The position numbers and the translations under genes are program-made. From Baekduia alba (lineage in GTDB: Bacteria > Actinomycetota > Thermoleophilia > Solirubrobacterales > Solirubrobacteraceae): a stretch of 64,000 nucleotides of DNA. Shown piece after piece: positions 1 to 64,000 of this stretch. The first letter of the stretch is position 1. The number at the start of each line of letters is the position of its first letter. The notes under the pieces were generated by a model. It was not told the DNA's origin. It made no database searches and saw only the letters and a list, made by a program, of their open reading frames with translations. The stretch lies in NCBI RefSeq assembly GCF_028416635.1, contig NZ_CP114013.1, positions 4,960,001 to 5,024,000 of the forward strand, given 5' to 3'.

Positions 1-652
1 AGGTGCCGTGCAGGATCGTCAACCCGTACACGAAGTCGGTCACCAGCAGCAGGGCGATGGCCGAGGACATCAGGTTGAACGCGGCGCCGCGCTTGCCGCC
101 GTCCAGCGCGAGGCGCAGCGCGGCCGCCAGCAGCAGGACGTCGCCCAGCGGGTAGGCGACCGAGACGAGCTTGGCGTCCAGCGACAGCGAGCCGTCGTGC
201 AGGTAGGGCGCGATCAGCGCGATCCACGACGGGACCGCGAGGCCGATCGTCAGGATCGCGGCGTCGACCGCGCCGCGGTCGGTGGAGCGCGACGCGCGCC
301 GCTTGACGACGAGCAGCAACCCCGCCATCAACACCGGGTAGACCAGGATGTAGGACGCGTCGCCCAGTGACGGGAACGGCGTCTCGTGCCCGGTCAGCTT
401 CGGGTAGCTGTAGGTGTACAGGTCGCCGAGCCAGAACAGCAGGAAGCCGCCCGCGAACCAGTACCACGGGCCCTTGGCCTCCGGCTGGTGGAGCCGGACG
501 GCGCACGGGATCGCGATGACGGGCGACAGACCCAGCGCGAACATCACGTAGGAGTTGCCCTTCAAGGGCGGCACCAACATGTACAACGTCGCCAGGACGG
601 CGGCCGCGGCCAGGAAGACGATCCAGGCGCGCTTCCGCAAGGTGGTGGTCAT
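1..652 (-). CDS. Multi-pass membrane sensor-like protein, N-terminal part (cut by window edge)
   Basis: The minus strand is open from an ATG at 652 to the window edge, about 217 codons. It begins MTTTLRKRAWIVFLAAAAV and contains six or more hydrophobic segments, separated by short loops such as WYWFAGGFLLFWLGDLYTY. The start overlaps the stop of the upstream PLP enzyme as ATGA, so the two are translationally coupled. This type of membrane module often forms the N-terminal sensor of actinobacterial GGDEF or EAL proteins, with the catalytic part following. That part lies outside the window, so the output domain is unknown. The frame and membrane character are seen directly; the signalling role is inference. 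Confidence 0.7.
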   Translation of the reverse strand, partial: MTTTLRKRAWIVFLAAAAVLATLYMLVPPLKGNSYVMFALGLSPVIAIPCAVRLHQPEAKGPWYWFAGGFLLFWLGDLYTYSYPKLTGHETPFPSLGDASYILVYPVLMAGLLLVVKRRASRSTDRGAVDAAILTIGLAVPSWIALIAPYLHDGSLSLDAKLVSVAYPLGDVLLLAAALRLALDGGKRGAAFNLMSSAIALLLVTDFVYGLTILHGT

Positions 653-1965
653 GCCGCGCTCCGCAGCGTCGTGGGTGGCTCGCCGGCCGGACGCAGCACG
701 CCGCGCGCCGCAAGCTCCTCCAGCGCGACGAGCAGGGTGTCGACCTCGGCGTCGGTGTTGGCCGCGGTCAGCTGCACACGGAAGCCGACCTCGTCCTTCG
801 GGACCAGCGGGTAGGCCGCGAGCGTCACGTAGACGCCGCGTTCGAAGAGGAAGCGGCCGACCGAGTCGATCTGCTCGTGGTCGCGCAGCGGGATCTCGAT
901 GATCGGCAGGCCCGAGCGGTTGGGCGTGTGGATGTCGAGCCGCGTCAGGCCGTCGAGCGTGCGGCGCGTCAGGCGCTCGAGCTCGTCGCGCAGCGCGTCG
1001 CCGCGGCGCTCGTTGACGTCGAGGCCGGCCAGGACCGTGGCCAGCGACGCGACCGGCGACGGGCCGGAGTACAGGTAGGGCGGCGCCGCGACCTTCAGCA
1101 GGTCCTTGACCTCGGTCGGGCAGGCGATGAACGCCAGCAGCGAGCTGTAGGACTTCGAGAAGCCGCCGACGAGGATCAGGTTGTCGTAGGACTCGCCGAA
1201 GTGCCGGACGATCGAGTTGCCCTTCGCCCCGTAGGGGTTGGTGACGTCCTCGCCGCGCTCGCCGATGACGCCGAAGCCGTGCGCGTCGTCGACGTAGAGC
1301 AGCGCGCCGTGCTTGCGCGCGACCTCGGCGAACGCGGGCAGATCCGGCGGGTTGCCGGTCATCGAGTTCACGCCGTCCATGCACACCAGGCGCGTGGGAT
1401 CGCGCTCGGCCGACAGCAGTTCGTCGAGGTGGTCGGGGTCCTCGAAGCGGAAGCGCCGGACCGCGGCGCCGCGGGCGCGAGCGGCCTGGCAGCCGTCGTA
1501 GATCGTCTTGTGCGCCCGGGCGTCGAGGAAGATCGTGCCGCTGGCGGCCAGCAGCGGGATCACCGACAGGTGGATGTGGGTGATCGTCGGCAGGACCAGC
1601 GAGTCCTGCGCGCCGAGCAGCGCGGTGAGGCGCTCCTCGATGTCCTCGTACAGACGCGGCGAGCCGAGCAGCCGCGACCACGAGGGGTGCGTGCCCCACG
1701 TGTCGAGGTAGGCCGGGACCGCGTCGATGATCTCGCGGTCGAGGTCGAAGCCGAGGTAGTTGCACGACGCGAAGTCGGCGAGCCACTGCTCGCCGACGCG
1801 GATCATGCGGCCGTCGATCTCGTCGATGACGGCGTCCACCATCGGGTGGGACGCCTTCAGCGCGGCGAGGTCGCGGCAGCTCTCGAGCCAGTGATCGAGC
1901 CACGGGCGCCGCGCGACAGGGCTGGCGGCGGGCGTGACGGCAGGGGATGACGACGTAGGACGCAT
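649..1965 (-). CDS. PLP-dependent alpha-oxoamine synthase-like aminotransferase (class I/II fold)
   Basis: A 438-aa fold-type I PLP enzyme. The YVDDAHGFGVIG stretch is the DxAHG signature of alpha-oxoamine synthases (BioF, Kbl, serine palmitoyltransferase, CqsA). GGFSKSYSS holds the expected Schiff-base lysine. These enzymes condense an amino acid with an acyl-CoA and lose CO2, or act as related aminotransferases. A GAGGGAGA ribosome-binding site lies just upstream of the ATG at 1965. No biotin or threonine catabolism gene is adjacent; instead the gene is coupled to a membrane sensor-like protein. Substrate is therefore not assigned. The family is clear. BioF, Kbl or an autoinducer synthase are all possible, and I would not choose between them. 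Confidence 0.85.
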   Translation of the reverse strand: MRPTSSSPAVTPAASPVARRPWLDHWLESCRDLAALKASHPMVDAVIDEIDGRMIRVGEQWLADFASCNYLGFDLDREIIDAVPAYLDTWGTHPSWSRLLGSPRLYEDIEERLTALLGAQDSLVLPTITHIHLSVIPLLAASGTIFLDARAHKTIYDGCQAARARGAAVRRFRFEDPDHLDELLSAERDPTRLVCMDGVNSMTGNPPDLPAFAEVARKHGALLYVDDAHGFGVIGERGEDVTNPYGAKGNSIVRHFGESYDNLILVGGFSKSYSSLLAFIACPTEVKDLLKVAAPPYLYSGPSPVASLATVLAGLDVNERRGDALRDELERLTRRTLDGLTRLDIHTPNRSGLPIIEIPLRDHEQIDSVGRFLFERGVYVTLAAYPLVPKDEVGFRVQLTAANTDAEVDTLLVALEELAARGVLRPAGEPPTTLRSAA

Positions 1966-2070
1966 GCTCTCCCTCTTGATCGGGCCGCGTGCGTCCGGTT
2001 TTAGGTCTGTCCATCGTTCTGGACGACTTTCTGCAGGTTCCCTGCGCGAATGCTGGGCGAAGCGAGCGGC

Positions 2071-3204
2071 TCAGCCGCCCCAGACGTCCTCCGCGACCTC
2101 CACCACGCGGCGCAGCTTGGCCACCTCCTGCTCGTAGGTGAGGGCGTTGCCTTCGACGGTCGAGGAGAAGCCGCATTGCGGCGAGAGGCACAACTGATCG
2201 AGATCCACGAACCGGCTGGCCTCCTCGATGCGGCGCTTGAGGACGTCGGCCGACTCCAGCTCGCCGCGCTTGGTGGTGACCAGGCCGAGGACGACGACCT
2301 TGCCCTTGGGCACGAACCGCAGCGGCTCGAAGCCGCCGCTGCGCGCGTCGTCCCACTCCATGAAGAAGCCGTCGACCTCGAGCTCGTTGAACAGCGCCTC
2401 GGCGACGAAGTCGTAGCCGCCCTCGGCGACCCACGAGGAGCGGAAGTTGCCGCGGCACATGTGCGTGGTCACGGCCATGCCGTCGGGCCGGCGCGACAGC
2501 GCCTCGTTGATGTGCCGGATGTAGGTCTCGTGCTGGTGCTCGCCGTCGCCGCCGATCTCGACGACGTGCTGGCGCTGCGCGGGGTCGTTGAGGTAGGCCA
2601 GCGAGGTGTCGTCGAACTGCAGGTAGGTGCAGCCCTCCTCGCCCAGCCGCCGGACCTCCTCGGCGTAGGCGGCGGTGAGGTCGGCCCAGAACGCGTCGAG
2701 GTCGGGGTACAGCGCCTCGTCGATCGACGCGCGGCCGCCGCGGTAGTGGACCATCGAGGGCGACGGGATCGTGAGCTTGGGGCGCACGCCGTCGCCGCCG
2801 GCGGCGACCTGCTCGCGCAGGAACGCGAAGTCCGCGCCGAAGATCGTCTCGCTCACGCCGAGCTTGCCGTCGATGTGCATCGCGGCGGGCGTGAACTCGA
2901 TGTCGCCCTCGGCGTTGTGGAACTGCACCTTCAGGTCGCCGGGCGCCTTGGTGACGCCGTCCAGGGCGTAGATGAAGTCCATGTGCCACGACGCCCGGCG
3001 GAGCTCCCCGTCGGTGGCGGACTTCAGGCCGACGTCGCGCTGCATCGCCACGACGTCGCGGATCGCGTCGTCCTCGGCGCCACGGAGCTCGACGTCGTCG
3101 ATCCGGCCCGCGGCGTGTGACGCGCGCGCGTCCAAGAGCGCGGGCGGGCGGAGCAGGCTGCCGACGTGGTCGGCGCGGAACGGCGGGGTCGTTCGCAGGC
3201 TCAT
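2071..3204 (-). CDS. MetE C-terminal-like (cobalamin-independent methionine synthase family) protein
   Basis: A 377-aa protein of the vitamin-B12-independent methionine synthase fold, without the N-terminal half of full MetE (about 750 aa). It starts with the ADHVGSLLRPP signature. It carries the zinc-ligand segments HMCRGNF and LCLSPQCGF expected for thiol activation. Such stand-alone proteins are usually annotated as 5-methyltetrahydropteroyltriglutamate--homocysteine methyltransferases, but many act on other thiols or methyl donors. The gene is single and divergent from the downstream GGDEF gene. The start at 3204 places the conserved HVGSLLRP segment at residues 13-20, as usual for the family. 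Confidence 0.85.
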   Translation of the reverse strand: MSLRTTPPFRADHVGSLLRPPALLDARASHAAGRIDDVELRGAEDDAIRDVVAMQRDVGLKSATDGELRRASWHMDFIYALDGVTKAPGDLKVQFHNAEGDIEFTPAAMHIDGKLGVSETIFGADFAFLREQVAAGGDGVRPKLTIPSPSMVHYRGGRASIDEALYPDLDAFWADLTAAYAEEVRRLGEEGCTYLQFDDTSLAYLNDPAQRQHVVEIGGDGEHQHETYIRHINEALSRRPDGMAVTTHMCRGNFRSSWVAEGGYDFVAEALFNELEVDGFFMEWDDARSGGFEPLRFVPKGKVVVLGLVTTKRGELESADVLKRRIEEASRFVDLDQLCLSPQCGFSSTVEGNALTYEQEVAKLRRVVEVAEDVWGG

Positions 3205-3298
3205 GGACCGAACCTACCCGCCGCGCGCGGTCCCACCCGTACAGGTGGAAGGCGAATAACTTGGCACGGCATCGCTTCAGGCGGCGGGAAAGAGGCCG

Positions 3299-5170
3299 AT
3301 GACCTCGAACAGCCGCGCGGTCACCGTCCGCCGGTGGACAACCCCGTTCAAGATCATCAACAACATGTCGCGTTCAGCCCGACGGCTCCTCCTCTTGTTC
3401 GCCGCCTGCATGGTGGTGGTCCTGGTGCTGCTCCCGGTCGAGCAGGGCGCCCGCTGGGGCGAGGTCGCCGCCGCGCTCGGGCTGCTCTTCGGCGCCGGCG
3501 GCGGGCTGGCGAGCACCGCGCGCGCCGGGTCCGAGCGGCGCGGCGTCTCGATCGCGAGCCTCGCCGCGCTGCTGATCGCGATCGCGCTGCTGCGCGACGG
3601 CGTCGGCGCCAACGCCGGCTTCGGCCCGCTGATCTTCCTGCCCGTGCTGTGGGCGGCGCTGGAGCGCCGGCGCGGCGAGCTGCTGCTCGTGCTCGTCGGC
3701 GTCGCGTGCGTCTACTTCCTGCCGCTGCTGCTCTCCGGCGACCACTACCCGGTCAGCACCTGGCGCGGCGGCACGCTCATGTTGGTGGTCTCGGCCGCGG
3801 TCGGCTTTGCGATCATCGGCCTCGTCGACCACGTGCGGGAGGAGGGCTCGCGCTCGCTGGCGATCCTCGACGCGATGAGCGAGGGCTTCGCGCTCACCCG
3901 CGACGGCGAGATCGTCCAGGTCAACCCCGCGCTGTGCGCGATCACCGGCTTCCGCGCCGACGAGCTGCTGGGCCAGCGCCCGCCGTTCGCGTTCTGGCCG
4001 CCGGGGTCGCACGAGGCCAACGCCGCGACGCTGAAGCGGATCGTCGACGCCGGCGGCGGGGCGTTCGGCATCGAGCTCGTCCGTGCCGACGGCACCCTCT
4101 TCCCGGCCGAGATCTCCGCGATTCCGACCGACATCGGCGACGAGAGCCGCTGCTTCCTGAACACCGTCCGCGACGTCACCGAGCTGCGCCACCACGAGGC
4201 CGCGCAGCGCCGCCACGCCGAGCAGCTCGCCGCGATCACCGACGTGATCCGCGAGATCGGCCACTGCGACCCGCTGGAGGCGCGGCCGACGATCTGCCGC
4301 ACGGCGCTGGCGCTGTGCGACGGCGCGCACGCCGTCAGCCTCTGGGAGCTCGAGGACCACGGCGCGCTGATCACGACCGCGACGCTGCCCGAGACCACGG
4401 CGCCCTACCGGGTCGAGGCGCACGCCCGCGACCACGGCGCGCACGTCGTGATGACGACCGGCCAGCCGCTGTTCGTGCCCGACGCGCGCGAGAGCCCGCA
4501 CTGCGACCGACGGATCATCGAGCTGCTCGGCGCCGCGTCGGTCCTCTTCATGCCGATCGCCGACCGCACCGGCGTGCGCGGCGCGCTCGCGGTGTCCTGG
4601 CCGGCGGCGCGCGCCGAGGCGACCGACGGCGACCTGCTGCTGGTCGGCGTCCTGGCCGGCGAGGCCGCGATCGCGATGCAACGCGCCGACCTGCTCGGGC
4701 GCCTGGACGAGCTGACGCGCACCGACGAGCTGACGGGGCTGCCGAACCGGCGCGCGTGGGACGAGCTGCTGACGCACGAGCTCGCGCTGACCGAGCGCCA
4801 CGGCGGCGCGGTGTCGGTCGCGATGCTCGACCTCGACTTCTTCAAGCGCTACAACGACGAGCACGGCCACCTCGCCGGCGACCGGCTGCTGCGCGCGGCC
4901 GCCGCGGCCTGGCAGTCGATGCTGCGCACGACCGACATCCTGGCCCGCTGGGGCGGCGAGGAGTTCGCGCTGATGCTGCCCGGCTGCGACGGCGCGGGCG
5001 CCGCGGCGCTGATCGAGCGCCTGCGCGGGACGCTGCCCGACGGCGTGACGTTCTCGGCCGGCGTCGCGACCTCGGACGGCCGGACGGCGCCGCGCGCGCT
5101 CGTCGACGCCGCCGACCAGGCGCTGTACCTGGCCAAGGCCGGCGGACGCGACCGCGTGGTCGTCGGCTAG
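3299..5170 (+). CDS. Membrane-anchored PAS-GAF-GGDEF diguanylate cyclase
   Basis: A 623-aa signalling protein. Residues about 28-175 contain several membrane segments. A PAS domain follows (ILDAMSEGFALTRDGEIVQVNPAL), then a GAF-like domain (about 290-450), then a C-terminal GGDEF domain starting at TDELTGLPNRRAWDELL. The active-site loop reads GGEEF, so cyclase activity (two GTP to c-di-GMP) is expected. The substrate and metal motif LDLDFFKRYNDEHGHLAGD is intact. No clear RxxD inhibitory site was seen. A GGGAAAGAGG ribosome-binding site supports the ATG at 3299; an ATG at 3365 lies closer to the first membrane segment but has a poor site. The stop codon overlaps that of the convergent peptidase. 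Confidence 0.9.
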   Translation: MTSNSRAVTVRRWTTPFKIINNMSRSARRLLLLFAACMVVVLVLLPVEQGARWGEVAAALGLLFGAGGGLASTARAGSERRGVSIASLAALLIAIALLRDGVGANAGFGPLIFLPVLWAALERRRGELLLVLVGVACVYFLPLLLSGDHYPVSTWRGGTLMLVVSAAVGFAIIGLVDHVREEGSRSLAILDAMSEGFALTRDGEIVQVNPALCAITGFRADELLGQRPPFAFWPPGSHEANAATLKRIVDAGGGAFGIELVRADGTLFPAEISAIPTDIGDESRCFLNTVRDVTELRHHEAAQRRHAEQLAAITDVIREIGHCDPLEARPTICRTALALCDGAHAVSLWELEDHGALITTATLPETTAPYRVEAHARDHGAHVVMTTGQPLFVPDARESPHCDRRIIELLGAASVLFMPIADRTGVRGALAVSWPAARAEATDGDLLLVGVLAGEAAIAMQRADLLGRLDELTRTDELTGLPNRRAWDELLTHELALTERHGGAVSVAMLDLDFFKRYNDEHGHLAGDRLLRAAAAAWQSMLRTTDILARWGGEEFALMLPGCDGAGAAALIERLRGTLPDGVTFSAGVATSDGRTAPRALVDAADQALYLAKAGGRDRVVVG

Positions 5171-6105
5171 CCGATCTGGCCCGCGGGCCACGTGCGCAGC
5201 AGCTCGACCACCGTCTCCCCCACCGCGTCGATCGCCGACGCCGACAGCTGGTCGTAGGTGTCGGCGTTGGTGTCCTTCACCGGATAGGACCAGTCGATGA
5301 AGTCGACGGCCGGCACGCCCGCCCGCAGGAACGGCGAGTGGTCGTCGATGATCGACGTCTCGACCGTGGCGGGGAAGACGCGGGCGACGCCGACGCGGCG
5401 CGCGGCGGCGCGGACCCGCCGCCACAGGTGCGCGTTCGAGGTGCCTTCGCGCGGCAGCTGCACGCCGCGGTTGCCCATGTAGTCGAGCAGGAGCATGGCC
5501 TTGGTGTCGCTCGCGTGGGCGTTGGCGTAGGCCTTGGATCCGCGCAGGGCGTCGTCGTAGAAGTCGTTGGTCGCAAACGGCTCCTCTTCGCCGTCGAAGA
5601 GCACGAACCGGATCGCCGGCGCGGTCGCGGGCCGGTGCAGGCGCTGGAGGTCGCGCGCGATCTCGACGACGCTGCCGACGGCCGCCGCCGCGTCGTTGGC
5701 GCCGACGAAGCCCTTCGGGTGGTACTCGGTGTCGTAGTGGGCCGCGACGACGATCGCGGGCGCGGTGCCGGGCAGCGCCCCGACGACGTTGCGCAGGCCG
5801 GGATGGCCCGGCACGTCCTCGAAGTGCGCGTCGGGCAGACGCCAGCGCAGCTGCTCGGCGACGGCGCGCAGCTGTGGCGAGCCGGCGGGGCGCTGGCCGG
5901 CGGCGAGCTGCAGGCGGACGGTGCGTAGGGCGCGCTGGGCGTCGAAGCGGTGCGTGGTCGCGGCCGGCGTCGTGGGCGCGGCGACGCGCGCGAGGCGATG
6001 GTGGCCGTGGTCGCTCGACAGCCACCACAGCGCGAGGCCGGCGAGGGCGGCGAGCTGGAGGGCGACGAGGACCACCACGCGGCGGACGGGGAACGTGGGA
6101 CCCAC
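5167..6105 (-). CDS. M28-family zinc peptidase, membrane-anchored
   Basis: A 312-aa metallopeptidase. One N-terminal membrane segment (VVVLVALQLAALAGLALWWL) anchors it with the catalytic domain outside. Di-zinc ligands of the M28 (aminopeptidase Y/S) fold are visible: AAHYDT, GANDAAAAVG, DGEEEPF and SIIDDHSPFL. The likely role is exopeptidase or glutaminyl-cyclase-like processing at the cell surface; the substrate is unknown. I chose a GTG at 6105. It lies 27 bp after the stop of the ArsR-type gene and directly precedes the membrane segment, whereas an upstream ATG at 6210 would add an unlikely Pro/Arg-rich stretch overlapping that gene. It is probably co-transcribed with the regulator. Confidence 0.8.
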   Translation of the reverse strand: MGPTFPVRRVVVLVALQLAALAGLALWWLSSDHGHHRLARVAAPTTPAATTHRFDAQRALRTVRLQLAAGQRPAGSPQLRAVAEQLRWRLPDAHFEDVPGHPGLRNVVGALPGTAPAIVVAAHYDTEYHPKGFVGANDAAAAVGSVVEIARDLQRLHRPATAPAIRFVLFDGEEEPFATNDFYDDALRGSKAYANAHASDTKAMLLLDYMGNRGVQLPREGTSNAHLWRRVRAAARRVGVARVFPATVETSIIDDHSPFLRAGVPAVDFIDWSYPVKDTNADTYDQLSASAIDAVGETVVELLRTWPAGQIG

Positions 6106-6131
6106 GCGAGGGATCGTGGCAGGCGCGCCCG

Positions 6132-6434
6132 TCAGTCGTCGCGCTCGAGCGGCGGCAGCGCGGCGTGGACGCGCTGGAGGTGGCGGATCTGCGCGGCGAC
6201 CGTCGCCCACCCCGGCCGGGCGACGCGGAGGTGGCGCGGGGTCGCGCCGTCGACGACCAGGCCCAGCTCGTGCAGCGTCGCGACGTGCTGGTGGACCTGA
6301 CCCTCGGTGACGTCGAGCAGCGGCGCCAGCGCCTCCGGGGTGCTCTCGCCCTCCTGCTCCAGCGCGACCAGCAGCGCCATCCGGATCGGCTGGGCGAGCG
6401 CCGCCAGCACGGCCTCGTCGATGGGCTCAGCCAT
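6132..6434 (-). CDS. ArsR-type winged-helix transcriptional regulator
   Basis: A 100-aa winged-helix protein: DEAVLAALAQPIRMALLVAL, then TPEALAPLLDVTEGQVHQHV as the helix-turn-helix, then a wing (LGLVVDGATPRHLRVARPG). No metal-binding ELCVCDL-type cysteine motif is present, so it is probably not an arsenic sensor. The start at 6434 is the ATG directly before the conserved domain. Just upstream sits a 24-bp inverted repeat (6454-6477), a likely autoregulatory operator. The M28 peptidase follows 27 bp downstream and is the obvious target gene. Confidence 0.8.
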   Translation of the reverse strand: MAEPIDEAVLAALAQPIRMALLVALEQEGESTPEALAPLLDVTEGQVHQHVATLHELGLVVDGATPRHLRVARPGWATVAAQIRHLQRVHAALPPLERDD

Positions 6435-6453
6435 CCTCGCGCACGATAACTCG

Positions 6454-6477
6454 ACTGTGCAGCATTTGCTGAACAGT
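6454..6477. promoter_or_regulatory. 24-bp near-perfect inverted repeat, candidate operator
   Basis: Arms are ACTGT and CAGCA on the left, mirrored by TGCTG and ACAGT on the right, around a central TT. Ten of eleven arm positions are complementary. It lies 20 bp upstream of the ArsR-type start codon and between divergent regulators, so autorepression is the simplest reading. Confidence 0.6.
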
Positions 6478-6564
6478 GATGAGGTGAGCGACCCCGAACG
6501 CGTGACATCCGCGAACGGCCCGGCCCGGCGCGGGCGCGCATCGACGGACGACCACCGGCTTGTT

Positions 6565-6581
6565 CTGTTCATTGGGAACAG
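6565..6581. promoter_or_regulatory. Inverted repeat CTGTTC-N5-GAACAG upstream of HTH gene
   Basis: Perfect 6-bp arms with a 5-bp spacer, ending 22 bp before the ATG at 6604. It is a likely binding site for the XRE-like protein encoded immediately downstream, or for another dimeric repressor. The sequence is directly visible; the function is inferred. Confidence 0.45.
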
Positions 6582-6603
6582 GAATAGGCAGAATCTAGCT
6601 GAG

Positions 6604-7005
6604 ATGGTCGCTCGCTGTCAACTCCTGGCCGATTCTGTCCGCGTACGGTCGGGGTTCCGCGTGCTCGACCAGGATGAGATCCGCCGGCGCATCCGCGCCG
6701 CCATGGCGCTGGCCGACATCTCCAGCTGGGAGGAGCTCGCCGAGCGCACCCCGCTGAGCCGCTCGACCCTGAAGGACCTCGGCACCGTGCGCGGCCGCGC
6801 CGAGGAGACGCACCTGCGCGTCATCGCCGCCGCCTGCGGGCTGCCCTACGCGTGGTTCACCGTCGCCGACCTGGGGCGCGCCGTCGCGCGCGAGGACGAG
6901 GAGCCGACGGTCGCCGAGCGGCTCGAGGCGCTCGAGGCGCAGGTCGCCGCGCTGGTCCGCCGGGCGGGCGCGGCGCCGCCGCCGGACGGCGACGGCGGCG
7001 CCTGA
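6604..7005 (+). CDS. XRE-like helix-turn-helix protein with C-terminal coiled coil
   Basis: A 133-aa protein. Residues about 22-85 form an XRE/lambda-repressor-like helical domain (IRRRIRAAMALADISSWEEL, then LSRSTLKDLGTVRG, then LRVIAAACGLPYAWFTV). A charged Glu/Arg/Ala coiled coil (VAERLEALEAQVAALVRRAG) and a short acidic tail follow. This layout resembles small prophage-type or single-protein regulators. A GTG at 6661 is an alternative start that would shorten the N-terminus by 19 residues. It is convergent with the next winged-helix gene. Its targets are unknown, but the inverted repeat at 6565-6581 suggests autoregulation. Confidence 0.65.
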   Translation: MVARCQLLADSVRVRSGFRVLDQDEIRRRIRAAMALADISSWEELAERTPLSRSTLKDLGTVRGRAEETHLRVIAAACGLPYAWFTVADLGRAVAREDEEPTVAERLEALEAQVAALVRRAGAAPPPDGDGGA

Positions 7006-7017
7006 CTCCTCGCCCCC

Positions 7018-7479
7018 TCAGCCCTGCGCGGCGCGCGCGGTCGACGCGGAAGCGATCGCGCGCACTTCGGGCTGAAGCTGGGAGATGACGCCGCGCAGCT
7101 CGCGGCGCGCGCGGTCGTCGAGCGCGACAGGGCGCGGGTAGCCGCCCTCGGGGCCGGGCACGGTCAGGGCTCCGCACAGGCTCAGCAGCGTGCCCACGGG
7201 ATCGCTGAGCGTCGCCTCCTGCTCGTTGAGCGACAGCATGTAGAAGTGCTCCACCGCGCCGCGCACGCGCCCTTCGTCGGCGAGCTCGACGACGCCCGCG
7301 GCCACGAGCGTCCGCACGTGGTAGGCGACGGAGCCCAGCGTTCCGCCGGTGATCCGCGAGAGCTGCGTCGGGCTGATCGGCCTGCCGTAGCTGCGCATCA
7401 CGTCGACGATCTGGTCGCGCACCGGGTGCGGCCGCAGCGTCGCGCGCCGGTGCTCCATCTGCTTCTTGGTCGGGGCCAT
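7018..7479 (-). CDS. Winged-helix (ArsR-like) transcriptional regulator
   Basis: A 153-aa protein with a central winged helix: HPVRDQIVDVMRSYGRPISP, then TQLSRITGGTLGSVAYHVRTLVAAGVVEL as the helix-turn-helix, then a wing ending in VEHFYMLS. The C-terminal 60 residues are helical and show no metal ligands. This arrangement is common in actinobacterial ArsR-like regulators of unknown effector. The start at 7479 (MAPTKKQM) is preferred to an ATG three codons upstream. The stop lies 12 bp from the convergent XRE-like gene. Confidence 0.75.
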   Translation of the reverse strand: MAPTKKQMEHRRATLRPHPVRDQIVDVMRSYGRPISPTQLSRITGGTLGSVAYHVRTLVAAGVVELADEGRVRGAVEHFYMLSLNEQEATLSDPVGTLLSLCGALTVPGPEGGYPRPVALDDRARRELRGVISQLQPEVRAIASASTARAAQG

Positions 7480-7488
7480 GCGCGGCAC

Positions 7489-7745
7489 CGTAGCCGCCCG
7501 CGGCTCTGTATCAAACTGCGGTTTTACAGTGGAGTTCCTTGACCATTTGCGGCCGGCCTCCGCTGGGCGTGGCGGATCAGCGTCCGTCGTCGCGTTCGCC
7601 GCGCCTGCCGACCAGCCGGTCGACGGCGGCGAGGACCCATGTGCCGAGCGCCACGACGACCGCGAGGCTCATCAGCCGAAGATGTCAGCGTCTGTTGACA
7701 TGAGCGCAGCGAACTCTAGCACGAAGCCGCGGGCCGCCCTGCTAT
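7489..7745. other. Intergenic region with weak promoter elements and a 31-codon membrane ORF
   Basis: There is no firm gene here. A minus-strand ORF at 7577-7672 would encode 31 residues with one hydrophobic helix (MSLAVVVALGTWVLAAV), but it has no ribosome-binding site. A TTGACA at 7695-7700 is a good -35 box for the downstream oxidoreductase, though the matching -10 is poor. A small inverted repeat (ACTG...CAGT, 7515-7530) lies upstream of the winged-helix gene. Confidence 0.3.
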
Positions 7746-7763
7746 GTTCGACATCACTCGAAC
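7746..7763 (+). promoter_or_regulatory. Inverted repeat GTTCGA-N6-TCGAAC before the F420-type oxidoreductase gene
   Basis: Perfect 6-bp arms, ending 17 bp before the ATG at 7781 and just before the AGGAGG ribosome-binding site. The position suits a repressor operator or a small RNA hairpin in the leader; the sequence does not decide between them. Confidence 0.45.
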
Positions 7764-7780
7764 CAGGAGGGTGATGCGGC

Positions 7781-8698
7781 ATGGCGGACACGGTGTGGGC
7801 GGACGGCGCGCAGACGCGCGAGCAGCTCGGGCGCGTCGGCGTGTGGCTCGGCCCGATCGGTCGCGCGTCCTGGCCCGAGGCGCGGGCCGCCGCCCGACGC
7901 ATCGAGGCGCTCGGATACGGCGCGCTGTGGATCAGCGAGACGCCGAGCGCGCGCGAGCCCTTCGCCCATGCGGCGCTGCTGCTGGGCGCGACCGAGCGGA
8001 TGACGATCGCCACGGGCATCGCGAGCATCTGGTCGCGCGACGCGCTCGCCGCGCGCAACGGCGCGCTCGGCCTGGCCGAGGCGTACCCGGGGCGCTTCAC
8101 CCTCGGCCTCGGCGTATCGCACGCGCCCGCCGTCCAGCTGCGAGGCCAGGACTACAACAAGCCGCTGACCGCGATGCGCACCTACCTCGACGGCTTCGAC
8201 GCCGCGCCCTACAGCGGCGCGCAGCCCTCCGTGCCGGTCCCGGTCGTCCTGGCCGCGCTGCGCCCGAAGATGCTCGAGCTGTCGCGCGACCGCACCGCGG
8301 GCGCGCACCCCTACTTCGTGCCGGTCGAGCACACCGCCATCGCGCGCGAGCGGCTGGGGCCCGATCCGGTGCTGGCGCCGGAGGTCGCGGTGGTGCTGGA
8401 GAGCGACCCGGTCGCCGCGCGAGAGCGGGCGCGCCGGTACATGGCGATGTACCTCCAGCTGCCCAACTACACCAACAACCTGCGGGACCTCGGCTGGTCC
8501 GACGACGACGTCGCCGACGGTGGGAGCGACGCGCTGGTCGACGCGATCATCGGCTGGGGCGACGTCGACCGCGTCGCGGCGTTCGTCCAGGCTCACCTCG
8601 ACGCGGGCGCCGACCACGTCTGCGTGCAGCCGGTGGGCACATCGACCACAGGCGCGGTGGCCGAGCTCGAGGCGCTCGCCCCGGCGCTGCTGGGCTAG
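7781..8698 (+). CDS. LLM-class F420-dependent oxidoreductase (TIGR03620-like)
   Basis: A 305-aa luciferase-like monooxygenase-fold protein. It opens with GRVGVWLGPIGRASWPEARA and has RIEALGYGALWISETPSARE, as in the actinobacterial F420 oxidoreductase subfamily TIGR03620. These enzymes move hydride between F420 and organic substrates; the substrate here is unknown. A strong AGGAGG site precedes the ATG at 7781. It is convergent with the cobalt-transport operon and has no biosynthetic neighbours. Confidence 0.85.
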   Translation: MADTVWADGAQTREQLGRVGVWLGPIGRASWPEARAAARRIEALGYGALWISETPSAREPFAHAALLLGATERMTIATGIASIWSRDALAARNGALGLAEAYPGRFTLGLGVSHAPAVQLRGQDYNKPLTAMRTYLDGFDAAPYSGAQPSVPVPVVLAALRPKMLELSRDRTAGAHPYFVPVEHTAIARERLGPDPVLAPEVAVVLESDPVAARERARRYMAMYLQLPNYTNNLRDLGWSDDDVADGGSDALVDAIIGWGDVDRVAAFVQAHLDAGADHVCVQPVGTSTTGAVAELEALAPALLG

Positions 8699-8713
8699 CT
8701 CCGCATCACGACC

Positions 8714-8902
8714 CTAGAAGTCGTCGGGGTCCGGCTCGTCCTCGGTGAAGATCGTCTGCACCGGGTGACGGAGCAGGACCCCGAGCTTCGTGCGGTCCTC
8801 GGCGCCGAGCGTGAACCAGATCCCGACGGCCCCGACGACGAGCGCGAACGCCCCGGCACCGGTGGCCAGCAGGACTTGGGTCATGCCCGACGCGAGGATC
8901 AT
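8714..8902 (-). CDS. Small single-pass membrane protein, third gene of the cbt operon
   Basis: A 62-aa protein with one membrane helix (VLLATGAGAFALVVGAVGIWF) and an acidic cytoplasmic tail ending DEPDPDDF. Its ATG overlaps the cbtA stop as ATGA, so it is translated together with cbtA. I do not recognise the family. The position suggests an accessory subunit or an unrelated passenger of the cobalt/B12-regulated operon. Confidence 0.6.
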   Translation of the reverse strand: MILASGMTQVLLATGAGAFALVVGAVGIWFTLGAEDRTKLGVLLRHPVQTIFTEDEPDPDDF

Positions 8903-9654
8903 GGGGCGACGGTAGCGCCCGCGGGCGCGCGAGCGCGACGCCGGGCCGCGGGCTCCAGGAGCCGCTCGGCCGCGGCGCCGAACCCGAGGCCGAGCGTGAG
9001 CCAGAGCGTCGCGTTGATCCCGAGCGACGCGAGGCGGAACCGGTAGAGGACGTCGGCCGGGAAGCCGGCGGGCGTCTCGTGCACGGCCGGGAGGATGAGC
9101 TCGGCGGCCGCGACGACGGCGATCAGCGCGGCGCCCGCGAGGATCGCGGCGTTCCACGCGCCGACGCGCGGGCGGAGCTGCCGGTCGATGCGCGCGGCCG
9201 CGATCAGCGTCAGCAGCGAGATCGCGATCATCGCGAAGAACAGCACCGTGCGCCGGTCGATCGTGTCCGGGCTGCCGACGGTCGGCGGGTTGGCGGGGTA
9301 CTTCGTGGACGGGATCAGCGTGACCACCGCGAACGCGCCGGCGGCGAGGAGCGCGGCGGTCGCCCGCGCCCGGACCGCGCCGAGGCGGCCGTAGGCGTAG
9401 GCGAACGTGAGGCCGAGCAGGCCGCCGAGCGCGACGCCGGTCGCGAGGGTCCCGGTCAGCAGCCCGAGCGTGCGCTGGACGCCGCGGGAGACGACCTCGG
9501 GCGCCGCCGGCTCGTGGCGCAGCGCCGCGAGGTGGTCCTCGAAGTCGATGGCGTGCTGGACCTGCGGCTCACCGAAGGCGTAGGCGAACGCGAAGGCGAG
9601 CAGCCCGGCGAGGACGCCGACGAGCATCCCCCGGATCAGGAGTGGACGAACCAT
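8899..9654 (-). CDS. cbtA: CbtA-family predicted cobalt transporter membrane subunit
   Basis: A 251-aa protein with about five membrane segments. It matches CbtA in order and composition: an N-terminal helix (LIRGMLVGVLAGLLAFAFAY), an acidic/His loop (HAIDFEDHLAALRHEPAAP), then helices ending in LWLTLGLGFGAAAERL. CbtA and CbtB are predicted B12-riboswitch-controlled cobalt uptake proteins. The gene follows cbtB by 19 bp and overlaps the next small gene. The family is clear. Cobalt transport is the accepted prediction but is not shown by sequence alone. Confidence 0.88.
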   Translation of the reverse strand: MVRPLLIRGMLVGVLAGLLAFAFAYAFGEPQVQHAIDFEDHLAALRHEPAAPEVVSRGVQRTLGLLTGTLATGVALGGLLGLTFAYAYGRLGAVRARATAALLAAGAFAVVTLIPSTKYPANPPTVGSPDTIDRRTVLFFAMIAISLLTLIAAARIDRQLRPRVGAWNAAILAGAALIAVVAAAELILPAVHETPAGFPADVLYRFRLASLGINATLWLTLGLGFGAAAERLLEPAARRRARAPAGATVAP

Positions 9655-9673
9655 GATGATGCCCTCGCTCTGC

Positions 9674-9898
9674 CTAGTGGCAGGGGAAGCCGAGCAGGTG
9701 GCGCGCGTCGTGCACGAACTCGTGGACGTCGGTCCCCGAGATCATGGACACCGCGCCCTCTTCGGCCCCGACGAAGTAGATGATGATCATGAGCACGAGC
9801 CCGCCGAACAGCGCGTAGGGCAGCAGCTCGCGCGGCGAGGCGACCGGAACTGGCGCGGTTGCGGCGCCGGCATGGCGCTCGAGAGCGACTTCGGACAT
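9674..9898 (-). CDS. cbtB: CbtB-family cobalt transporter small subunit
   Basis: A 74-aa protein with one membrane helix (ELLPYALFGGLVLMIIIYFV) and a His-rich extracytoplasmic tail (VHEFVHDARHLLGFPCH) typical of CbtB and suited to metal binding. A strong GGAGGAAG site sits before the ATG at 9898. A cobalamin riboswitch occupies the leader, so expression should fall when cobalamin is plentiful. It forms one operon with cbtA. Confidence 0.9.
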   Translation of the reverse strand: MSEVALERHAGAATAPVPVASPRELLPYALFGGLVLMIIIYFVGAEEGAVSMISGTDVHEFVHDARHLLGFPCH

Positions 9899-9939
9899 CT
9901 GGCACTTCCTCCTCGGGATTGACGCGTCCCGTCAGTGGT

Positions 9940-10045
9940 GATCTGGAAGCGTGCGGGAGGGAGTGTCTGGCTCCCGGGGCCTTGCCCCGGTCACAGTGGC
10001 GCGACCGCGCCGGACTCACACCGGCTTCCTCGCTCCTCACACTTG
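9940..10045 (-). promoter_or_regulatory. Cobalamin (B12) riboswitch upstream of cbtB-cbtA
   Basis: The minus-strand leader holds the conserved core: GAAGCCGGTGTGAGTCCGG, then GCGGTCGCGCCACTGT, then a GACCGGGGC/GCCCCGG hairpin, then a B12 box reading GGAGCCAGACACTC. This is the AdoCbl riboswitch consensus with one change from the usual CCCGCCACTGT. A pyrimidine tract (CTCCCTCCC) just after the box could pair with the GGAGGAAG ribosome-binding site, so translational control is plausible. Exact ends are approximate. Confidence 0.88.
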
Positions 10046-10105
10046 CGCGACGGATCCTACGCGACCGGGCAAGCGGGCGTACGCTTCGTGACCAGGAGAG
10101 CTGAC

Positions 10106-10795
10106 GTGGTCGCCGAGCACGACGACGAGGATCGGGCGCAGCTGCTGAGGCTGGCGGCGGACCTGCAGCGGGCGTATGCCGACGCGGTGCTCGCGGGCGA
10201 TCCGCGGATGGCGGAGACGGTCATCCGCGAGGCGATCGAGGCCGGGCTCGGCGAGGCCGACATCGACGACCAGGTCATCGCGCCCGCGTTGCGGCTGGTG
10301 GGCGACCTGTGGGCCGACGGCGAGCTGTCGATCGCCGAGGAGCACGCGGCGACGGCGATCTCGCTGCGCGTGATCTCGCTGCAGCGCGAGGCGTTCCGCG
10401 CCGCCCGGCAGCGCGCGTCGCAGCGGGTCCTGCTCGCCGGCGCCCAGGGCGAGCAGCACGTCGTCGGGCTCCAGATGGCGGCGAGCCTCGTCCTGTCCTC
10501 CGGCTACGACGTCCGGCTGCTCGGCCCCGACCTGCCGGTCGGCGAGGTCGGCAAGGCCATCGACAAGCACGACCCGGCGGTGATCGGCTTCACCACGGCG
10601 TCGTCGGCGTCGGCGCTCAACCTCCCGCCCGCCTTCGCGGCGATCCGCGACCGCGATCCCGACGTCGGGCTCGTCGTCGGCGGGCGCGGCGTCGACGAGT
10701 CCTGGGCCGCGACCTGGGACGTCGTCGTCTGCCACCACGTCGCCGACGCGACCACCCAGATCGACGCGCTCGTGCAGCGCGCGCGGCGGAACTGA
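10106..10795 (+). CDS. Free-standing B12-binding protein with CarH-type Wx9EH light-sensor motif
   Basis: A 229-aa protein. Residues about 10-100 are the helical B12-cap domain, with W69 followed after nine residues by E79-H80. This is the Wx9EH motif that contacts AdoCbl in CarH/LitR photoreceptors. Residues 107-225 are the Rossmann-like B12-binding domain, with E116-Q-H118-V-V-G as the E/DxHxxG motif (H118 the lower axial ligand) and VVGGRGV near the end. CarH has an N-terminal MerR DNA-binding domain; this protein has none. The GTG at 10106 follows an AGGAG site at 10094-10098. It is divergent from the B12-riboswitch-controlled cbt operon, which fits a cobalamin role. A light- or B12-responsive partner protein is inference. 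Confidence 0.8.
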   Translation: MVAEHDDEDRAQLLRLAADLQRAYADAVLAGDPRMAETVIREAIEAGLGEADIDDQVIAPALRLVGDLWADGELSIAEEHAATAISLRVISLQREAFRAARQRASQRVLLAGAQGEQHVVGLQMAASLVLSSGYDVRLLGPDLPVGEVGKAIDKHDPAVIGFTTASSASALNLPPAFAAIRDRDPDVGLVVGGRGVDESWAATWDVVVCHHVADATTQIDALVQRARRN

Positions 10796-10825
10796 CGCGG
10801 GTGCGGCGCCGCGGCCGCCGTGCCG

Positions 10826-12238
10826 CTAGTGGTTGCTCGTCGCCCGCGAGCGCTCGATGAGGTCGGCCAACCGCACCAACTTGATGCGAGGGCGGCCGTG
10901 GGGCTCGCCGGAGGTCTTCTCGTGGGCGTCGATCGCTTCCCAGCCGGCCCAGGTGACCGAGTCCGGCGCCCGCTCGGCGTAGAAGGCGGCGATGTCGTCG
11001 GGGTCGGGCGCGGTCGGCGCGTTCAGCGTCCCGGCGTCGCGGTCCTCGAGGATCCGCGCGACGGTGTCGGCGGCGTCCTTCTTGTTGGTGCCGATGACCC
11101 CGGACGGGCCGCGCTTGATCCAGCCGACGACGTACTCGCCGTGGTGCGCGTCGCCCGACTCGGCGCACACGCGGCCGCCGGTGTTGCGGATCAGGCCGCG
11201 GCGCTCGTCGAACGGGACGTCGTCGACGGGCTTGCCGCGGTAGCCGATCGAGCGCAGGACCAGGCCGGCCTCGATGACCTCCTCGTCGCCGGTCGCGACG
11301 GCGCGCAGGCCGCCGCCCTCGGTCGGCTGGATCTCGTTGCGGACGACGCGCACGCCGGTGACCGGGCCGTGCTCGCCCTCGCCGAGGATCTCGACTGGGG
11401 AGCGCAGGAAGCGCAGGACGATCTTGTGCGAGGCGTCCTTGGGGCCGGCGGCCGCGTAGTCGCGCAGGATCTCGACGTTCTTGCGCGCGGTGATGTCGGC
11501 CTCCTCCTCCAGCCACCGGGCGGAGTGCGCGTCGAGCTCGAGGTCGCCGACGTCGACGTCGACGCCCGCGCGCTGCAGGTCGGCCAGCTCGCGCAGCTCG
11601 GGGTTGGTGAACGCCGCCTGCGCCGGGCCGCGTCGGCCGAGCAGGACGACCTCCTTGACCTGCGACTCGGCGAGCACCTCGATCGCGTGGTCGGCGGTGT
11701 CGGTCGGCGTCAGCTCGTCGGGATGCAGCACCAGCATGCGCGCGACGTCGATCGCCACGTTGCCGTTGCCGATGACGACCGCGCGCTCGGTGGTGAGGTC
11801 GTACGCGTGATCGGCGGCGTCGGGGTGGCCGTTGTACCAGCCGACGAACTGCGTCGCCCCGTGCACGCCCGGCCGGTCCTCGCCGGGGATCCCGAGACGG
11901 TTGTCGTCGCTGGTCCCCAACGCGTACAACACGACGTGGTAGCGCTCCAGCAGCTCGGCGCGCGTGACGTCGCGACCGAGGACGACGCCGCCGAAGAACC
12001 GGAAGCCGTCCTTCTTCGCCGTCTTCTCGTACACGCGCGTGACGGCCTTGATCTTCGGATGGTCCGGCGCGACGCCCGCGCGCACGAGCCCGAAGGGCGT
12101 CGGCAGCGCGTCCAGCAGATCGACCTCGAAGCCGGCGTTGATCAGCTGGTCGGCGGCGTAGAAGCCTGACGGCCCAGCACCGACGATCACCACCCGGGGC
12201 GCATCGGTGGCAGCGGAGTCAGGTGCGTTCTCGGTCAT
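10826..12238 (-). CDS. fprA: FprA-type NADPH-ferredoxin reductase (adrenodoxin reductase family)
   Basis: A 470-aa flavoprotein. The N-terminal FAD motif is VVIVGAGPSGFYAADQL, with PFGLVRAGVAPDHPKIK characteristic of adrenodoxin reductases and mycobacterial FprA. The NADPH-binding motif is AVVIGNGNVAIDVARML. The C-terminal GEYVVGWIKRGPSGVIGTNKKDA is diagnostic. It passes electrons from NADPH to ferredoxins for P450s or Fe-S enzymes. It appears monocistronic, and the start at 12238 is the only ATG close to the FAD motif. Family length (about 455-470 aa) agrees. Confidence 0.93.
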   Translation of the reverse strand: MTENAPDSAATDAPRVVIVGAGPSGFYAADQLINAGFEVDLLDALPTPFGLVRAGVAPDHPKIKAVTRVYEKTAKKDGFRFFGGVVLGRDVTRAELLERYHVVLYALGTSDDNRLGIPGEDRPGVHGATQFVGWYNGHPDAADHAYDLTTERAVVIGNGNVAIDVARMLVLHPDELTPTDTADHAIEVLAESQVKEVVLLGRRGPAQAAFTNPELRELADLQRAGVDVDVGDLELDAHSARWLEEEADITARKNVEILRDYAAAGPKDASHKIVLRFLRSPVEILGEGEHGPVTGVRVVRNEIQPTEGGGLRAVATGDEEVIEAGLVLRSIGYRGKPVDDVPFDERRGLIRNTGGRVCAESGDAHHGEYVVGWIKRGPSGVIGTNKKDAADTVARILEDRDAGTLNAPTAPDPDDIAAFYAERAPDSVTWAGWEAIDAHEKTSGEPHGRPRIKLVRLADLIERSRATSNH

Positions 12239-12370
12239 CAGTCGCAAATCCAAGGAAAGGGGACCAGGAACCCCGACTTTAGCGGTTGGATATGCGAGGA
12301 CGCGGTGAGGCCGGGCCGTTCCGGCAGCGATCGGTGGCACGGCAGCGGGCGGCGCGAGGCGGCACGAGGA

Positions 12371-12400
12371 CTCCGGCGCGCATCGCAGCGCGCGCCGGAG
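12371..12400 (-). terminator. GC-rich hairpin after the ABC exporter operon
   Basis: Eleven-bp perfect arms (CTCCGGCGCGC and GCGCGCCGGAG) around an 8-nt loop, 39 bp past the permease stop. There is no clear T-run on either side, as is common for actinobacterial terminators. It lies in a gene-free 200-bp gap between the exporter and fprA. Confidence 0.6.
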
Positions 12401-12438
12401 CCCTGTGGGGGATTCCGCCCTTGGCCAGGTGGGTGGGG

Positions 12439-13302
12439 CTAGGACTTGATGGAGCGCTGGTAGGAGCGCACGGCCAGCGGCGCGCAGACGACGACGATCC
12501 CGACGGCCCACAGCAACGTGTAGGCGACGGGGTGCGCGAGGGGCCACACCGCGTCCGGCGGCGCGGTGCCGCCCGGGTTCTGGAACAGGTGGCGCAGCGC
12601 GTTGGCCAGCGACGACGTCGGGTTCCACTCGGCGATCGTCTTCAGCACGCCCGGCAGCGTGCTCGTCGGCACGAACGTCGAGGCGATGAACGTCACCGGG
12701 AAGATCACGACGAACGCCACGCCCTGCACGCCCTCCGGCGTCGGGACCAAGGACCCCAACAACACGCCGACCCAGATCATCGCGAAGGAGAACACGACCA
12801 TCAGGCCGTAGGCGCCCAGGATGTCCAGCACGCCGGAGTGGATCCGCCAGCCGACGACCAACCCGGTCACGGTCATGAACGCGATCGGCAGGAACGCGCG
12901 GATGAGGTTGGCGACCGCGTGGCCGGCGAGCACGCTCGAGCGCGGGATCGGCAGCGAGTGGAAGCGGTCGATCGCCCCGTTGTTGCGGTCGTTGGACAGC
13001 GCGAGCGCCACGCCGAAGCAGCCGAACACGATCGTCTGGGCGAAGATCCCGCCCATCAGGAACTCCTTGTAGCTCCCGCCGCCCGGCACGCTGATCGCGC
13101 CGCCGAAGACGTAGGCGAACAGCAGCACGAACATGACCGGCTGGATCGTCGCGTCCGACAGCGCCTCCGGCTGGCGGCGCATGTGCAGCAGCCCGCGGCG
13201 GGCGATCACCCACGTGTCGGACGCGAACGTCGCGCGCGTCGACGCGGGCCGCGTGGGCGCGGGCGTCGCGCCGGGACCGGCGGTGGCGGCCTGGGTGCTC
13301 AT
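12439..13302 (-). CDS. ABC-2 type exporter permease (DrrB-like)
   Basis: A 287-aa permease with six predicted membrane segments in the ABC-2 pattern: RRQPEALSDATIQPVMFVLL, then FGCFGVALALSNDRNNGAIDRFHSLP, then late helices ending in VVVCAPLAVRSY. It is coupled to the ATPase by an ATGA overlap at 13299-13302. Such pairs (DrrAB, daunorubicin-type) export drugs or lipids; the substrate is unknown. A divergent TetR-family gene beyond the ATPase probably represses the pair. Confidence 0.88.
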   Translation of the reverse strand: MSTQAATAGPGATPAPTRPASTRATFASDTWVIARRGLLHMRRQPEALSDATIQPVMFVLLFAYVFGGAISVPGGGSYKEFLMGGIFAQTIVFGCFGVALALSNDRNNGAIDRFHSLPIPRSSVLAGHAVANLIRAFLPIAFMTVTGLVVGWRIHSGVLDILGAYGLMVVFSFAMIWVGVLLGSLVPTPEGVQGVAFVVIFPVTFIASTFVPTSTLPGVLKTIAEWNPTSSLANALRHLFQNPGGTAPPDAVWPLAHPVAYTLLWAVGIVVVCAPLAVRSYQRSIKS

Positions 13303-14306
13303 CGGTGCTCCTCGGAGATCGTGGCCAGCGGGACGTCGGCGACCTCGCCGGCGTCCTGCTCGGGCGGTGAGCCGGTCAACGTCAGGAAGACGTCGTCCAG
13401 CGTGGGCTGCGCGAGCCCCAGGTCCTCGACGGCGACGTCGGCGTCGGCGAGCGCGTCGGCCAGCGCGCCGATCGCGGCCACGCCGCCGGAGGCCGGCGCG
13501 ACGACCGACCGCGCGCCCTCGTCCACCGCCGGCGCGACGCCGGCGATGCGCTCCACGATCTGCGCGACCACGTCCAGGTCGTCGCGCGCCGCGACGACGA
13601 CGCGCAGCTGGTCGCCGCCGACCTGGCGCTTGAGCGACCGCGCGTCGCCGCGCGCGATCACGCGCCCGTGGTCGACCACCACGATGTCGTCGGCCAGCCG
13701 GTCGGCCTCTTCGAGGTACTGCGTCGTCAGCAGGATCGTCGCGCCGCCCGAGACGAGCCCGTCGAGCACGTCCCACAGCTCGTTGCGCGCCCGCGGGTCC
13801 AGCCCCGTCGTCGGCTCGTCGAGGAACAGCACCTCGGGCGCGGCGACGAGCGTCGCGGCCAGGTCCAGCCGGCGCCGCATGCCGCCCGAGTACTCCTTGG
13901 CCAGCTTGTCGCCGGCGTCGCTCAGCGAGAACTGCTCCAGCAGCACGGTCGCGCGCGCCTGCGCGCGCTTGCGGCCGAGGTGGTGCAGCTCGCCGATCAT
14001 CGTCAGGTTCTCGTGGCCGGTCAGCAGCTGGTCGACGGTCGCGTCCTGCGCCGCGAGGCCGAGCACGCGGCGCGCCGCCACCGGATCGGCGACGACGTCG
14101 TGGCCGGCGACGAACGCGCGGCCCTCGTCGGGCTGCGTGAGCGTCGTGAGCACGCGGACCGCCGTGGTCTTGCCGGCGCCGTTGGGACCGAGCAGGGCGC
14201 ATACGGCACCGCGCGCGACCGAGAGGTCGACGCCGTCGAGCGCGCGCTTCGCGCCATAGCGCTTCACCAGGCCAGAGGCCTCGATCGCATTGGGGAGAGG
14301 GGTCAC
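13299..14306 (-). CDS. ABC exporter ATP-binding protein (DrrA-like)
   Basis: A 335-aa ATPase. Walker A is GPNGAGKTT, the signature is YSGGMRRRLDLA, Walker B is VLFLDEPTTGLD, and the switch His is replaced by Q in LLTTQYLEEADRL, as usual for DrrA-type proteins. A C-terminal extension of about 100 residues ending in LAQPTLDDVFLTLTG is also DrrA-like. The GTG at 14306 is the only start close to the conserved IEASGLVKRYG. It is divergent from the TetR gene with 45 bp between them. Confidence 0.88.
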   Translation of the reverse strand: MTPLPNAIEASGLVKRYGAKRALDGVDLSVARGAVCALLGPNGAGKTTAVRVLTTLTQPDEGRAFVAGHDVVADPVAARRVLGLAAQDATVDQLLTGHENLTMIGELHHLGRKRAQARATVLLEQFSLSDAGDKLAKEYSGGMRRRLDLAATLVAAPEVLFLDEPTTGLDPRARNELWDVLDGLVSGGATILLTTQYLEEADRLADDIVVVDHGRVIARGDARSLKRQVGGDQLRVVVAARDDLDVVAQIVERIAGVAPAVDEGARSVVAPASGGVAAIGALADALADADVAVEDLGLAQPTLDDVFLTLTGSPPEQDAGEVADVPLATISEEHR

Positions 14307-14316
14307 GTCCAGCAGC

Positions 14317-14344
14317 TTGGCAAATTTTCCACTCGGTGTAAAGT
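14317..14344 (+). promoter_or_regulatory. Promoter for the TetR regulator, likely leaderless transcript
   Basis: TTGGCA (14317-14322), a 16-bp spacer, and TAAAGT (14339-14344) match a housekeeping promoter. The ATG at 14352 lies 7 bp past the -10, so transcription should begin at or next to the start codon. The same 45-bp gap must also hold the divergent ABC promoter. Confidence 0.55.
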
Positions 14345-14351
14345 TCGCCCC

Positions 14352-15065
14352 ATGGCAACCACGCGGCCGCCGTCGACCGCCGGCGTCCCGCCCGCAGGAC
14401 TGCGGGCCTGGAAGAAGGAGCGCACGCGCTCGACGATCTCGGACGTCGCGACCAGGCTCTTCATGCGCGACGGCTTCGAGGCGGTGACCGTCGCCCAGAT
14501 CGCCGCGGCCGCCGAGGTCTCGGTCAAGACGGTGTTCAACTACTTCCCGTCGAAGGAGGACCTCTTCTTCGACCGCGCCGACGACGTCATCGGCGCGCTG
14601 GCCGACGCGGTGGTCGACCGCCCGCCCGGCACGACGGTCATCGGCGCGCTGCACGCCGTCCTGGCCGACCGCCGCGTCCCGTTCGACCTCGACGGCTGGC
14701 GCGCGCTGCGCGACCCCGAGGGCTACGAGCGGTTCCGGCGCTTCCTGGAGACCGAGGCGGCCTCCCCCGCGCTGCGCACGCGCCGCCTCGCGATCGGCGA
14801 GCTGTGGACGATCCGGCTCACCCAGCTCGTCGCCCATCAGCTGCGGCTCGGCCCCGGCGACCCGCGCGCGGCGGCGATGGCGAGCATGATCGCCGCCGCG
14901 ATGGCGCTCCGCGCCCGGACGGTCACCGCCGCGATGCTCGAGCGCCTCAGCGCCCGCACGGTCGAGCGCCGCGTGCGCTCCGTGGTCGACGAGTCCTTCA
15001 CGCGCATCGCGCACGCGTACGAGGACATCGACGTCCCGCGCGCTATACCCAGGGACCATGGCTGA
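14352..15065 (+). CDS. TetR-family transcriptional regulator
   Basis: A 237-aa repressor. The helix-turn-helix is in residues about 22-70 (RSTISDVATRLFMRDGFEAV, TVAQIAAAAEVSVKTVFNYF, PSKEDLFFDRAD), typical of TetR. The C-terminal ligand domain resembles the actinobacterial TetR C-terminal type with EGYERFRRFLETEAASPALR. It is divergent from the DrrAB-like exporter, the most likely target. Its last 8 bp overlap the start of the siderophore-interacting protein gene, so the two share a transcript. Confidence 0.85.
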   Translation: MATTRPPSTAGVPPAGLRAWKKERTRSTISDVATRLFMRDGFEAVTVAQIAAAAEVSVKTVFNYFPSKEDLFFDRADDVIGALADAVVDRPPGTTVIGALHAVLADRRVPFDLDGWRALRDPEGYERFRRFLETEAASPALRTRRLAIGELWTIRLTQLVAHQLRLGPGDPRAAAMASMIAAAMALRARTVTAAMLERLSARTVERRVRSVVDESFTRIAHAYEDIDVPRAIPRDHG

Positions 15066-15846
15066 CGCCCCGCGCCCCGCGCGCAACCGCACGCCCCGCC
15101 TCGCGCGGGTGATCTCCAAGGACCAGCTGACGCCGCACATGATCCGGATCGTCTTCGGCGGCGAGGGCCTGGACGGGTTCGCGGTCGGGGAGTTCACCGA
15201 CCACTACGTCAAGCTCAAGATCCCCGCGGGCGACGACCAGACGCGCACGCGCACCTACACCGTGCGCGAATGGGACGCCACGCGCGGCGAGCTGACGATC
15301 GACTTCGTCGTCCACGGCGACGAGGGCTTCGCCGGCCCGTGGGCCGCGGCCGCCCAGCCGGGCGACACACTCGCGTTCAACGGCCCCGGCGGCGGCTACA
15401 CACCGGACCCGGAGGCCGCCTGGCACCTGCTGGTCGGCGACCCGTCGGTCATCCCGGCGATCAGCGCCTCGCTGGCCCGCATCCCGGCGGGCGTCCCGGT
15501 CCACGTCCTGATCGAGGCCGACGGCCCCGACGACGAGCAGGCGCTCGCGACGCCCGGCGACCTGCACGTCAACTACACCCACGGCGGCCCGGGCAGCATC
15601 GTCGAGACGATCGAGTCCTACACCTTCCCCGACGGTCCGGTCAGCGCCTTCGTGCACGGCGAGGCGAGCACGGTGCGCGCCGTCCGCAAGCACCTGCTCG
15701 TCGACCGCGAGATCCCGCGCGAGGCGATCTCGGCCTCCGGCTACTGGAAGCTGACGCTGACCGACGAGGGCTGGCGCGAGAACAAGGCGGAGTGGAACCG
15801 GCTGGCCGAGCAGGACGTGGCCGCCGTCGCTCCGTCACGTGACTGA
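15058..15846 (+). CDS. Siderophore-interacting protein (FAD-dependent ferric-siderophore reductase)
   Basis: A 262-aa SIP-family protein. The FAD-binding segment is TRTYTVREWD. Residues GPGGGYTPD, VGDPSVIPAISASL and the C-terminal HGEASTVRAVRKHLLVDR are characteristic. Members reduce ferric siderophores with NAD(P)H to release iron in the cytoplasm. It overlaps the TetR stop by 8 bp. No siderophore biosynthesis or uptake gene is nearby, so its siderophore is unknown. Confidence 0.88.
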   Translation: MADAPRPARNRTPRLARVISKDQLTPHMIRIVFGGEGLDGFAVGEFTDHYVKLKIPAGDDQTRTRTYTVREWDATRGELTIDFVVHGDEGFAGPWAAAAQPGDTLAFNGPGGGYTPDPEAAWHLLVGDPSVIPAISASLARIPAGVPVHVLIEADGPDDEQALATPGDLHVNYTHGGPGSIVETIESYTFPDGPVSAFVHGEASTVRAVRKHLLVDREIPREAISASGYWKLTLTDEGWRENKAEWNRLAEQDVAAVAPSRD

Positions 15847-15880
15847 TGACGGGGCTTGCGGCGCGGTCTAGCATCGCCGC

Positions 15881-16489
15881 ATGCCGCCCTTCACCCGCGG
15901 GTTCCACGGCCGGCCGCGCCGCCCCGACGTCGACCCGGCGCGCGTCCCGCCCGGCCAGTACGTCGTCGAGGACTTCCCGGTCCTGTCGGCCGGGCCGACG
16001 CCGCGCACGCCGATCGACCAATGGTCCTTCACGATCCAGGGCGCGGTCGACGCGGCGCAGACCTGGACGTGGGAGGAGCTGAACGCGCTCCCGCAGGAGA
16101 CGTTCACGGTGGACATCCACTGCGTGACGAAGTGGACGAAGCTCGGGACGGCGTGGACGGGCGTGTCGGTCGACACGCTGCTCGAAGGCGTCGGGACCGA
16201 GGCCGAGTACGTGAGCGTGCACGCCGACGGCGGCTACACCACCAACCTGCCGCTCGAGGACCTCAGCGACGGCAAGGCGTGGATCGCGCACACGTTCGAC
16301 GGCGAGCCGCTGGAGCCCGCGCACGGCGGGCCGGCGCGGCTGGTCGTGCCGCACCTGTACTTCTGGAAGAGCGCGAAGTGGGTGCGCGGGCTGACGCTGA
16401 CCGTCGACGACGAGCCCGGCTTCTGGGAGCTCGCGGGGTACAACAACTACGGCGACCCGTGGCGCGAGCAGCGCTACTGGGGCGACTGA
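15881..16489 (+). CDS. Sulfite-oxidase-like molybdopterin oxidoreductase
   Basis: A 202-aa protein of the SUOX fold without heme or dimerisation domains. The molybdenum-ligand cysteine is C81 in HCVTKW. LYFWKSAKWVRGLTL and a C-terminal GYNNYGDPWREQRYWG are typical of the sulfite oxidase-like oxidoreductase family in actinobacteria. It has no signal peptide, unlike MsrP. It is followed without a gap by a flavin reductase and a DUF6510 protein, a recurrent trio in which the reductase probably supplies electrons. The substrate is unknown. Confidence 0.85.
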   Translation: MPPFTRGFHGRPRRPDVDPARVPPGQYVVEDFPVLSAGPTPRTPIDQWSFTIQGAVDAAQTWTWEELNALPQETFTVDIHCVTKWTKLGTAWTGVSVDTLLEGVGTEAEYVSVHADGGYTTNLPLEDLSDGKAWIAHTFDGEPLEPAHGGPARLVVPHLYFWKSAKWVRGLTLTVDDEPGFWELAGYNNYGDPWREQRYWGD

Positions 16490-17257
16490 GTGACCGCCGG
16501 CGCGCCTGCGCCTGGGCCCGCGCCCGCGTGGATCACGTGGCGGACGGCGACGATCACCGCGGTGGTCGACGAGACCGCGCACGCCCGGACGCTCGCGCTC
16601 GACGTCCCCGGCTGGCCCGGCCACCACGCCGGGCAGCACCTCGACGTCCGGCTGACCGCGGAGGACGGCTACCAGGCCGAGCGCTCGTACTCGATCGCGA
16701 GCGCGCCGGAGGACGCGCGCGTCGCGCTGACGATCGAGCGCATCGACGACGGCGAGGTCTCGCCGTACCTGGCCGGCGACGTCGTCGTCGGCGACGCCTT
16801 CGAGATCCGCGGGCCGATCGGCGGGCACTTCACGTGGCGGGCGTCCGACGGCGGGCCGGTGCTGCTCGTCGGGGGCGGGAGCGGGCTGGTCCCCCTGATG
16901 GCGATGCTGCGCCACCGGGCCCGCGCCGGGAGCCGGGCCGACGCCCGGCTGCTCGTGAGCGCCCGGACGGTCGACGACCTGCTCTACCGCGACGAGCTCG
17001 AGCGCCTGGCGAGCGCCATGGACGGCCTGAGCATCACCACGACCTTGACGCGCGGGACGCCGGACGGCTGGAAGGGCCACGGCCGTCGCGTCGACGCCGC
17101 GATGCTGGGTGAGGTCGGCCCCGCCGCGAGCGCGGCGCCCAAGGTCTTCGTCTGCGGCCCCACGCCCTTCGTCGAAGCGGTCGCCGACGAGCTGGTTGCC
17201 CTCGGCCACGGCGCGGCCGCGATCCACACCGAGCGGTTCGGACCTACAGGAGGATGA
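16490..17257 (+). CDS. Ferredoxin-reductase-like FAD/NAD(P) oxidoreductase
   Basis: A 255-aa FNR-fold flavoprotein. The FAD motif is AERSYSIASAPED and the NAD(P) segment is PVLLVGGGSGLVPLMAMLRH. The C-terminal VFVCGPTPFVEAVADELVALG is a standard nucleotide-binding end. There is no 2Fe-2S domain. The start is a GTG that overlaps the preceding stop (TGAGTG), so it is coupled to the molybdenum enzyme and probably is its electron donor. Confidence 0.88.
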   Translation: MTAGAPAPGPAPAWITWRTATITAVVDETAHARTLALDVPGWPGHHAGQHLDVRLTAEDGYQAERSYSIASAPEDARVALTIERIDDGEVSPYLAGDVVVGDAFEIRGPIGGHFTWRASDGGPVLLVGGGSGLVPLMAMLRHRARAGSRADARLLVSARTVDDLLYRDELERLASAMDGLSITTTLTRGTPDGWKGHGRRVDAAMLGEVGPAASAAPKVFVCGPTPFVEAVADELVALGHGAAAIHTERFGPTGG

Positions 17258-17262
17258 CGGAC

Positions 17263-17561
17263 ATGAACGACCAGGTCGACGCCCTCGTCTTGGACGGCAA
17301 CGCGATCGGCGGACTGCTGGCCGACGTCTTCGGCGGTGCCGAGCTCACCGCCGCACCTCGCGGCTGCGGCTCCTGCGGCAGCGCCATGCGATCGGCGAGC
17401 ACCGCCTCTACCGCGGCGCCGGCTTCGTCCTGCGCTGCCCGGGCTGCGGCGAGGTCGCGCTGACCGTGGTCGACGGCGACGGGTTCCGGGAGGTCCGGCT
17501 GGCGGGGGCGTGGTCGGTCCGCGTTCCGGGCCCACCCGCGCCGCCGATCCCGGAGGCGTAG
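17263..17561 (+). pseudogene. DUF6510-family protein, interrupted by a one-base frameshift
   Basis: The first frame reads MNDQVDALVLDGNAIGGLLA and reaches RGCGSCGS. The expected continuation, AIGEHRLYRGAGFVLRCPGC, is in another frame and runs to the stop at 17561. Adding one C near 17385 would join them as CGSRHAIGEH, restoring both CxxC zinc-ribbon pairs expected of DUF6510. The gene is therefore either broken by a one-base deletion or affected by a sequencing error. AGGAGG at 17248-17253 suits the ATG at 17263; an ATG at 17254 is also possible. It is the third gene of the molybdenum oxidoreductase cluster. Confidence 0.7.
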
Positions 17562-17608
17562 GGCGCCGATCCCGGAGGCGTAGGGCGCCGATCCCGGAGG
17601 CGTAGGGC
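17543..17608. repeat. Three tandem copies of a 22-bp unit
   Basis: The unit begins GCCGATCCCGGAGGCGTAGG and ends GC. Copies are at 17543-17564, 17565-17586 and 17587-17608 and look identical. Because 22 is not a multiple of three, the TAG in successive copies falls in all three forward frames. The first copy encodes the last residues and stop of the DUF6510 reading frame. Confidence 0.85.
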
Positions 17609-17622
17609 GCAAGCGGTTGGTG

Positions 17623-17673
17623 GCGCCCAGCGCGGTTTCGCTGGGTGCTGCGTGGCGTGGTGCGTCCCACGCC
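17623..17673. terminator. Paired hairpins between convergent genes
   Basis: Hairpin one pairs CCCAGCG (17626-17632) with CGCTGGG (17639-17645) and extends to about 10 bp with one mismatch. Hairpin two pairs GGCGTGG (17654-17660) with CCACGCC (17667-17673). They sit between the DUF6510 gene and the convergent zinc-finger gene, so a bidirectional terminator is likely. Confidence 0.5.
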
Positions 17674-17718
17674 CCGCACTGCGCGCCACCCGCGCCCGCC
17701 GCCCGCCCGCGCCCGCCC

Positions 17719-18039
17719 CTACGCCAGCATCGGCGACGGCGGGATCCGGGTCTGGCCCGTGATCTGGGGGATCCGCATGCCGAGGGAGTCGGCGAAGCAC
17801 CAGACCCAGTCCTCGCCCGGCTCGAGGGAGCGGATGAGCTGGTGGCTGGTGGCGCCGGCGTGGGCGGTCGCGTGCTTGCCCGGGGAGTCGTCGCAGCAGC
17901 CGACGTGGCCGCAGGTCAGGCAGATGCGCAGGTGCAGCCACACGCCGCCCGTGGCGAGGCAGTCCTCGCAGCCGGCGACCTCCTCGGGCAGCTCGGTGAT
18001 CTCGATCTGGTCGAGATGGGAACAGCTGGTCGGGCTCAT
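17719..18039 (-). CDS. UBP-type zinc finger protein
   Basis: A 106-aa protein that is almost entirely a ZnF-UBP domain. Likely ligands are C6, H8, C24, C27, C40, C43, C48 and histidines H56, H60 and H66 (segments CEDCLATGG, CLTCGHVGCCD, HATAHAGATSH). In eukaryotes this fold binds ubiquitin C-termini. Bacterial copies are common in actinobacteria with no known ligand. It is coupled by ATGA overlap to the histidine kinase and is the last gene of a three-gene redox/sensor operon. Confidence 0.88.
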   Translation of the reverse strand: MSPTSCSHLDQIEITELPEEVAGCEDCLATGGVWLHLRICLTCGHVGCCDDSPGKHATAHAGATSHQLIRSLEPGEDWVWCFADSLGMRIPQITGQTRIPPSPMLA

Positions 18040-19496
18040 GGCGCGGGCTCCTCGGTGGTGGCTGGCTTGGGGACGCCGTTGGTGATGGTCGCATCCGGCA
18101 GCGGCAGCCACACGTGGAACGTCGTCCCGTCCGGGCCCGTCTCGAACCCGAGGCTGCCGTCGTGGCGGTCCTCGACGATGCGGCGCACGGTGTCGAGGCC
18201 GAGCCCGGTCCCCTTGCCGGGCTCCTTGGTGGTGTAGAACGGCTCGAGCACGCGGCGGCGTGCCGCCTCCGGGATGCCCGGGCCGTCGTCGCCGATGTCG
18301 ACGCGGACGCACGGACCCTCGACGCGCGCCCGGATCGTGATCGTGCCGTCCTGGCCCAGGGCGTCGACCGCGTTGTCGATCAGGTTGGTCCAGACCTGGT
18401 TGAGCTCGGAGCCGTGGACGGCGAGCTTGGGCAGGTCCTCCTCGAACTCCTTGCGCACGGCGATCTTGGTGTGCTTGAGCTTGTGGCCGAGGACCTTGAT
18501 GGTGGCCTTGATCCCCTCGCGCACGTCGACCGTGACGACCTCGCCGCGGTCCATGTAGCTGTAGGTCTTGATCGCGCCGACGAGGTCGCTCATGCGCGCG
18601 GCGGACTCCTGCAGCTCCTCGGCCAGGCCGCGGGCGGAGAGCGTCGCGGCGATCCACGCCAGCGCCTTCGACGTCGCGGCCGGCCCCGCGTGGCGGGCGA
18701 CGGCGCCCAGCCACTCGTCGTCGACGTCGGCCGCGGCCAGGATCTCGGCCAACCGCCACGCCTCCTCGACGCCAAGGTCCTCCAGGCGGTCGAGCATCTC
18801 GTCCTCGGCGTCGGCGGCGTCGACCGTCGACTGCTCCTCGGCCGCGGCGGCGCGGGCGACCGCCTCGCGCTGGAGCTCGACGAGCCGGGCGGCGTCCTCG
18901 CGCTCGATGCCCGCGTCGACGAACGACGCGATCACGTCCATGACGACGTCCAGCGTGTCGGCCATCTGCGCGGCGGCGCGCTGGACGGCGGCCGCCGGGT
19001 TGTTGAGCTCGTGCGCCAGCCCCGCGGCCATCGTGCCCAGCGACGCCAGGCGCTCGCGGTCGTTGTCGATCGCCGCCAGCCGCGCGGTGACCGGCCCGAT
19101 CGCCTGCATGATCTTGCGGTGGACGCTGCGGTGGGACATCGCGAGGTCGGTGAACGCCCCCAGCGGCACGAGGCCGATCACGCAGTCGGTCTCGGCCTGC
19201 ATGCGCACGCCGATCGGCGACTCGGTGATCGCGGCGATCGCCTGCATCCACGTCGGCGCCTCCATGTGGCCGAGCGGCTCGTAGCGCTCGTCGGCCAGCT
19301 TATACATGCGCGTGCGGCCGTCGAGCAGGAGCAGCAGGCCGCGCGCGGACGCGTCCTGCTCGGCGATGATCTCCCCCGCCGGGACGTTGAACGCCTGCGT
19401 GGCGGCGCGCCACTGCTCCAGCTCGGCGTCGGCCAGGCCGTCGAAGAGATCGACCCGGCGGACGTCGTCGAGCGTGACCGGCACGGCGGGGTTCAT
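18036..19496 (-). CDS. Soluble sensor histidine kinase with cyclic-nucleotide-binding-like domain
   Basis: A 486-aa kinase with no membrane segment. Residues about 12-125 form a cNMP/CRP-like sensor domain (LDDVRRVDLFDGLADAELEQ, then PAGEIIAEQDASARGLLLLL). The H-box is GTMAAGLAHELNNPAAAVQR with H162. A long helical insert follows, then the ATPase domain with N-box NQVWTNLIDNAVDAL, GDDGPGIP and GKGTGLGLDTVRRI. It overlaps both neighbours by ATGA. The partner receiver is most likely the REC domain of the upstream reductase fusion. The ligand of the cNMP-like domain is unknown. Confidence 0.9.
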   Translation of the reverse strand: MNPAVPVTLDDVRRVDLFDGLADAELEQWRAATQAFNVPAGEIIAEQDASARGLLLLLDGRTRMYKLADERYEPLGHMEAPTWMQAIAAITESPIGVRMQAETDCVIGLVPLGAFTDLAMSHRSVHRKIMQAIGPVTARLAAIDNDRERLASLGTMAAGLAHELNNPAAAVQRAAAQMADTLDVVMDVIASFVDAGIEREDAARLVELQREAVARAAAAEEQSTVDAADAEDEMLDRLEDLGVEEAWRLAEILAAADVDDEWLGAVARHAGPAATSKALAWIAATLSARGLAEELQESAARMSDLVGAIKTYSYMDRGEVVTVDVREGIKATIKVLGHKLKHTKIAVRKEFEEDLPKLAVHGSELNQVWTNLIDNAVDALGQDGTITIRARVEGPCVRVDIGDDGPGIPEAARRRVLEPFYTTKEPGKGTGLGLDTVRRIVEDRHDGSLGFETGPDGTTFHVWLPLPDATITNGVPKPATTEEPAP

Positions 19497-21163
19497 GCCG
19501 CCGCGAGGTACTCGTGGATGAGCGAGACGGCCATCGACCCCTCGCCGACCGCGCTGGCCACGCGCTTGATCGAGCGCGCGCGCACGTCGCCGGCGACGAA
19601 CACGCCGGGCACGCTGGTCTCCAACACGTAGGGGTCGCGCTTGAGCGGCCACCCGGCCGCGCGCGCGTCCGCGCCCGCGAGGATGAACCCGCGCTCGTCG
19701 CGGGCGATGACGTCGTTGAGCCACTGCGTCCGCGGCGCCGCGCCGACGAACACGAAGCACGCGTCGGTCGGCTCCACGGTCTCGGTGCCGTCATCGTGGC
19801 GGATGCGCATCGCCTTGAGGTGGTCGTCCTCGCCGATCGCCTCGGCCGCCACCGACCCGGTCCGGACGTCGATGTTCGGCAGCGCCGCGATCTGCTCGAT
19901 CAGGTAGCTCGACATGGACTTGGTCAGCGAGTCGGCCCGGACGAGCATCGTCACCTGCGCGGCCCAGTTGCTGAAGTAGACGGCGGCCTGGCCGGCGGAG
20001 TTCGCCCCGCCGATGATCACGACGCGCTGCTGGGCGCACGAGCGCGCCTCGCTGAGCGCCGCGCCGTAGTACACGCCCGCGCCGGTCAGCTCCTCGAAGC
20101 CCGGCGTGTCGAGCTTGCGGTAGGAGACGCCGGAGGCGATCAGCACGGTGTTGGCGCTCAGCGCGCCGCCGCCGCTGAGCCGGACGAGCCGGCCCGTGCC
20201 CTCGACCTCGAGCGAGACCGCGTCCTGGACCGTGAGCAGCTCGGCGCCGAGCCGGCGCGCCTGGTCGGTGGCGCGGCGCGCGAGGTCCGAGCCGCTCAGC
20301 CCGGTCGGGAAGCCGAGGTAGTTCTCGATCCGCGAGGACGTCCCGGCCTGGCCGCCGGGCGCCTCGCGCTCGACCATCACGGTGCTCAGCCCCTCGCTGG
20401 CGCCGTAGACCGCGGCGGCCAGGCCGGCGGGCCCGCCGCCGACGATGACGAGGTCGTAGTGGTCGGTCGCCGGCTGGGCGGCGACGCCGAGGCGCTCGGC
20501 CAGCTCGTAGACCGTCGGCTTCTCCAGGACCGAGCCGTCCTCCAGCAGAGCGACCGGCAGGCCGTCCTCGGCGATGCCGGCGACCTTGAGCAGCTCGCGC
20601 GCCTCGCCGTCGCGCTCGACGTCCAGCCAGCGGCCGGGCACGCGGTTGCGGGCCAGGAAGTCGCGCAGGTCGTGGGCGGGCTTGGAGAAGCGGTGGCCGA
20701 TGACGCGCACGCCGCCGGCCTCCAGCGCCGCGCCCGACTCCCAGGTCTGGAGCAGGTCCTCGACGACCGGGTAGAGCTCCTCCTCCGGCGGGTCCCACGG
20801 CTTGAGCAGGTAGTAGTCCAGCGCGACCTCGTTGATCGCGGTGATCGCGGCCGAGGTGTCGGCGTAGGCGGTGAGCAGGACGCGCTTGGCCGCCGGCGCG
20901 AGCTTGCGCGCCTCGACGAGGTACTCGGTCCCCGACAGGCCGGGCATGCGCTGGTCGGCGATCAGCATCGCGACCTGGTCGCCGCGCGCGACGAGCTCGC
21001 GCACGACCTCCAGCGCCTCCTCGCCGCTGTTGGCGCGCAGGACGCGGTACTTCTCGCCGAAGCGGCGGCGCAGGTCGCGGGCGACGGCGGCGAGCACGGC
21101 CGGCTCGTCGTCGACCGCGACGATCGCCGGCCGGCGGGTGCGTTCGGGGGCGTCTGAGGACAT
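19493..21163 (-). CDS. Response-regulator receiver fused to thioredoxin-reductase-like flavoprotein
   Basis: A 556-aa fusion. Residues 13-130 are a receiver domain with acidic D18/D19, phospho-acceptor D70 (MLIADQRMPG) and the conserved lysine in LLKPWDP. Residues about 150-225 look like a thioredoxin/glutaredoxin-fold linker (FSKPAHDLRDFLARNRVPG). From about 235 comes a thioredoxin-reductase-type flavoprotein: FAD motif VIVGGGPAGLAAAVYG, PGGQAGTSSRIENYLGFP, NADPH motif VVIIGGANSAGQAAVYF, and VFVAGDV near the end. The redox CxxC that normally precedes the NADPH motif is missing; that stretch reads YYGAALSEARSC. So it should not reduce thioredoxin by the usual route. NAD(P)H-dependent signalling or another acceptor is likely. 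Confidence 0.9.
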   Translation of the reverse strand: MSSDAPERTRRPAIVAVDDEPAVLAAVARDLRRRFGEKYRVLRANSGEEALEVVRELVARGDQVAMLIADQRMPGLSGTEYLVEARKLAPAAKRVLLTAYADTSAAITAINEVALDYYLLKPWDPPEEELYPVVEDLLQTWESGAALEAGGVRVIGHRFSKPAHDLRDFLARNRVPGRWLDVERDGEARELLKVAGIAEDGLPVALLEDGSVLEKPTVYELAERLGVAAQPATDHYDLVIVGGGPAGLAAAVYGASEGLSTVMVEREAPGGQAGTSSRIENYLGFPTGLSGSDLARRATDQARRLGAELLTVQDAVSLEVEGTGRLVRLSGGGALSANTVLIASGVSYRKLDTPGFEELTGAGVYYGAALSEARSCAQQRVVIIGGANSAGQAAVYFSNWAAQVTMLVRADSLTKSMSSYLIEQIAALPNIDVRTGSVAAEAIGEDDHLKAMRIRHDDGTETVEPTDACFVFVGAAPRTQWLNDVIARDERGFILAGADARAAGWPLKRDPYVLETSVPGVFVAGDVRARSIKRVASAVGEGSMAVSLIHEYLAAA

Positions 21164-21211
21164 CTGCTCCGCAGCTTCTCATGCCCGTCGAGAGGCGCTC
21201 CCGGGGTTGTC

Positions 21212-21511
21212 CTAGTCCTTGAACTCGAAGCGGAACGCCTTGGCGCCCGCGGCGCAGCGCCACTGGCCGCCGAACTGGCTGCCGCTGACCTGCGTGCAGC
21301 GGAAGGCCTGCACCTTGAACGACTTGGAGATGTTGCCGCGGTAGGACTTCATGACCTTGGTCGCGGCGGCGCAGGTCATGCCGCGCGCCGAGCTGATCTG
21401 CGTGTTGGGGTAGTCGGAGTAGGAGCTGCAGTCGACGACCTTGGCCTGGGCGGCAGCGGGGACCAGCACGAGCGCGCAGGTGGCGGTCGCGGCGAGGGTG
21501 ATCTTCTTCAT
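21212..21511 (-). CDS. Small secreted cysteine-containing protein of unknown function
   Basis: A 99-aa protein. A signal peptide (MKKITLAATATCALVLVPAA, cleavage near AQA-KV) leaves a mature domain of about 76 residues with four cysteines (C28, C47, C72, C86), probably two disulfides. Basic and aromatic residues are frequent (YRGNISKSFKVQAFRCTQVS). I recognise no family by name; short actinobacterial exported proteins with this layout are common. It is transcribed alone, divergent from the LLM-type oxidoreductase. Confidence 0.75.
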   Translation of the reverse strand: MKKITLAATATCALVLVPAAAQAKVVDCSSYSDYPNTQISSARGMTCAAATKVMKSYRGNISKSFKVQAFRCTQVSGSQFGGQWRCAAGAKAFRFEFKD

Positions 21512-21542
21512 CGATGGCGACCCTATGAGACGCCGCCGATGA

Positions 21543-21570
21543 TTGCGCGCGCAACTAATCTTGCTAGACT
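21543..21570 (+). promoter_or_regulatory. Promoter with a 12-bp perfect palindrome over the -35 box
   Basis: TTGCGCGCGCAA (21543-21554) is a perfect palindrome and includes the -35-like TTGCGC. TAGACT at 21565-21570 is a good -10 after a 16-bp spacer. The ATG at 21581 is 10 bp past the -10, so the transcript is probably leaderless or has a very short leader. A repressor bound at the palindrome would block the promoter. Confidence 0.5.
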
Positions 21571-21580
21571 GGGTTGCACT

Positions 21581-22618
21581 ATGGAACTCGGTCTTGCCAC
21601 CTTCGCCGACCTCCCGGCCGGCACGAGCCCCCAGCAGCGCATGAAGGACCTCCTCGCGGAGGCCAAGCTCGCCGACGAGCTGGGGCTCGACGTCTTCGCG
21701 ATCGGGGAGCACCACCGCCCCGACTACCTGATCTCCTCCCCCACGGTCGCGCTCGGCGCCGCCGCGGCGATCACCGATCAGATCCGCCTCTCCTCCGCCG
21801 TGACCGTGCTGTCCTCCGAGGACCCGGTCCGCGTCTTCCAGCAGTTCGCCGAGATCGACCTGATCTCCGGCGGGCGCGCCGAGATCATGGCCGGGCGCGG
21901 GTCGTTCATCGAGTCGTTCCCGCTGTTCGGCAAGGATCTCGACGACTACGACGACCTGTACCTCGAGAACCTCGAGTTGTTGTTGGCCTTGCGTGACAGC
22001 GAGGTCGTCACCTGGTCGGGCAAGCACCGCGCGCCGCTGGAGAACGCGGGCGTGTGGCCGCGGCCGGCGCAGGACCCGCTGCCGGTGTGGGTCGCCGTGG
22101 GCGGCTCGCCGCAGTCGGTCGTGCGCGCCGCGTCGCTCGGCCTCCCGCTGACGATCGCGATCATCGGCGGCGAGCTGGAGCGCTTCGTGCCGCTGGTCGA
22201 GCTGTACCGCGAGGCGTGGGAGGCGGTCGGCCACGACCCCGCCGACGCGACGATCGCGATCAACACCCACACCTACGTCGGCGACGCCGACCGGGAGTTC
22301 GCGCCCGGCTACCTGGAGGTCATGAACCGCATCGGCCGCGAGCGCGGCTGGGGCCCGTCGGGCATGGCGCAGTTCCACGCGCTGACGTCGCCGGGCGGCG
22401 CGCTGGCGGCCGGGTCGTCGGAGGAGGTCGCCGAGAAGATCCTCTACGGCCACGAGCTGTTCGGGCACCAGCGCTACCTCGGGCACATGAGCCTCGGGTC
22501 GGTCGCGCACGCCGACGTGCTCAAGTCGATGGAGAAGTTCGGGACCGAGGTCGCGCCGGTCGTGCGCGCCGAGGTGGCGCGGCGCGAGGCGGCGACCACG
22601 ACCACGACGGCGGCCTAG
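21581..22618 (+). CDS. Luciferase-like (LLM-class) flavin-dependent oxidoreductase
   Basis: A 345-aa luciferase-fold oxidoreductase. It opens MELGLATFADLPAG and has LADELGLDVFAIGEHHRPDYL and LISGGRAEIMAGRGSFIESFPLFG, typical of the LLM group that uses FMNH2 or F420H2. Reaction and substrate are not predictable. The ATG at 21581 sits just downstream of a palindrome-bearing promoter, which suggests inducible expression. The stop overlaps that of the convergent DUF2510 gene (CTAG). Confidence 0.85.
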   Translation: MELGLATFADLPAGTSPQQRMKDLLAEAKLADELGLDVFAIGEHHRPDYLISSPTVALGAAAAITDQIRLSSAVTVLSSEDPVRVFQQFAEIDLISGGRAEIMAGRGSFIESFPLFGKDLDDYDDLYLENLELLLALRDSEVVTWSGKHRAPLENAGVWPRPAQDPLPVWVAVGGSPQSVVRAASLGLPLTIAIIGGELERFVPLVELYREAWEAVGHDPADATIAINTHTYVGDADREFAPGYLEVMNRIGRERGWGPSGMAQFHALTSPGGALAAGSSEEVAEKILYGHELFGHQRYLGHMSLGSVAHADVLKSMEKFGTEVAPVVRAEVARREAATTTTTAA

Positions 22619-23007
22619 CGCGGCGCCCAGCGGTGCTCGGTCCAGCGCTCGCCGTCCCAGAGGCGGCGGACGCCGGCGTTCGGGTCGCCCTCGGGATCGG
22701 GGTCGGGGTACCAGCCGGGCGGCGCGTCGGGGCCGGGCGGCGGAACCGCGAGGGTCGCGGTGGGCGTCGCGACCGGATGCGCCGGCCGCGGCGCCGCGGG
22801 CGCGCGCGGCTTGCGGTCGGGCACCGCCGCGACGAGCGCGACGACGAGCAGGCCGCCCGCGAGCGCGAGCAGCGCCGTGGCCACCGCGCTGTCGAGCAGG
22901 AGGCCGAGCGCGCCGCCTGCGACCGCGCCGATCGCCGCGCCGGGCCCGAGCGTCTTGAGCGGCGGCAGCGGCGAGTGGTGGCGCGGCAGGGAGTGCTGGG
23001 ACGGCAC
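22615..23007 (-). CDS. DUF2510 membrane protein
   Basis: A 130-aa protein. Two hydrophobic helices (residues about 20-60: AAIGAVAGGALGLLLDSAVA and LLALAGGLLVVALVAAV) are followed by a Pro-rich linker. A C-terminal DUF2510 domain follows (GWYPDPDPEG, then RRLWDGERWTEHRW). DUF2510 is a short Trp-rich domain found at the ends of actinobacterial membrane proteins; its ligand is not established. The start is uncertain; I use a GTG at 23007 just before the hydrophobic region. Confidence 0.7.
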   Translation of the reverse strand: MPSQHSLPRHHSPLPPLKTLGPGAAIGAVAGGALGLLLDSAVATALLALAGGLLVVALVAAVPDRKPRAPAAPRPAHPVATPTATLAVPPPGPDAPPGWYPDPDPEGDPNAGVRRLWDGERWTEHRWAPR

Positions 23008-23149
23008 CGTCTCGCGATGGTCCGGCCGCGGCGGGGGATGGCGCAATCGCCCGCGGAGGGTGAACGCCGCGCGGTGGCTCTGCGCAGGGTTCGTGCCGAT
23101 TGCGCGCAGATCGGCGGGCTCGCGTCCGGCGTGCCGGAAGCTGGTGTGG

Positions 23150-24010
23150 ATGCACCACCATCGCCTCGTCCTCAACGGCCCGCCGCCGGCGGTCGCGCGC
23201 CTGGTCGACGACCTGCGCGCCGCGGGCGCGGAGGGCATCACGCGCGAGCCGCCGGTGCGGCTGGTCTGGACGACGGCGCACGCCTCCGCGGTGGAGGCGC
23301 TGTGCGCGCGCCATCGCCGCGTCGTCGTCGGCGTCGAGCGCTTCGAGACGCTCGGCGCCGAGCTCGAGCGGCTCGTCGTCTGCGGGCGCGAGGCGACGGT
23401 GCTGGAGCGGCGGGCGTTCGCCGACGAGGAGCTCGCGCCGCTCGGCCCGGAGGCGCTGCGCCGGGTCGCGCTGGGCGTGGCGGCGATGCCGGTCGCGCTC
23501 GGGTCCGGGCTGGCCGGGACGGCGCTGGACGACGCGCTGCTGGTCGGGCCGGCGCTCGGGCGGCTGTGCGCGGCGGCGGGCGATCCGTTGGCGGTCGAGC
23601 GGCCGCCGCGCGCGGCGGTCGACGCGATCCGGGCGCTCGCGGCGGTCGCGCTGACCGTCGGCGCGAACGCCAGCGCGCCGGCGTCGGACGCCGAGCTGGC
23701 CTTCGAGCGCTCCTGGCGCCTGGCGCAGGCGGCGGCGTTCGCGGCGCAGGACGCGTGGTGGGCGCGGCCGGACGACGACGACTGGCCGGAGTGGCTGATG
23801 TTCCTGCTGTCGTGCGCGGCCGGGGTCGTCGAGTCCTGCGCGGCGTGCCTGCACCGGCCGCCGCCCGACGTCAAGTCGCTGATCGCCGAGCACCACGCGA
23901 CGGCCGACGAGCAGCTCGACCACGCCGCCGGGCTGCTGACGATCGTCACCCTCCAGGCCCTGACGCTGTTCGACGACGACGCACATCCGGGACGTGGACG
24001 TACCCAATGA
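23150..24010 (+). CDS. Conserved-looking protein of unknown function (286 aa)
   Basis: I do not recognise the family. The protein starts MHHHRLVLNGPPPAVARLVDDL. Its first part alternates strands and helices (TTAHASAVEALCARHRRVVVGVERFETLG) like a small alpha/beta domain. The second part is helical and rich in Ala, with WWARPDDDDWPEWLMFLLSCAAGVVESCAACLH near the end. There is no signal peptide. Codon use matches the neighbours. It is divergent from the DUF2510 gene and ends 162 bp before the recombinase-like gene. Confidence 0.6.
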   Translation: MHHHRLVLNGPPPAVARLVDDLRAAGAEGITREPPVRLVWTTAHASAVEALCARHRRVVVGVERFETLGAELERLVVCGREATVLERRAFADEELAPLGPEALRRVALGVAAMPVALGSGLAGTALDDALLVGPALGRLCAAAGDPLAVERPPRAAVDAIRALAAVALTVGANASAPASDAELAFERSWRLAQAAAFAAQDAWWARPDDDDWPEWLMFLLSCAAGVVESCAACLHRPPPDVKSLIAEHHATADEQLDHAAGLLTIVTLQALTLFDDDAHPGRGRTQ

Positions 24011-24172
24011 CATTGCTCTACCTAGACGTAGGCATAGATCTTTCCGATGCGGCAGAAACCGGTGTGCAATCTCGCCGCCTGAAGCGCTACATGTCGCGCC
24101 GGCCCACCACACCCGGGGGCCGCGGGGGTCTACAGTCGGTCGCCAAGGCAGGCGGGAGGCAGGAAGGATTCC

Positions 24173-25648
24173 ATGAGGCCCAGGAAGCGTTCTGTCCCAA
24201 TCGCGACCACGCCCGCTCCGCCGCTCGATCCCGCGCTCGCGTACCTCGGCGCGCCCGACGATCGCGATGCGATCGTGGCCGCGTGCACCGAGCTCCACCT
24301 CGACGTCGTCGCGGTCGCCGGCGGTGACGCCGACGACCACGACGCCCTCGCGCTCGCGCTCGAAGCGGTCGCCGAAGGCCCCGCGTCCTGCCTGGTCGTG
24401 CGCCGTCTCGGCGACCTGTCGGACGGCGACGGCGGCCTCGCCACCGTGCTGGACCGCATCGACGCCGGCGGCGTCCGCCTCGTCGCCCTCGACGTCGGCC
24501 TCGACACCGCCGCGCCCGCCGGCCGCATGGCCCTGCGCCGCCGCCCGCGGCGTGAAGCGCCGTGGCTGAAGGTGCCGGAGGAGCCGGGCGACGACGCGCC
24601 GCCGACCGCGGAGACGGCGCCGACCGCGGAGGCAGCGACGGGGGAAGCGGTCGCGCCGACCCCGGCGCCGCCCGCTGGGACGGCAGAGCCGGTCGCGGAG
24701 GCACCGCTCACCGCGCCGACGGAGCAGGCCGTCGCGCCACCGCCCGCCGCCGCGCCGACGGAGCAGGCCGTCGCGCCACTACCCGCCGCTGCTCCGCCGC
24801 CCGGCTTCGCTGCGCCACTGCCCGCCGCCGCGCCGCCGCCCACCTTTGCCGCGCCGGCGCAGACCTTCGCCGCGCCGCCGCACCCGAGCTTCGCCGCGCC
24901 GGCCCCGCCCGCCGCCCCCGCTGGGCCCGTCGCCCCGACCAAGCCCCTCGCGGCCATCGGCTACGCCTCGGCGGCCGGCAGCAAGGACGGCGCCGCCGCC
25001 GCGATGTGCGCCCAGCGGGAGGCGATCGCGCGGCATTGCGACGGGTGCCCGGACCTCACGCTGCTGGAGCTGGTCGGCGACCGCGAGTCCACCAAGGACC
25101 GCAAGGCGCTCGACCGGCCCGGCCTCTCGCACACGCTGCAGCGGATCGCCGCCGGCGAAGTCACGTGCCTCGTCATCTGCGGCCTGGACCACCTCTCCCG
25201 CTCGGTCGCCGAGCTCGGGCAGCTGCTGCGCTGGCTGGACAAGATGGACGTCCGGCTCGTCGCGCTCGACCTCGACCTCGACACCGCGACGGAGTCCGGC
25301 CGGACGACGACGAGGGCGCTGGCCGCCGTGTCGGCCTGGGAGCGGGAGCGGCTGTCGGAGCGGACTAAGGCCGGGCTCGCCGCGGCCCGCGCCAAGCGCC
25401 ACGCCGGCACCGGCGCGGCCGCGCAGCGCACCGCGGCCGTCCACCAGCGGATCGCCGCGATGCGCGCCGACGGCATGACGCTGCAGGCGATCGCCGACGT
25501 CCTCAACGCCGAGGGCGTCCCGACGCAGCGCGGCGGCGCGAAGTGGCGGCCGTCGTCGGTCCAGTCCGCCGCCGGCTACAAGCGCCCGCAGCACGCGCGC
25601 TCGGCCAGCCGGCTCCCGGACGCGACCCCGGCGCCGACGCCCTCCTAG
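24173..25648 (+). CDS. Serine-recombinase-like protein with two resolvase-type halves and no catalytic serine
   Basis: A 491-aa protein. Residues about 40-115 are a degenerate resolvase core (CLVVRRLGDLSDGDGGLATV, VRLVALDVGLDTAAPAGRM). A Pro/Ala-rich linker (about 130-255) has repeated PTEQAVAP and FAAP units. Residues 260-405 are a fuller resolvase core (IGYASAAGS, LVICGLDHLSRSVAELGQLL, VRLVALDLDLDTATESGR), followed by a helix-turn-helix-type tail (QAIADVLNAEGVPTQRGGAKW, about 437-457). Catalytic positions are lost: the usual YARVS reads YASAA, so Arg8 and Ser10 are gone, and the DRLSR arginine is H340. Strand exchange is unlikely. DNA binding or scaffolding is possible. GGAAGG precedes the ATG. 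It lies upstream of the repeat-protein operon, but separate transcription is likely given the 277-bp gap. Confidence 0.8.
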   Translation: MRPRKRSVPIATTPAPPLDPALAYLGAPDDRDAIVAACTELHLDVVAVAGGDADDHDALALALEAVAEGPASCLVVRRLGDLSDGDGGLATVLDRIDAGGVRLVALDVGLDTAAPAGRMALRRRPRREAPWLKVPEEPGDDAPPTAETAPTAEAATGEAVAPTPAPPAGTAEPVAEAPLTAPTEQAVAPPPAAAPTEQAVAPLPAAAPPPGFAAPLPAAAPPPTFAAPAQTFAAPPHPSFAAPAPPAAPAGPVAPTKPLAAIGYASAAGSKDGAAAAMCAQREAIARHCDGCPDLTLLELVGDRESTKDRKALDRPGLSHTLQRIAAGEVTCLVICGLDHLSRSVAELGQLLRWLDKMDVRLVALDLDLDTATESGRTTTRALAAVSAWERERLSERTKAGLAAARAKRHAGTGAAAQRTAAVHQRIAAMRADGMTLQAIADVLNAEGVPTQRGGAKWRPSSVQSAAGYKRPQHARSASRLPDATPAPTPS

Positions 25649-25925
25649 CCGTCCGACCAGACCGGGGCGGATTTCCGCAAGCGGTCGGGCTGCGTAAACG
25701 GCCCGGCCCATTGCGAACTCCGCACCTTCCGGCCGATACTCATCGGCGAGCATTCGGACCACCAGACCAACGCCGTCGATGTCGGAGACGGCGCTGGGCC
25801 TCCGGAGTCCGAGCCCTCGCAGACGCAGTGAGGGCATCGTCTTTCGATGAGCCGGACGCACGCCGTGCGCCCGACGGGCACGCATCGCTGCCCGCAACCA
25901 GCTGCACACCATCGAAAGGAGCTAG
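25649..25925 (+). other. Leader/promoter region of the repeat-protein operon
   Basis: 277 bp without a convincing ORF. It contains hairpin-forming stretches (GGGC...GCCC around 25796-25816) and a strong AAAGGAG site just before the ATG at 25926. The length allows a structured 5-prime leader. I compared it by eye with c-di-GMP and c-di-AMP riboswitch cores and found no match, so I assign no riboswitch. Confidence 0.4.
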
Positions 25926-28900
25926 ATGAGCGCTAGACGCTTCATCGCTCTGGGGACCAGCGTTGCAGCGCTGGTGATCGGTGGTCCGATCGCTTCGGCG
26001 GTCGCGGCCGGCTCAGCCGATCAGACGGGCGCCCAGTCGTCCTCGTCCCAGGGCTCCAATTCCGGTAGCACCACCCAGGGGGCGGGCCAGTCACAGGCCG
26101 CCGCCAGCCCCGCCTGCACGGCCGGGTGCGGTGGATCGGGCCAAGCCCAGCAGCTCTCGCAGGATTCCGACACGACGCAGAGCGCAAGCTCCAGCGCCAA
26201 CGCCAACCAGAACGCTGTCAACGCGAACGTCCCAGTGGTCGTGAGCGGTGACGGCGTGTCGGTCGGTTCCCAGACGTACGGGAACATCGCACCGGCAAGC
26301 GGCTCGAGTTCCGCAACCCAGAACGCGAGCAACGCGGCCACCTCGTCCGCGTCCAACTCGGCGAGCACCACCCAGAACGCCAACCAGACCCAGACCAGCA
26401 GCAGCAGCTGCCAGGTGGGCTGTGGCGGTTCCGGGCAGGCGCAGTCGTCGAGCCAGGACGCGTCCACGAGCCAGTCCGCCGATTCGTCAGCCGACGCCTA
26501 CCAGAACGCGGTCAACGCGAACGTTCCGGTCGTCGTCGCGGGCGGGTCCGTCACGAGCGGCAACAGCTCTGCCACGCAGAACAACAGCAACTCGGCGGAC
26601 TCCTCGGCCAGCAACACGGCGTCGACGGATCAGAGCTCGTCCCAGACCCAGTCGAGCAGCAGCAGCTGCCAGGCGGGCTGTGGCGGCTCCGGCCAGGTGC
26701 AGGAGAGCAGTCAGTACGCGAGCACCGACCAGTCTGCGGACTCGTCGGCGACCGCGACCCAGAACGGCGTCAACGCGAACGTCCCGGTCATCGTGGCCGG
26801 CGGCGACGTGACGGCGGGGCGACAGCTCCGCCGACCAGACGCTGGACAACTCGGCCAGTTCGGAGGCGTCCAACTCCGCCGAGACCACCCAGAACGGACC
26901 CCAAACCCAGACCGCCAGCAGCAGCTGCGGCTACGGGTGCGGGGGCTCCGGCCAGGCGCAGTCGTCTGACCAGAGTGCCGACACCTCGCAGGAGGCCTCT
27001 TCGTCCGCCACGGCGGATCAGAAGGGCGTCAACGCGAACACGCCGGTCTCCATCAGCGGTGGGGACTACGTCGGAAGCTCGAGCAATGCATCGCAGAGCA
27101 ACAGCAACTCGGCGTCGTCCAATGCCTCCAACAGCGCATCGACCAGCCAGTACAACGACCAGACCCAGACGGCCAGCTCAAGCTGCGTCGCCGGGTGTGG
27201 TGGCAGCGGTCAGGCGCAGGAGAGCTACCAGGACGCGTCCACCTACCAGGACGCGGATTCGGACGCGACGGCAGATCAGACGGGCACGAACGCAAATGCG
27301 CCCGTCGAGTTCGTCGACCCCCCGAGCTCTGCTTCGCAGAGCCTGGACAACTCGGCCGACTCCTCGGCCAGCAACGACGCCGACACCACCCAGGACTCGT
27401 CACAGTCCCAGTCGAGCAGCGACAGCTGCGAGGCCGGCTGCGGCGGCTCGGGCCAGGCGCAGGCGTCCTACCAGACCGCTTCCACCGATCAGGAAGCGGA
27501 CTCCACCGCTGACGCGACCCAGAAGGGCACGAACAGCGGCGGCTCGCAGGACAACTCCAATTACGCGGACTCCTCGGCGGACAACTACGCGTCCACCGAC
27601 CAGTCGACGTCGCAGGACCAGTCGAGCAGCGACAGCTGCTCGGTCGGTTGCGGCGGCTCGGGCCAGGTCCAGGAGGCGTCCCAGGACGCGTCCACCGACC
27701 AGAGCGCGTACTCGGAGGCCAACGCCGACCAGACCGGCACCAACGCCGGTGGCGATCAGTCGCTGGACAACTCGGCATCGTCCGAGGCGTCCAACGACGC
27801 GGACACGACCCAGGATCCGGAGCAGTACCAGGACAGCAGCGACAGCTGCGACGCTGGCTGCGGCGGCTCGGGTCAGGCCCAGTCGGCGGACCAGACGGCC
27901 GAGACCGATCAGTCGGCCGACTCCGCGGCGTACGCGACCCAGACGGGCGTGAACATCGCGGGCACGCAGGACAACTCCAACAGCGCGGACTCGTCGGCGT
28001 ACAACAGCGCGTCGACGGACCAGAGCACCTCGCAGGATCAGTCGAGCAGCGACAGCTGCGCGGCCGGCTGCGGCGGCTCGGGCCAGGCCCAGCAGGCGTC
28101 CCAGGACGCCTACACGGACCAGGACGCGTCCTCGGAGGCCGACGCCGATCAGTACGGCGTCAACACCGCCGGCGCGCAGTACTTGGACAACTCGGCTTCG
28201 TCCGAGGCGTCCAACGACGCGTCGACCTACCAGGATCTCGACCAGAGCCAGGACAGCAGCGACAGCTGCGAAGTCGGGTGCGGCGGTTCCGGGCAGGCGC
28301 AGTCGGCGGATCAGTCGGCCGAGACCGATCAGTCGGCCGACTCCGCGGCGTACGCGACCCAGAAGGGCGAGAACGTCGCGGGTGTGCAGGACAACTCCAA
28401 CGATGCGGACTCGTCGTCGTACAACACGGCGACGACCGACCAGGGCACCTCGCAGGACCAGTCGAGCAGCGACAGCTGCGCGGCCGGCTGCGGCGGCTCC
28501 GGTCAGGTCCAGGAGGCGTCTCAGGGCGCCTCGACGGATCAGTCCGCGGACTCGGAGGCCGACGCCGACCAGACCGGCCTCAACGCCGGTGGGTCGCAGG
28601 CGCTGGACAACTCGGCTTCGTCCGAGGCGTCCAACGACGCGTCTACCACGCAGGATCCCGAGCAGTCCCAGTCGAGCAGCAGCAGCTGCGAGGCGGGTTG
28701 TGGCGGGTCCGGCCAGGCGCAGGCGTCGGATCAGTGGGCCGAGACGGACCAGGCGGCCTGCTCGTCAGCGGACGCGACCCAGAAGGGCACGAACGCCGGC
28801 GGTTCGCAGTACCTGGACAACTCGGCGGACTCGTCCGCCGACAACGAGGCGACCACGGACCAGTACACCGACCAGGATCAGTCGACCGGCGCGGCCGTCG

Positions 28901-29085
28901 CAAGCGTGAAGAGCGCTTCCGACGAGTCGGACGGAGCGGCGGGCGACGGCGGTCCCGGTCAGGTGCAGGACGCGACGCAGTGCGCGACCACGTACCAGGA
29001 CGCCTACTCAGAGGCCAATGCCGATCAGACCGGCACCAACGCCTCGACCGACTCGGGCGATGTTGAGGATCTCATCAACGCCTAA
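25926..29085 (+). CDS. Secreted Gln/Ser/Asn/Asp-rich repeat protein, candidate surface fibre; one-base frameshift
   Basis: About 1,052 aa when read through one frameshift. It has a signal peptide (MSARRFIALGTSVAALVIGG, cleavage near SAVAA-GS). The rest is low-complexity, acidic and made of repeats centred on CxxGCGGSGQxQ, with Gln/Asn at regular intervals (for example ASTDQSADSEADADQTG). Twelve cysteine motifs are present, plus a cysteine-free thirteenth near the C-terminus. The pattern recalls solenoid or amyloid-like surface proteins such as curlin repeats; this is analogy, not homology. After codon GCG at 26814 a run of four G shifts the frame. With three G, the repeat pattern continues without a break to the stop at 29085. 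AAAGGAG supports the start. The last 26 bp overlap the next gene. Confidence 0.8.
26115..28980 (+). repeat. Higher-order coding repeat: 258-bp units, then 210-bp units alternating A/B
   Basis: The first Cys codon of each CxxGCGG motif lies at 26115, 26409, 26667, 26926, 27184, 27427, 27637, 27847, 28057, 28267, 28477 and 28687. Spacing is about 258 bp (86 aa) in the middle part. It then becomes exactly 210 bp (70 aa) six times. In the 210-bp part, units alternate between type A (EASNDAxTxQDxxQxQ before the motif) and type B (STDQSTSQDQSSSDSC), giving a 420-bp dimeric repeat. The final unit has lost its cysteines (GGPGQVQ near 28951). Confidence 0.85.
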
Positions 29086-30067
29086 GGCGGCATTCGTGCT
29101 GTGGGCGGCGGCGCTCGTCGCCGTCGCCCCGGCGCGAGCGGCCGATCCGCCGCCGTCGCAGGCCCCGCAGCCCGCGAGCGGCGCGGTCGCGCAGAACGTC
29201 GCGATCACCATCCAGCTGCTCTGGCAGGTCCAGGAGGGCTGCGCGCGCCGCTGCGTCGGGACCAGCCAGACGCAGACCGCCGCGCAGACGGCGACGACCG
29301 TGCAGGTCGCGGCGTCGACCGGCGCCGCGGGCGCGGTGGCGTCCAACACCAGCGCGACGATCCAGCTGATCGTGCAGACGCAGCTCGGGTGCGTGGCGTT
29401 CTGCCTCGGGACGACGCGCGTGCAGGTCGCGTCGCAGCGCGCCGACGCGACGCAGCTGGCGTCCGCGATCTCGGGCGCGCTGGCGGCGGGATCCAACGAC
29501 GCGTTCTTCACCCAGCTCGTGTGGCAGTACCAAGATGTATGTCTTGAAGCGTGCGACGACGTCGACGCCCGGCAGGTCGTGGAGCAGGCGGCCAGCGCCG
29601 CCCAGGACGCCGGCGGCTCGGCCGCGGCGCTCCCGCTGCCGCCCGTCGCGCCCGACCTCGGCGCGTTCACGGCCTGGCTGGCGACGGTCGCGGCGACCGC
29701 GACGGTGGACGTCGCGCAGCAGCGCGACATCGCCGCCTGCCTGGAGGACTGCACCGGCGACGTGCAGGTCCAGATCAGCGTGCAGGAGGCCACGACGGCG
29801 CAAGCAAGCGTGGCGACGGCGACCGCGGCGATCCCCTCCGCGGCCGCTGACCCCGAGGACACGGGGTCGCCCGCCCCGCCGGCGGCGGCGACGGCCGCAT
29901 CTGTCGCCGCCGCCGCGCCCGTGGGGCACGAGCGCGCGCCCGCGAAGGCGCGCAAGCAGCAGCGACGGCGCTGCGCACGACATCGCCACGTGGCACGGAG
30001 GGCGATGCGCAGCACGCTCGATCAGCGATGGAAGCAGACGAACGAAGGGATCCGTTGTGGGACGTGA
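29060..30067 (+). CDS. Secreted protein with four CxxxC/Gln-rich modules, partner of the repeat protein
   Basis: A 335-aa protein. The signal peptide is MLRISSTPKAAFVLWAAALV with cleavage near APARA-AD. Four modules follow, each with Gln-rich strands and a CxxxC pair: C61/C65, C111/C115, C161/C165 and C227/C231 (for example TIQLLWQVQEGCARRCVGTS, then QTQTAAQTATTVQV). The Q-x-Q strand after the cysteines mirrors the motif of the upstream repeat protein, so it may be a cap, nucleator or minor subunit. The C-terminus is Ala/Pro-rich, then very basic (KARKQQRRRCARHRHVARR), suiting wall or membrane binding. The start overlaps the upstream gene by 26 bp. A GTG at 29096 is an alternative. Confidence 0.7.
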   Translation: MLRISSTPKAAFVLWAAALVAVAPARAADPPPSQAPQPASGAVAQNVAITIQLLWQVQEGCARRCVGTSQTQTAAQTATTVQVAASTGAAGAVASNTSATIQLIVQTQLGCVAFCLGTTRVQVASQRADATQLASAISGALAAGSNDAFFTQLVWQYQDVCLEACDDVDARQVVEQAASAAQDAGGSAAALPLPPVAPDLGAFTAWLATVAATATVDVAQQRDIAACLEDCTGDVQVQISVQEATTAQASVATATAAIPSAAADPEDTGSPAPPAAATAASVAAAAPVGHERAPAKARKQQRRRCARHRHVARRAMRSTLDQRWKQTNEGIRCGT

Positions 30068-31760
30068 GCGAGGCATCCTGGCGCTGGGCGCGAGCCTGGC
30101 GCTCACCTGGGCGCTCGTCGCCGCGCCGGCGGCGCTGGCGACGCCGCCGACCGTGGACTTCAGCGCCGCGCCGACCACGGCGCGCGTAAGCCAGAGCATC
30201 GGCTTCACCGCGGCGGCCAGCGGCAACGACGGGGCGACGATCGCGTCGCTGGCGTGGTCGTTCGGCGACGGCGCGACAGGCGGCGGCGCCTCCACGGCGC
30301 ACGCCTACGGCGCGACCGGCGACTACGGCGTGACGCTGACGGCGACCGACTCCAACGGCGAGACGGCGAGCGCGTCGCACGGCGTGCACGTGGTCGGCAA
30401 CCCGACCGCGTCGTTCTCCTTCGGCCCCAACGTGCCGAACGTCGGCGACACCGTGTCCTTCGACGGGCGCGCGTCCGGCGACCCGGGCGGGGCGATCCAG
30501 TCCTACGCCTGGGCGTTCGGCGACGGCGCGACCGGCGCGGGCGCGCAGCCTTCCCACGCCTACGCGACGGCGGGCGACAAGGCCGTGACGCTGACGATCA
30601 CCGCGGCGCTCGACGGCCGCACCGCGTCGACGTCGAAGACCGTGCACGTCAACGTGCCGCCGAAGGCGTCGTTCGTCTTCGCCGCGGTCAACGCGCCTGC
30701 GGGGCAGGACCCGTTCACGCCGGTCCTCAACCAGCAGGTCGCGTTCAGCGCGCAGGGCTCGAACGACCCCGACGGCTCGGTGACGAGCTGGGCGTGGGAC
30801 CTCGGGACCGGGACGTTCGGGGCGCCTTCGGCCGTGTCGTGGCTGATCACGTCGTTCACCACCGCGGGCAAGAAGGACATCAGGTTGAAGGTGACCGACA
30901 ACGGCGGCGCGACGACGACGACCACCACGTCATTCCGCATCAACACGCCACCCATCGCGGCGTTCGACGTCGCGCCGGCCGCGCCGGAGACCGGCGACAC
31001 CGTCACGTTCTCCTCGACGGCGTCGGATCCCGACGGCGTCGCGGACCTCGGCTCGACGTCGTGGGACCTCAACGGCGACGGCACCTACGGCGACGCGACG
31101 GGGCCGACGGCCAAGGCGGTGTACCTGACCGCCGGCACGTACACGATCGGCGAGAAGGTGACCGACAAGGGCGGCGCCGCGACGACGACCACCAAGGCCC
31201 TCAACGTGGTCGGGCCGCCGGAGCCGCCGCCGACCGGGGACCCGGGTGACACCGGGACGCCGCCCACGGTCGTGTCCTCGCCGGGCGCGCCGGTCGTGCT
31301 CGGTCCCACGCCGCCGACCGCCGGCTCGTCGGGCAAGCCGGCCGCGACGGCCGCGGCGTCCGCCTCGGCCTCGTCGGCGCCCAAGATCGTGCTGAAGGGC
31401 CTGCGGGGCGTCCGCGTCCAGCTCGCCGGCAGCGTGACGGCGAGCCGTACCCGGATCACCAAGATCATGGTGTCGGGCCCAGAGGGCGCGCGGGTCGTGG
31501 TCCGCTGCCGCGGCGGCGGATGCCCGGGCGGCAAGGCGCTGCGCAAGACGATGGGCACGTCCGGGCAGCTGCGGGTCAAGGCGCTCGAGCGGACGCTGCG
31601 CGCGGGCGCGACGGTGACGGTCTCGCTGGCCAAGCCGGGCTACGCGACCAAGCGCATCGTGTTGACGATGCGCCGCGGCAAGGCGCCGGCGAGGGCGGAG
31701 AGCTGCCTGATCCCTGGCGCCGACGGCAAGTCCAAGAGCGAGCCATGTCCGGCAGCGTGA
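30057..31760 (+). CDS. Secreted multi-PKD-domain protein
   Basis: A 567-aa protein. The GTG at 30057 follows a GAAGGGA site, overlaps the previous stop, and begins a signal peptide (GILALGASLALTWALVAAPA, cleavage near LA-TPP). Four PKD/Ig-like domains follow, the first two with the classic WSFGDGAT and WAFGDGAT turns and the third and fourth with WAWDLG and WDLNGDG. A Pro/Ser/Ala linker (about 390-445) leads to a basic C-terminal domain (KIVLKGLRGVRVQLAGSVTA, CRGGGCPGG). PKD domains are extracellular adhesion or spacer modules. It is most likely an exported structural or adhesive component of this locus. Confidence 0.85.
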   Translation: MGRERGILALGASLALTWALVAAPAALATPPTVDFSAAPTTARVSQSIGFTAAASGNDGATIASLAWSFGDGATGGGASTAHAYGATGDYGVTLTATDSNGETASASHGVHVVGNPTASFSFGPNVPNVGDTVSFDGRASGDPGGAIQSYAWAFGDGATGAGAQPSHAYATAGDKAVTLTITAALDGRTASTSKTVHVNVPPKASFVFAAVNAPAGQDPFTPVLNQQVAFSAQGSNDPDGSVTSWAWDLGTGTFGAPSAVSWLITSFTTAGKKDIRLKVTDNGGATTTTTTSFRINTPPIAAFDVAPAAPETGDTVTFSSTASDPDGVADLGSTSWDLNGDGTYGDATGPTAKAVYLTAGTYTIGEKVTDKGGAATTTTKALNVVGPPEPPPTGDPGDTGTPPTVVSSPGAPVVLGPTPPTAGSSGKPAATAAASASASSAPKIVLKGLRGVRVQLAGSVTASRTRITKIMVSGPEGARVVVRCRGGGCPGGKALRKTMGTSGQLRVKALERTLRAGATVTVSLAKPGYATKRIVLTMRRGKAPARAESCLIPGADGKSKSEPCPAA

Positions 31761-32263
31761 GCGGCGCCAAGACGGTGCGCGAGGCGGCGCAGTGGAGCGG
31801 GCTGCGCCGCGCGGCCGCGCTGGTCGCCGCGGCGGGCGCGTGCTTCGGCATCGCCTACGGCGCGGGCGCGGTGACGCGCGACGACAGCGCGCCGGAGGCC
31901 GACGTCGCGCCGGCGCGGGCCGCGGCCGCGGACGCGACCGCCGCCCCGCGCACGCTGCGCCTGGCCCCGGCGGCGGCGCTGCCGGCGCCGGCGCCGGCGG
32001 CGCGGCGGGTCGCGGTGCGGGCCAAGCGCGCGGCGAGCGCGCCGGCCGCGCGGTCGGTCGCCGCAACGCCGAGGACCGTCCGCGTGTCGGCGCCCGCGCG
32101 CAGCGCCCCGGTCCGGACCAGCCGGCCGGTCGCGGTGCGCCAGCCCGTGCGCAGCACACCGGTGTCCAACCCGGCCCCGCAGCCGAAGGCCGCGCCCAAG
32201 ACGAGCACGCCGGCGAGCAAGCCGGCGGCCCAGACCATCACCTTCTTCGACGACGGCGGTTGA
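31745..32263 (+). CDS. Ala/Pro-rich membrane-anchored protein of unknown function
   Basis: A 172-aa protein. One hydrophobic helix lies near the N-terminus (LRRAAALVAAAGACFGIAYGAG), either a signal anchor or an uncleaved signal. The remainder is low-complexity Ala/Pro/Arg/Ser-rich and probably extended outside the cell, ending in the conserved-looking ITFFDDGG. The gene overlaps the PKD gene by 16 bp and ends 5 bp before the kinase-like gene, so it belongs to the same transcript. No family is recognised. A wall-spanning linker is one possibility. Confidence 0.6.
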   Translation: MSGSVSGAKTVREAAQWSGLRRAAALVAAAGACFGIAYGAGAVTRDDSAPEADVAPARAAAADATAAPRTLRLAPAAALPAPAPAARRVAVRAKRAASAPAARSVAATPRTVRVSAPARSAPVRTSRPVAVRQPVRSTPVSNPAPQPKAAPKTSTPASKPAAQTITFFDDGG

Positions 32264-32268
32264 TCGCG

Positions 32269-33750
32269 ATGGACATCAGCAAGGACATGGACAACGCGGT
32301 CGTGGACGGCTTCGCCGTCGCGCGGGTCGTCGCCGAGCGCGACGGCTGGACCGTCGCCGAGGCGTCGAAGGAGGGACGCAAGGTGCAGCTGCACGTGTCG
32401 AGCCCCGCGGTCGCGCGCGACGCGGCGGCCGTCGCCCGGATCGAGCGGCTCGACGCGCTGCGGGCCGCGCCGCGCAAGCCGGGCGACCTCGCGCTGTCGC
32501 TCCCGATCGCCGCGGGGCGCGACGGCGACCGGCTGTACGTCGCGCGGCCGCGGATCGCGGCGGGCACGACGCTCGCCGACCGCCTCGCCGAAGGGCCGAT
32601 GGAGCGCGACGAGGCCGTCCGGATCCTGAGCCTCGTCGCCGGTGCGCTGGACACGCTCGCGGCGTTGGGCCTCCCCGCCGCGCACCTCACCCCGGGGCGG
32701 ATCGCGCTCACGCCGCGCAAGCCGACGCAACCGCTGTTGTACGACTACGGGTTCCCGACGCACGGCGCCGAGGCGATCGTCGACGTCGCGGACTACGTCG
32801 CCCCCGAGGTCGCCGGCGGCGCGCCGCTGACGACGGCGGGCAACGTGTACGCCTTGGCCTGCGTCCTGGTCGAGTGCCTGACCGGCGCGCCGCCGTTCCC
32901 CTACGACCGGCCGCTGCTCGTCCTCGACGCGCACCGCCGCGAGCCTCCGCCACGCGTGGCGGAGGCGACCGGCCTGCCGCCCGAGCTCGACGACGTGCTG
33001 CAGAGCGCGCTGAACAAGCGGCCCGAGCATCGCCAGCAGTCGGCGGCGGGCCTGCTGCGCGCGGTGCAGCGCTCGCTGGGACGCCGGCGCGTGCCGATCC
33101 CGGTGCTCGCCGCCCCGCCCGTCAAGACCCCGAAGACCTCGCCGCGCGCCACCGCGGCGACCTCGCCGCCCGCCACCGCCTCGCCGCGGGCGACGAGCCC
33201 GCCTCGACGGCACCGGACCCGGCGCAAGGTGCGCTGGCCGGTGCCGTCCGGCGTGGGCGTCGCCGCGGTGCTGCTGCTGGCCACGACCGCGGGCTACGCG
33301 ACCGCCACGAGCGACCCGCGGCCGGCGGTGGTCGCGCCGGCGCCGTTGGGTCCGGCGGCCGCGTCGGTCGCCGATCCGAACGCGAGCGAGCGCGCCGCGC
33401 TCCTGAGCGCGGTCGACCGGGCGATCGACCGCCTGGACCGCGACCGCGCCACCGCCCGCGAAGACCTGCGCGCCGCCCGACATACCCGGGCGCAGGCGGC
33501 GGCCGCCGCACGGCTGGCGGCGGTGTATCGCGACGCGCGGCGGGCGCTGCCCCCGACCGCCGCGCTCGCGGCCGCGGCCCCGGCCCGCGCGCTGGACCCG
33601 GCGCTGGCCTCCGTGCAGCGCGCCTACCACCGCCTCGCGACGACGGCCCGCGCCGGCGACGCCGCGGCGTTCCGCAGCGCGGCCCGCGGGATCGTGCAGC
33701 GCGAGGCGACGCTGGACGCGACGCTGCGCCAGCTCACGCGGGAGGCCTGA
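32269..33750 (+). CDS. Membrane-anchored divergent Ser/Thr kinase, probable pseudokinase
   Basis: A 493-aa protein. Residues about 10-270 follow the eukaryotic-type kinase fold: HLTPGRI at 139-145 in place of HRDLKPxN, YDYGF at 158-162 in place of DFG (D159 kept), then APE at 178-180 and YALACVLVECLTGAPPF. The HRD aspartate is replaced by Thr and no Gly-rich loop is visible, so catalysis is doubtful. A Pro/Thr/Arg linker leads to one membrane helix (about 326-344: VPSGVGVAAVLLLATTAGYA). An outside helical domain (about 370-493) follows. This layout fits a sensor that reports on the cell surface. It is the last gene of the repeat-protein operon. Confidence 0.75.
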   Translation: MDISKDMDNAVVDGFAVARVVAERDGWTVAEASKEGRKVQLHVSSPAVARDAAAVARIERLDALRAAPRKPGDLALSLPIAAGRDGDRLYVARPRIAAGTTLADRLAEGPMERDEAVRILSLVAGALDTLAALGLPAAHLTPGRIALTPRKPTQPLLYDYGFPTHGAEAIVDVADYVAPEVAGGAPLTTAGNVYALACVLVECLTGAPPFPYDRPLLVLDAHRREPPPRVAEATGLPPELDDVLQSALNKRPEHRQQSAAGLLRAVQRSLGRRRVPIPVLAAPPVKTPKTSPRATAATSPPATASPRATSPPRRHRTRRKVRWPVPSGVGVAAVLLLATTAGYATATSDPRPAVVAPAPLGPAAASVADPNASERAALLSAVDRAIDRLDRDRATAREDLRAARHTRAQAAAAARLAAVYRDARRALPPTAALAAAAPARALDPALASVQRAYHRLATTARAGDAAAFRSAARGIVQREATLDATLRQLTREA

Positions 33751-33751
33751 C

Positions 33752-33791
33752 CGCCCGGCGCGTCGGGCCGCGCGGCTCGGCGCGCCGGCGG
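33752..33791. terminator. GC-rich hairpin between convergent genes
   Basis: CCGCCCGGCGCG pairs imperfectly with CGCGCCGGCGGG across a GC-rich loop, filling the 42-bp gap between the kinase-like gene and the convergent UPF0158 fusion. It probably ends transcription from both sides. Confidence 0.45.
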
Positions 33792-33792
33792 G

Positions 33793-35010
33793 TCAGGCGG
33801 ACTGGACGGGCGCGACTGGCGCGGCCGCCGCGGTGCCGCGCGGCGTCGCGAGCCACTGCGCGCAGGCGGCGAGGATCGCGTCAGCGGCCGCGATCGCCTC
33901 GCGGGCCTCGACGGGCGGCGCGTCGACCAGGGCGTGGTCGACCGCGTGGCGGTCCTCGTAGAGGCGGCGCAGGGCGCGAGCGTGCTCGGGCGCGACGCCG
34001 TCCTCGACGACGAGGCGCTGGCCGAAGGCGGCGACGGTCCCGGACGGCGTGGCGGCGTGCTCGCCGGTGGCGACGAGGGCGGCGTCGGCCGCCAGCAGCG
34101 CGCCGCGGTAGGCGTGCGACAGCGCGCCGGCGCACAGCTGCGCGTCGATCAGGACGCGGGCGGCGTCGAGCTCGCGGCGGGCCAGCTCGAGCCGCCGGGC
34201 GATCGCCGGGTCGGGCGCGTCGTGGATCGTCGGAGCGCGGCCCTCCACCGCGCGGACGCCCTCGTCGAGCGCCCCGCGGACCAGCACCGGGATCTCCTCC
34301 AACAACACGGGCAGCGCCGTCACCACGGCGCCGTTGCGCACGGAGTGGCGCCACAGCGTCCGCTCCATCCGGCGCTTCTCGGCCCAGCGGTCGCCGAAGC
34401 CGTCGAGGACGACCACCAACTCGACGGCCGCCTCCGGATGCGCCTCGCCGCGCGCCCACGCGCCGACCAGCAGGACGGCGCGCAGCCGCCGGCGGTACAC
34501 GCGCCGCAGGTCGAGCGCGACGCGCCGCGCGAGCCCGTGGGCGTCCAGCAGCCCCGGCAGGTCGCCCGCCTCGGGGTCGGCGCGGTCGGCCAGCGCCTGC
34601 TCGGCGCCGGGCGCGCCGACGAGCTCGTGCTCGACCAGCCACTCGATCGCCCGGCGCTCGCCACGCGCGTCGTGGAAGGCGAACCACGCGCGGCGCAGCT
34701 CCGGGAACTGGCCGAGCGCGTCCTTGAAGCGCCGGAACGCGCCGCGCCCGACGATCGCGCGCTCCAGGAGGTCGCGCGCCTGGACGTCGCGGACGTAGGC
34801 GACGAAGTCCTCCATGTCGCCGTAGCCAACGGCGACCGGCAGCGGGTCGATCGCGACCGTCCCGTCTGCGTTGGCGTCCGGCTCGCCGCCGCCGCCGAAG
34901 TGCGGCCGAACCTCCCCGCTGTGCGCGTCGAGCCACCAGGTGTGCTCGTCGGAGTGGTCCTCGAGCGCGAGCGCGAGGTCCGCCAAGTCCACGTCGTCGA
35001 TCGCCAGCAT
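33793..35010 (-). CDS. UPF0158 - nucleotidyltransferase-like - HEPN fusion protein
   Basis: A 405-aa protein with three parts. Residues 1-132 are UPF0158 (DLALALEDHSDEHTWWLDAH, FRRFKDALGQFPELRRAWFA, AIEWLVEHELVG). Residues about 160-250 look like a minimal nucleotidyltransferase fold (LLVGAWARGEAHPEAAVELV); the catalytic DxD is degenerate, with only E197 left. Residues about 270-385 are a HEPN-like helical domain, with R354 and H359 spaced as in the Rx4H ribonuclease motif (YEDRHAVDHA). MNT and HEPN usually occur as separate antitoxin and toxin genes. The fusion suggests a self-contained regulator or RNase. The start at 35010 fits the UPF0158 N-terminus. Confidence 0.75.
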   Translation of the reverse strand: MLAIDDVDLADLALALEDHSDEHTWWLDAHSGEVRPHFGGGGEPDANADGTVAIDPLPVAVGYGDMEDFVAYVRDVQARDLLERAIVGRGAFRRFKDALGQFPELRRAWFAFHDARGERRAIEWLVEHELVGAPGAEQALADRADPEAGDLPGLLDAHGLARRVALDLRRVYRRRLRAVLLVGAWARGEAHPEAAVELVVVLDGFGDRWAEKRRMERTLWRHSVRNGAVVTALPVLLEEIPVLVRGALDEGVRAVEGRAPTIHDAPDPAIARRLELARRELDAARVLIDAQLCAGALSHAYRGALLAADAALVATGEHAATPSGTVAAFGQRLVVEDGVAPEHARALRRLYEDRHAVDHALVDAPPVEAREAIAAADAILAACAQWLATPRGTAAAAPVAPVQSA

Positions 35011-35068
35011 GACCACAGGCGATCGTAGGCTCGCGCGCGCGCGAGCGCCACCGATCCCCGCCCGATGA

Positions 35069-35989
35069 TCAGGCCGGCTTCTGGTGCATCGCCTCGTTGC
35101 ATAGGCGTCGCCCATCCTCGATCACGAACGTCCGGAACGCGGACACCACCGGCGTTTCCAAACGCTCCGGATCCCACACCATCCCGAGCGCTCGCTCCGC
35201 ATCCGCGTCGCGGACGCGCAGATGTGGCGTCGCGGTGGTGACCTCCTCGGCCGCGACCCGCTGCGGCGAGACGAGCGCGACGCCCAGACCCGCCGCGACC
35301 AGCCCGCGCAGCGTCGCGACCTCGTCGCCCTCGAACGCGATCTTCGGCTCGAAGCCCGCGCGCCGGCACAGGTCGTCGGTGAGCGCGCGCAGGGCGTTGC
35401 CGGGCTGCAGCCCGACGAACGGCTCGTCGGCGACCTCCTCGAGGCGGACCGACCGCCGTCCCGCCAGTCGGTGACGCGGCGGAACCGCGAGCAGCAGCGG
35501 CTCGGTGACCAGCCGGTGCCACGCCAGGCGCCGGCGCGCCGGCCGCGGGCCCATCAGCACCAGGTCGGCCTCGCCCTCGTCGAAGCCCGCCAGCAGCGCC
35601 GCGGTGCCGCGCTGCGCGAGCCGGAACCGGACGGCGGGATGCTCCTCGCGGTAGGCGCCGACCAGCGCCGGCACCAGCCAGCTGCCCAGCGTGTGGAGGA
35701 ACCAGAGGCGCAGCTCGCCGTGCTCGGCGTCGGCGACGTCGGCGACGGCCGCCGCGCCCGCGTCCAGCTCCTCCAGCGCGCGGCGCACGTGCGCGAGGTA
35801 GCGGCGGCCGTGGTGGTTGAGCGCCAGGACGCGCCCGCGGCGGTCGAAGAGCGGGACGCCGACCTGGGCCTCCAGCCGGCCGATCGCGCGCGACAGCGCG
35901 GGCTGGCTGATGTGCAGGTCGCGCGCGACCGCCGTCATGTGCTGGCGCTCGGCCAGCGCGGCGAACCAGCGGAGCTCGTCGACGTTCAT
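35069..35989 (-). CDS. LysR-family transcriptional regulator
   Basis: A 306-aa LysR protein. The winged helix is at residues 1-60 (VDELRWFAALAERQHMTAVA, then DLHISQPALSRAIGRLEAQV). The C-terminal effector domain is complete (GELRLWFLHTLGSWLVPALV, GLGVALVSPQRVAAEEV). MNVDELRWF at 35989 is the standard start; an ATG eight codons upstream would run into the inverted repeat at 36001-36014. It is divergent from an MFS transporter, the likely target. The effector is unknown. Confidence 0.88.
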   Translation of the reverse strand: MNVDELRWFAALAERQHMTAVARDLHISQPALSRAIGRLEAQVGVPLFDRRGRVLALNHHGRRYLAHVRRALEELDAGAAAVADVADAEHGELRLWFLHTLGSWLVPALVGAYREEHPAVRFRLAQRGTAALLAGFDEGEADLVLMGPRPARRRLAWHRLVTEPLLLAVPPRHRLAGRRSVRLEEVADEPFVGLQPGNALRALTDDLCRRAGFEPKIAFEGDEVATLRGLVAAGLGVALVSPQRVAAEEVTTATPHLRVRDADAERALGMVWDPERLETPVVSAFRTFVIEDGRRLCNEAMHQKPA

Positions 35990-36000
35990 CTCCGACTCAT

Positions 36001-36035
36001 GATGCCAACGCATCGATCAGGGCGCAAAGATGCAT
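36001..36035. promoter_or_regulatory. LysR-type operator region between divergent LysR and MFS genes
   Basis: GATGC-CAAC-GCATC (36001-36014) is an inverted repeat with 5-bp arms, and ATGCAT (36030-36035) repeats the half-site. Two related sites about two to three helical turns apart between regulator and target are usual for LysR proteins. Confidence 0.5.
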
Positions 36036-36072
36036 TGGAGAGATGAGGCGGCGAGGCCGACAATGGGGGTGC

Positions 36073-37293
36073 ATGGACCACCACCCCGGCTACGTCTCCG
36101 GAGATCCCGGCTTCCGCCGCCTCGCCGCCGCCCTCTTCGCGGCGGGCCTCGGCACCTTCGCCCTCCTCTACAGCACGCAGGCGCTCCTCCCCGTCTTGAG
36201 CCGCGACTTCGACGTCTCCCCCGGCATCAGCGCGCTGTCGCTCGCCGTGACGACCGCCAGCGTCGGGATCGGCCTGCTGCCCGCCGCGTGGCTGTCGGAC
36301 GCGATCGGCCGGACGCGCGTCATGGGCCTGTCGCTCGTGCTGTCCTCCGCGCTCGGCCTGACCAGCGCGCTCGCGCCCACCTTCGCCGCCCTGCTCGCCG
36401 TGCGCGGGCTGGAGGGCCTGGCGCTCGCCGGCCTCCCCGCGGTCGCGATGGCGTATCTGGCCGAGGAGGTCCACCCGCGGGCGCTCGGCGGCGCCGTCGG
36501 CCTGTACATCGGCGGCAACGCGATCGGCGGCATGGTCGGCCGGCTGCTCGCCGGCGGGTTGGCCGACGTCGGCGGCTGGCGCGCGGCGGTCGCGGGCGTC
36601 GGCGCGCTGGGCGTCGTGTGCGCGATCGTCGTGCTGCGGCTCCTGCCGGCGTCGCGCAACTTCCGCCCCCGGCGCGTGACGTCGACCCGCGAGGCGCTCG
36701 GTCGCCTGCGGGCGCCGCTCGCCGACCCGGGGCTGCTGCGGCTCAACGCCATGGGCGCGTTGTTGATGGGGACGTTCGTCGCGGTCTACAACGGCCTCGG
36801 CTTCCGCCTCGCCGCCGAGCCGTTCGACCTCAGCCCCGCCGCGCTGGCGCTCGTCTTCCTCGTCTACCCGATCGGCTCGGCCAGCTCGGCGCACGCGGGC
36901 CGGCTCGCCGATCGCGTCGGGCGCCGCACGGTCCTGCCGCTCGGCGTGCTGCTCACCGGCGGCGGCCTGGCGCTCACCGCGACCGCCAGCCTCCCGCTGA
37001 TCGTCGTCGGGATCGCGACCCTCACCGCCGGCTTCTTCGCCGGCCACTCGGTCGCGTCGTCCTGGGTCGGCCGCCGCGCCGCCGGCGCCGCCGGCCAGGC
37101 CTCGGCGCTCTACCTGTTGGCCTACTACGCGGGGTCGTCGATCGCCGGTCCGCTGGCCGGGACCGCCTGGACGATGGACCATTGGAACGGCGTCCTGGCG
37201 ATCGCGGGCGTGATGCTGGCGGTCGCGTTGTTGGTGTCCTTGCGCCTGCGGCGGACGCCGCCGCTGGGCGCGCCGCTGGTCCCCGCCGGCTAG
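36073..37293 (+). CDS. MFS transporter, likely efflux
   Basis: A 406-aa transporter with about 12 membrane segments. Conserved features include LLPVLSRDFDVSPGISALSL, the loop WLSDAIGRTRVMGLSL and its repeat GRLADRVGRRTVLPLGVLLT. It resembles YnfM/AraJ-type drug or sugar efflux proteins. The ATG at 36073 follows a GGGGGTG site; an ATG at 36043 would add ten unlikely Arg-rich residues. Control by the divergent LysR regulator is probable. Confidence 0.88.
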   Translation: MDHHPGYVSGDPGFRRLAAALFAAGLGTFALLYSTQALLPVLSRDFDVSPGISALSLAVTTASVGIGLLPAAWLSDAIGRTRVMGLSLVLSSALGLTSALAPTFAALLAVRGLEGLALAGLPAVAMAYLAEEVHPRALGGAVGLYIGGNAIGGMVGRLLAGGLADVGGWRAAVAGVGALGVVCAIVVLRLLPASRNFRPRRVTSTREALGRLRAPLADPGLLRLNAMGALLMGTFVAVYNGLGFRLAAEPFDLSPAALALVFLVYPIGSASSAHAGRLADRVGRRTVLPLGVLLTGGGLALTATASLPLIVVGIATLTAGFFAGHSVASSWVGRRAAGAAGQASALYLLAYYAGSSIAGPLAGTAWTMDHWNGVLAIAGVMLAVALLVSLRLRRTPPLGAPLVPAG

Positions 37294-37341
37294 GCGCGCC
37301 GGCGGCTATGACCGCCCGCCGCGGAGCGGTAGCCTCGGCCG

Positions 37342-37965
37342 ATGGCCATCGATCCGCAGCGCACCGCCGTCGTCCTGATCGAGTACCAGAACGACTTCAC
37401 CTCCGAAGGGGGCGCGCTCCACGGCGCGGTCCAGACCGTGATGGAGAGCACCGGGATGCTCGACAACACGCGCCGGCTGGTCGAGGCGGCGCGGGCTGCG
37501 GGCGCGACGATCGTGCACGCGCCGATCACGTTCGCGCCCGGCTACAACGAGATCTCGGCGCACCCCTACGGGATCCTCAAGGGCGTGGTCGACTCGACCG
37601 CGTTCGTCAAGGGCGAGTGGGGCGCGGAGATCGTCGACGCGCTGGCGCCGGCCGAGGGCGACATCGTCGTCGAGGGCAAGCGCGGGCTGGACACGTTCGC
37701 GACGACCAACCTGGACTTCATCCTGCGCGCCCGCGGCATCGAGACGATCGCGCTCAGCGGCTTCCTGACCAACTGCTGCGTCGAGTCCACGATGCGGACG
37801 GGCTACGAGAAGGGCTACAACGTGATCACGCTGTCGGACTGCGTCGCGGCGACGTCGCCCGAGGAGCACGACAACGCGATCACCTTCGACTACCCCATGT
37901 TCTCGGAGGTCATGACGTCCGAAGGGCTCGCCGGCCAGCTCAAGGGCGCGGGCGCGCCGGCTTGA
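37342..37965 (+). CDS. Isochorismatase-family cysteine hydrolase
   Basis: A 207-aa protein of the isochorismatase/nicotinamidase fold. The catalytic triad is visible: the acidic residue in IEYQNDF (E14 instead of the usual Asp), K113 in EGKRGLDTF and C146 in TNCCVEST. The cis-peptide segment GFLTNCCVES is conserved. The Glu-for-Asp change occurs in a subset of cysteine hydrolases. The substrate is unknown. It lies after the MFS gene with a 48-bp gap and overlaps the convergent GFA-type gene by 26 bp. Confidence 0.88.
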   Translation: MAIDPQRTAVVLIEYQNDFTSEGGALHGAVQTVMESTGMLDNTRRLVEAARAAGATIVHAPITFAPGYNEISAHPYGILKGVVDSTAFVKGEWGAEIVDALAPAEGDIVVEGKRGLDTFATTNLDFILRARGIETIALSGFLTNCCVESTMRTGYEKGYNVITLSDCVAATSPEEHDNAITFDYPMFSEVMTSEGLAGQLKGAGAPA

Positions 37966-38386
37966 TCGCCGCGTAGCGCTCGAGCCCGTCGTCGTCGGCG
38001 ACCGGCAGCCAGGCCGGCGCGTCGGCGACGAAGTTGTGGAACGACGGCCGGATGCCGGGGTCGTCGTCGAGGGTCCCGAGGCGGATCGAGACCTCGGGGC
38101 CGTCGGGCCACGAGCCGCCGAACAGGCTCGAGCCGCAAGCGGTGCAGAAGACCTTCACCATGCCTTGGTCGGGCGTGTAGGTCCGGAGCAGGTCGGCGCC
38201 GGCGAGCAGGGTGAAGTCCTCGATCGCCGCGCGGCCCTGGGTCGAGGCGGCCGCCCCGGTGTGCTTGCGACAGCGCGAGCAGTGGCAGAAGTTGGCCCGC
38301 AGGAACGGGCCGGTGACCGCGTAGCGGACGCCGCCACAGAGGCAGCTGCCGCGGACGGGCGCGGCGGGCGAGGGCGTGCTCGACAT
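37940..38386 (-). CDS. GFA-family (Gfa/CENP-V fold) zinc protein
   Basis: A 148-aa protein with the zinc ligands of the GFA family: C15 and C17 (SCLCGG), C34, C36 and C39 (FCHCSRC), C81 and C84 (CTACGS). The domain is complete. The founding member binds glutathione and formaldehyde, but most relatives have no proven reaction, and actinobacteria generally lack glutathione, so the old name glutathione-dependent formaldehyde-activating enzyme should be treated cautiously. It appears monocistronic. Confidence 0.85.
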   Translation of the reverse strand: MSSTPSPAAPVRGSCLCGGVRYAVTGPFLRANFCHCSRCRKHTGAAASTQGRAAIEDFTLLAGADLLRTYTPDQGMVKVFCTACGSSLFGGSWPDGPEVSIRLGTLDDDPGIRPSFHNFVADAPAWLPVADDDGLERYAAIKPARPRP

Positions 38387-38421
38387 CGTCGGATCGTCGC
38401 ACGCCCCCGCCGCCATCGGTT

Positions 38422-38797
38422 CTAGGCCGAGACCGCGTAGAGCGTGCCCGAGGTCGTCGAGACCGTGGTCACGGCCTTGCCGTGGGCCTGGACCCAGGCG
38501 GTGAGGGCCGACGAGCCGCCGCCCCCGCCCGGGCCGCCGCCGCTGCCACCCGCGCCGACCGACACGTACTTCAACTCGCCGCGCGTGACCATGGCCGCCA
38601 GCTGGGAGGCCGTCGGGGCGTTGTCGCTGCCGCTGAAGCCGCCGATCGTGACGACGGGCTTGCAGCATCTTGGTCATGAACGCCAGGCCGACGATCGCGC
38701 CGGCGAGCAGCAGGGGCTTGGTCTGCCCGCTCCCGATCGCCTTCTGCGTGAAGAACGCCGCGGCGACGAGCAACAACACCAACAACGCGTCATGTGC
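38422..38797 (-). pseudogene. Remnant of a family-39 (ArnT/PMT-like) membrane glycosyltransferase
   Basis: Two pieces of one protein are joined out of frame. The first reads DALLVLLLVAAAFFTQKAIG and GLAFMTKMLQA, the internal membrane motif of GT39 enzymes. It breaks directly into KPVVTIGGFSGSDNAPTASQ, a Gly-rich stretch and WVQAHGKAVTTVSTTSGTLY, which is the C-terminal tail of the same family, ending at a TAG at 38422-38424. Several hundred codons between them, and everything before the first piece, are missing. So the gene has lost its start and most of its core, and no function is expected. The next 160 bp (38798-38958) hold nothing I recognise. Confidence 0.75.
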
Positions 38798-38958
38798 CTA
38801 CGACTCCTACAGGTTGGTCGTGCGTCGCGGAGGACCGGGGGCGGCAGCGTCGGCGGAGGCAGTGACGATCGGTGGCGTTCGGCCGGAGGCGAGCTGCGGC
38901 CGATCGCGGCGAAGACGACGGGCCTGCCAAGGCCGCTCCGGGCGGCCACCGAACGACC

Positions 38959-38987
38959 GAGGGCCGCGCCATCCTGGCGCGGCCCTC
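38959..38987 (-). terminator. Strong hairpin terminator of the secreted-protein gene
   Basis: Twelve-bp perfect arms (GAGGGCCGCGCC and GGCGCGGCCCTC) with a 5-nt loop, 22 bp past the stop of the minus-strand gene at 39009. There is no T-run, as is frequent in high-GC actinobacteria. Confidence 0.75.
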
Positions 38988-39008
38988 GAGCGACTTCCCC
39001 CGTGAGCG

Positions 39009-41240
39009 CTAGGCGCGGACGAGGCGCAGCGTCGTGCTGCTGGTCCCCGCGGTCACCTTGACCTTGGTGCTGTGCACGCGCCGGGTGGTGCGCGCCAGCT
39101 TGGGCTTGTCCTTGCCCGTGAGCTTGACGACGATCGCCTTGGTCTTGTTCGCCTTGAACGAGAACGCCTTGCGACCGACCACATGCTTGTTGTAGGAGAT
39201 CTTCAGCGTGCCCTTGCAGACCTTGCCGTGCGACGCCGGGCAGGTCATCGAGACGACGACCGTGCCGTCGGAGCGGAGCTTCAACACCTTGTTGTTGATC
39301 CGCGGCCAGTGGCGCTTGTGGTGCTTGGGCGGCTTGTGGCCGTTGCCGGGGTTGTAGACCGGGCCGGGGGCGCGGACGCCCGTCACGAAGGTCCGGTCGG
39401 GCCCGTAGAACGTCCCGAAGTCGCTGTCGACGACCGAGCGGTAGTGGATGACGTTGTACTCCGGCAGCGCCCCGAGGTCGGCCGCGAACACCTGCGGCGT
39501 CGTGGCCGCGCCGATCTTCTGGTCGGCGGTCCGGCTGCCGTACAGCGGCGTCTGGCCGTAGTCGAAGTGCGCCTTGACGGCCGCACCCGCGGGGTTGACC
39601 GAGCCGGTCACGTGCGCCGTGCTCAGCGTGACGTTGGACGCGTCACCTGTCGTCACGTCGGTCGGCGCGTAGCCGTGGGCCAGCAGCCGCTGCGGCGAGC
39701 CCTCGGTCGTGTGCAGGAAGAACGGCGTGCCGGCCGCCGCGCCCGGCGCGTTGGCGCCGTCGGCGGTGAACGGGTCGGCCGTGTTGCTCGACGAGATCGG
39801 CGAGCGCACGTCGGCGTCGGCCGGGTCCACCGCGCCGTCGACCTTGAACGTCGTCAGGCCCTCGAAGTGCCCGACGACCGTCTTGAGCTTGCCGCCGATC
39901 GTGCTGTGCCACTGGACGTAGGGCGTGTTGCCCGAGAACGTGATGTCCGGACGGGACGCGTCGAGCGTCGGCGCGGAGACCGGGTTGCCGTTGTTGGCCA
40001 ACTCGAAGTGATCGCCGCCGACCAGGCGCGAGACGAAGATCCCGTGGTTGCCGTTGGGCAGCGTCTCGGACCACGCGACCCACGGCGCGGTGATGCCGCC
40101 GGGCGTCAGCGTGCCGGCCGCGACCCGCGGGTCCTCGGCGTCACGGTCGGGCGCGGCGTTCAGCGAGCACGCGTCCTCGGAGGGCTGGTCGACCGCGCAC
40201 GCGCCGAAGCCGTGCGTGCCGCTCGTGTTCAACACGTTCACCTTGCCCTGCGTGCCACGACCGACGGCCACGTACTTGAAGCCGCCGTCCGCGGTGGGCT
40301 CCGCGACGGCCTTGGCCGCGAAGACCTGCTCGGTGTTGCGCAGCCCGATCTTGGAGTCGTTCTCCTCGTACCAGACGATCCACGGCACGGTGTCGCCCGG
40401 GCCGGTGAACGCGACGTCCGGCTCGATGCCGTCGCGCGTCGGGTCGATGTTCAACGTCGGGTCGGTCGCGCCGGTCGAGGTCGCGGCGCCCTTGGTCGTG
40501 CGCTCGATGCCCGTCTGCTGCCAGCAGAACGCGCTGACGCTGGTGCCGCCGCCGGGCTTGTTGGCCGAGCAGTCGGCCTGCTTGATGGCGCGCGAGACGA
40601 AGATCTGGTTCGGCGAGCTGTCGTTGTCGGCACCACCGTCGCGCTCCTGCCAGGCCACCCACGGCACCGGCGCGTTGCCGGCGACCGTCGCGCCGCCCGC
40701 GACGGCCGGGTTCTCGGCATCACGGTCGACGTGGATGTTCAAGGACGGGACCTTGCTGGTCGGCGCGCGATCCTGGCCTTCGGGGATCCACTTCTTGTTG
40801 GGGGCATCGAATCGCGACGCGAAGATGTTGGTGGCGTCGCTACCCAGCAGCGGACTGGGCTCGTACCAGGAGACCCACGGCACGGTGCGGTCGGCGCCGG
40901 CGAAGTCGATCGACGGCGCCTCGGCCTCCTGGTGCGGGTCGAGGTTCAGCGAGGCGGGCGAGCCCTGCGTGATCCACTGGCCGCCCTTGAAGGCACGGAC
41001 GAAGATCTGCTGCTCGGCGCCGGCGTCCTTCTGCTCGAAGGTCGCCCATGGGACGCGGACGCCGCCCGCGGCGAGCGAGCCGCCGACGAGGTCGGACGCG
41101 CCGGCGTCACCGGATTCGTTGACCTGTCCTCCCGGCGGAAGACCGGGCAGGGCGGCGGAGGCACTGGTGGCAGCCAGGCCGAGGGTCGCGGCCGCGGCAG
41201 CCGACAGCACGGCACCGCGTCGCATGATGCGCGAGCGCAT
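39009..41240 (-). CDS. Large secreted protein with repeated WVxW/E-type units and Fn3-like domain
   Basis: A 743-aa exported protein. The signal peptide (GAVLSAAAAATLGLAATSASA) follows a basic start. Residues about 45-470 contain six or so repeats of about 60-80 residues, each with a VPWVxWYE-type strand and an IFVxR strand (VPWATFEQKDAGAEQQIFV, VPWVSWYEPSPLLGSDATN, VPWVAWQERDGGADNDSSPN, VPWIVWYEENDSK, APWVAWSETLPNGNHGIFVS), likely a beta-propeller. A domain with NVTLSTAHVTGSVNPAGAAV resembles a bacterial Fn3-like module. The C-terminus is very basic. No catalytic motif is seen. AAAGGAG precedes the start. Function is unknown; extracellular binding is plausible. Confidence 0.8.
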   Translation of the reverse strand: MRSRIMRRGAVLSAAAAATLGLAATSASAALPGLPPGGQVNESGDAGASDLVGGSLAAGGVRVPWATFEQKDAGAEQQIFVRAFKGGQWITQGSPASLNLDPHQEAEAPSIDFAGADRTVPWVSWYEPSPLLGSDATNIFASRFDAPNKKWIPEGQDRAPTSKVPSLNIHVDRDAENPAVAGGATVAGNAPVPWVAWQERDGGADNDSSPNQIFVSRAIKQADCSANKPGGGTSVSAFCWQQTGIERTTKGAATSTGATDPTLNIDPTRDGIEPDVAFTGPGDTVPWIVWYEENDSKIGLRNTEQVFAAKAVAEPTADGGFKYVAVGRGTQGKVNVLNTSGTHGFGACAVDQPSEDACSLNAAPDRDAEDPRVAAGTLTPGGITAPWVAWSETLPNGNHGIFVSRLVGGDHFELANNGNPVSAPTLDASRPDITFSGNTPYVQWHSTIGGKLKTVVGHFEGLTTFKVDGAVDPADADVRSPISSSNTADPFTADGANAPGAAAGTPFFLHTTEGSPQRLLAHGYAPTDVTTGDASNVTLSTAHVTGSVNPAGAAVKAHFDYGQTPLYGSRTADQKIGAATTPQVFAADLGALPEYNVIHYRSVVDSDFGTFYGPDRTFVTGVRAPGPVYNPGNGHKPPKHHKRHWPRINNKVLKLRSDGTVVVSMTCPASHGKVCKGTLKISYNKHVVGRKAFSFKANKTKAIVVKLTGKDKPKLARTTRRVHSTKVKVTAGTSSTTLRLVRA

Positions 41241-41266
41241 GGGAACAGCTCCTTTGAGGAGGTGGA

Positions 41267-42148
41267 TTAGAGGGAGAGGCGCCCGGCGCGCGTTCTCGTG
41301 ACGCCCAGCACGGCGAGGCCGAGCAGGGCGAGCAGCGCGCCGAGGTACAGCAGCAGCGGCGCGCCGGTGCGGGTCAGCGCATCGGCGTGCAGCGCGGGGA
41401 CCGCCAGCAGCGCGAGGCACCAGGCCCCGAGCGTGGCGTACGGAATCAAGGCTTCGGCGGTCCGGCGCAGGTCGTACGCGGACCACAGCAGGGACGCGGC
41501 GATCATCGCCAGCCAGGACGCGGTCGCCTGCGCCAGCAGCGGCGTGAGCGGCCAGGGCCAGTCGTCGCCGAGCGCGGTCGGGAACGCGAACAGCGCGACG
41601 GCGTAGGCGGCGAGCGCCAGGCCGGCGACCAGCGACGCGCGGCGCAGGAGGTCGAGGCGCGGGTCGGCGAGGACGGGCCGCAGCGTGATCGCCCGCTGGC
41701 GGGCGCTGAGCAGCAGGACGCCGAACGGCGCGCACGCGTAGACGACGGTCCAGCCCCACGTCGGCGCGTAGTCCCACTTGAACTTGTCGCTGTGCAGCAG
41801 CGTCGCCGCCATCAACCCGATGGACAACACGAAGAGCGCGACGGCCAGCGGCTGGATCGAGCGCCAGCGCCGCGCGGCGAAGACGACCAGCCCGGTCGCG
41901 ACGACGCCCGCGAGGTAGCCGGCGCCGAGGAAGGCCGCCGACGGGTAGGGCTGGATCGGCCAGGCGTAGTCGGTCTCCGCCAGCTCGGGCAACCCGTACA
42001 AGAACACGGCGTTGAGGACCGCCAGGAAGAGCAGGCCGCCGACGGCCCAGCGCGTGACCGGCCGGATGCGGCCGTCGTAGGCCGTCCCGGGACGCGGCGC
42101 GCGACCGCCCCCGCCAGCGGCCGTCGTCACCGCGGCCGTGCGCGGCAT
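41267..42148 (-). CDS. Multi-pass membrane protein of unknown function
   Basis: A 293-aa protein with about eight membrane segments (AVGGLLFLAVLNAVFLYGL, FLGAGYLAGVVATGLVVFAA, ALFVLSIGLMAATLLHSDKF, and later helices ending in GALLALLGLAVLGV). FKWDYAPTWGWTVVYACAPF and WLAMIAASLLWSAYDL are the most conserved-looking loops. I recognise no named family. The ATG at 42148 is 14 bp after the stop of the previous small gene with a GAGG site; an ATG at 42187 would overlap that gene. Confidence 0.7.
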   Translation of the reverse strand: MPRTAAVTTAAGGGGRAPRPGTAYDGRIRPVTRWAVGGLLFLAVLNAVFLYGLPELAETDYAWPIQPYPSAAFLGAGYLAGVVATGLVVFAARRWRSIQPLAVALFVLSIGLMAATLLHSDKFKWDYAPTWGWTVVYACAPFGVLLLSARQRAITLRPVLADPRLDLLRRASLVAGLALAAYAVALFAFPTALGDDWPWPLTPLLAQATASWLAMIAASLLWSAYDLRRTAEALIPYATLGAWCLALLAVPALHADALTRTGAPLLLYLGALLALLGLAVLGVTRTRAGRLSL

Positions 42149-42161
42149 GGGGACCGCGACC

Positions 42162-42404
42162 TCAGGGGATGGGCACACGAGAGACACGGATGACCTCGGT
42201 CTGGTGGCTGAGGTACTCGGGGAGCTGCCCGAGGGCCGACTGCTGGTCCGGCGCCTCGACGAACCACCAGAGGCCGTGACCGCCCAGCGGGCAGGTCGAC
42301 AGGGCCTCCGAGTGGCGCAGCGGGCTGGCGAAGCCGCGCCAGGCCGCGAACGTCCGGCCGCACTCGGCCGGCGTGTGGTGGTGGGACAGGAGGAAGGTTG
42401 GCAC
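42162..42404 (-). CDS. Small conserved protein of actinobacteria, function unknown
   Basis: An 80-aa protein. The pattern MPTFLLSHHHTPAECGRTFA, FASPLRHSEALSTCPLGGHG and LWWFVEAPDQQSALGQLPEYL has beta-alpha-beta features and looks like a small ferredoxin-fold (dimeric barrel) protein. Similar short proteins occur widely in actinobacteria as hypotheticals. His and Cys residues (HHH, C15, C38) might bind metal. It sits between the LuxR-type gene and a membrane protein on one strand, with gaps of 62 and 13 bp, so co-transcription is likely. Confidence 0.7.
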   Translation of the reverse strand: MPTFLLSHHHTPAECGRTFAAWRGFASPLRHSEALSTCPLGGHGLWWFVEAPDQQSALGQLPEYLSHQTEVIRVSRVPIP

Positions 42405-42466
42405 GCCCTGCAGACTGGCGACCGGGCGACCCCCCGAACATCAGGGAACCCCCTGCACTTCGTCGA

Positions 42467-45373
42467 TCAGTCCCCAGGGTCGCGCTCACGTCCCACCGCT
42501 CCGGCGACGGCCACCCGCCCGGACACGCCGAGCTTGGCGAACACCTTGGTCAGGTGGCTCTCGATGGTCTTCTCGCTCAGGAACAGCTCGGCGGCGATCT
42601 CGCGGTTGGTGCGGCCGTCGGCGACGAGCTCGGCGATCTCGCGCTCGCGGCCGGAGAGGCTGGCCAGGCCCTCGGCGCCGGATGCGCGGCGCCGGCGCGC
42701 GCCGACGCGGCGGCCCAGGCGGCGCAGCTCGCGCGCGGCCTCGTCGCGCAGGCGGGTGGCGCCGATCGCGGCGAGGTCCGCCTCCGCGCGCTCGAGCCAG
42801 GAGACCGCGGAGCTGGCGTGGCCGAGCTGGGCGGCGGCGCGCCCGGCGACGGTGCGGGCGCGTGCGGCCTGGACGGCGGCGCCGGCCTGGGTCGCACGGT
42901 CGACGGCGCGTTCGGCGTGCGCGAGCGCGCCCGCGGCGTCGCCGGTCGCGAGGTCCAGGAGCGCGTGCGCGTGGGCGACGGCGGCCTCGACGTGGCCGAG
43001 GTCGCCGAGCTGCGCCTGGAGCTCCTCGCCGCGCTGCACCCAGTCGCGGGCGACGGTGTGGTGGCCGAGGTCGAGCTCGGCGCGCGCGAGGATCGCGTAC
43101 AGCCACGCCCGCCGGCCGGGCTCGACGTGGGCGAAGCCCGGCCCGCCGGCGTCGGCCATCGCCTCCAGGCAGCGCTCCGGCTCGCCGGCCTCCAGCCACG
43201 CTGCGGCGACGTGCACGCGCGTGCCCTGCGAGAGCACGCTCTCGTCCAGGTGGGCGAGCAGCTCGAGCGCCTCGGCGCCCGCGGCCCGCGCGCGCGGCAG
43301 CTCGCCGGCGATCGCGGCGATCCACGCCTCGGCGGTCAGCGCCCAGCACAGGATCTGGCGGTTGCCCGACAGGCGCCCGGCCTCGACGGCGCCGTCGGCC
43401 TGCTCGAGCGCGGCGCGCAGGCGGCCGGTGACCTCGTAGGCGTGCGCCAACCCGATGGACATGGGGGTCGCGAACTGGCCCTGGCCGGCGGCGCGCGAGA
43501 GCGCGATGCCGCGCCGGAAGTGGCGGATCGCGGCGTCGTAGCGCTCGGCGAAGTACTCCGCGAACCCCAGGTAGTACGGGCCGTCGAGGCGCCCGCCGAG
43601 GGCGTCGTCGGCCATCCCGTCCAGGCGCTCGGCGGCCTTGTCCGCCGTGGCGTGGGCCTCCGGGATGGCGCCCAGGCCGAGCTGCGCGTAGGTCGCCAGC
43701 GCCTCGGCGACGAGCTGGAGCGCGGGGTCCTCGAGTGCGGTCGCGGTCGCGTGGCCGCGCTGCGCCCAGGTCCTCATCGCCGTGAAGTCGCCGTCGTACA
43801 GCGCATCGGCGGCGAGCTCGACCTGGAGGTCGGCGGCGGCGATCGACGACGGGTCGGCGACGTGGTCGAGGGCGGCGACGAGGCGGCCGTGCGCGGCCTC
43901 GTGGCGGCCGAGCAGGTTCTCGCACATCGCGCAGCCGGCGACCAGGCGGGCGCGCAAGGGCGCGAGCACGTCGTCGTCACCGGCGAGCTGGAGCGCCTGG
44001 TCCAGCGAGTCGAGCGCCGGGACGAGCTGGCCGATCGCCGCCTGGCACTGGGCGAGCATGACCAGCAGGCCGAGGCGCTGGCCGGCGCTCTCCGGGTCCT
44101 GCGGCAGGAGGCGCAGCGCCGCGGCGTACCAGCCCGCGGCGGCCGCGGGGGCGCGCGCGGCGGCACCGCTGCCGGCGGCGATCAGGACGCCGATCGCGGC
44201 GGCGTCGCCGGGCTGGGCGGCGCGCTCGAGGTGGTGGGCGCGCGCGGTGATCGAGCCGCCCTCGCGCTCCAGGGCCTGCGCGACGCGAGCGTGCGCGCCC
44301 AGGCGCCAGCCCTCCGGCGTCGTGTCGTAGATCGCGCGGCGCACGAGCGGGTGGCGGAAGCGGTAGCGGCGCGGGACGTCGGTGGGCGCGAGCAGCGCGG
44401 CGTCGAGCAGGACGTCGAGCGCGTCGAGCGCGTCGGCGGTGTCCAGCTGCGCGGCGGCGACCGCGGCGTCCAAGGACATGGGGTCGCCCACGACGGCGCC
44501 GGCGCGGACCAGGCGCGCGGCGTCCTCGGGCAGCGCGCGGACCTCCTGCTCCAACGCGTGGGCGACGCCGCGCGGGACGTCGTCGTCGGCCGACGGGGTC
44601 GCGGCCCGCGCCAGCTCCTGGAGGTAGAACGGGTTGCCGCCCGACTGGGCGAAGATCGCGTCGCGGCGCGCGGCCGGGACGTCGGCGGGCAGCAGCGCTT
44701 CGGCGTCGGCGAGGGTCAGCGGCTCGAGCGGCAGCTCGACGACGGCGCGCTCGCGGACCGCAGCGGCGAGCGCGTCGACCAGCGTGGCGCGCGCGGGCGA
44801 GGGGCGGAACGCGAGGACGAGCAGGACGCCGCGGCGCGGCGGGCGGCGCAGCAGGTGCGCGACCAGCTCCAGCGACGCGGCGTCGGCCCAGTGCAGGTCG
44901 TCGAGGGCGAGCACGACGCGCTGCTTGGCGCCGAGCGCCTCCAGCAGCGCGCGGACCGCGCGATGGGTCTGGAAGCGCTCGTCCTGGAGCCTGCCGGCGG
45001 TGGCGTCGCCGAGGCCGTCGAGGCCCGGGACGATCGGCGCGAGCTCCGCGGCCTGGGCGCCGACGAGACGCTGGAGGCGGTCGACGCCCAGCGAGGCGGC
45101 GTAGTCGCCGAGCGCGTCGACGGCGACCGCGAACGGAAGGTCCTGCTCGAGCTCGGCGGCGCGGCCGGAGAGGACGAGGTGGCCGCGCGCGTCGGCGCGG
45201 TCGCACAGCTCCTCGGTCAGGCGCGTCTTGCCGATGCCGGGTTCGCCGGAGAGCGCGAGGATCGGCGAGGAGCGGCGGTCCAGCTGGGCGAGCGCGTCGG
45301 CGACCGCGGACAGCTGCGCCCGCCGCCCGACGATGGGATGGGCGGCGTTGGCCGCGTCTGCAGGGGTGGCCAT
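42467..45373 (-). CDS. LuxR-family regulator with large AAA/STAND ATPase (MalT-like)
   Basis: A 968-aa regulator. Residues about 15-190 are a P-loop ATPase: IVGRRAQLSAVADALAQLDR, Walker A ALSGEPGIGKTRL and Walker B VVLALDDLHWADAASLELV. A helical TPR-like sensor (about 370-870) follows, and then a C-terminal GerE/LuxR helix-turn-helix (LSGREREIAELVADGRTNRE, IAAELFLSEKTIESHLTKVF). Such proteins activate transcription when an inducer releases ATPase inhibition. The ATG at 45373 is used; a GTG three codons upstream is possible. The genes following on the same strand are candidate targets. Confidence 0.9.
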   Translation of the reverse strand: MATPADAANAAHPIVGRRAQLSAVADALAQLDRRSSPILALSGEPGIGKTRLTEELCDRADARGHLVLSGRAAELEQDLPFAVAVDALGDYAASLGVDRLQRLVGAQAAELAPIVPGLDGLGDATAGRLQDERFQTHRAVRALLEALGAKQRVVLALDDLHWADAASLELVAHLLRRPPRRGVLLVLAFRPSPARATLVDALAAAVRERAVVELPLEPLTLADAEALLPADVPAARRDAIFAQSGGNPFYLQELARAATPSADDDVPRGVAHALEQEVRALPEDAARLVRAGAVVGDPMSLDAAVAAAQLDTADALDALDVLLDAALLAPTDVPRRYRFRHPLVRRAIYDTTPEGWRLGAHARVAQALEREGGSITARAHHLERAAQPGDAAAIGVLIAAGSGAAARAPAAAAGWYAAALRLLPQDPESAGQRLGLLVMLAQCQAAIGQLVPALDSLDQALQLAGDDDVLAPLRARLVAGCAMCENLLGRHEAAHGRLVAALDHVADPSSIAAADLQVELAADALYDGDFTAMRTWAQRGHATATALEDPALQLVAEALATYAQLGLGAIPEAHATADKAAERLDGMADDALGGRLDGPYYLGFAEYFAERYDAAIRHFRRGIALSRAAGQGQFATPMSIGLAHAYEVTGRLRAALEQADGAVEAGRLSGNRQILCWALTAEAWIAAIAGELPRARAAGAEALELLAHLDESVLSQGTRVHVAAAWLEAGEPERCLEAMADAGGPGFAHVEPGRRAWLYAILARAELDLGHHTVARDWVQRGEELQAQLGDLGHVEAAVAHAHALLDLATGDAAGALAHAERAVDRATQAGAAVQAARARTVAGRAAAQLGHASSAVSWLERAEADLAAIGATRLRDEAARELRRLGRRVGARRRRASGAEGLASLSGREREIAELVADGRTNREIAAELFLSEKTIESHLTKVFAKLGVSGRVAVAGAVGRERDPGD

Positions 45374-45455
45374 GAGGTGCACCGTCCGACGGTAGACCTC
45401 AGCGAACGGCGCAGCGAGTGGGGTTCCCCGTACGGCCGGGGTGGCGCTGGCTCGC

Positions 45456-46988
45456 TCAGGAAAGCGGACCGATGACGGCTTGCACGGCCGCGACGAGCGA
45501 GCCGTCGCGCACGATCGCCTCCGCGGCGCGCAGATCGGGCGAGAGGAAGCGGTCGGCGCCGGGGCGGGCGACGTGCCGGCGGAGGTGGTCCACGGCCGCG
45601 GCGGTGCCGGCGGCCGGCGCGAGGGGACGGCGCAGGTCGATCGCGTGGCCGGCGGTCGCCAGCTCGATTGCCAGGATGCGCGCGAGGTTGGCGACCGACG
45701 CGCGCAGCTTGCGGGCGGCGCCCCAGCCCATCGAGACGTGGTCCTCCTGCATCGCGCTGGTCGGCAGCGAGTCGACCGAGGCGGGCGCGGCGAGCCGGCG
45801 GTTCTCGGCGACCATCGCGGCCTGCGTGTACTGGGCGATCATGTACCCCGAGTTGACGCCGGCGTCCTCGGTGAGGAACGGCGGGAGGCCGTGCGAGCGG
45901 GCGGGGTCGAGCATGCGGTCGGTGCGGCGCTCGGCGATCGCGCCGACCTCGGCGGCGGCGATGGCCAGGAAGTCGCAGGCGAAGCCGACGGGCGCGCCGT
46001 GGAAGTTGCCGCACGACTCGACGCGGCCGTCGGGCAGCACCATGGGGTTGTCGATCGCGGAGCGCAGCTCGGCGCCGGCGACGCGGCGGGCGTGCTCGAC
46101 GGTGTCGCGCGCGGCACCCGCGACCATCGGCGCGCAGCGCAGCGAGTAGGCGTCCTGGACGCGGTCGTCGTCGTAGCGGTGCGACGCGACGATCGGGGAC
46201 GCGTGGAGCAGCTGGCGCAGGTTGCTCGCGCTGACGGCCTGCCCGGGCTGCGGGCGCAGGCCCACGAGGTCGGCGGCGAAGACGCGATCGGTCCCGAGCA
46301 GGCCCTCGACCGCCATCGCGGTCGTGATGTCGGCGACCTTGAGCAGGTTGTCGAGGTCGGCGAGCGCGAGGATCAACATCCCCAACATGCCGTCGGTGCC
46401 GTTGATGAGGGCCAGGCCCTCCTTGGCGACGAGCGTCAGCGGCGCGATGCCGGCGTCGAGGAGTGCCTCGGCGGCCGGCCGGGTGATGTTGGTGTTGTCG
46501 GTCACCTCACCCTCGCCGAGCAGCGCCAGCGCGCAGTGCGCCAGCGGCGCGAGGTCGCCGGAGGCGCCGAGCGAGCCATGCTCGCGAACGACCGGCGTGA
46601 TCCCGGCGTTGAGGAGCGCGAGGATCGTCTCGGCGACGACGGGCCGCGGGCCGCTGCGCCCCATCGACAGCGTCCGGGCGCGCAGCAGCATCATCGCGCG
46701 CACGACCTCACGCTCGACCGGATCGCCCATCCCGGCGGCATGCGAGCGGACGAGCGCCCGCTGCAGCTCCTCGCGGCGGGCGGCCGGGATGACGACGTTG
46801 GCGAGCGAGCCGAACCCGGTCGAGACGCCGTAGGCGGGCTCGGGCGCGTCGAGGAGGTCGGCGACGACCTGGGCGCTGGCGGCCATGGCGTCGCGGGCCT
46901 GGTCGGAGAGCTCGACGGCGCGGTCGGCGCGGGCGACGGCGACGACGTCTTCGGGCTGCAGGTGGGTGCCGGTCAACTCGACGCTCAT
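45456..46988 (-). CDS. hutH: Histidine ammonia-lyase
   Basis: A 510-aa lyase converting L-histidine to urocanate and ammonia. The MIO prosthetic group forms from A142-S143-G144 in HGSLGASGDLAPLAH. The catalytic tyrosine is Y53 in YGVSTGFGSLANV, and NTNITRPAAEALL and DRVQDAYSLRCAP are typical of HAL. Substrate selectivity against Phe/Tyr lyases is supported by overall similarity to HutH rather than by a single residue. No hutU, hutI or hutG is adjacent, which is unusual. A repeat-rich divergent region with a TetR-type gene lies upstream. Confidence 0.9.
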   Translation of the reverse strand: MSVELTGTHLQPEDVVAVARADRAVELSDQARDAMAASAQVVADLLDAPEPAYGVSTGFGSLANVVIPAARREELQRALVRSHAAGMGDPVEREVVRAMMLLRARTLSMGRSGPRPVVAETILALLNAGITPVVREHGSLGASGDLAPLAHCALALLGEGEVTDNTNITRPAAEALLDAGIAPLTLVAKEGLALINGTDGMLGMLILALADLDNLLKVADITTAMAVEGLLGTDRVFAADLVGLRPQPGQAVSASNLRQLLHASPIVASHRYDDDRVQDAYSLRCAPMVAGAARDTVEHARRVAGAELRSAIDNPMVLPDGRVESCGNFHGAPVGFACDFLAIAAAEVGAIAERRTDRMLDPARSHGLPPFLTEDAGVNSGYMIAQYTQAAMVAENRRLAAPASVDSLPTSAMQEDHVSMGWGAARKLRASVANLARILAIELATAGHAIDLRRPLAPAAGTAAAVDHLRRHVARPGADRFLSPDLRAAEAIVRDGSLVAAVQAVIGPLS

Positions 46989-47059
46989 CGGGCGGAGCGT
47001 AGTTGGAGGGGCGCGGGCGGGCGGGTCGGTTTCGTCTCGGATGTGAGACGGATAGCGCT

Positions 47060-47305
47060 GGCGTTGGTTGGTCACCAGGGTCTGTGTCGTCTGGTGTCCC
47101 GCATAGGGCCACCAAACGACACGGACCAGGATTCGGCACCGATTCGGTGCGACCCTCCGGCCCCGAACCACCCGCCCCGGAGCACCACCAGAGACGAGCC
47201 ACACCGACAGCGGTCGCGCCGCCCGAACGCCTTCACGCCCTTGATGAGGGACGGACCACGCCGCGCAGCACCACCAGCGCCCCGCACTGGTGACCAACCA
47301 ACGCC
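47060..47305. repeat. Divergent intergenic region bounded by 19-bp perfect inverted repeats
   Basis: GGCGTTGGTTGGTCACCAG at 47060-47078 is mirrored perfectly at 47287-47305. Between them an 18-bp-arm hairpin with two mismatches (47079-47096 with 47110-47127) and a GCACCG-ATT-CGGTGC repeat (47136-47150) occur, along with several CACCA/TGGTG boxes. No target-site duplication is apparent and no gene fits. Two operator clusters able to loop, or a small non-autonomous element, are both possible. The whole gap between hutH and the TetR gene is 46989-47361. Confidence 0.75.
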
Positions 47306-47326
47306 CGCGCCACCGCCGTCCCGTCC

Positions 47327-47360
47327 GGTACATCCGTACCGTTTTCGGCACATTCGTACC
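47327..47360 (+). promoter_or_regulatory. Tandem operator boxes before the TetR gene
   Basis: GGTACATCCGTACC (47327-47340, GGTAC-N4-GTACC) is repeated as GGCACATTCGTACC at 47347-47360. The boxes are 20 bp apart, about two helical turns, and the second ends one base before the ATG at 47362. Autoregulation by the TetR protein is the obvious inference. Confidence 0.6.
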
Positions 47361-47361
47361 G

Positions 47362-47970
47362 ATGCCGTCGGCGCCCCCCACCAACCCCGCCCCCGCGCCT
47401 CGCGGCGCGGCCCGCCGGGCCGCGATCACGGAGGCCGCCCTCGCCGTGATCGCCCGCGTCGGTCCCGACGGCCTGACCCATCGACTCGTCGCCGCCGAGG
47501 CCGGCCTCCCGCTGGCCGCGACCACCTACTGGTTCGCCTCCAAGGAGGACATGGTGCGGGCGGCGTTGCAGCATGCGGCCGATCGGGATCTCGAGCATGT
47601 CGAGACGCTGCGCACGGCGTCAGAGCGATGGACGCGCAAGACGCTCGCGACGCACCTCACCCGCTTCATCGAGGACGCGTGCACGACCCGACGCGCGAAC
47701 GCGGTCGTCGACTGCGCGCTGTGGCTCGAGGCGCTGCGGCGGCCGGAGCTGCGGCCCGTCGCGCACCAGTGGGTCGACGCGTACGCCGACGTCCTCGCCG
47801 CGGTGCTGCGCAACGTCGGAGCGCCCGGCGGCCGCGATGACGCCGAGCTGCTCGGCGCGGCGATCGACGGCATCATCTCCCATCAGCTCGTCGCCTCCGG
47901 GCCGTTCGATCGCGCGGCCGTGGCCAAGCGACTCGGACGCCTGACGGCAGCGCTCGTCACGCCTGGCTAG
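47362..47970 (+). CDS. TetR-family transcriptional regulator of MFS efflux
   Basis: A 202-aa regulator. The helix-turn-helix is at residues about 15-60 (RAAITEAALAVIARVGPDGL, THRLVAAEAGLPLAATTYWF, ASKEDMVRAAL). The C-terminal helical domain has a tryptophan-rich ALWLEALRRPELRPVAHQW typical of the TetR C-terminal fold. A longer frame from 47290 would put the tandem operator boxes inside the coding region, so the ATG at 47362 is preferred. The MFS gene begins 5 bp after the stop, so the two form an operon. Confidence 0.85.
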   Translation: MPSAPPTNPAPAPRGAARRAAITEAALAVIARVGPDGLTHRLVAAEAGLPLAATTYWFASKEDMVRAALQHAADRDLEHVETLRTASERWTRKTLATHLTRFIEDACTTRRANAVVDCALWLEALRRPELRPVAHQWVDAYADVLAAVLRNVGAPGGRDDAELLGAAIDGIISHQLVASGPFDRAAVAKRLGRLTAALVTPG

Positions 47971-47975
47971 CCCGG

Positions 47976-49178
47976 ATGTCGCCCGCCACCGCCGTGCGCG
48001 CCCCAGGGGTGCCGCGGACGCTCGCCCTCGCGCTGCTCGCGCGCGTCCCGCCGTCCGCGCTGGGGCTCCTCCTGGTCCTCCAGATCCGCCACCTCGACCA
48101 CTCCTACGCCTTGGCCGGCGCCTGCTCGGGCGTCTGCGCGCTGGGCATGGCCGCGTTCTCGCCGCTGCTCGGCCGCGCGATCGACCGCGCCGGCCAGACC
48201 ACCGTGCTCGCGCTCACCGGCGCGACCGTCACGCTCGCCTGCGCGCTGTTCGCGCTGATCCCCGCCGACGCGCCGGCCTTCGTCTTCCTCGTCGTCGCCA
48301 CCGCGATCGGCGCCGTGCAGCCGCCGATCTCCGCGTGCGTGCGCGTCCTCTGGCGCCGGATGCTGGACCGCGAGGGCTTCAACGCGCTCGTCACGCTCGA
48401 CGCGTCGCTGCAGGAGCCCGCGTTCATGACCGGCCCGCTGGTGCTGATCTCGATGGCGTCGGCGACCAGCGCCGCGATCGCGCTGGCGACCACCGGCGCG
48501 CTGCTCGGCCTCAGCTCGGCGGTCTTCGCGCTGCTGCCCGAGACGCGCCGGCTCGGCGGCCCGCGGCGCCATCACGACGACACGCCGCGCCCCGCCGGCG
48601 GCGCGCTCTCCTCCCCCGGCGTCCGGCTGCTGCTGATCGTCGCGACGATGATGGGCGTCGCCTTCGGCGCGACCGAGCTGAGCGTCGTCACCGCCGCCGA
48701 GGATCACGGCGCGAAGAGCGCGACCGGCATGCTGTTCGCGCTCTGGGGCGTCGGCAGCTTCGTCGGCGGCGCCCTGTGGACGCGCGCTCACGCCGCCGAC
48801 CGCGACCCCGTGCGCGCGATGTTCTGGCTGATCGTCATCTGCGGGATCACCTCGCTCCCGCTCGGGCTGATGCCGACCGTCGCGCTGCTCGGCCTCGGCC
48901 TCGCCGTCGCCGGCGCGGCCATCGCGCCGCTCTTCGGCGTCCTGTACTCCCTGATGGGCGACGTCGCGCCAGCCGGCACGCTGACCGAGGCCTTCACGCT
49001 GGAGACGTCGGCGATCACCGGCGGCATGGCGCTCGGCTCCGCGACCGCCGGCGCGGTCGCCAGCGGCGTCGGTGCGCCCGCGACGTTCGTGCTCGCGGGC
49101 GCGGCCTACCTGACCGGCGGCCTCATCCAGCGCGCACGGCGCGGCGCGCTGAGTCCTGCGGCGCGGGCAACGGCGTGA
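47976..49178 (+). CDS. MFS transporter
   Basis: A 400-aa transporter with about 12 membrane segments. The signature loop SPLLGRAIDRAGQTTVLALT is present between helices 2 and 3, and the second half starts near SSPGVRLLLIVATMMGVAFG. It is co-transcribed with the preceding TetR gene, which suggests inducible export of the TetR ligand. Its 3-prime end overlaps the convergent stress-protein-like gene by 56 bp. Confidence 0.87.
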   Translation: MSPATAVRAPGVPRTLALALLARVPPSALGLLLVLQIRHLDHSYALAGACSGVCALGMAAFSPLLGRAIDRAGQTTVLALTGATVTLACALFALIPADAPAFVFLVVATAIGAVQPPISACVRVLWRRMLDREGFNALVTLDASLQEPAFMTGPLVLISMASATSAAIALATTGALLGLSSAVFALLPETRRLGGPRRHHDDTPRPAGGALSSPGVRLLLIVATMMGVAFGATELSVVTAAEDHGAKSATGMLFALWGVGSFVGGALWTRAHAADRDPVRAMFWLIVICGITSLPLGLMPTVALLGLGLAVAGAAIAPLFGVLYSLMGDVAPAGTLTEAFTLETSAITGGMALGSATAGAVASGVGAPATFVLAGAAYLTGGLIQRARRGALSPAARATA

Positions 49179-49641
49179 GCAGCGCGAACGTCCGCTCGGC
49201 GCCGGCGATGGAGTGCAGCCTCCGGGTCCGGCGCCGGCCGAGCTTGCTCGCGCCGACCAGCACGGTCTCGTAGCGGCCCTGGGCCAGGATCCTGCCGAGC
49301 CAGACCTCGGCCCGGCCGTGCCGGCACAGCACGCCGCACTCGCCGTCGTCGCCCAATCGCGCGACCGCGTCGCGCAGCTCGGCCTCGGCCCGCAACCGCG
49401 AGTCCTCGGCCCACGGCCGCGGCATCATCATCCAGCCGCTGGCCGCCACCGCCCACCAGAACGGCATCCGCGCCGGTCCCGCCACCGTGACCCGCGCGCC
49501 GAGCGCCGCCGCCCGCGCGTTGGCGACCGGCAGGGCCTCTGCCAGGCCCGCCTCGTCCATGGCGACGACGAGCACGCCGGCGGCGCCGCGACGGATGCAT
49601 CCCGCATCCTGCCGTCCTTCCGGCACCTTGAGGTCGATCAC
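49123..49641 (-). CDS. Universal-stress-protein-like alpha/beta protein
   Basis: A 172-aa protein. A GTG at 49641 follows a very strong GGAGGAGGAG site. The fold appears to be UspA-like: a first strand VLVVAMDEAGLAEALPVANA, then RAAALGARVTVAGP, then LCRHGRAEVWLGRILAQGRY and ETVLVGASKLGRRRTRR, which resembles the phosphate-binding end of Usp domains, though the G2xG9xGS/T motif is incomplete. Function is unknown. It overlaps the convergent MFS gene by 56 bp, so one end could be slightly misplaced. Confidence 0.55.
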   Translation of the reverse strand: MIDLKVPEGRQDAGCIRRGAAGVLVVAMDEAGLAEALPVANARAAALGARVTVAGPARMPFWWAVAASGWMMMPRPWAEDSRLRAEAELRDAVARLGDDGECGVLCRHGRAEVWLGRILAQGRYETVLVGASKLGRRRTRRLHSIAGAERTFALLTPLPAPQDSARRAVRAG

Positions 49642-49858
49642 CGCGTCTCCTCCTCCTTAGCGCACATAGCTCCACGCGCTCGCTGACCAGAGGCCGACTG
49701 TACACCCGCTGCCCGAGCGCGTGGTGAGCCTTTCGTCCAGCCTTCGCACGGCCGTTGCACCCTTACGAGCTGACCGCACCCCCTGGGGCGGTCCTCCGCC
49801 GACCCGTACACGGGCAGGCACGGCCTCTGGGCCAGACGGCAGGTGTCAGCCTGACCGC

Positions 49859-50161
49859 ATGGCCCCCACCTCCTCCCCGACCAGCACCGTCGACGTCGTC
49901 GACGAGCTCGCGTCGCGGGCCGCCTTCCAACGGCCCGACCTGTCCACCGCGTTCAGCGACGACGGCTGGCTCGCGATCCGGCTCACCGACGTCCTGATCA
50001 GCACCGCCGGCCTCGCGTTCGCGGCCGGCGAGCTCGCGATCGCGCGGCCCGCGGTCGCGCGCCACGCGTCCGACTTCATCGCCTTCAGCGAGCGGCTCGG
50101 GTCGCTCGTCGGCCTTCGCCACGGCGACCACTTCGCCTTCGCCGACGAGGCCGCCGCATGA
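49859..50161 (+). CDS. Small protein of unknown function, coupled to a thioesterase
   Basis: A 100-aa protein with no recognised domain. It begins MAPTSSPTSTVDVVDELASRA and has a moderately hydrophobic middle (LIRLTDVLISTAGLAFAAGEL-like in outline) and ends in DHFAFADEAAA. It overlaps the thioesterase start as ATGA, so the pair is translated together and probably acts in one process. A weak site precedes the ATG. It is divergent from the stress-protein-like gene; the 217-bp gap between them holds both promoters. Confidence 0.55.
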   Translation: MAPTSSPTSTVDVVDELASRAAFQRPDLSTAFSDDGWLAIRLTDVLISTAGLAFAAGELAIARPAVARHASDFIAFSERLGSLVGLRHGDHFAFADEAAA

Positions 50162-50625
50162 GCGCCACCGCCGCCGCCTTCGCCCCCGACCTGCGCGCGC
50201 TGCCACCGGACGCGTGGCCCGAAGCGCTGACCGAGTTCTACAAGTCGGGCCTGCCCGGCGTCCTCGGCATCGAGATCACCGCGCTGGAGCCCGGCTGCGT
50301 CGAGGCGCGGCTGCCCCTGCGCGACGACCTGATGCAGACCGCCGGCGGGATCCTGCACGCCGGGACGATCGTCGCCTTCGCCGACTCGCTGGCCGGCTGG
50401 GGCTGCCTGGCCTCGCTCCCGGACACGGCGAGCGCGTTCGTCACCGGCGAGCTCAAGGCCAACATGGTGGCCTCGACCCGCCAGCCGGACGCGCTCACCG
50501 CGGTCGCGATCATGGTCCACGGCGGGCGCATGACGCAGGTGTGGGACGTGACGGTCGCGCGTGAGTCCGACGCGCGGGCGCTCGCGCACTTCCGCTGCAC
50601 GCAGCACCTGGTCGCGGGCCGCTAG
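50158..50625 (+). CDS. PaaI-type hotdog-fold thioesterase
   Basis: A 155-aa hotdog-fold protein. The segment TAGGILHAGTIVAFADSLAG is the PaaI-type active-site helix, with Asp in FADS, and FVTGELKANMVASTRQPDA is the next conserved strand. It should hydrolyse acyl- or aryl-CoA thioesters. The substrate is unknown. It overlaps the previous small gene (ATGA) and meets the convergent ROK gene with overlapping stops. Confidence 0.85.
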   Translation: MSATAAAFAPDLRALPPDAWPEALTEFYKSGLPGVLGIEITALEPGCVEARLPLRDDLMQTAGGILHAGTIVAFADSLAGWGCLASLPDTASAFVTGELKANMVASTRQPDALTAVAIMVHGGRMTQVWDVTVARESDARALAHFRCTQHLVAGR

Positions 50626-51845
50626 GCGCTGCCAGGACCCATCGCGGCGATCGCGTCCGCGCCGGTCTCGGCCAGCACGAGGCCGATCGCGCCGAGCACC
50701 TCGGCGCGCTCGCCGAGGCTGCCGGGCACGACCTCGGCGTCGCGCGCGATCGCCGGGATGGTCGCCAGGGCGATGCCCTCGCCGACCGCGTCGACGAGGA
50801 CGTCGCCGACGACGCTCATCTCGCCTCCGACGATCACCAACTCCGGGTTGACGAGGTTGCAGATGGCGCCGACCGCTCGGCCGACGGTCCGCCCGGCGTC
50901 GGCGAACAGCCGCCGGCAGCCGGGGTCGCCGGCGCGCGCCATGGCGATCGCGTCGTCCAGCGTCACGTCGGGTCCGTGCAGCGGACGCAAGGCCTCCAAC
51001 AACGCGGCGGCCGACGCCACGGTCTCCAGGCACCCGCGGTTGCCGCAGCGGCAGATCCGGCCGTCGGGGTCGGTCGCGACATGGCCGAGCTCGCCCGTCA
51101 ATCCGGAATGGCCGAGGAACAGCGCGCCGTCGAGGATCAGCCCGGCGCCGATCCCGCCGCTGAGCATCACGTACACCACGTTGCGGGCGCCGCGGCCCGC
51201 GCCGTGGCGGACCTCGGCCAGCGCGCCGAGGTTCGCGTCGTTGCCCATCAGCACGGGCCGGCCCAGCCGGCGCTCCAGCTCGCCTCCGGGCGCGAACGGG
51301 CCCCAGCCGGGCAGGATGCTCGTGGCTCCGGGGTCGCCCAGCTCACGCAGGATCGGTGCGGAGACCGCGACCCCTACGCCTACGGTCCGACCCAGGTCCA
51401 TGCTCAGCCGCTTGAGCTGGTCGTCGACCATCGTCGCGGCGAGGTCGATCGCCTGCGCGGCCCTGCTGTCGACGTCGATGTCATCGCGCGCCTCGGCGAT
51501 CACCGTGCCCGACAGGTCGGCGACCGCAACGCGGACGAGGTCGTGGCCGAAGTCGATGCCGACGGCGGCGCCCGCGGCCGGGTTGAGCGTCAGCGCGACC
51601 GGCGGGCGGCCGACCGCGTTGGCGGTCGTCGCGTCGTCCTCGGCGTGGCCGTCGCCGTTGCCGCGCTCGACGACCAAGCCCTCGGCCTGCAGCTCAGCGA
51701 CGAGCTTGGACACCGTCGTTCGCGACAGTCCCGTGTCGCGCACGAGGTCGACGCGGCTCGCGCTGCCCGCCTGGCGCAGGACGTCGATGATCCGCAGGCG
51801 GTTGCGCTGGCGCAGCGATCCGAGCGACCCCGGGGAGTCCTTCAT
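50622..51845 (-). CDS. xylR: ROK-family transcriptional repressor (XylR-like)
   Basis: A 407-aa ROK protein. The N-terminal winged helix (residues about 10-65: LRQRNRLRIIDVLRQAGSAS, RVDLVRDTGLSRTTVSKLVA) marks it as a repressor rather than a sugar kinase. The ROK core has IDFGHDLVRVAVADLSGTV and a zinc site in GRICRCGNRGCLETVAS. It ends the xylA-epimerase-ROK operon and lies next to the xylose transporter, so it is very probably the xylose-responsive repressor of the locus. Its stop overlaps that of the thioesterase gene. Confidence 0.88.
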   Translation of the reverse strand: MKDSPGSLGSLRQRNRLRIIDVLRQAGSASRVDLVRDTGLSRTTVSKLVAELQAEGLVVERGNGDGHAEDDATTANAVGRPPVALTLNPAAGAAVGIDFGHDLVRVAVADLSGTVIAEARDDIDVDSRAAQAIDLAATMVDDQLKRLSMDLGRTVGVGVAVSAPILRELGDPGATSILPGWGPFAPGGELERRLGRPVLMGNDANLGALAEVRHGAGRGARNVVYVMLSGGIGAGLILDGALFLGHSGLTGELGHVATDPDGRICRCGNRGCLETVASAAALLEALRPLHGPDVTLDDAIAMARAGDPGCRRLFADAGRTVGRAVGAICNLVNPELVIVGGEMSVVGDVLVDAVGEGIALATIPAIARDAEVVPGSLGERAEVLGAIGLVLAETGADAIAAMGPGSA

Positions 51846-52765
51846 CGGCGCCCAGGATATCCGCGGACGTCCAGCGCGAACGTCGCGCGGAAGCGCTCAC
51901 CCGGCCCGACGCAGCGCAGTCCGCGCCCGGTGACGAGCGCGTTGACCGGCGCGGTCATCGGCTCCAGCGAGACGACGTTCGCGCTGGCCGGCGCGTAGAC
52001 CTGCGCGACTGGGTAGCCGTCCAGAAGCCGCAGCCGGATCCGCCGGCGCGCGTCGCGCAGCGCGAACCAGGCGCCGTCGGCCAGCTGGTCGAAGCCGTCG
52101 TCGAGCGCGCGCGAGGTCAGCGGATGCTCGTCGGCCGGCTCGTCGCGGTGGGCGCCGGTCGGCAGCCCGAGGCCGTCGAGCGTCAGGTGGCGCCGGGCGG
52201 GCATCGCCAGGCGCCAGCTCCCGCGCGGCGTCCCGGGAAGCCGCAGGTACGGGTGCCACCCGAAGGCGATGGGAACCGGCACGCCGCTCGGGATCGGGAG
52301 CAAGGTGGTGGTGATCTCCAGCCGCGCCCCGCGCAGCGCGAAGGCCACGCGCAGCGTGTGCGGGAACGGGAACGCCGGATCGCTGCCCGGCCAGTCGAGG
52401 CGAGCGACGGCCTGCGTCGCGTCGGCCTCCTCCCAGCGCCACGCGCCGGGCGCGACCGACAGCCCGTGGATCGGCAGGTCGTTGCCGTCGCGGCCCAGCG
52501 CGCCGTTGGCGGCGTCCAACCGCGCGCGCACGCCGCCGAACGAGAACACGTCGCGTGCCAGCCGATTGGCCCACGGGTGCAGCAGCGTGATCCCGGCGGC
52601 GCGGCCGTGGACGCGCGACGACGCGGGCAGCTCGGCCGCGGCGACGAGCAGCTCCTCGCCCTCATGACGCAACGAGCGCACCTCGAGGAGGTCGGCGGCG
52701 ACGATCCGAACGGCGACGTCGTCGCCCTCCAGCGCCACCGTCGCCGTCGTCGTCGCCGCGCGCAT
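51842..52765 (-). CDS. Aldose 1-epimerase-family protein
   Basis: A 307-aa galactose-mutarotase-fold protein. Likely catalytic residues are the His in DLPIHGLS, the His in AFGWHPYLRLPG and the Glu in VSLEPMTAPVNALVTG. In this locus it probably interconverts the alpha and beta anomers of xylose before isomerisation. It starts 4 bp after xylA and overlaps the ROK start as ATGA, so the three genes are one operon. It resembles YihR/GalM-like relatives, and the sugar preference is inferred from context. Confidence 0.85.
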   Translation of the reverse strand: MRAATTTATVALEGDDVAVRIVAADLLEVRSLRHEGEELLVAAAELPASSRVHGRAAGITLLHPWANRLARDVFSFGGVRARLDAANGALGRDGNDLPIHGLSVAPGAWRWEEADATQAVARLDWPGSDPAFPFPHTLRVAFALRGARLEITTTLLPIPSGVPVPIAFGWHPYLRLPGTPRGSWRLAMPARRHLTLDGLGLPTGAHRDEPADEHPLTSRALDDGFDQLADGAWFALRDARRRIRLRLLDGYPVAQVYAPASANVVSLEPMTAPVNALVTGRGLRCVGPGERFRATFALDVRGYPGRR

Positions 52766-52769
52766 GGGC

Positions 52770-53942
52770 CTACCGCAGCCCCATCAGGACCTCGACCGTC
52801 AGCTGGTCGAGGCGCTCGTTGCCGTAGCCCCGGACCGCGAGCTCGTCGAGCCGCGCCGACTCGGCCTTCAGCGCGCCGGCCTCGCCGGTCCCGCCGGGCA
52901 CCGACGGCTCGGCCAGCGCTCCGACCGACGCGGCGGCCAGCGCCTCCTGGACCTCGGGCAGCGCGTCGAAGTGCTTGGCCTTCTCGGCCAGCGCGAGGTA
53001 GGTGCGCATGCAGCCGGCCGCGAAGTCCCAGACGCCGGCGGCGTCCTCGGTCCGGTAGGCGTGGGCGTCGAAGTGGCGCGGCCCGGCGTAGCCGGCGCGC
53101 TCGAGCAGCCGCACCAGCAGGAACGCCTCCTTGAGGTCCTCGGCGCCGAAGCGGAAGTCCTGGTCGTAGCGCCCGATGCGCTGGGCGTTGAGGTCGATGT
53201 GGAACAGCTTGCCGGCCCACAGCGCTTGGCCTACACCTTGGTGGAAGGCCAGGCCGGCCATGGTCTCGTGCGCGACCTCAGGGTTGACGCCGACCATGTC
53301 CGGGCGGTTCAAGGTGGTGATGAAGTGCAGCGCGTGGCCGACGGTCGGCAGCCACAGGTCGCCGCGCGGCTCGTTGGGTTTGGGCTCGATCGCGAAGCGC
53401 AGGTCATAGCCCTGCTCGACGACGTAGTCGGCGAGCACGTCGATGGCCTCGCGGTAGCGCTCCAGTGCATCGCGCGGGTCCTTGGCCGCGCCGACCTCGG
53501 TGCCCTCGCGGCCGCCCCAGAAGATGAAGTTCTCAGCCCGCAGCCGCGCGGCGAGGTCGATCGACTTCATGGCCTTGCCGATCGCCGCTCGGCGCACGCC
53601 GCGGTCGTTGGAGGTGAAGGCGCCGTCCTTGAACGCGGGGTGCGTGAACAGGTTGGTGGTGGCCATGCCGATGCCCATCGAGCGCTCGCGCAGCGCGTCG
53701 TCGAAGCGCCCGACGATGCGCTCGTGCTCGTCGGCCGGCGTGCCGTAGGGGACGAGGTCGTCGTCGTGGAGGCTGACGCCCCAGGCCCCCATGTCGGCCA
53801 GGCGGTGAACGCTGGCGACGGGGTCGACCGGCGCGCGCGTCGGCTCGCCGAACGGGTCGCGACCGGGGTTGCCCACCGTCCACAGCCCGAACGTGAACCG
53901 GTGCTCGGGCCGTGGGGTGATTGCGTCGCCTTCGGTCGTCAT
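52770..53942 (-). CDS. xylA: Xylose isomerase
   Basis: A 390-aa class I (actinobacterial) xylose isomerase, converting D-xylose to D-xylulose. Catalytic and metal segments are intact: [14 protein letters not shown] with the catalytic His/Asp, [10 protein letters not shown] with the metal Glu and the Lys, [20 protein letters not shown], and [11 protein letters not shown]. The family length of about 385-395 aa agrees. It leads the minus-strand operon with the epimerase and ROK repressor. A leaderless promoter is likely, given a -10 ending 8 bp from the ATG. Confidence 0.95.
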
Positions 53943-53949
53943 GTTGGGA

Positions 53950-53979
53950 TTCGTAGCAGATCATGGCGGTCTTTCGTCA
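53950..53979 (-). promoter_or_regulatory. xylA promoter, likely leaderless
   Basis: On the minus strand TTGACG (53979-53974), an 18-bp spacer and TACGAA (53955-53950) form a promoter. The xylA ATG at 53942 begins 7 bp past the -10, so the transcript should start at the start codon. Confidence 0.55.
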
Positions 53980-53983
53980 AATT

Positions 53984-54015
53984 CAATTCTTAACAACAGC
54001 TGTCTTGCAATTCTT
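53984..54015. promoter_or_regulatory. Candidate operator of the divergent xylose operons
   Basis: Direct repeats CAATTCTT at 53984-53991 and 54008-54015 flank a perfect palindrome ACAGCTGT (53996-54003). AT-rich sequence stands out in this GC-rich window. The position between xylA and xylF makes a ROK repressor site likely. A TTGACT near 54029 is a possible xylF -35 box. Confidence 0.55.
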
Positions 54016-54114
54016 TTCTCCGTAGTCTTGACTTAACCCCTGGGACTCCGAGATGGTCCACCCCCGACGGCGCCCAGGTCCAGCGGGCGCGCACCCCTTC
54101 AGGAGGAGACGCAG

Positions 54115-55248
54115 ATGCAGCATCAATTGAGCCGGATGGTCGCCGTCGCGGCCGCACTGAGCGCCATGACGTTCGGCGTCGCCGCATGCGGCTCGTCCGA
54201 CGACGACAGCAGCAGCACGGGCAGCGCCGCGGGCAGCACCAACTCGAGCAACGCCAAGGTCGGCAAGGTCGCGGTCCTGCTGCCGGACACCAAGAGCTCG
54301 GTGCGATGGGAGACCGCCGACCGCCCGCTGCTCGAGCAGGCCTTCAAGTCGGCCGGCGTCCCGGTGGAGATCCAGAACGCCCAGGGCGACAAGGCGACCC
54401 AGCAGCAGCAGGCCGAGCAGGCCATCACCAACGGCGCGAAGATCATCCTGCTGACCAACCTCGACTCCGGCTCCGGCGCTGCGATCGAGACGCAAGCGGC
54501 CGCCAAGGGCGTCAAGGTCATTGACTACGACCGCCTCACGCTCAAGGGCAAGGCCGACTACTACGTCTCGTTCGACAACGTCAAGGTCGGCGAGCTCCAG
54601 GGTCAGGGCCTCGTTGACTGCCTGAGCAGCTCCGGCGTCGCCAAGCCGCGGATCGCCGAGCTCAACGGCTCGCCCGACGACAACAACGCCACCCTGTTCG
54701 CGCAGGGCTACAACTCGGTCCTCGATCCGCTGTACAAGGCCGGCAAGGCCACCAAGGTCGCGGACCAGTCCGTGCCCGACTGGGACAACCAGCAGGCGCT
54801 GACGATCTTCGAGCAGATGCTCCAGAAGAGCGGCAACAAGCTCGACGGCGTGCTGGCGGCCAACGACGGCCTGGGCAACTCGGTGATCTCGGCACTGAAG
54901 GCCCGCAAGCTCAAGCAGCTCCCGGTCACCGGCCAGGACGCCACCACGCAGGGCCTGCAGAACATCCTCACCGGCGACCAGTGCATGACGGTGTACAAGG
55001 CGATCAAGGCCGAGGCCGATGCGGCGTCCAAGCTCGCCATCGCGCTCTCCAAGGGCCAGCAGCCGCCGGCCGGCCTGGTCAACGGCAAGTCCGACGACGG
55101 CACGCGCCAGGTCCCGTCGGCGCTGTTGACGCCGGTCGCGGTGACCAAGGACAACATCAAGGACACCGTGCTCGCCGACGGCTTCGTCAAGCGCGAGGAG
55201 CTGTGCGCGGGCAAGTACGCCGAAGCCTGCACCAAGGCGGGTATCTGA
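54115..55248 (+). CDS. xylF: Xylose ABC transporter substrate-binding lipoprotein
   Basis: A 377-aa periplasmic-binding-protein-fold lipoprotein. The lipobox is GVAAC with C25 acylated, then a Ser/Asp-rich linker. The mature part matches sugar-binding proteins of the ribose/xylose class (KVAVLLPDTKSSVRWETADR, VKVIDYDRLTLKGKADYYVS, VLAANDGLGNSVISALKARK, PVTGQDATTQGLQNILTGDQ), with XylF as closest by the DYDRL and RWE features. A strong AGGAGG precedes the ATG. It leads xylFGHB. Confidence 0.93.
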   Translation: MQHQLSRMVAVAAALSAMTFGVAACGSSDDDSSSTGSAAGSTNSSNAKVGKVAVLLPDTKSSVRWETADRPLLEQAFKSAGVPVEIQNAQGDKATQQQQAEQAITNGAKIILLTNLDSGSGAAIETQAAAKGVKVIDYDRLTLKGKADYYVSFDNVKVGELQGQGLVDCLSSSGVAKPRIAELNGSPDDNNATLFAQGYNSVLDPLYKAGKATKVADQSVPDWDNQQALTIFEQMLQKSGNKLDGVLAANDGLGNSVISALKARKLKQLPVTGQDATTQGLQNILTGDQCMTVYKAIKAEADAASKLAIALSKGQQPPAGLVNGKSDDGTRQVPSALLTPVAVTKDNIKDTVLADGFVKREELCAGKYAEACTKAGI

Positions 55249-55250
55249 TC

Positions 55251-56060
55251 ATGACGACCAACCCGGACCCGCCCGCCCGCCCCGCGGCGGGCGGGTCCTT
55301 GTTGGAGCTGCGCGGCGTCTCGAAGTCCTTCGGCGCCGTGCAGGCGTTGTACGAGGTCGACCTTGCGGTCGCCCCCGGCGAGGTGGTGGCCCTGGTCGGC
55401 GACAACGGCGCCGGCAAGTCCACGCTCATCAAGTGCATCGCGGGAATCCATCCGTTCGACGCCGGCGAGATCCGCTTCGCCGGCGCCCCCGTGTCCGTCC
55501 ACGGCCCAAAGGACGCCGCCGACCTCGGGATCGAGGTCGTCTACCAGGACCTCGCGCTCGCCGACAACCTCGACGTGGTGCAGAACATGTTCCTGGGCCG
55601 CGAGGCCGTGAAGGGCCCGCTGCACGGGCTGAACGAGACCGAGATGGAGAAGAAGGCGCGCGAGACGCTCGCGACCCTCGCGGTCACGACGATCCGCTCG
55701 GTGCGTCAGACCGTCGCCGGCCTCTCGGGCGGTCAGCGCCAGTCGGTCGCCGTCGCCAAGGCGGTGATGTGGAACTCCAAGCTGGTGATCCTGGACGAGC
55801 CGACCGCCGCGCTCGGCGTCGCGCAGACCCGGCAGGTCCTCGACCTCGTCCGGCGCCTCGGCGAGCAGGGGCTCGCGGTGATCCTGATCTCCCACAACCT
55901 GCACGACGTCTTCGAGGTCGCCGACACGATCACCGTGCTGCGCCTCGGCCAGGCCGTCGCCCGCTTCACCACCGCCCACACCAACCAGACCGAGGTGGTC
56001 GCCGCGATCACCGCCGGCGCCTTGACGAAGGTCCCCGGCCAGCAGGAGGTTCCCGCATGA
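55251..56060 (+). CDS. xylG: Xylose ABC transporter ATPase, single-domain
   Basis: A 269-aa ATPase. Walker A is GDNGAGKST, the signature is LSGGQRQSVAVAKAV, Walker B is LVILDEPTAALG, and the switch His is in LISHNLHDVF. E. coli XylG has two ATPase domains (about 513 aa); this has one, as is common for actinobacterial sugar systems that work as homodimers. It starts 2 bp after xylF and overlaps xylH as ATGA. Confidence 0.92.
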   Translation: MTTNPDPPARPAAGGSLLELRGVSKSFGAVQALYEVDLAVAPGEVVALVGDNGAGKSTLIKCIAGIHPFDAGEIRFAGAPVSVHGPKDAADLGIEVVYQDLALADNLDVVQNMFLGREAVKGPLHGLNETEMEKKARETLATLAVTTIRSVRQTVAGLSGGQRQSVAVAKAVMWNSKLVILDEPTAALGVAQTRQVLDLVRRLGEQGLAVILISHNLHDVFEVADTITVLRLGQAVARFTTAHTNQTEVVAAITAGALTKVPGQQEVPA

Positions 56061-57316
56061 GCAGCATCGACACCGCGCCCGACCCGACCGCGGCCTCCGC
56101 CGCCCACGGCGCGTCGGCCCCCGAGGGCAGCTCGCTGCGCGACTACGCCGCGGGTTGGTGGGCCGGAGTCCGCGGCGGCGACCTCGGCTCGCTGCCGATC
56201 GTCGTCGGGCTGATCATCATCGCCATCGTCTTCCAGTCGCAGAACAGCAACTTCCTGACGGCGGGCAACTTCCTCAACCTGATCGTGCAGGCCGCCGGGA
56301 TCATGACCATCGCCATGGGCGTGGTCTTCGTGCTGCTCCTCGGGGAGATCGACCTGTCGGTTGGCTACGTCAGCGGCGTCGGCGGCGCGATCGTCGCGCT
56401 GCTCACGCTGCCGGGCGGCCACTTCGAGTTCGCCGGCGGGATCGCGATCGTGGTGGTGCTCGCCGCCGGCCTGCTCATCGGCGCGCTCAACGGCCTGCTG
56501 TTCACGAAGGTCGGGATCCCGTCGTTCGTCGTCACGCTCGCCGGCCTACTCGCCTGGAACGGCGCGGTGTTGCTGCTGATCGGCGACAAGGGCACGATCG
56601 TCATCCAGAGCACGCTGATCGTGAACCTGGCCAACGGCTTCATCTCCGACGCCGCGTCGTGGGCGCTGTGGGCGGTGGCCGTCGCGGGCTACCTCGCGGT
56701 GCAGCTCCTGCACCGGCGCGACCGCGCGCGGGCCGGGCTCCCGCTCGTCCCGGTGTCGGTCATCGGCTTCCGCGTCGGCCTGCAGGCCGTGCTGCTCGGC
56801 GCCGTGATCTACGTCGTCGACCAGGACCGCGGCGTCCCCTACATCTTCCTCGTGCTCGCCGTGCTGTACGTGATCTGGTCGTGGGTGCTGACGCGCAGCC
56901 GCTTCGGCCGCCACGTCTACGCGGTCGGCGGCAACCCGGAGGCCGCGCGGCGCGCGGGCATCGACGTCGACCGGGTCCGGATCGCGTGCTTCGCGATCTG
57001 CTCGATGATGGCCACGCTCGGCGGCGTGGTGCTCGCGTCGCGGCTGACGTCGGTCGACACCGGCGCGGGCGGCGGCACGATCCTGCTCTACTCGATCGCC
57101 GCCGCGGTGATCGGCGGGACGTCGCTGTTCGGCGGCCGCGGGCACGTGCGCGCGGCCGTCCTTGGCGCGATCGTCATCGCCTCGATCGACAACGGCCTGG
57201 GCCTGCTCGGCTTGGCCTCCGGCACGAAGTTCATCATCACGGGTCTCGTGCTGCTCGCCGCCGTCAGCGTCGACTCGCTGTCGCGCCGCAACCTCGCCTC
57301 CTCGGGACGCGCGTGA
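56057..57316 (+). CDS. xylH: Xylose ABC transporter permease
   Basis: A 419-aa permease with about ten membrane segments. It matches the sugar permease family (RbsC/XylH): NFLNLIVQAAGIMTIAMGVV, LLLGEIDLSVGYVSGVGGAI, then the EAA-like segment FGRHVYAVGGNPEAARRAGI and GGTSLFGGRGHVRAAVLGAI. The N-terminal 40 residues are polar and cytoplasmic. It overlaps xylG by ATGA and xylB by GTGA, so all four genes are coupled. Confidence 0.93.
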   Translation: MSSIDTAPDPTAASAAHGASAPEGSSLRDYAAGWWAGVRGGDLGSLPIVVGLIIIAIVFQSQNSNFLTAGNFLNLIVQAAGIMTIAMGVVFVLLLGEIDLSVGYVSGVGGAIVALLTLPGGHFEFAGGIAIVVVLAAGLLIGALNGLLFTKVGIPSFVVTLAGLLAWNGAVLLLIGDKGTIVIQSTLIVNLANGFISDAASWALWAVAVAGYLAVQLLHRRDRARAGLPLVPVSVIGFRVGLQAVLLGAVIYVVDQDRGVPYIFLVLAVLYVIWSWVLTRSRFGRHVYAVGGNPEAARRAGIDVDRVRIACFAICSMMATLGGVVLASRLTSVDTGAGGGTILLYSIAAAVIGGTSLFGGRGHVRAAVLGAIVIASIDNGLGLLGLASGTKFIITGLVLLAAVSVDSLSRRNLASSGRA

Positions 57317-58743
57317 GGCTGGTCGGCCTCGACGTCGGGACCTCGTCGACCAAGGGGCTCGTCATCGACGAGACCGGCGCGGTCCTGGCCGAGGCCGAGC
57401 GCGCGTACCCGCTCGCGTCGCCGCGGCCCGGCTGGGCCGAGCAGGATCCCGAGGACTGGTGGCGCGCGGCCGAGGCGATCCTCGCTGAGTTACGCGCGCA
57501 CGAGGCCGACGGCATCGGGCTGACCGGGCAGATGCACGGGCTCGTCGTCCTCGGCGCGGACGACCGCCCGCTGCGGCCCGCGATCCTCTGGAACGACGGG
57601 CGCAGCCAGCCGCAGTGCGACGCGATCGAGGCGCGACTGGGCGTCGAGCGGCTCGTCGCGCTGAGCGGCAACCGCGCGCTGGCCGGCTTCACCGCGCCGA
57701 AGCTCCTGTGGCTGGCCGAGCACGAGCCCGACACCTACAACAAGATCCGGCACGTGCTGCTGCCCAAGGACTACGTGCGCTTCCGGCTGTGCGGCGAGCG
57801 CGCGACCGACGTCGCCGACGCGTCGGGCACGCTGCTGCTCGACGTCGGCGCGCGCGCCTGGAGCACGCCGCTGCTGGAGGCCTTCGGCGTCGACCCCGCG
57901 TGGCTGCCGCGGCTGCACGAGAGCGTCGAGGTCAGCGGCACGACGCGCGACGGCGTCCCGATCGCGGCCGGCGCCGGCGACCAGGCCGCGGGCGCGCTGG
58001 GCATGGGCGTCGTCGACGCGGCCGGCCCGGCGTCGATCGTCCTCGGGACCAGCGGCGTGGTCTTCGCCGCGCGCGACGGCTACGCGCCCGACCCGCAGGG
58101 CCGGCTGCACGCGTTCTGCCACGCGGTCCCGGACGCGTGGCACGTGATGGGCGTCGAGCTTTCGGCCGCCGGGGCCCTGCGCTGGCTGCGCGACGCGACG
58201 AGCGGGCCGGACGGCGTGAGCTACGACGCGCTGACCACCGCGGCCGCGCGCTGGGCGCCCGGCGTCGAGGGCCTGCGCTTCGCGCCGTATCTGACCGGCG
58301 AGCGCACGCCCCACGCCGACGCCGACGTCCGCGCGGCGTTCGTCGGCCTCGGACTGCGCCACGACCGCGGCGCGCTGGTCCGCGCCGTGCTCGAGGGCGT
58401 CGCGCACGGGCTCGCCGACGGCTGGGACCTGATCGACCCCAAGCCGGCGCTCGGCCGCCTCTCCGGCGGCGGCGCACGCTCGGAGCTGTGGACCGCGATC
58501 GTCGCCGCGACGCTCGACGTCCCACTGGAGCGCACCGCATCCAACGCGGGCGCGGCCTTCGGCGCGGCGCTCCTGGGCGGCGTCGCGGGCGGCACCTTCG
58601 CCGACGTCCGCGCGGCCGTCGCCGCGTGCGTCGCGCCCACCGCGCGCGTCGACCCCGACCCCGAGCTGGTCGCCGCCTACGCGGCGCAGCGCGCCGGCTT
58701 CGCCGCGCTGTACCCGCTGCTGCGCGAGCTGCCTGGGGGCTAG
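57313..58743 (+). CDS. xylB: Xylulokinase
   Basis: A 476-aa FGGY-family kinase that phosphorylates D-xylulose to D-xylulose 5-phosphate, feeding the pentose phosphate pathway. The phosphate-binding start is GLDVGTSSTKGLVID. The substrate segment GLTGQMHGLVVL and ILWNDGRSQPQCDAI are typical of XylB. The catalytic Asp is in AGAGDQAAGALG, and the second ATP motif is LSGGGARSELWTAI. The GTG at 57313 overlaps the xylH stop. Its own stop overlaps that of the convergent ltrA-like gene. Confidence 0.95.
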   Translation: MRLVGLDVGTSSTKGLVIDETGAVLAEAERAYPLASPRPGWAEQDPEDWWRAAEAILAELRAHEADGIGLTGQMHGLVVLGADDRPLRPAILWNDGRSQPQCDAIEARLGVERLVALSGNRALAGFTAPKLLWLAEHEPDTYNKIRHVLLPKDYVRFRLCGERATDVADASGTLLLDVGARAWSTPLLEAFGVDPAWLPRLHESVEVSGTTRDGVPIAAGAGDQAAGALGMGVVDAAGPASIVLGTSGVVFAARDGYAPDPQGRLHAFCHAVPDAWHVMGVELSAAGALRWLRDATSGPDGVSYDALTTAAARWAPGVEGLRFAPYLTGERTPHADADVRAAFVGLGLRHDRGALVRAVLEGVAHGLADGWDLIDPKPALGRLSGGGARSELWTAIVAATLDVPLERTASNAGAAFGAALLGGVAGGTFADVRAAVAACVAPTARVDPDPELVAAYAAQRAGFAALYPLLRELPGG

Positions 58744-59957
58744 CCCTCGGCCAGCTCGGCCGCCGCGCGCTCCAGCGGTGTCGGCAGCCCCTGGCGCCGG
58801 CGGCGCGCGGCCGCGACCTGGTCGCCGGCGATCACCGCGATCAGCACCACCAGCAACGCGATCGCGACGACCAGGGCCTCGGCGTCGAGCGCGCCGAGGA
58901 CCACGCCGAGCACGACGCAGGCCGCGGCGCCCGACGGCCGGCGCCACCCGAGCGTCCCGCTGACCCGCAGGCGGAACAGCGCGTGCGCGAGCAGGTACAG
59001 CGCCGGGCCGGCGACGACCGCGACCATCTCCTTGGTCTCCAGCACCGCGCTCGGATGCGCGATGACCAGCTCGTCGCCGACGGCCGACACGACGATCGCC
59101 GCGACGAGCACGACGTGCAGGTAGGTGTAGGCGTCGCGCGCCATCGCCGTCCGGCGCGCGCCCGCGCGCTGCAGGCGCAGCTCCGCGATCTGAGCCACAC
59201 CGGTGAAGTACAGCCACCACAACGCGGCCGAGGTCAGGAACGCCGTGGCGAACGCGGCCGCGGTGTGGCCGTCGAGGCCGATCTCCGACGTCGTCGCGCC
59301 CGTCACGACGATCGACTCGCCCAACGCGATGATGATGAACAACCCGAAGCGCTCGCTGAAGTGGCCGGTCTCCACCACCCACGCGGTCGAGTCCAGGCGC
59401 CGGCCGGGCAGCCAGAACGTCACCAGCGGGCCGGCGTAGTCGATGCACAACGCGACCAGCCACAGGACCGTGCGCGTCGCGCCGCCGTCGACCAGCGCGC
59501 CCGCCATCCAGAAGACGCCGGCGATGACGAACCACGCGAGGATCGCGCCGGCGCGGGCGCGCTCCGGCTCGCCGCGGTCGGCGGCGGCGAACGTGAGGAA
59601 CGTGTGGCGCCCGATCTGGATCGCCAGGTAGCACCCGACGAACAGCAGCGCGTCCTCGCCGAAGGCGTGCGGGATCGCGACCGCCATCATCAGGCTGGCG
59701 AGCATCAGCCCGATCATCAGCAGCCGCACGACCGGCGAGTCCGGGTCCAGCTCGTTGGTGACCCACGTCGTGTAGTTCCACGACCACCAGACCACGAGCA
59801 GCAGCAGCGCCGCCTGCCCCGCGCCCTCCCACCCGAGGTGGTCGAGCAGCAGGTGGCTGATCTGCGTGACCGCGAAGACGAAGACCAGGTCGTAGAACAG
59901 CTCCAGCGACGTGGCGCGCTGCTCGTCCTGCCCGCGTGGGCGCGCGAAGTGCGTCAT
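58740..59957 (-). CDS. Low-temperature-requirement A (LtrA)-family membrane protein
   Basis: A 405-aa protein with about ten membrane segments. Diagnostic LtrA features are ATSLELFYDLVFVFAVTQIS near the start, VVWWSWNYTTWVTNELDPDS, and HFSERFGLFIIIALGESIVV in the middle. LtrA was named for a Listeria cold-growth mutant; its biochemical function is not known. It is convergent with xylB and is not part of the xylose operon. It is followed on the same strand by a LysR gene 12 bp away, upstream in transcription order. Confidence 0.92.
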   Translation of the reverse strand: MTHFARPRGQDEQRATSLELFYDLVFVFAVTQISHLLLDHLGWEGAGQAALLLLVVWWSWNYTTWVTNELDPDSPVVRLLMIGLMLASLMMAVAIPHAFGEDALLFVGCYLAIQIGRHTFLTFAAADRGEPERARAGAILAWFVIAGVFWMAGALVDGGATRTVLWLVALCIDYAGPLVTFWLPGRRLDSTAWVVETGHFSERFGLFIIIALGESIVVTGATTSEIGLDGHTAAAFATAFLTSAALWWLYFTGVAQIAELRLQRAGARRTAMARDAYTYLHVVLVAAIVVSAVGDELVIAHPSAVLETKEMVAVVAGPALYLLAHALFRLRVSGTLGWRRPSGAAACVVLGVVLGALDAEALVVAIALLVVLIAVIAGDQVAAARRRRQGLPTPLERAAAELAEG

Positions 59958-59969
59958 GTCGAGCGGAGC

Positions 59970-60860
59970 CTAAGCGGGCGCCGCGCGCGTCGCCATCTCG
60001 ACGAACGCCCGCGTGGCCGGGCTGGCGCGCCTGCCTTCCGGGGTCGCGAGCGAGATGATGAAGCGCGGGACGTGGTGGCGGATCGGGACGAACGCGACCG
60101 CGGGGTCGTCGCTGACCTGGGCCGGCGACATGATCGCCACGGCCAGGCCGTTGCGCACGAAATCGGTGACGGTCGCGACGTCGTTGATCTCGTAGGCGAT
60201 CTTGCGGTGCGCGCCGGCCGCCGCGAACGAGCGGTCGTTGGCGATCCGGATGCCCCACGCCGGCGGCAGCTCGGCGAACGGCTCGTCGACCAGCTCCTCG
60301 AGCGCGACCGACGCGCGCCGCGCCAGCCGGTGGCCCTGGTGGCAGGCGAACTTCAGCGGCGGCTCGGCCAGCAGCGTCAGCTCCAGGCCGGGCAGTCGCG
60401 CGTCGGGCAGGCCGACGAACGCGACGTCGAGCTCGCCGCTGCGCACGCGCTCGGCCTGGTCGGCGCTGCCGCCCTGGCGGACGGTCACGGCGACGCCCGG
60501 ATGCGCGGTCCGGAACGCCGAGATCGCGGACGCGACGCTGATGCCGCCCGGGCCGAGCGTCGCCTGCATGATCCCGATGCGGATCGTGCCGCGCAGGCCG
60601 CCGCGGACCTCGTCGACCGCGTGCTCGACCGCCTGCGCCGCGGCCAGCGCCGCCCGCGCCTCGTCCAGCAGCGTGCGGCCCGCGTCGCTGAGCGCGAACG
60701 TGTGCGTCGTGCGATGGAAGAGCGTGACGCCCCACTCGCGCTCCAGGTTGCGGATCGTGGCCGAGACGGCCGACTGGACGACGTGGAGCCGGTCGGCGGC
60801 GCGCGAGAACGACTGCTCCTCGGCGACGGCGACGAAGGTCTCGAGGTGGCGGAGCTCCAT
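59970..60860 (-). CDS. LysR-family transcriptional regulator
   Basis: A 296-aa LysR protein. MELRHLETFVAVAEEQSFSR and ADRLHVVQSAVSATIRNLER form the winged helix, and the effector domain is complete (GTIRIGIMQATLGPGGISVA, DVATVTDFVRNGLAVAIMSP). The conventional MELRHLETF start at 60860 is used. It is divergent from an MFS transporter, which is the likely target. LtrA lies directly downstream and may be co-transcribed. Confidence 0.9.
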   Translation of the reverse strand: MELRHLETFVAVAEEQSFSRAADRLHVVQSAVSATIRNLEREWGVTLFHRTTHTFALSDAGRTLLDEARAALAAAQAVEHAVDEVRGGLRGTIRIGIMQATLGPGGISVASAISAFRTAHPGVAVTVRQGGSADQAERVRSGELDVAFVGLPDARLPGLELTLLAEPPLKFACHQGHRLARRASVALEELVDEPFAELPPAWGIRIANDRSFAAAGAHRKIAYEINDVATVTDFVRNGLAVAIMSPAQVSDDPAVAFVPIRHHVPRFIISLATPEGRRASPATRAFVEMATRAAPA

Positions 60861-60942
60861 GGCGGCGATGGTGGTGGTCATCGCCGTCGGCGATCACGGT
60901 CAGCAATGATAAGCGTTGCCGGCGATGAGGTCCAGGCGCACC

Positions 60943-62199
60943 ATGTCCCGTGTGCCCCTCTCCCCCGCATCCATCCCCACCCGGCGCCGCCACGGCCTGG
61001 GCTTCTGGGCGGTCGCCTTCGCGTTCCTCGTGGTCATGGCGTTCTCCACCGTCCCGAGCCCGCTCTACGGCCTCTACCAGGAGCGCGACGGGTTCTCGTC
61101 GTTCGTCGTCACCATCATCTATGCGGCCTACGCGGTCGGCGTGATCGCGGCGCTGCTGCTCGCCGGCCACGTCTCGGACTGGCACGGGCGCCGGCGGGTC
61201 CTGTTGCCCGCGATCGCCACGGCGATCGTCAGCGCGCTCGTGTTCCTCGCGTGGCGCGACCTGCCCGGGCTGCTCCTCGCGCGCGTCATCAGCGGCCTGT
61301 CGGTCGGCGTCGTCACGGCGACCGCGACCGCCTACCTCGGCGAGCTGCACGCCGCGAGCCGCCCGGACGGGTCGCCGCGCCGCGCGCAGCTCATCGCGAC
61401 CGGCGTCAACGTCGGCGGCCTCGGCTTCGGCCCGCTGATCGCGGGGCTCCTCGCGGAGTGGGTCGGCGCGCCGCTCACCGTCCCCTACGTGGTGTTCCTG
61501 GTCGCGTTGTCGGTGGCCTTGGTCGTGGTCGCGCTGGCGCCCGAGACCCGCGACCGCCAGGACCCGCTGCCGGCCTACCGCATCCAGCGCCTGTCGGTCC
61601 CGGCCGAGGCGCGTGGCGCGTTCGCCGCGGCGGCCGCGGGCGCGTTCCTGGCCTTCGGCGCGCTCGGCCTCTTCACCGGCTTGGCCGCGACGTTCCTCGT
61701 CGGGACGCTGCACCAGACGTCGCACGCGCTGGCCGGCGTGACCGTCGCCGCGATGTTCGGCGCGGGCGTGCTGTCGCAGACCGTCAGCGCGACATGGGCG
61801 CCGCCCCGGACGCTGGCCGCCGGCATCGCGCTCATGCTCACCGGGATGGCGCTCGTCGTGCTCGCCGCGTGGCTGTCGACGCCGAGCCTCGGCATCTTCA
61901 TCGCCGGCGGCGCCGTCATGGGCGGCGGCGCGGGCGCGGTCTTCAAGGGCTCAGTCGCGACCGTCATCGCGATCTCGCCGGCCGAGACCCGCGCCGAGGC
62001 CCTGGCCGGCCTGTTCCTCGCCGGCTACGTCGGGCTGTCGGTGCCGGTCGTCGGCGCGGGCATCGCGCTCCAGCTCACCTCGGCCAAGGACACGCTGCTG
62101 GGGTTCGCGATCGTCGAAGGCGTCGCGATCGTCGTCGCCGCGCCGCGCCTGCTGGGCGTGAACGCGGAGCGCCGCGCGCAGCGGCTCGCCGCCGCGTAG
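60943..62199 (+). CDS. MFS transporter
   Basis: A 418-aa transporter with about 12 membrane segments. Conserved loops are LLLAGHVSDWHGRRRVLLPA (helix 2-3 loop) and ARVISGLSVGVVTATATAYL, and the second half begins near GAFAAAAAGAFLAFGALGLF. The family resembles drug and metabolite efflux proteins. An ATG at 60925 is possible if the transcript is leaderless from the TGATAA element at 60907; the ATG at 60943 has a GAGG site. It is probably regulated by the divergent LysR protein. Confidence 0.87.
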   Translation: MSRVPLSPASIPTRRRHGLGFWAVAFAFLVVMAFSTVPSPLYGLYQERDGFSSFVVTIIYAAYAVGVIAALLLAGHVSDWHGRRRVLLPAIATAIVSALVFLAWRDLPGLLLARVISGLSVGVVTATATAYLGELHAASRPDGSPRRAQLIATGVNVGGLGFGPLIAGLLAEWVGAPLTVPYVVFLVALSVALVVVALAPETRDRQDPLPAYRIQRLSVPAEARGAFAAAAAGAFLAFGALGLFTGLAATFLVGTLHQTSHALAGVTVAAMFGAGVLSQTVSATWAPPRTLAAGIALMLTGMALVVLAAWLSTPSLGIFIAGGAVMGGGAGAVFKGSVATVIAISPAETRAEALAGLFLAGYVGLSVPVVGAGIALQLTSAKDTLLGFAIVEGVAIVVAAPRLLGVNAERRAQRLAAA

Positions 62200-62239
62200 A
62201 ACTAGAATTGCCGGCCATGTTCTTGCACAGGGCCTGCAA

Positions 62240-63889
62240 ATGAACGCCGACGCGATCGTGGTCGGGGCCGGGCTCGCCGGCCTCGTGGCCACGGCGGAGC
62301 TCGTCGACGCCGGCAAGCGGGTGCTCCTGGTCGACCAGGAGCCCGAGGCGTCGCTGGGCGGCCAGGCGTTCTGGTCGTTCGGCGGGATCTTCCTGGTGGA
62401 CTCGCCCGAGCAGCGGCGGATGGGGGTCAAGGACTCCTACGACCTGGCCTGGCAGGACTGGCAGGGCACGGCGGGCTTCGACCGGCCGGAGGACCTGTGG
62501 CCCGCGCGCTGGGCCGAGGCCTACGTGCAGTGGGCGGCGGGCGAGAAGCGCGCGTGGATGCACGAGCGCGGCATCCGCTTCCTGCCGAACCCGGGCTGGG
62601 CCGAGCGCGGCGGCTACGACGCCAACGGCCACGGCAACTCGGTGCCGCGCTTCCACGTCACGTGGGGCACCGGCCCGGGCGTGATCGCGCCGTTCGTGGC
62701 CAAGGTGCGCGAGGGCGTCGCGCGCGGGCTGGTCGAGCTCAGGTTCCGTCATCGCGTGGATGCGCTGAGCATCACGGCGGGCGCGGTCGACGGCGTGAGC
62801 GGCGCCGTGCTGGCGCCGTCGACCGTGGGACGCGGCGAGGCCTCGTCGCGCGAGGTCGTCGGCGAGTTCACGCTGAGCGCCGACGCCGTCGTCGTCACCT
62901 CGGGCGGGATCGGCGGCAACCACGAGCTCGTGCGCCGCAGCTGGCCCGAGCGCCTCGGCACGCCGCCGGCGCAGATGATCTCGGGCGTGCCGGCGCACGT
63001 CGACGGGCGCATGCTGCTGATCGCGCAGGACGCCGGCGCGCGGTCGATCAACCCGGATCGCATGTGGCACTACGTCGAGGGCATCAAGAACTGGAGCCCG
63101 ATCTGGCCGATGCACGGCATCCGGATCCTGCCCGGGCCGTCGTCGCTGTGGCTCGACGCAACGGGCCACCGCCTCCCGGTCCCGCTGTTCCCGGGCTTCG
63201 ACACGCTCGGGACGCTCGACCACATCATGAAGACCGGCCACGACCACACGTGGTTCGTCCTCACGCAGAAGATCATCGAGAAGGAGTTCGCGCTGTCGGG
63301 CTCCGAGCAGAACCCGGACATCACGAGCAAGTCGATCAAGGCGGTGTTCAAGACGCGCGTGGGCAAGGGCGCGCCCGGGCCGGTCGACGCGTTCATGAAG
63401 CACGGCGAGGACTTCATCGTGGAGCGCTCGCTCGAGCGCCTCGTCGCGGGGATGCAGGCGCTGGAGCCCGACGTCGAGCTGCCGCTCGCGCAGGTCGAGC
63501 GCGAGGTGCTCGCCCGCGACCGCGAGATGGCCAACACCTACACCAAGGACCTGCAGGTCGTGGCGATGCGCGGTGCGCGCAAGTACCTGCCGGACCGCCT
63601 GGCGCGCGTCGCCGCGCCGCACCGCCTGCTCGATCCGAAGGCCGGGCCGCTGATCGCCGTGCGCCTGTCGATCCTGACGCGCAAGTCGCTCGGCGGGCTG
63701 GAGACCGATCTGTCCTCGCGCGTCCTGGCCGGCGACGGCGCGCCGATCCCGGGCCTGTTCGCGGCCGGCGAGGTCGCGGGCTTCGGCGGCGGCGGGATGC
63801 ACGGCTACCGGTCCCTGGAGGGCACGTTCCTCGGCGGCTGCCTCTTCAGCGGCCGCGCGGCCGGACGGGCGGTAGCGTTCGGCGCTTGA
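62240..63889 (+). CDS. FAD-dependent dehydrogenase, 3-ketosteroid/fumarate-reductase family
   Basis: A 549-aa flavoprotein. The FAD motif is AIVVGAGLAGLVATAELVDA, followed by LGGQAFWSFGGIFLVDS. Conserved NSVPRFHVTWGTGPGVIAPF, the flavin-proximal TSGGIGGNHELVRRSWP and the C-terminal GLFAAGEVAGFGGGGMHGYR place it in the FAD-binding dehydrogenase subgroup related to KstD and fumarate reductase. Steroid or other ring substrates are possible; none is proven. It overlaps the next gene as TTGA, a MaoC-like hydratase, suggesting one oxidation pathway. A TAGAAT near 62203 may be the -10. Confidence 0.87.
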   Translation: MNADAIVVGAGLAGLVATAELVDAGKRVLLVDQEPEASLGGQAFWSFGGIFLVDSPEQRRMGVKDSYDLAWQDWQGTAGFDRPEDLWPARWAEAYVQWAAGEKRAWMHERGIRFLPNPGWAERGGYDANGHGNSVPRFHVTWGTGPGVIAPFVAKVREGVARGLVELRFRHRVDALSITAGAVDGVSGAVLAPSTVGRGEASSREVVGEFTLSADAVVVTSGGIGGNHELVRRSWPERLGTPPAQMISGVPAHVDGRMLLIAQDAGARSINPDRMWHYVEGIKNWSPIWPMHGIRILPGPSSLWLDATGHRLPVPLFPGFDTLGTLDHIMKTGHDHTWFVLTQKIIEKEFALSGSEQNPDITSKSIKAVFKTRVGKGAPGPVDAFMKHGEDFIVERSLERLVAGMQALEPDVELPLAQVEREVLARDREMANTYTKDLQVVAMRGARKYLPDRLARVAAPHRLLDPKAGPLIAVRLSILTRKSLGGLETDLSSRVLAGDGAPIPGLFAAGEVAGFGGGGMHGYRSLEGTFLGGCLFSGRAAGRAVAFGA

Positions 63890-64000
63890 TCGCACTCGGC
63901 GAGATCGCGGCGTTCGACTACACCTGGGACGACCGCGACGTCATCTTGTACGCCTTGAGCATCGGCGCGCGGCTGCCGGGCGACCTCGGGTCGCTGTACG
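63886..64000 (+). CDS. MaoC-like enoyl-CoA hydratase, N-terminal part (cut by window edge)
   Basis: An open frame of 38 codons from a TTG at 63886 that overlaps the dehydrogenase stop. It reads LIALGEIAAFDYTWDDRDVI and LYALSIGARLPGDLGSLY, matching the N-terminus of 2-enoyl-CoA hydratase 2 / MaoC dehydratases (the YTWDDRDVILYALSIG pattern is typical). It fits a step after dehydrogenation of an acyl-CoA. Only the first part is visible. Confidence 0.75.
   Translation, partial: MIALGEIAAFDYTWDDRDVILYALSIGARLPGDLGSLY

Follow-up and report, generated by a model that had tools for sequence, protein, structure and literature searches.

A candidate two-component flavoprotein switch in Baekduia alba, encoded by a receiver-flavoprotein fusion, a soluble histidine kinase and a zf-UBP protein

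Related systems and the operon

A bacterial ZF-UBP redox signalling system associated with cyclic-nucleotide-domain proteins was reportedly predicted from gene context by Burroughs, Iyer and Aravind in 2011. The locus described here very probably belongs to that system, its zf-UBP gene lying in gene context with a cyclic-nucleotide-domain and redox genes. The sequence data presented below speak against two activities: disulfide reduction, and the binding of cyclic nucleotides by the kinase domain. Response regulators with a REC-thioredoxin reductase (TrxR) architecture have been listed as a 'Mycobacterium-like combination' (Galperin et al. 2018, PMC5847659); the available part of that paper gives the same order as here, receiver then TrxR-like module, and makes no mention of thiol-site loss, a linked kinase or zf-UBP. 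Receiver-TrxR-like fusions were also found in Mycolicibacterium (L085, L088). REC-TrxR fusions and, reportedly, bacterial zf-UBP redox signalling are already published as predictions; the present analysis adds the loss of both thiol sites, the rule linking receiver to kinase, and an apparently ancestral two-component form.

The DNA analysed, referred to as the window, is a 64,000-nucleotide stretch of the Baekduia alba contig NZ_CP114013.1 (positions 4,960,001 to 5,024,000). FOX is the name used for the receiver/thioredoxin-reductase-like fusion and its thiol-less flavoprotein relatives. From open reading frame calls and Pfam matches, the operon comprises the following:

19493..21163, minus strand: FOX fusion, 556 aa
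19493..19496, minus strand: ATGA overlap of fusion stop and kinase start
18036..19496, minus strand: soluble histidine kinase, 486 aa
18036..18039, minus strand: ATGA overlap of kinase stop and zf-UBP start
17719..18039, minus strand: zf-UBP protein, 106 aa

The coordinates, strand, lengths and both ATGA overlaps had been given in a preliminary description of this DNA and were all correct on recheck. It had also proposed looking for conservation of the gene order in actinobacteria, and the order is kept there and beyond. Four-nucleotide start/stop overlaps join fusion to kinase in 23/40 loci with a kinase downstream, and kinase to zf-UBP in 7/16 loci, the window's own junction being left out as its locus is clipped. 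The trio is not a chance arrangement, since named actinomycetes show the same gene order and comparable overlaps; the window's operon represents a widespread module that many bacteria carry. Outside the module no gene cluster was common to more than 8/68 loci in a reduced, coarse clustering of neighbours, so the physiological signal cannot be read from context.

Domains, cofactor folds and thiol sites of the fusion

Three regions can be distinguished within the fusion:

Residues about 12-130: receiver domain, with D18, D19, D70, T98 and K121
Residues about 150-230: cysteine-less Trx/Grx-fold domain
Residues 233-556: TrxR-like FAD/NAD(P)H module, with GAAL replacing CATC

The fusion matches Pfam Response_reg (4.6e-14) and Pyr_redox_2 (5.2e-37). 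Rossmann motifs are present at residues 242-247 (GxGxxG) and 385-391 (GGANSAG), and in a structural search restricted to residues 231-556 the model aligns with 4up3 at Z 35.6 and rmsd 1.5 over 304 residues; motifs, Pfam and structural alignment thus all indicate FAD/NAD(P)H sites on a TrxR fold. In E. coli TrxR the arginines that contact the NADPH 2'-phosphate form the motif HRRxxxR. Two of these three are not kept in the fusion, so NADH is equally possible as coenzyme. Residues 152-225 of the model adopt a Trx fold, a domain absent from the preliminary description; AhpF structures are among the best Foldseek matches, the top one included.

The only cysteines of the fusion (P0001) are C376 and C469, and CxxC occurs nowhere in it. 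Aligned with canonical TrxRs, which have CATC, it reads GAAL at that position, and at the glutaredoxin (Grx) active site it reads S160-K-P-A-H, with neither CxxC nor CxxS. Its score against TIGR01292 (thioredoxin reductase) is 203, where the cut-off is 343. With CxxC gone and this score below cut-off, a thioredoxin reductase is ruled out. The preliminary description had rightly noted the lack of CxxC; it counted one missing thiol site, which holds for the TrxR part, and overlooked the second loss, that of the Grx CPDC.

AhpF keeps working dithiols in both of its parts. Like the fusion, it places Trx-fold domain(s) ahead of a TrxR module (PDB 4xvg, 4o5q, 1hyu); in the fusion both dithiols are gone and a receiver has been added. 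Other relatives are the Chloroflexota Grx-TrxR fusions L110 and L111, which carry both CPDC and CATC, have no receiver and, in L110, begin with a Pfam Glutaredoxin match (2e-11). In a tree of 101/105 rows (rows of 300 residues or fewer dropped) plus five canonical TrxRs, L110 and L111 fall outside all thiol-less FOX proteins as their sister group, with branch supports of 99 and 100. Judged from these sequences, the fusion appears to descend from a Grx-TrxR chain of AhpF-like layout that lost both dithiols and kept its FAD/NAD(P)H folds. Because both sites are lost, it is probably not a disulfide reductase. Some FOX proteins are labelled thioredoxin-disulfide reductases in databases, which their sequences rule out by the usual chemistry.

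Thiol-disulfide reduction through C376, C469 or a separate thioredoxin is very improbable. C376 is present in many FOX members and could still be reactive, and in Rhodococcus a trxA gene is found next to those for CNB-FOX and zf-UBP; against this, the fusion is without any CxxC, C376 is replaced in the receiver-FOX proteins L045 (V), L046 (L), L064 (V) and L081 (Y), and the genome encodes a canonical TrxR with CATC as a separate protein (L191).

Two other readings deserve more weight, and both are doubtful as they stand. CxxC is likewise missing from TrxR-type ferredoxin-NAD(P)H reductases (FNRs) of this fold, and the fusion may, like them, be an NAD(P)H oxidoreductase acting on an acceptor other than a thiol (ferredoxin, flavodoxin, quinone or oxygen), here under phospho-control and with zf-UBP serving as an acceptor-side adaptor. 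Several FNRs occur among the structural matches of residues 231-556 (6gar, Z 28.2; 3lzw, Z 28.0), and sulfite-oxidase-like and FNR-like genes are neighbours of the trio both in the window and in 4/8 fetched trio loci. However, the fusion resembles TrxR/AhpF more closely in sequence than it does FNR, and the coarse test of clustered neighbours showed no recurrent ferredoxin or flavodoxin gene. It is similarly conceivable, if rather unlikely, that the flavoprotein has ceased to be an enzyme and instead senses the NAD(P)H/NAD(P)+ state, phosphorylation setting a flavin-dependent conformation to which zf-UBP or other partners respond. The disappearance of both electron exits (TrxR CxxC and Grx CPDC) beside conserved cofactor folds points this way, and the wiring of the same flavoprotein to several kinds of N-terminal module would suit a signalling hub, but catalysis would account equally well for a flavin fold that does not vary.

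Receiver and kinase

The preliminary description had called the phospho-acceptor D70 intact; this is correct, and D18, D19, T98 and K121 are intact as well, giving the acidic pair, phospho-acceptor Asp, Thr/Ser and Lys of a response regulator. With an intact receiver defined as D/E, D/E, D, T/S, K, all five positions are kept in 45 loci. A kinase gene lies within about 3.5 kb in 43/45 of these and in 0/24 loci with a degenerate receiver, counts that are phylogenetically dependent. The two misses (L047, L091) are truncated where their contigs stop; in L047 the kinase start is still visible. In the tree 23 degenerate-receiver rows, all but L151, form one clade, so independent events are few (that clade and G133/L151). 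The locus set includes L049, with short flanks; the second fusion of G122 was left out and L169, whose fusion is broken in two, was classed as 'none'. Among 199 genomes of the class, all 17/17 full-length kinase homologues adjoin a receiver-FOX gene by their coordinates, as does one further homologue cut by a contig end.

Since the kinase is present with intact receivers and absent with degenerate ones, receiver and kinase are, by their co-occurrence, almost certainly a dedicated cognate pair. The preliminary description had named genes lying mostly apart in other genomes as the outcome that would speak against it; for receiver and kinase the reverse is seen. The two-component form looks ancestral; in other lineages the receiver seems to have decayed and the kinase to have been lost, or a CRP-like domain is fused to the flavoprotein in place of a receiver. 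The latter arrangement is found in Rhodococcus pyridinivorans, where the RefSeq 'cyclic nucleotide-binding domain-containing thioredoxin-disulfide reductase' has the same thiol-less core and a zf-UBP neighbour, whereas the CRP-like domain is joined directly to the flavoprotein with no kinase and no receiver.

The kinase is built as follows:

Residues 1-122: CRP/cNMP-like domain
Residue H162: within a DHp helix
Residues about 199-270: helical insertion between the two DHp helices
Residues 364-467: HATPase_c

Pfam matches are to cNMP_binding (7.5e-9) and HATPase_c (1.4e-24), with a partial HisKA match below cut-off. H162, N371, D403 and G405 are found in 20/20 aligned kinases and form the HisKA-type H-, N- and D/G-boxes. 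H162 and the lack of a membrane segment, both noted earlier, are borne out, the highest 19-residue Kyte-Doolittle mean being 1.25. The helical insertion is a refinement over the preliminary description.

The phosphate-binding cassette of cyclic-nucleotide domains has the motif GE...PRxAT. Compared by eye across the 20 aligned kinases, GE is seen in about 3/20 and the motif's arginine is not conserved; a PDB search with the first 146 residues gave no match. The earlier label of a cNMP kinase is therefore overstated, and cyclic-nucleotide sensing was set aside given the degenerate cassette. A true cAMP/cGMP sensor at the head of a cyclic-nucleotide-dependent redox system would agree with the Pfam match, with five class III cyclase-domain matches in the genome and with the system that Burroughs and colleagues are said to have named; without the cassette it is quite unlikely.

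The zf-UBP protein and a possible mechanism

The third protein carries the Cys/His set C6, H8, C24, C27, C40, C43, C48, C49, H56, H60, H66 and C81. It matches Pfam zf-UBP (PF02148) at 9.4e-15 (55 bits; cut-off 22.7) and PDB 2ida at 3.4e-27, and by profile and Cys/His pattern belongs to the bacterial zf-UBP family. The 2ida structure is a bacterial zf-UBP from Rhodopseudomonas. The eukaryotic fingers of HDAC6, USP5, USP33 and USP20 belong to the same family by profile. In ZnF-UBP domains the arginine of CGR binds the ubiquitin C-terminus in a C-terminal Gly-Gly pocket. The bacterial fingers have D or S at that position, USP33 and USP20 also lack the arginine (CGES), and no Arg occurs at positions 50-52 in 28/28 zf-UBP sequences. 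The family is also found on rhizobial and Burkholderia plasmids, and no ubiquitin or Pup system is expected in those bacteria. Binding of ubiquitin or Pup was set aside on these grounds, and a ubiquitin-type finger in a bacterium is not odd, being one of a large bacterial family lacking the tail-binding arginine.

A zf-UBP gene lies beside the intact-receiver FOX gene in 20/45 loci, about half (21 with the window), a lower bound as the window (L031, clipped flanks) is uncounted and seven further loci of the class have 1.5-kb flanks. The figure is 9/19, by coordinates, for the intact-receiver loci of the class alone, 13/28 for CNB-FOX, 4/8 for loci without a detected N-terminal sensor domain and 0/19 for divergent-receiver FOX in the class. 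Being missing near about half of the intact-receiver loci and all the divergent ones of the class, zf-UBP is not needed in every setting. In the class a zf-UBP gene lies within 5 kb of a FOX gene at 21/67 places against about 0.3 expected (about 70-fold), on the same strand in 19/21. By genome, 46 have both, 15 zf-UBP only, 13 FOX only and 125 neither (p 2e-20). One plasmid match suspected of being a UBP-FOX gene fusion proved to be two separate genes.

Its absence near about half of the intact-receiver loci might suggest that zf-UBP is a bystander travelling with the receiver-kinase pair. The enrichment and shared strand argue against this, as does an association spanning several phyla and several FOX architectures, and a bystander is unlikely. 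Because zf-UBP also adjoins one-component FOX without a kinase, its partner is probably the flavoprotein, and the finger is not a fixed third component. The zinc-finger partnership of the preliminary description thus stands as an association with the flavoprotein and falls as a constant three-gene set.

With reasonable probability the operon is a two-component flavoprotein switch of kinase, phospho-controlled flavoprotein and zf-UBP partner. The phospho-controlled NAD(P)H flavoenzyme first proposed is retained as the best reading, strengthened by the consistent receiver-kinase pairing and corrected in its zf-UBP, cNMP and single-thiol parts. The soluble kinase would sense an intracellular signal, probably not a cyclic nucleotide, through its CRP-like domain, autophosphorylate on H162 and phosphorylate D70 of the fusion. 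Phosphorylation would most likely gate the flavin/NAD(P)H chemistry or a domain rotation of the fusion, and the flavoprotein may then hand a partner either electrons or a conformation that depends on redox state. Gene association suggests that zf-UBP most likely acts as this partner or as an adaptor, with the flavoprotein, and not ubiquitin, as its binding target.

A wider and tentative proposal, which we regard as possible without favouring it, is that a Grx-TrxR chain lost both dithiols once and became a phospho-gated reader of NAD(P)H/redox state with output via the zinc finger. Its founding form would be two-component, later becoming one-component as a CRP-like domain replaced the receiver, and it would represent a new response-regulator output, namely a pseudo-reductase with bound cofactor, spread over at least eight phyla. 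We know of no experimental example of a phospho-gated signalling or electron-transfer flavoprotein as a response-regulator output. A literature search found no experimental study of the module, and one on the UBP-type zinc finger returned nothing bacterial, judging by titles and abstracts; the available parts of PMC8945050 and PMC12937710 hold nothing on the module. If the flavoprotein is such a device, soil actinomycetes, cyanobacteria, deinococci and bacteroidetes would all possess this output, and a role would be found for bacterial zf-UBP proteins. Through the receiver/kinase rule the pairing lends itself to direct testing, with three proteins that are small and soluble.

Organization and distribution of the three genes

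The preliminary description of three genes overlapping by ATGA holds: on the minus strand, two ATGA overlaps join P0001, P0002 and P0003.

21163..19493, minus strand: P0001, gene 1, receiver, cysteine-less Trx/Grx-fold domain and TrxR-like flavoprotein module
19496..18036, minus strand: P0002, gene 2, soluble histidine kinase with CRP-like domain
18039..17719, minus strand: P0003, gene 3, zf-UBP protein

P0003 is the only zf-UBP gene of the B. alba genome and P0001 its only gene for the TrxR-like flavoprotein core (FOX). A separate canonical thioredoxin reductase with CATC is encoded elsewhere in the genome, thus P0001 is not the housekeeping enzyme. Downstream of the trio and converging on it, the plus strand (15881-17460) encodes a sulfite-oxidase-like molybdopterin protein, an FNR-like flavin reductase and a DUF6510 protein; sulfite-oxidase-like and FNR-like genes are also near the trio in four of the eight fetched trio loci (L185, L186, L187, L189). 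The interval separating the trio from the DUF6510 gene holds a 22-bp unit repeated perfectly in tandem, three times over (17542-17610), with no further exact match anywhere in the B. alba genome.

Within the window's class, zf-UBP is present in 61 and FOX in 59 of 199 genomes; the FOX places comprise 19 with a window-like receiver, 19 whose receiver is divergent and 48 without a receiver in the match. A scan of named genomes gave 80 loci; 21 of them (L071-L091) have the window-type fusion, in Actinomycetota, Cyanobacteriota, Acidobacteriota, Bacteroidota, Verrucomicrobiota and Gemmatimonadota; Deinococcota and Pseudomonadota, from plasmid records, bring the fusion to eight phyla. The trio with 4-nt overlaps is plasmid-borne in Streptomyces fungicidicus and Tsukamurella tyrosinosolvens, whereas plasmids of Nostoc, Deinococcus aetherius, Caballeronia and Gloeothece have the fusion-kinase pair with no zf-UBP beside it.

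In 2011 Burroughs, Iyer and Aravind reportedly placed bacterial ZF-UBP domains in a novel cyclic-nucleotide-dependent redox signalling system. Response regulators that join a receiver to a thioredoxin reductase are described by Galperin et al. 2018 (PMC5847659). The module is thus already a published prediction, and the window very probably holds a member. Literature searches found no published experimental study of the module. Four points appear to be unpublished: thiols are lost at two sites, the receiver/kinase rule holds against a control group of degenerate receivers, the kinase's cyclic-nucleotide cassette is degenerate and the finger has no ubiquitin arginine.

Receiver-kinase pairing

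Receiver fusions were classed by the equivalents of D18, D19, D70, T98 and K121 of P0001, and a specific kinase was sought within 3.5 kb. With all five residues kept (intact receiver), 43 of 45 fusions have the kinase, adjacent in all but L071, where it is 3.0 kb away; with a degenerate receiver none of 24 does, counts that are phylogenetically dependent, as 23 of the 24 form one clade. The two kinase-less intact-receiver loci stop at contig edges, L091 within the gene and L047 0.9 kb past it, where a kinase start is visible (G131:C151). Read off coordinates, a receiver fusion neighbours each of the 17 full-length class kinase homologues and one more that is truncated at a contig edge. G133/L151, of the window's own group, has lost the acidic pocket (GSDCK), and no P0002-family kinase lies within the 12 kb fetched. 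The pairing, like the parts themselves, is evident in the sequences, and fusion and kinase are very probably a cognate pair. The trio order, whose conservation the preliminary description proposed as a check, holds for receiver and kinase (43/45) and not for zf-UBP as a fixed third gene (near 20/45, a lower bound that excludes the window's locus, seven further class loci having 1.5-kb flanks).

The degenerate-receiver clade (L049, L092, L094, L102, L105, L113, L152-L168) lacks the kinase, has I, V or A throughout at the T98 position and frequently loses D70; zf-UBP is near one of its 23 members (L094, 1.5 kb off, opposite strand). A second P0002-family kinase near the fusion in Deinococcus aetherius (L064 1044-2438), Caballeronia (L065 3478-4905) and Symplocastrum (L071) suggests more than one input.

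All 20 aligned kinases retain H162 together with the N, D and G boxes. The Pfam HisKA model spans only the first DHp helix of P0002; R301, in the second helix, lies 139 residues beyond H162 (135-149 across the 20), with a conserved motif between them (consensus SDREDELxDWLDxHG). The insertion is modelled as four helices at 199-270 (mean pLDDT 84, pTM 0.48). As to the label "cNMP kinase", the CRP-like domain is present; it is weakly conserved among the kinases and has not retained the cyclic-nucleotide cassette, so the signal is probably something other than a cyclic nucleotide, with heme, a redox ligand and contact with a protein as possibilities. H162 of the kinase is strongly predicted to phosphorylate D70 of the fusion, and this transfer would quite probably control the flavoprotein. 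As to output, the flavoprotein may pass electrons to a non-thiol acceptor or, about as likely, signal through a conformation that depends on redox state.

Thiol loss and ancestry of the flavoprotein

As first noted, the fusion has no CxxC: P0001 reads GAAL at the CATC position of canonical TrxRs. Among 84 tabulated fusions, CxxC occurs there only in Chloroflexota L110 and L111, whose N-terminal domain also has CPDC where P0001 has SKPAH (in L110 this domain is Pfam Glutaredoxin, 2e-11). FOX proteins have thus lost, by sequence comparison, the thiols at both sites, TrxR CATC and Grx CPDC. In the AlphaFold model of P0001 (mean pLDDT 87, pTM 0.72) the Trx/Grx-fold domain runs beta-alpha-beta-alpha-beta-beta-alpha, and the top Foldseek matches of the model by E-value are AhpF chains.

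In a tree made by a quick method with SH-aLRT support only, L110/L111 are sister to all thiol-less FOX proteins (flanking-branch supports 99 and 100). Within the latter, intact-receiver proteins are paraphyletic, with degenerate-receiver and CNB forms (a CRP-like domain replacing the receiver) nested inside, which points to an ancestral two-component form; this is a lean rather than proof, because inner supports are moderate (84-92) and the rooting branch long (0.9). L110 and L111, each a CPDC glutaredoxin fused to a CATC thioredoxin reductase, are apparently self-contained glutaredoxin systems and the nearest thiol-bearing FOX relatives.

The zinc finger and its neighbours

Nine Cys/His positions (C24, C27, C40, C43, C48, C49, H56, H60, H66) are invariant in 28 zf-UBP sequences. 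C6, H8 and C81 are lost together in six actinomycete trio members (L061, L062, L070, L072, L073, L089), judged where the available sequence spans these positions, which suggests that they form one dispensable zinc site. In HDAC6 and USP5 an arginine clamps the ubiquitin tail; profile alignment found no counterpart in any of the 28.

By genome position the finger tracks the flavoprotein: 21 of 67 class zf-UBP places lie within 5 kb of FOX, versus 0.3 expected, the FOX being of the no-receiver kind in 12 of the 21. By fusion type, zf-UBP is near 20/45 intact-receiver, 13/28 CNB, 4/8 "none" and 1/24 degenerate-receiver fusions. The finger is reasonably likely to be a partner of the flavoprotein.

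Genes for clpB/Clp ATPase adjoin CNB-FOX or FOX with zf-UBP in L066, L068 and L175, with thioredoxin also in L066, pointing to protein-damage stress. A fusion of an NhaA-type Na+/H+ antiporter with a DsbA/thioredoxin domain (domains confirmed for L176 alone) is near zf-UBP or the trio in L176, L177, L186, L187 and L189, and in Deinococcus sp. KNUC1210 (L067) zf-UBP forms the tail of a cation:proton antiporter.

What the first reader, a model, noticed from the sequence alone, without database searches (positions are those of the whole stretch)
25926..33750. Five-gene overlapping operon for a candidate repeat-fibre surface system with a kinase-like sensor
Seen: a secreted Q/S/N/D-rich cysteine-repeat protein, a smaller secreted protein with four CxxxC modules echoing the same Q-x-Q strand, a multi-PKD protein, an Ala/Pro-rich membrane-anchored protein and a membrane-anchored divergent kinase. 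They share one strand, with overlaps of 26, 11 and 16 bp and a 5-bp gap. Inference: the first gene makes a polymer or solenoid at the surface, the second caps or nucleates it, the PKD and Ala/Pro proteins anchor it, and the kinase-like protein senses it. I know of no named system with this set.
Basis: partly seen in the sequence, partly recalled or inferred. Interest (0 to 1): 0.88.

Follow-up and report, generated by a model that had tools for sequence, protein, structure and literature searches.

The report
Undescribed Q/N-ladder surface fibre operon
A soil actinobacterium carries a five-gene block whose main product is a long secreted repeat protein, predicted to stack like the amyloid fibres curli and Fap but unrelated to them in sequence, followed by a smaller protein built from the same motif and three membrane or surface proteins that so far occur with it only in one close relative.

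Summary
The five genes lie on one strand at 25926-33750 with the stated overlaps (26, 11, 16 bp) and 5-bp gap. One point was missed: the repeat gene (R1) is broken in this assembly by an extra G in a GGGG run at 26816-26819, so its ORF closes at 26969. A same-genus genome has the whole block with R1 intact and the three overlaps identical, and dN/dS is equal before and after the break, so it is an assembly error or very recent. R1 (about 1,052 aa, 12 units) belongs to an undescribed repeat family found patchily in Thermoleophilia (5 of 119 genomes sampled). Each unit has two arms with strictly alternating conserved Gln/Ala/Asn/Thr, joined at a CxxGCGGxGQxQ corner; AlphaFold predicts a stacked beta-arch. 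The second protein (B) repeats this corner in the same register, and wherever B was found (4 genomes) it lies directly downstream of R1. The last gene is a PknB-derived pseudokinase. The PKD, Ala/Pro and pseudokinase genes were found with R1-B only within the genus. Best reading: a cross-beta surface fibre with B as anchor or nucleator, working like curli or Fap without being related. Polymerisation and sensing are unproven.

The parts
25926..26816 (+). R1, first part: signal peptide, repeat units 1 and 2 and most of unit 3 (about 86-98 aa units)
   Evidence: 87.5% identical to G138
26816..26819 (+). GGGG run with one base more than the same-genus genome (GGG); shifts the R1 frame
26818..29085 (+). 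R1, second part in the continuing frame: rest of unit 3 and units 4-12 (70-aa form from the C at 27427) and a Cys-poor end unit
   Evidence: 81.7% identical to G138
29060..30067 (+). B: smaller secreted protein (335 aa) with four Q-x3-Q-x-Q-x2-C-x3-C-type modules (CxxxC at 29240, 29390, 29540, 29738) and a basic C-terminus
   Evidence: homologues directly 3' of R1 in G138, L017, L019
30057..31760 (+). Secreted protein with four PKD domains and an Ala/Pro linker, 567 aa
   Evidence: PF18911 3.6e-52, four stretches
31745..32263 (+). AP: 172-aa protein with one N-terminal membrane segment, a basic Ala/Pro/Arg stalk and a conserved TFFDDG end
32269..33750 (+). K: membrane pseudokinase (PknB-like fold, beta3 Lys and HRD Asp lost, DYG in place of DFG), one membrane segment, helical outer region
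25649..25925 (+). Upstream intergenic region; blocks conserved with G138 and a Shine-Dalgarno (GAAAGGAG) before R1

Best explanation
The block encodes a surface fibre. R1 is exported through its signal peptide and folds or polymerises as a cross-beta stack: each 70-87-residue unit forms one layer of two long beta arms, whose inward faces are ladders of Gln, Ala, Asn and Thr, with a CxxxC pair lined up along one edge. B carries the same Cys corner and arm starts in shorter, more hydrophobic form and acts as the minor subunit that templates or anchors the end of the R1 stack. The PKD protein and the basic membrane-anchored AP stalk hold the strongly acidic fibre at the envelope, and K, a catalytically dead receptor-type kinase, couples it to the cytoplasm. 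Shown: gene layout, family, alternation, register match of R1 and B, R1-B linkage in four genomes, loss of kinase residues. Predicted only: the stacked fold. Inferred: polymerisation, nucleation, anchoring, signalling.
For: Motif pattern 13 hits against 0 in shuffles. R1 family with a constant unit of about 87 aa in other Thermoleophilia. Alternating conservation: mean column entropy 0.40 vs 1.68 and 0.31 vs 2.03 bits, none of 20,000 permutations as extreme. AlphaFold of four units: pLDDT 79.8, pTM 0.72, two long strand runs per unit; the second look includes CsgA (Z 6.1, rmsd 8.1) and FapC (Z 3.6, rmsd 13.8) among beta-solenoids, and FapC is Foldseek's first row, E 0.023. B shares T-x-Q-x3-Q-x-Q...C-x3-C-x-G-x2-Q-x-Q-x3-Q-x-A-x-T-x-Q with R1. 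B found only directly 3' of R1. In G218 B ends in a membrane segment with a basic tail. Overlaps of 26, 11 and 16 bp are identical in G138. dN/dS 0.31/0.32 for R1 and about 0.44-0.60 for the other four (from dN and dS). Net charge R1 -126, AP +16, K +19.
Against: Only two of the five AlphaFold models are above pLDDT 60, and the alignment holds overlapping shifted rows of the same proteins; structure matches are weak (no Foldseek E under 0.001, Z under 7, and SufB/SufD rank as high). The B model is poor (pLDDT 42.8). PKD, AP and K were not seen with R1 outside the genus. One relative's R1 carries its own LPFTG wall-sorting end (L107), which suits a single anchored stalk. Large hydrophobic residues typical of known amyloid cores are scarce in R1. 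No transcript or protein data.
Confidence: 0.45

Rival explanations
1. R1 is a single-molecule wall- or membrane-held solenoid stalk (adhesin-like) that does not polymerise; B is a second surface protein that clamps its base.
For: L107's R1 ends in LPFTG, a membrane segment and a basic tail; unit number varies between species as in stalk proteins; 12 stacked units would already give a particle without polymerisation (inference).
Against: The window's R1 has no sorting signal or C-terminal membrane segment; a separate small protein with the same motif is the pattern of a major and a minor subunit.
Confidence: 0.27
2. R1 and B form the working pair; PKD, AP and K are neighbours with their own role, placed beside them only in this genus. 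This can be true together with the main reading of R1-B.
For: R1-B recurs in L017 and L019; K orthologues (over 800 bits) only in G000 and G138 of 101 family genomes, the next hits being ordinary active kinases; recombinase, downstream opposite-strand gene and LysR-type neighbours are equally syntenic in G138. In L017 the contig ends soon after B.
Against: Identical 26, 11 and 16-bp overlaps in both species suggest translational coupling of the first four genes.
Confidence: 0.4
3. R1 is a disordered, hydrophilic, acidic coat protein (desiccation or matrix polymer) and the predicted stack is an artefact of repeats.
For: Composition is 22% Ser, 12% Gln, 10% Asp, net charge -126; three of five AlphaFold models are under pLDDT 50.
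Against: Strict every-second-residue conservation in both arms and invariant CxxGCGG and Q/N positions across genera are not expected of a disordered coat.
Confidence: 0.15
4. R1 in this strain is a pseudogene.
For: Frame break at 26816-26819.
Against: dN/dS equal before and after the break (0.31, 0.32), motifs intact downstream, one extra base in a G run.
Confidence: 0.1

Closest known systems
Fap functional amyloid (FapC major, FapB minor; Pseudomonas)
   Same: Major and minor subunit built of the same imperfect repeats; layers with conserved Asn/Gln; one repeat per cross-beta layer (PMC12392863). FapC 9u4u is Foldseek's first row (E 0.023).
   Different: No sequence relation found; FapC repeats are about 35-40 residues joined by linkers (PMC12392863), R1 units of 70-87 aa follow one another directly; CxxxC inside each unit; no fapD/fapF-type genes beside it.
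Curli (CsgA/CsgB)
   Same: Tightly spaced repeats with conserved Gln/Asn, variable repeat number, separate minor subunit of the same motif (PMC3521004).
   Different: The curli motif QxGx2N does not occur in R1 (0 matches); no PF07012 match; no csg genes in the locus; unit about three to four times longer.
Chaplins and rodlins of Streptomyces
   Same: Secreted actinobacterial surface fibre proteins.
   Different: No Pfam or NCBIfam match for R1 or B; size and repeats differ (own knowledge).
PknB-type receptor kinases and bacterial pseudokinases (e.g. the actinobacterial ActPs families)

Membership tests
Curli (CsgA/CsgB) | QxGx2N repeat motif | tested here: not met
   0 matches in R1, shuffles average 0.85
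Curli (CsgA/CsgB) | Pfam curlin repeat PF07012 | tested here: not met
   no match at E up to 1 for R1 or B
Curli (CsgA/CsgB) | csgG/csgE/csgF genes in the operon | tested here: not met
   the three further genes of the block give PKD, no family and kinase in Pfam; the rest of the genome was not searched
Fap (FapB/FapC) | sequence match to a FapB/FapC repeat model | tested here: inconclusive
   no Pfam or NCBIfam match and no match among PDB sequences; whether the family libraries hold a Fap repeat model was not checked
Fap (FapB/FapC) | Greek-key cross-beta layer | tested here: inconclusive
   FapC 9u4u Foldseek E 0.023, prob 0.06; VIA Z 3.6, rmsd 13.8 over 103
Fap (FapB/FapC) | neighbouring fapD protease and fapF secretion pore | tested here: not met
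   not among the five genes
Functional amyloid (working class) | forms cross-beta fibres in vivo | not testable with these tools
   needs purified protein or cells
Chaplin or rodlin | match to the family model | tested here: not met
   no match for R1 or B in Pfam or NCBIfam
Bacterial Ser/Thr pseudokinase | kinase fold | tested here: met
   by sequence profile: PknB 6i2p E 2.3e-21
Bacterial Ser/Thr pseudokinase | loss of beta3 Lys and HRD Asp | tested here: met
   VQLHV/VELAT for VAVKV; HLTPGRI/PTPQRI for HRDVKPANI in both species
PD-T4-6 phage-defence kinase | active Ser/Thr kinase of that family | tested here: not met
   PADLOC hits cover the general kinase domain; HRD Asp absent
R1 repeat family of Thermoleophilia (defined here) | CxxGCGGxGQxQ corner and alternating Q/A/T/N arms | tested here: met

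The most novel reading that the evidence does not exclude
A third architecture of bacterial two-component amyloid-like fibre, evolved independently of curli and Fap: 70-87-residue layers with Ala/Gln/Asn steric-zipper arms and a Cys ladder along one edge, paired with a short Cys-corner nucleator and, in this genus, wired to the cytoplasm by a pseudokinase.
Probability: 0.3. Interest if true: 0.85.

Novelty: new variant of a known kind. Interest (0 to 1): 0.6.

Why it matters
No fibre or amyloid-like system was found described for Thermoleophilia, a common and hard-to-culture soil class (open-access papers only). If R1 stacks as predicted it gives a third, unrelated solution to the major/minor subunit cross-beta fibre, with an unusually simple Gln/Ala/Asn core and regularly placed cysteines, and intact sequences to express. 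The R1-B pair makes the idea directly testable.

Tried and rejected
A degenerate scan with B alone found nothing in genome contigs; the motif pattern worked instead. Single pattern hits in Streptomyces, Flavobacterium, Proteobacteria and others were taken as chance; the two that were translated (L009, L012) were Arg/Gln-rich frames without repeats. Curli motif tested and absent. Programmed frameshift rejected: the relative has GGG and no shift. An RBS-sequestering leader hairpin was considered; folding z is only -1.06. Weak NCBIfam and Pfam hits of R1 (Uxx_star, EB1_binding, Utp14) were read as composition effects. Viral structure library gave no significant match. VIA-align listed no chain at Z 8 or more. 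Defence role for K rejected.

Full report
What is there. The window is part of a 5.86-Mb single-contig genome. Its family includes genomes whose contigs carry the title 'Solirubrobacterales bacterium': G170 and G101 give the same match coordinates as L026 and L020. Five + strand genes follow one another: R1 25926-29085, B 29060-30067, PKD 30057-31760, AP 31745-32263, K 32269-33750.

Frame break. R1 is not one open frame here. The repeat runs in one frame to 26816 and in the next from 26818; the ORF as deposited stops at 26969, and the list shows no ATG/GTG/TTG-started ORF in the continuing frame before 27949. The same-genus genome G138 has one intact R1 of 1034 codons, with GGG where the window has GGGG. 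Substitutions between the two species give dN/dS 0.31 before and 0.32 after the break. The break is therefore an assembly error or very young, not programmed.

The repeat family. R1 has 12 CxxxC units spaced 98, 86, 86, 86, 81 and six times 70 residues, plus a Cys-poor end unit. A DNA pattern for C-x3-C-x-G-x2-Q-x-Q-x3-Q-x-A-x3-Q hits R1 11 times and B twice, no shuffle at all, and nothing else in the genome. In one scan of 84,980 species genomes it picks out repeat proteins in Thermoleophilia-type MAGs with a constant unit of about 87 aa. A profile finds the family in 5 of 119 class genomes, in two families. The 70-aa units lack mainly the loop NANVPVxIAGGxV present in the long form.

Structure. 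In the unit alignment, conserved residues fall on every second position of two arms: Q-Q-V-Q-A-T-Q-A-A-A-A-Q-A-N and A-Q-A-N-A-A-A-N-S-T-Q. Column entropy differs 0.40 against 1.68 (28 columns) and 0.31 against 2.03 bits (22 columns), never matched in 20,000 permutations. AlphaFold gives two strand runs of about 27-34 residues per unit with pLDDT 79.8 and pTM 0.72, but only two of five models exceed 60. Comparison with solved structures is weak: FapC first at E 0.023; SufB/SufD beta-helices Z 6-7, CsgA 6.1, FapC 3.6. This supports a stacked beta-arch without naming a fold.

B. B has four modules; module 1 reads T-x-Q-x3-Q-x-Q-x2-C-x3-C-x-G-x2-Q-x-Q-x3-Q-x-A-x-T-x-Q, in the register of R1's Cys corner. 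Outside the genus B was found in L017 and L019 only, each time directly 3' of R1; 2 of 101 family genomes have it, both of this genus. In L017's genome it ends in a membrane segment and basic tail. Some R1 contigs end near the gene, so absence elsewhere is partly untested.

PKD, AP, K. PKD has four PKD domains. AP has one membrane segment, a basic stalk and a TFFDDG end kept in G138. K aligns to PknB but has lost the beta3 Lys and HRD Asp in both species; the nearest family members elsewhere are active kinases, at least one with a similar outer helical region. The block of five recurs only in G138, where the neighbours are syntenic too. All genes are under purifying selection.

How it probably works. 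The anatomy fits a major and minor subunit fibre: R1 stacks layer on layer, B offers a Cys-corner template, and acidic R1 (net -126) meets the basic AP stalk (+16) at the envelope. The last step and any signalling through K are inference. A monomeric stalk is the main rival; L107's R1 carries LPFTG.

Known or new. Curli and Fap share the plan of a major and a minor subunit of one repeat, but membership fails: no QxGx2N, no PF07012, no csg or fap genes beside it. No paper in the held library was found to describe the family. It is a new variant of a known kind, with interest mainly in the R1-B pair.

Noticed in passing
L105:13097-14168, L108:9822-11261, L017:1129-2739, also L013, L019, L020, L026: A SigF/SigB-like sigma factor gene, in several with a HicB/ribbon-helix-helix-type membrane protein (fused in L017), lies near R1 in relatives but was not seen beside R1 in this window.
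   Followed up: partly
L107:4110-6620: R1 relative that ends in LPFTG, a membrane segment and a basic tail, a sortase-type wall anchor.
   Followed up: no
L105:8889-10724: A 611-aa secreted Gln-rich protein with CxxxC-free repeats of the same style and a C-terminal membrane segment adjoins R1; possibly the B counterpart in that family.
   Followed up: partly
L010:3786-5240, L031:4983-6311: A YbjN-domain protein follows R1 in the second family (PF10722).
   Followed up: partly
25835-25925: CTTTCGATG and CATCGAAAG, exact inverted copies conserved in G138, flank the R1 leader; the second overlaps the Shine-Dalgarno. RNA folding is not unusual (z -1.06).
   Followed up: partly
24173-25648: Serine recombinase gene with a long Ala/Pro-rich insert directly upstream of R1, syntenic in G138.
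   Followed up: no
L111:256-1959: Active PknB-type kinase whose outer helical region resembles that of K, a likely ancestor type of the pseudokinase.
   Followed up: no
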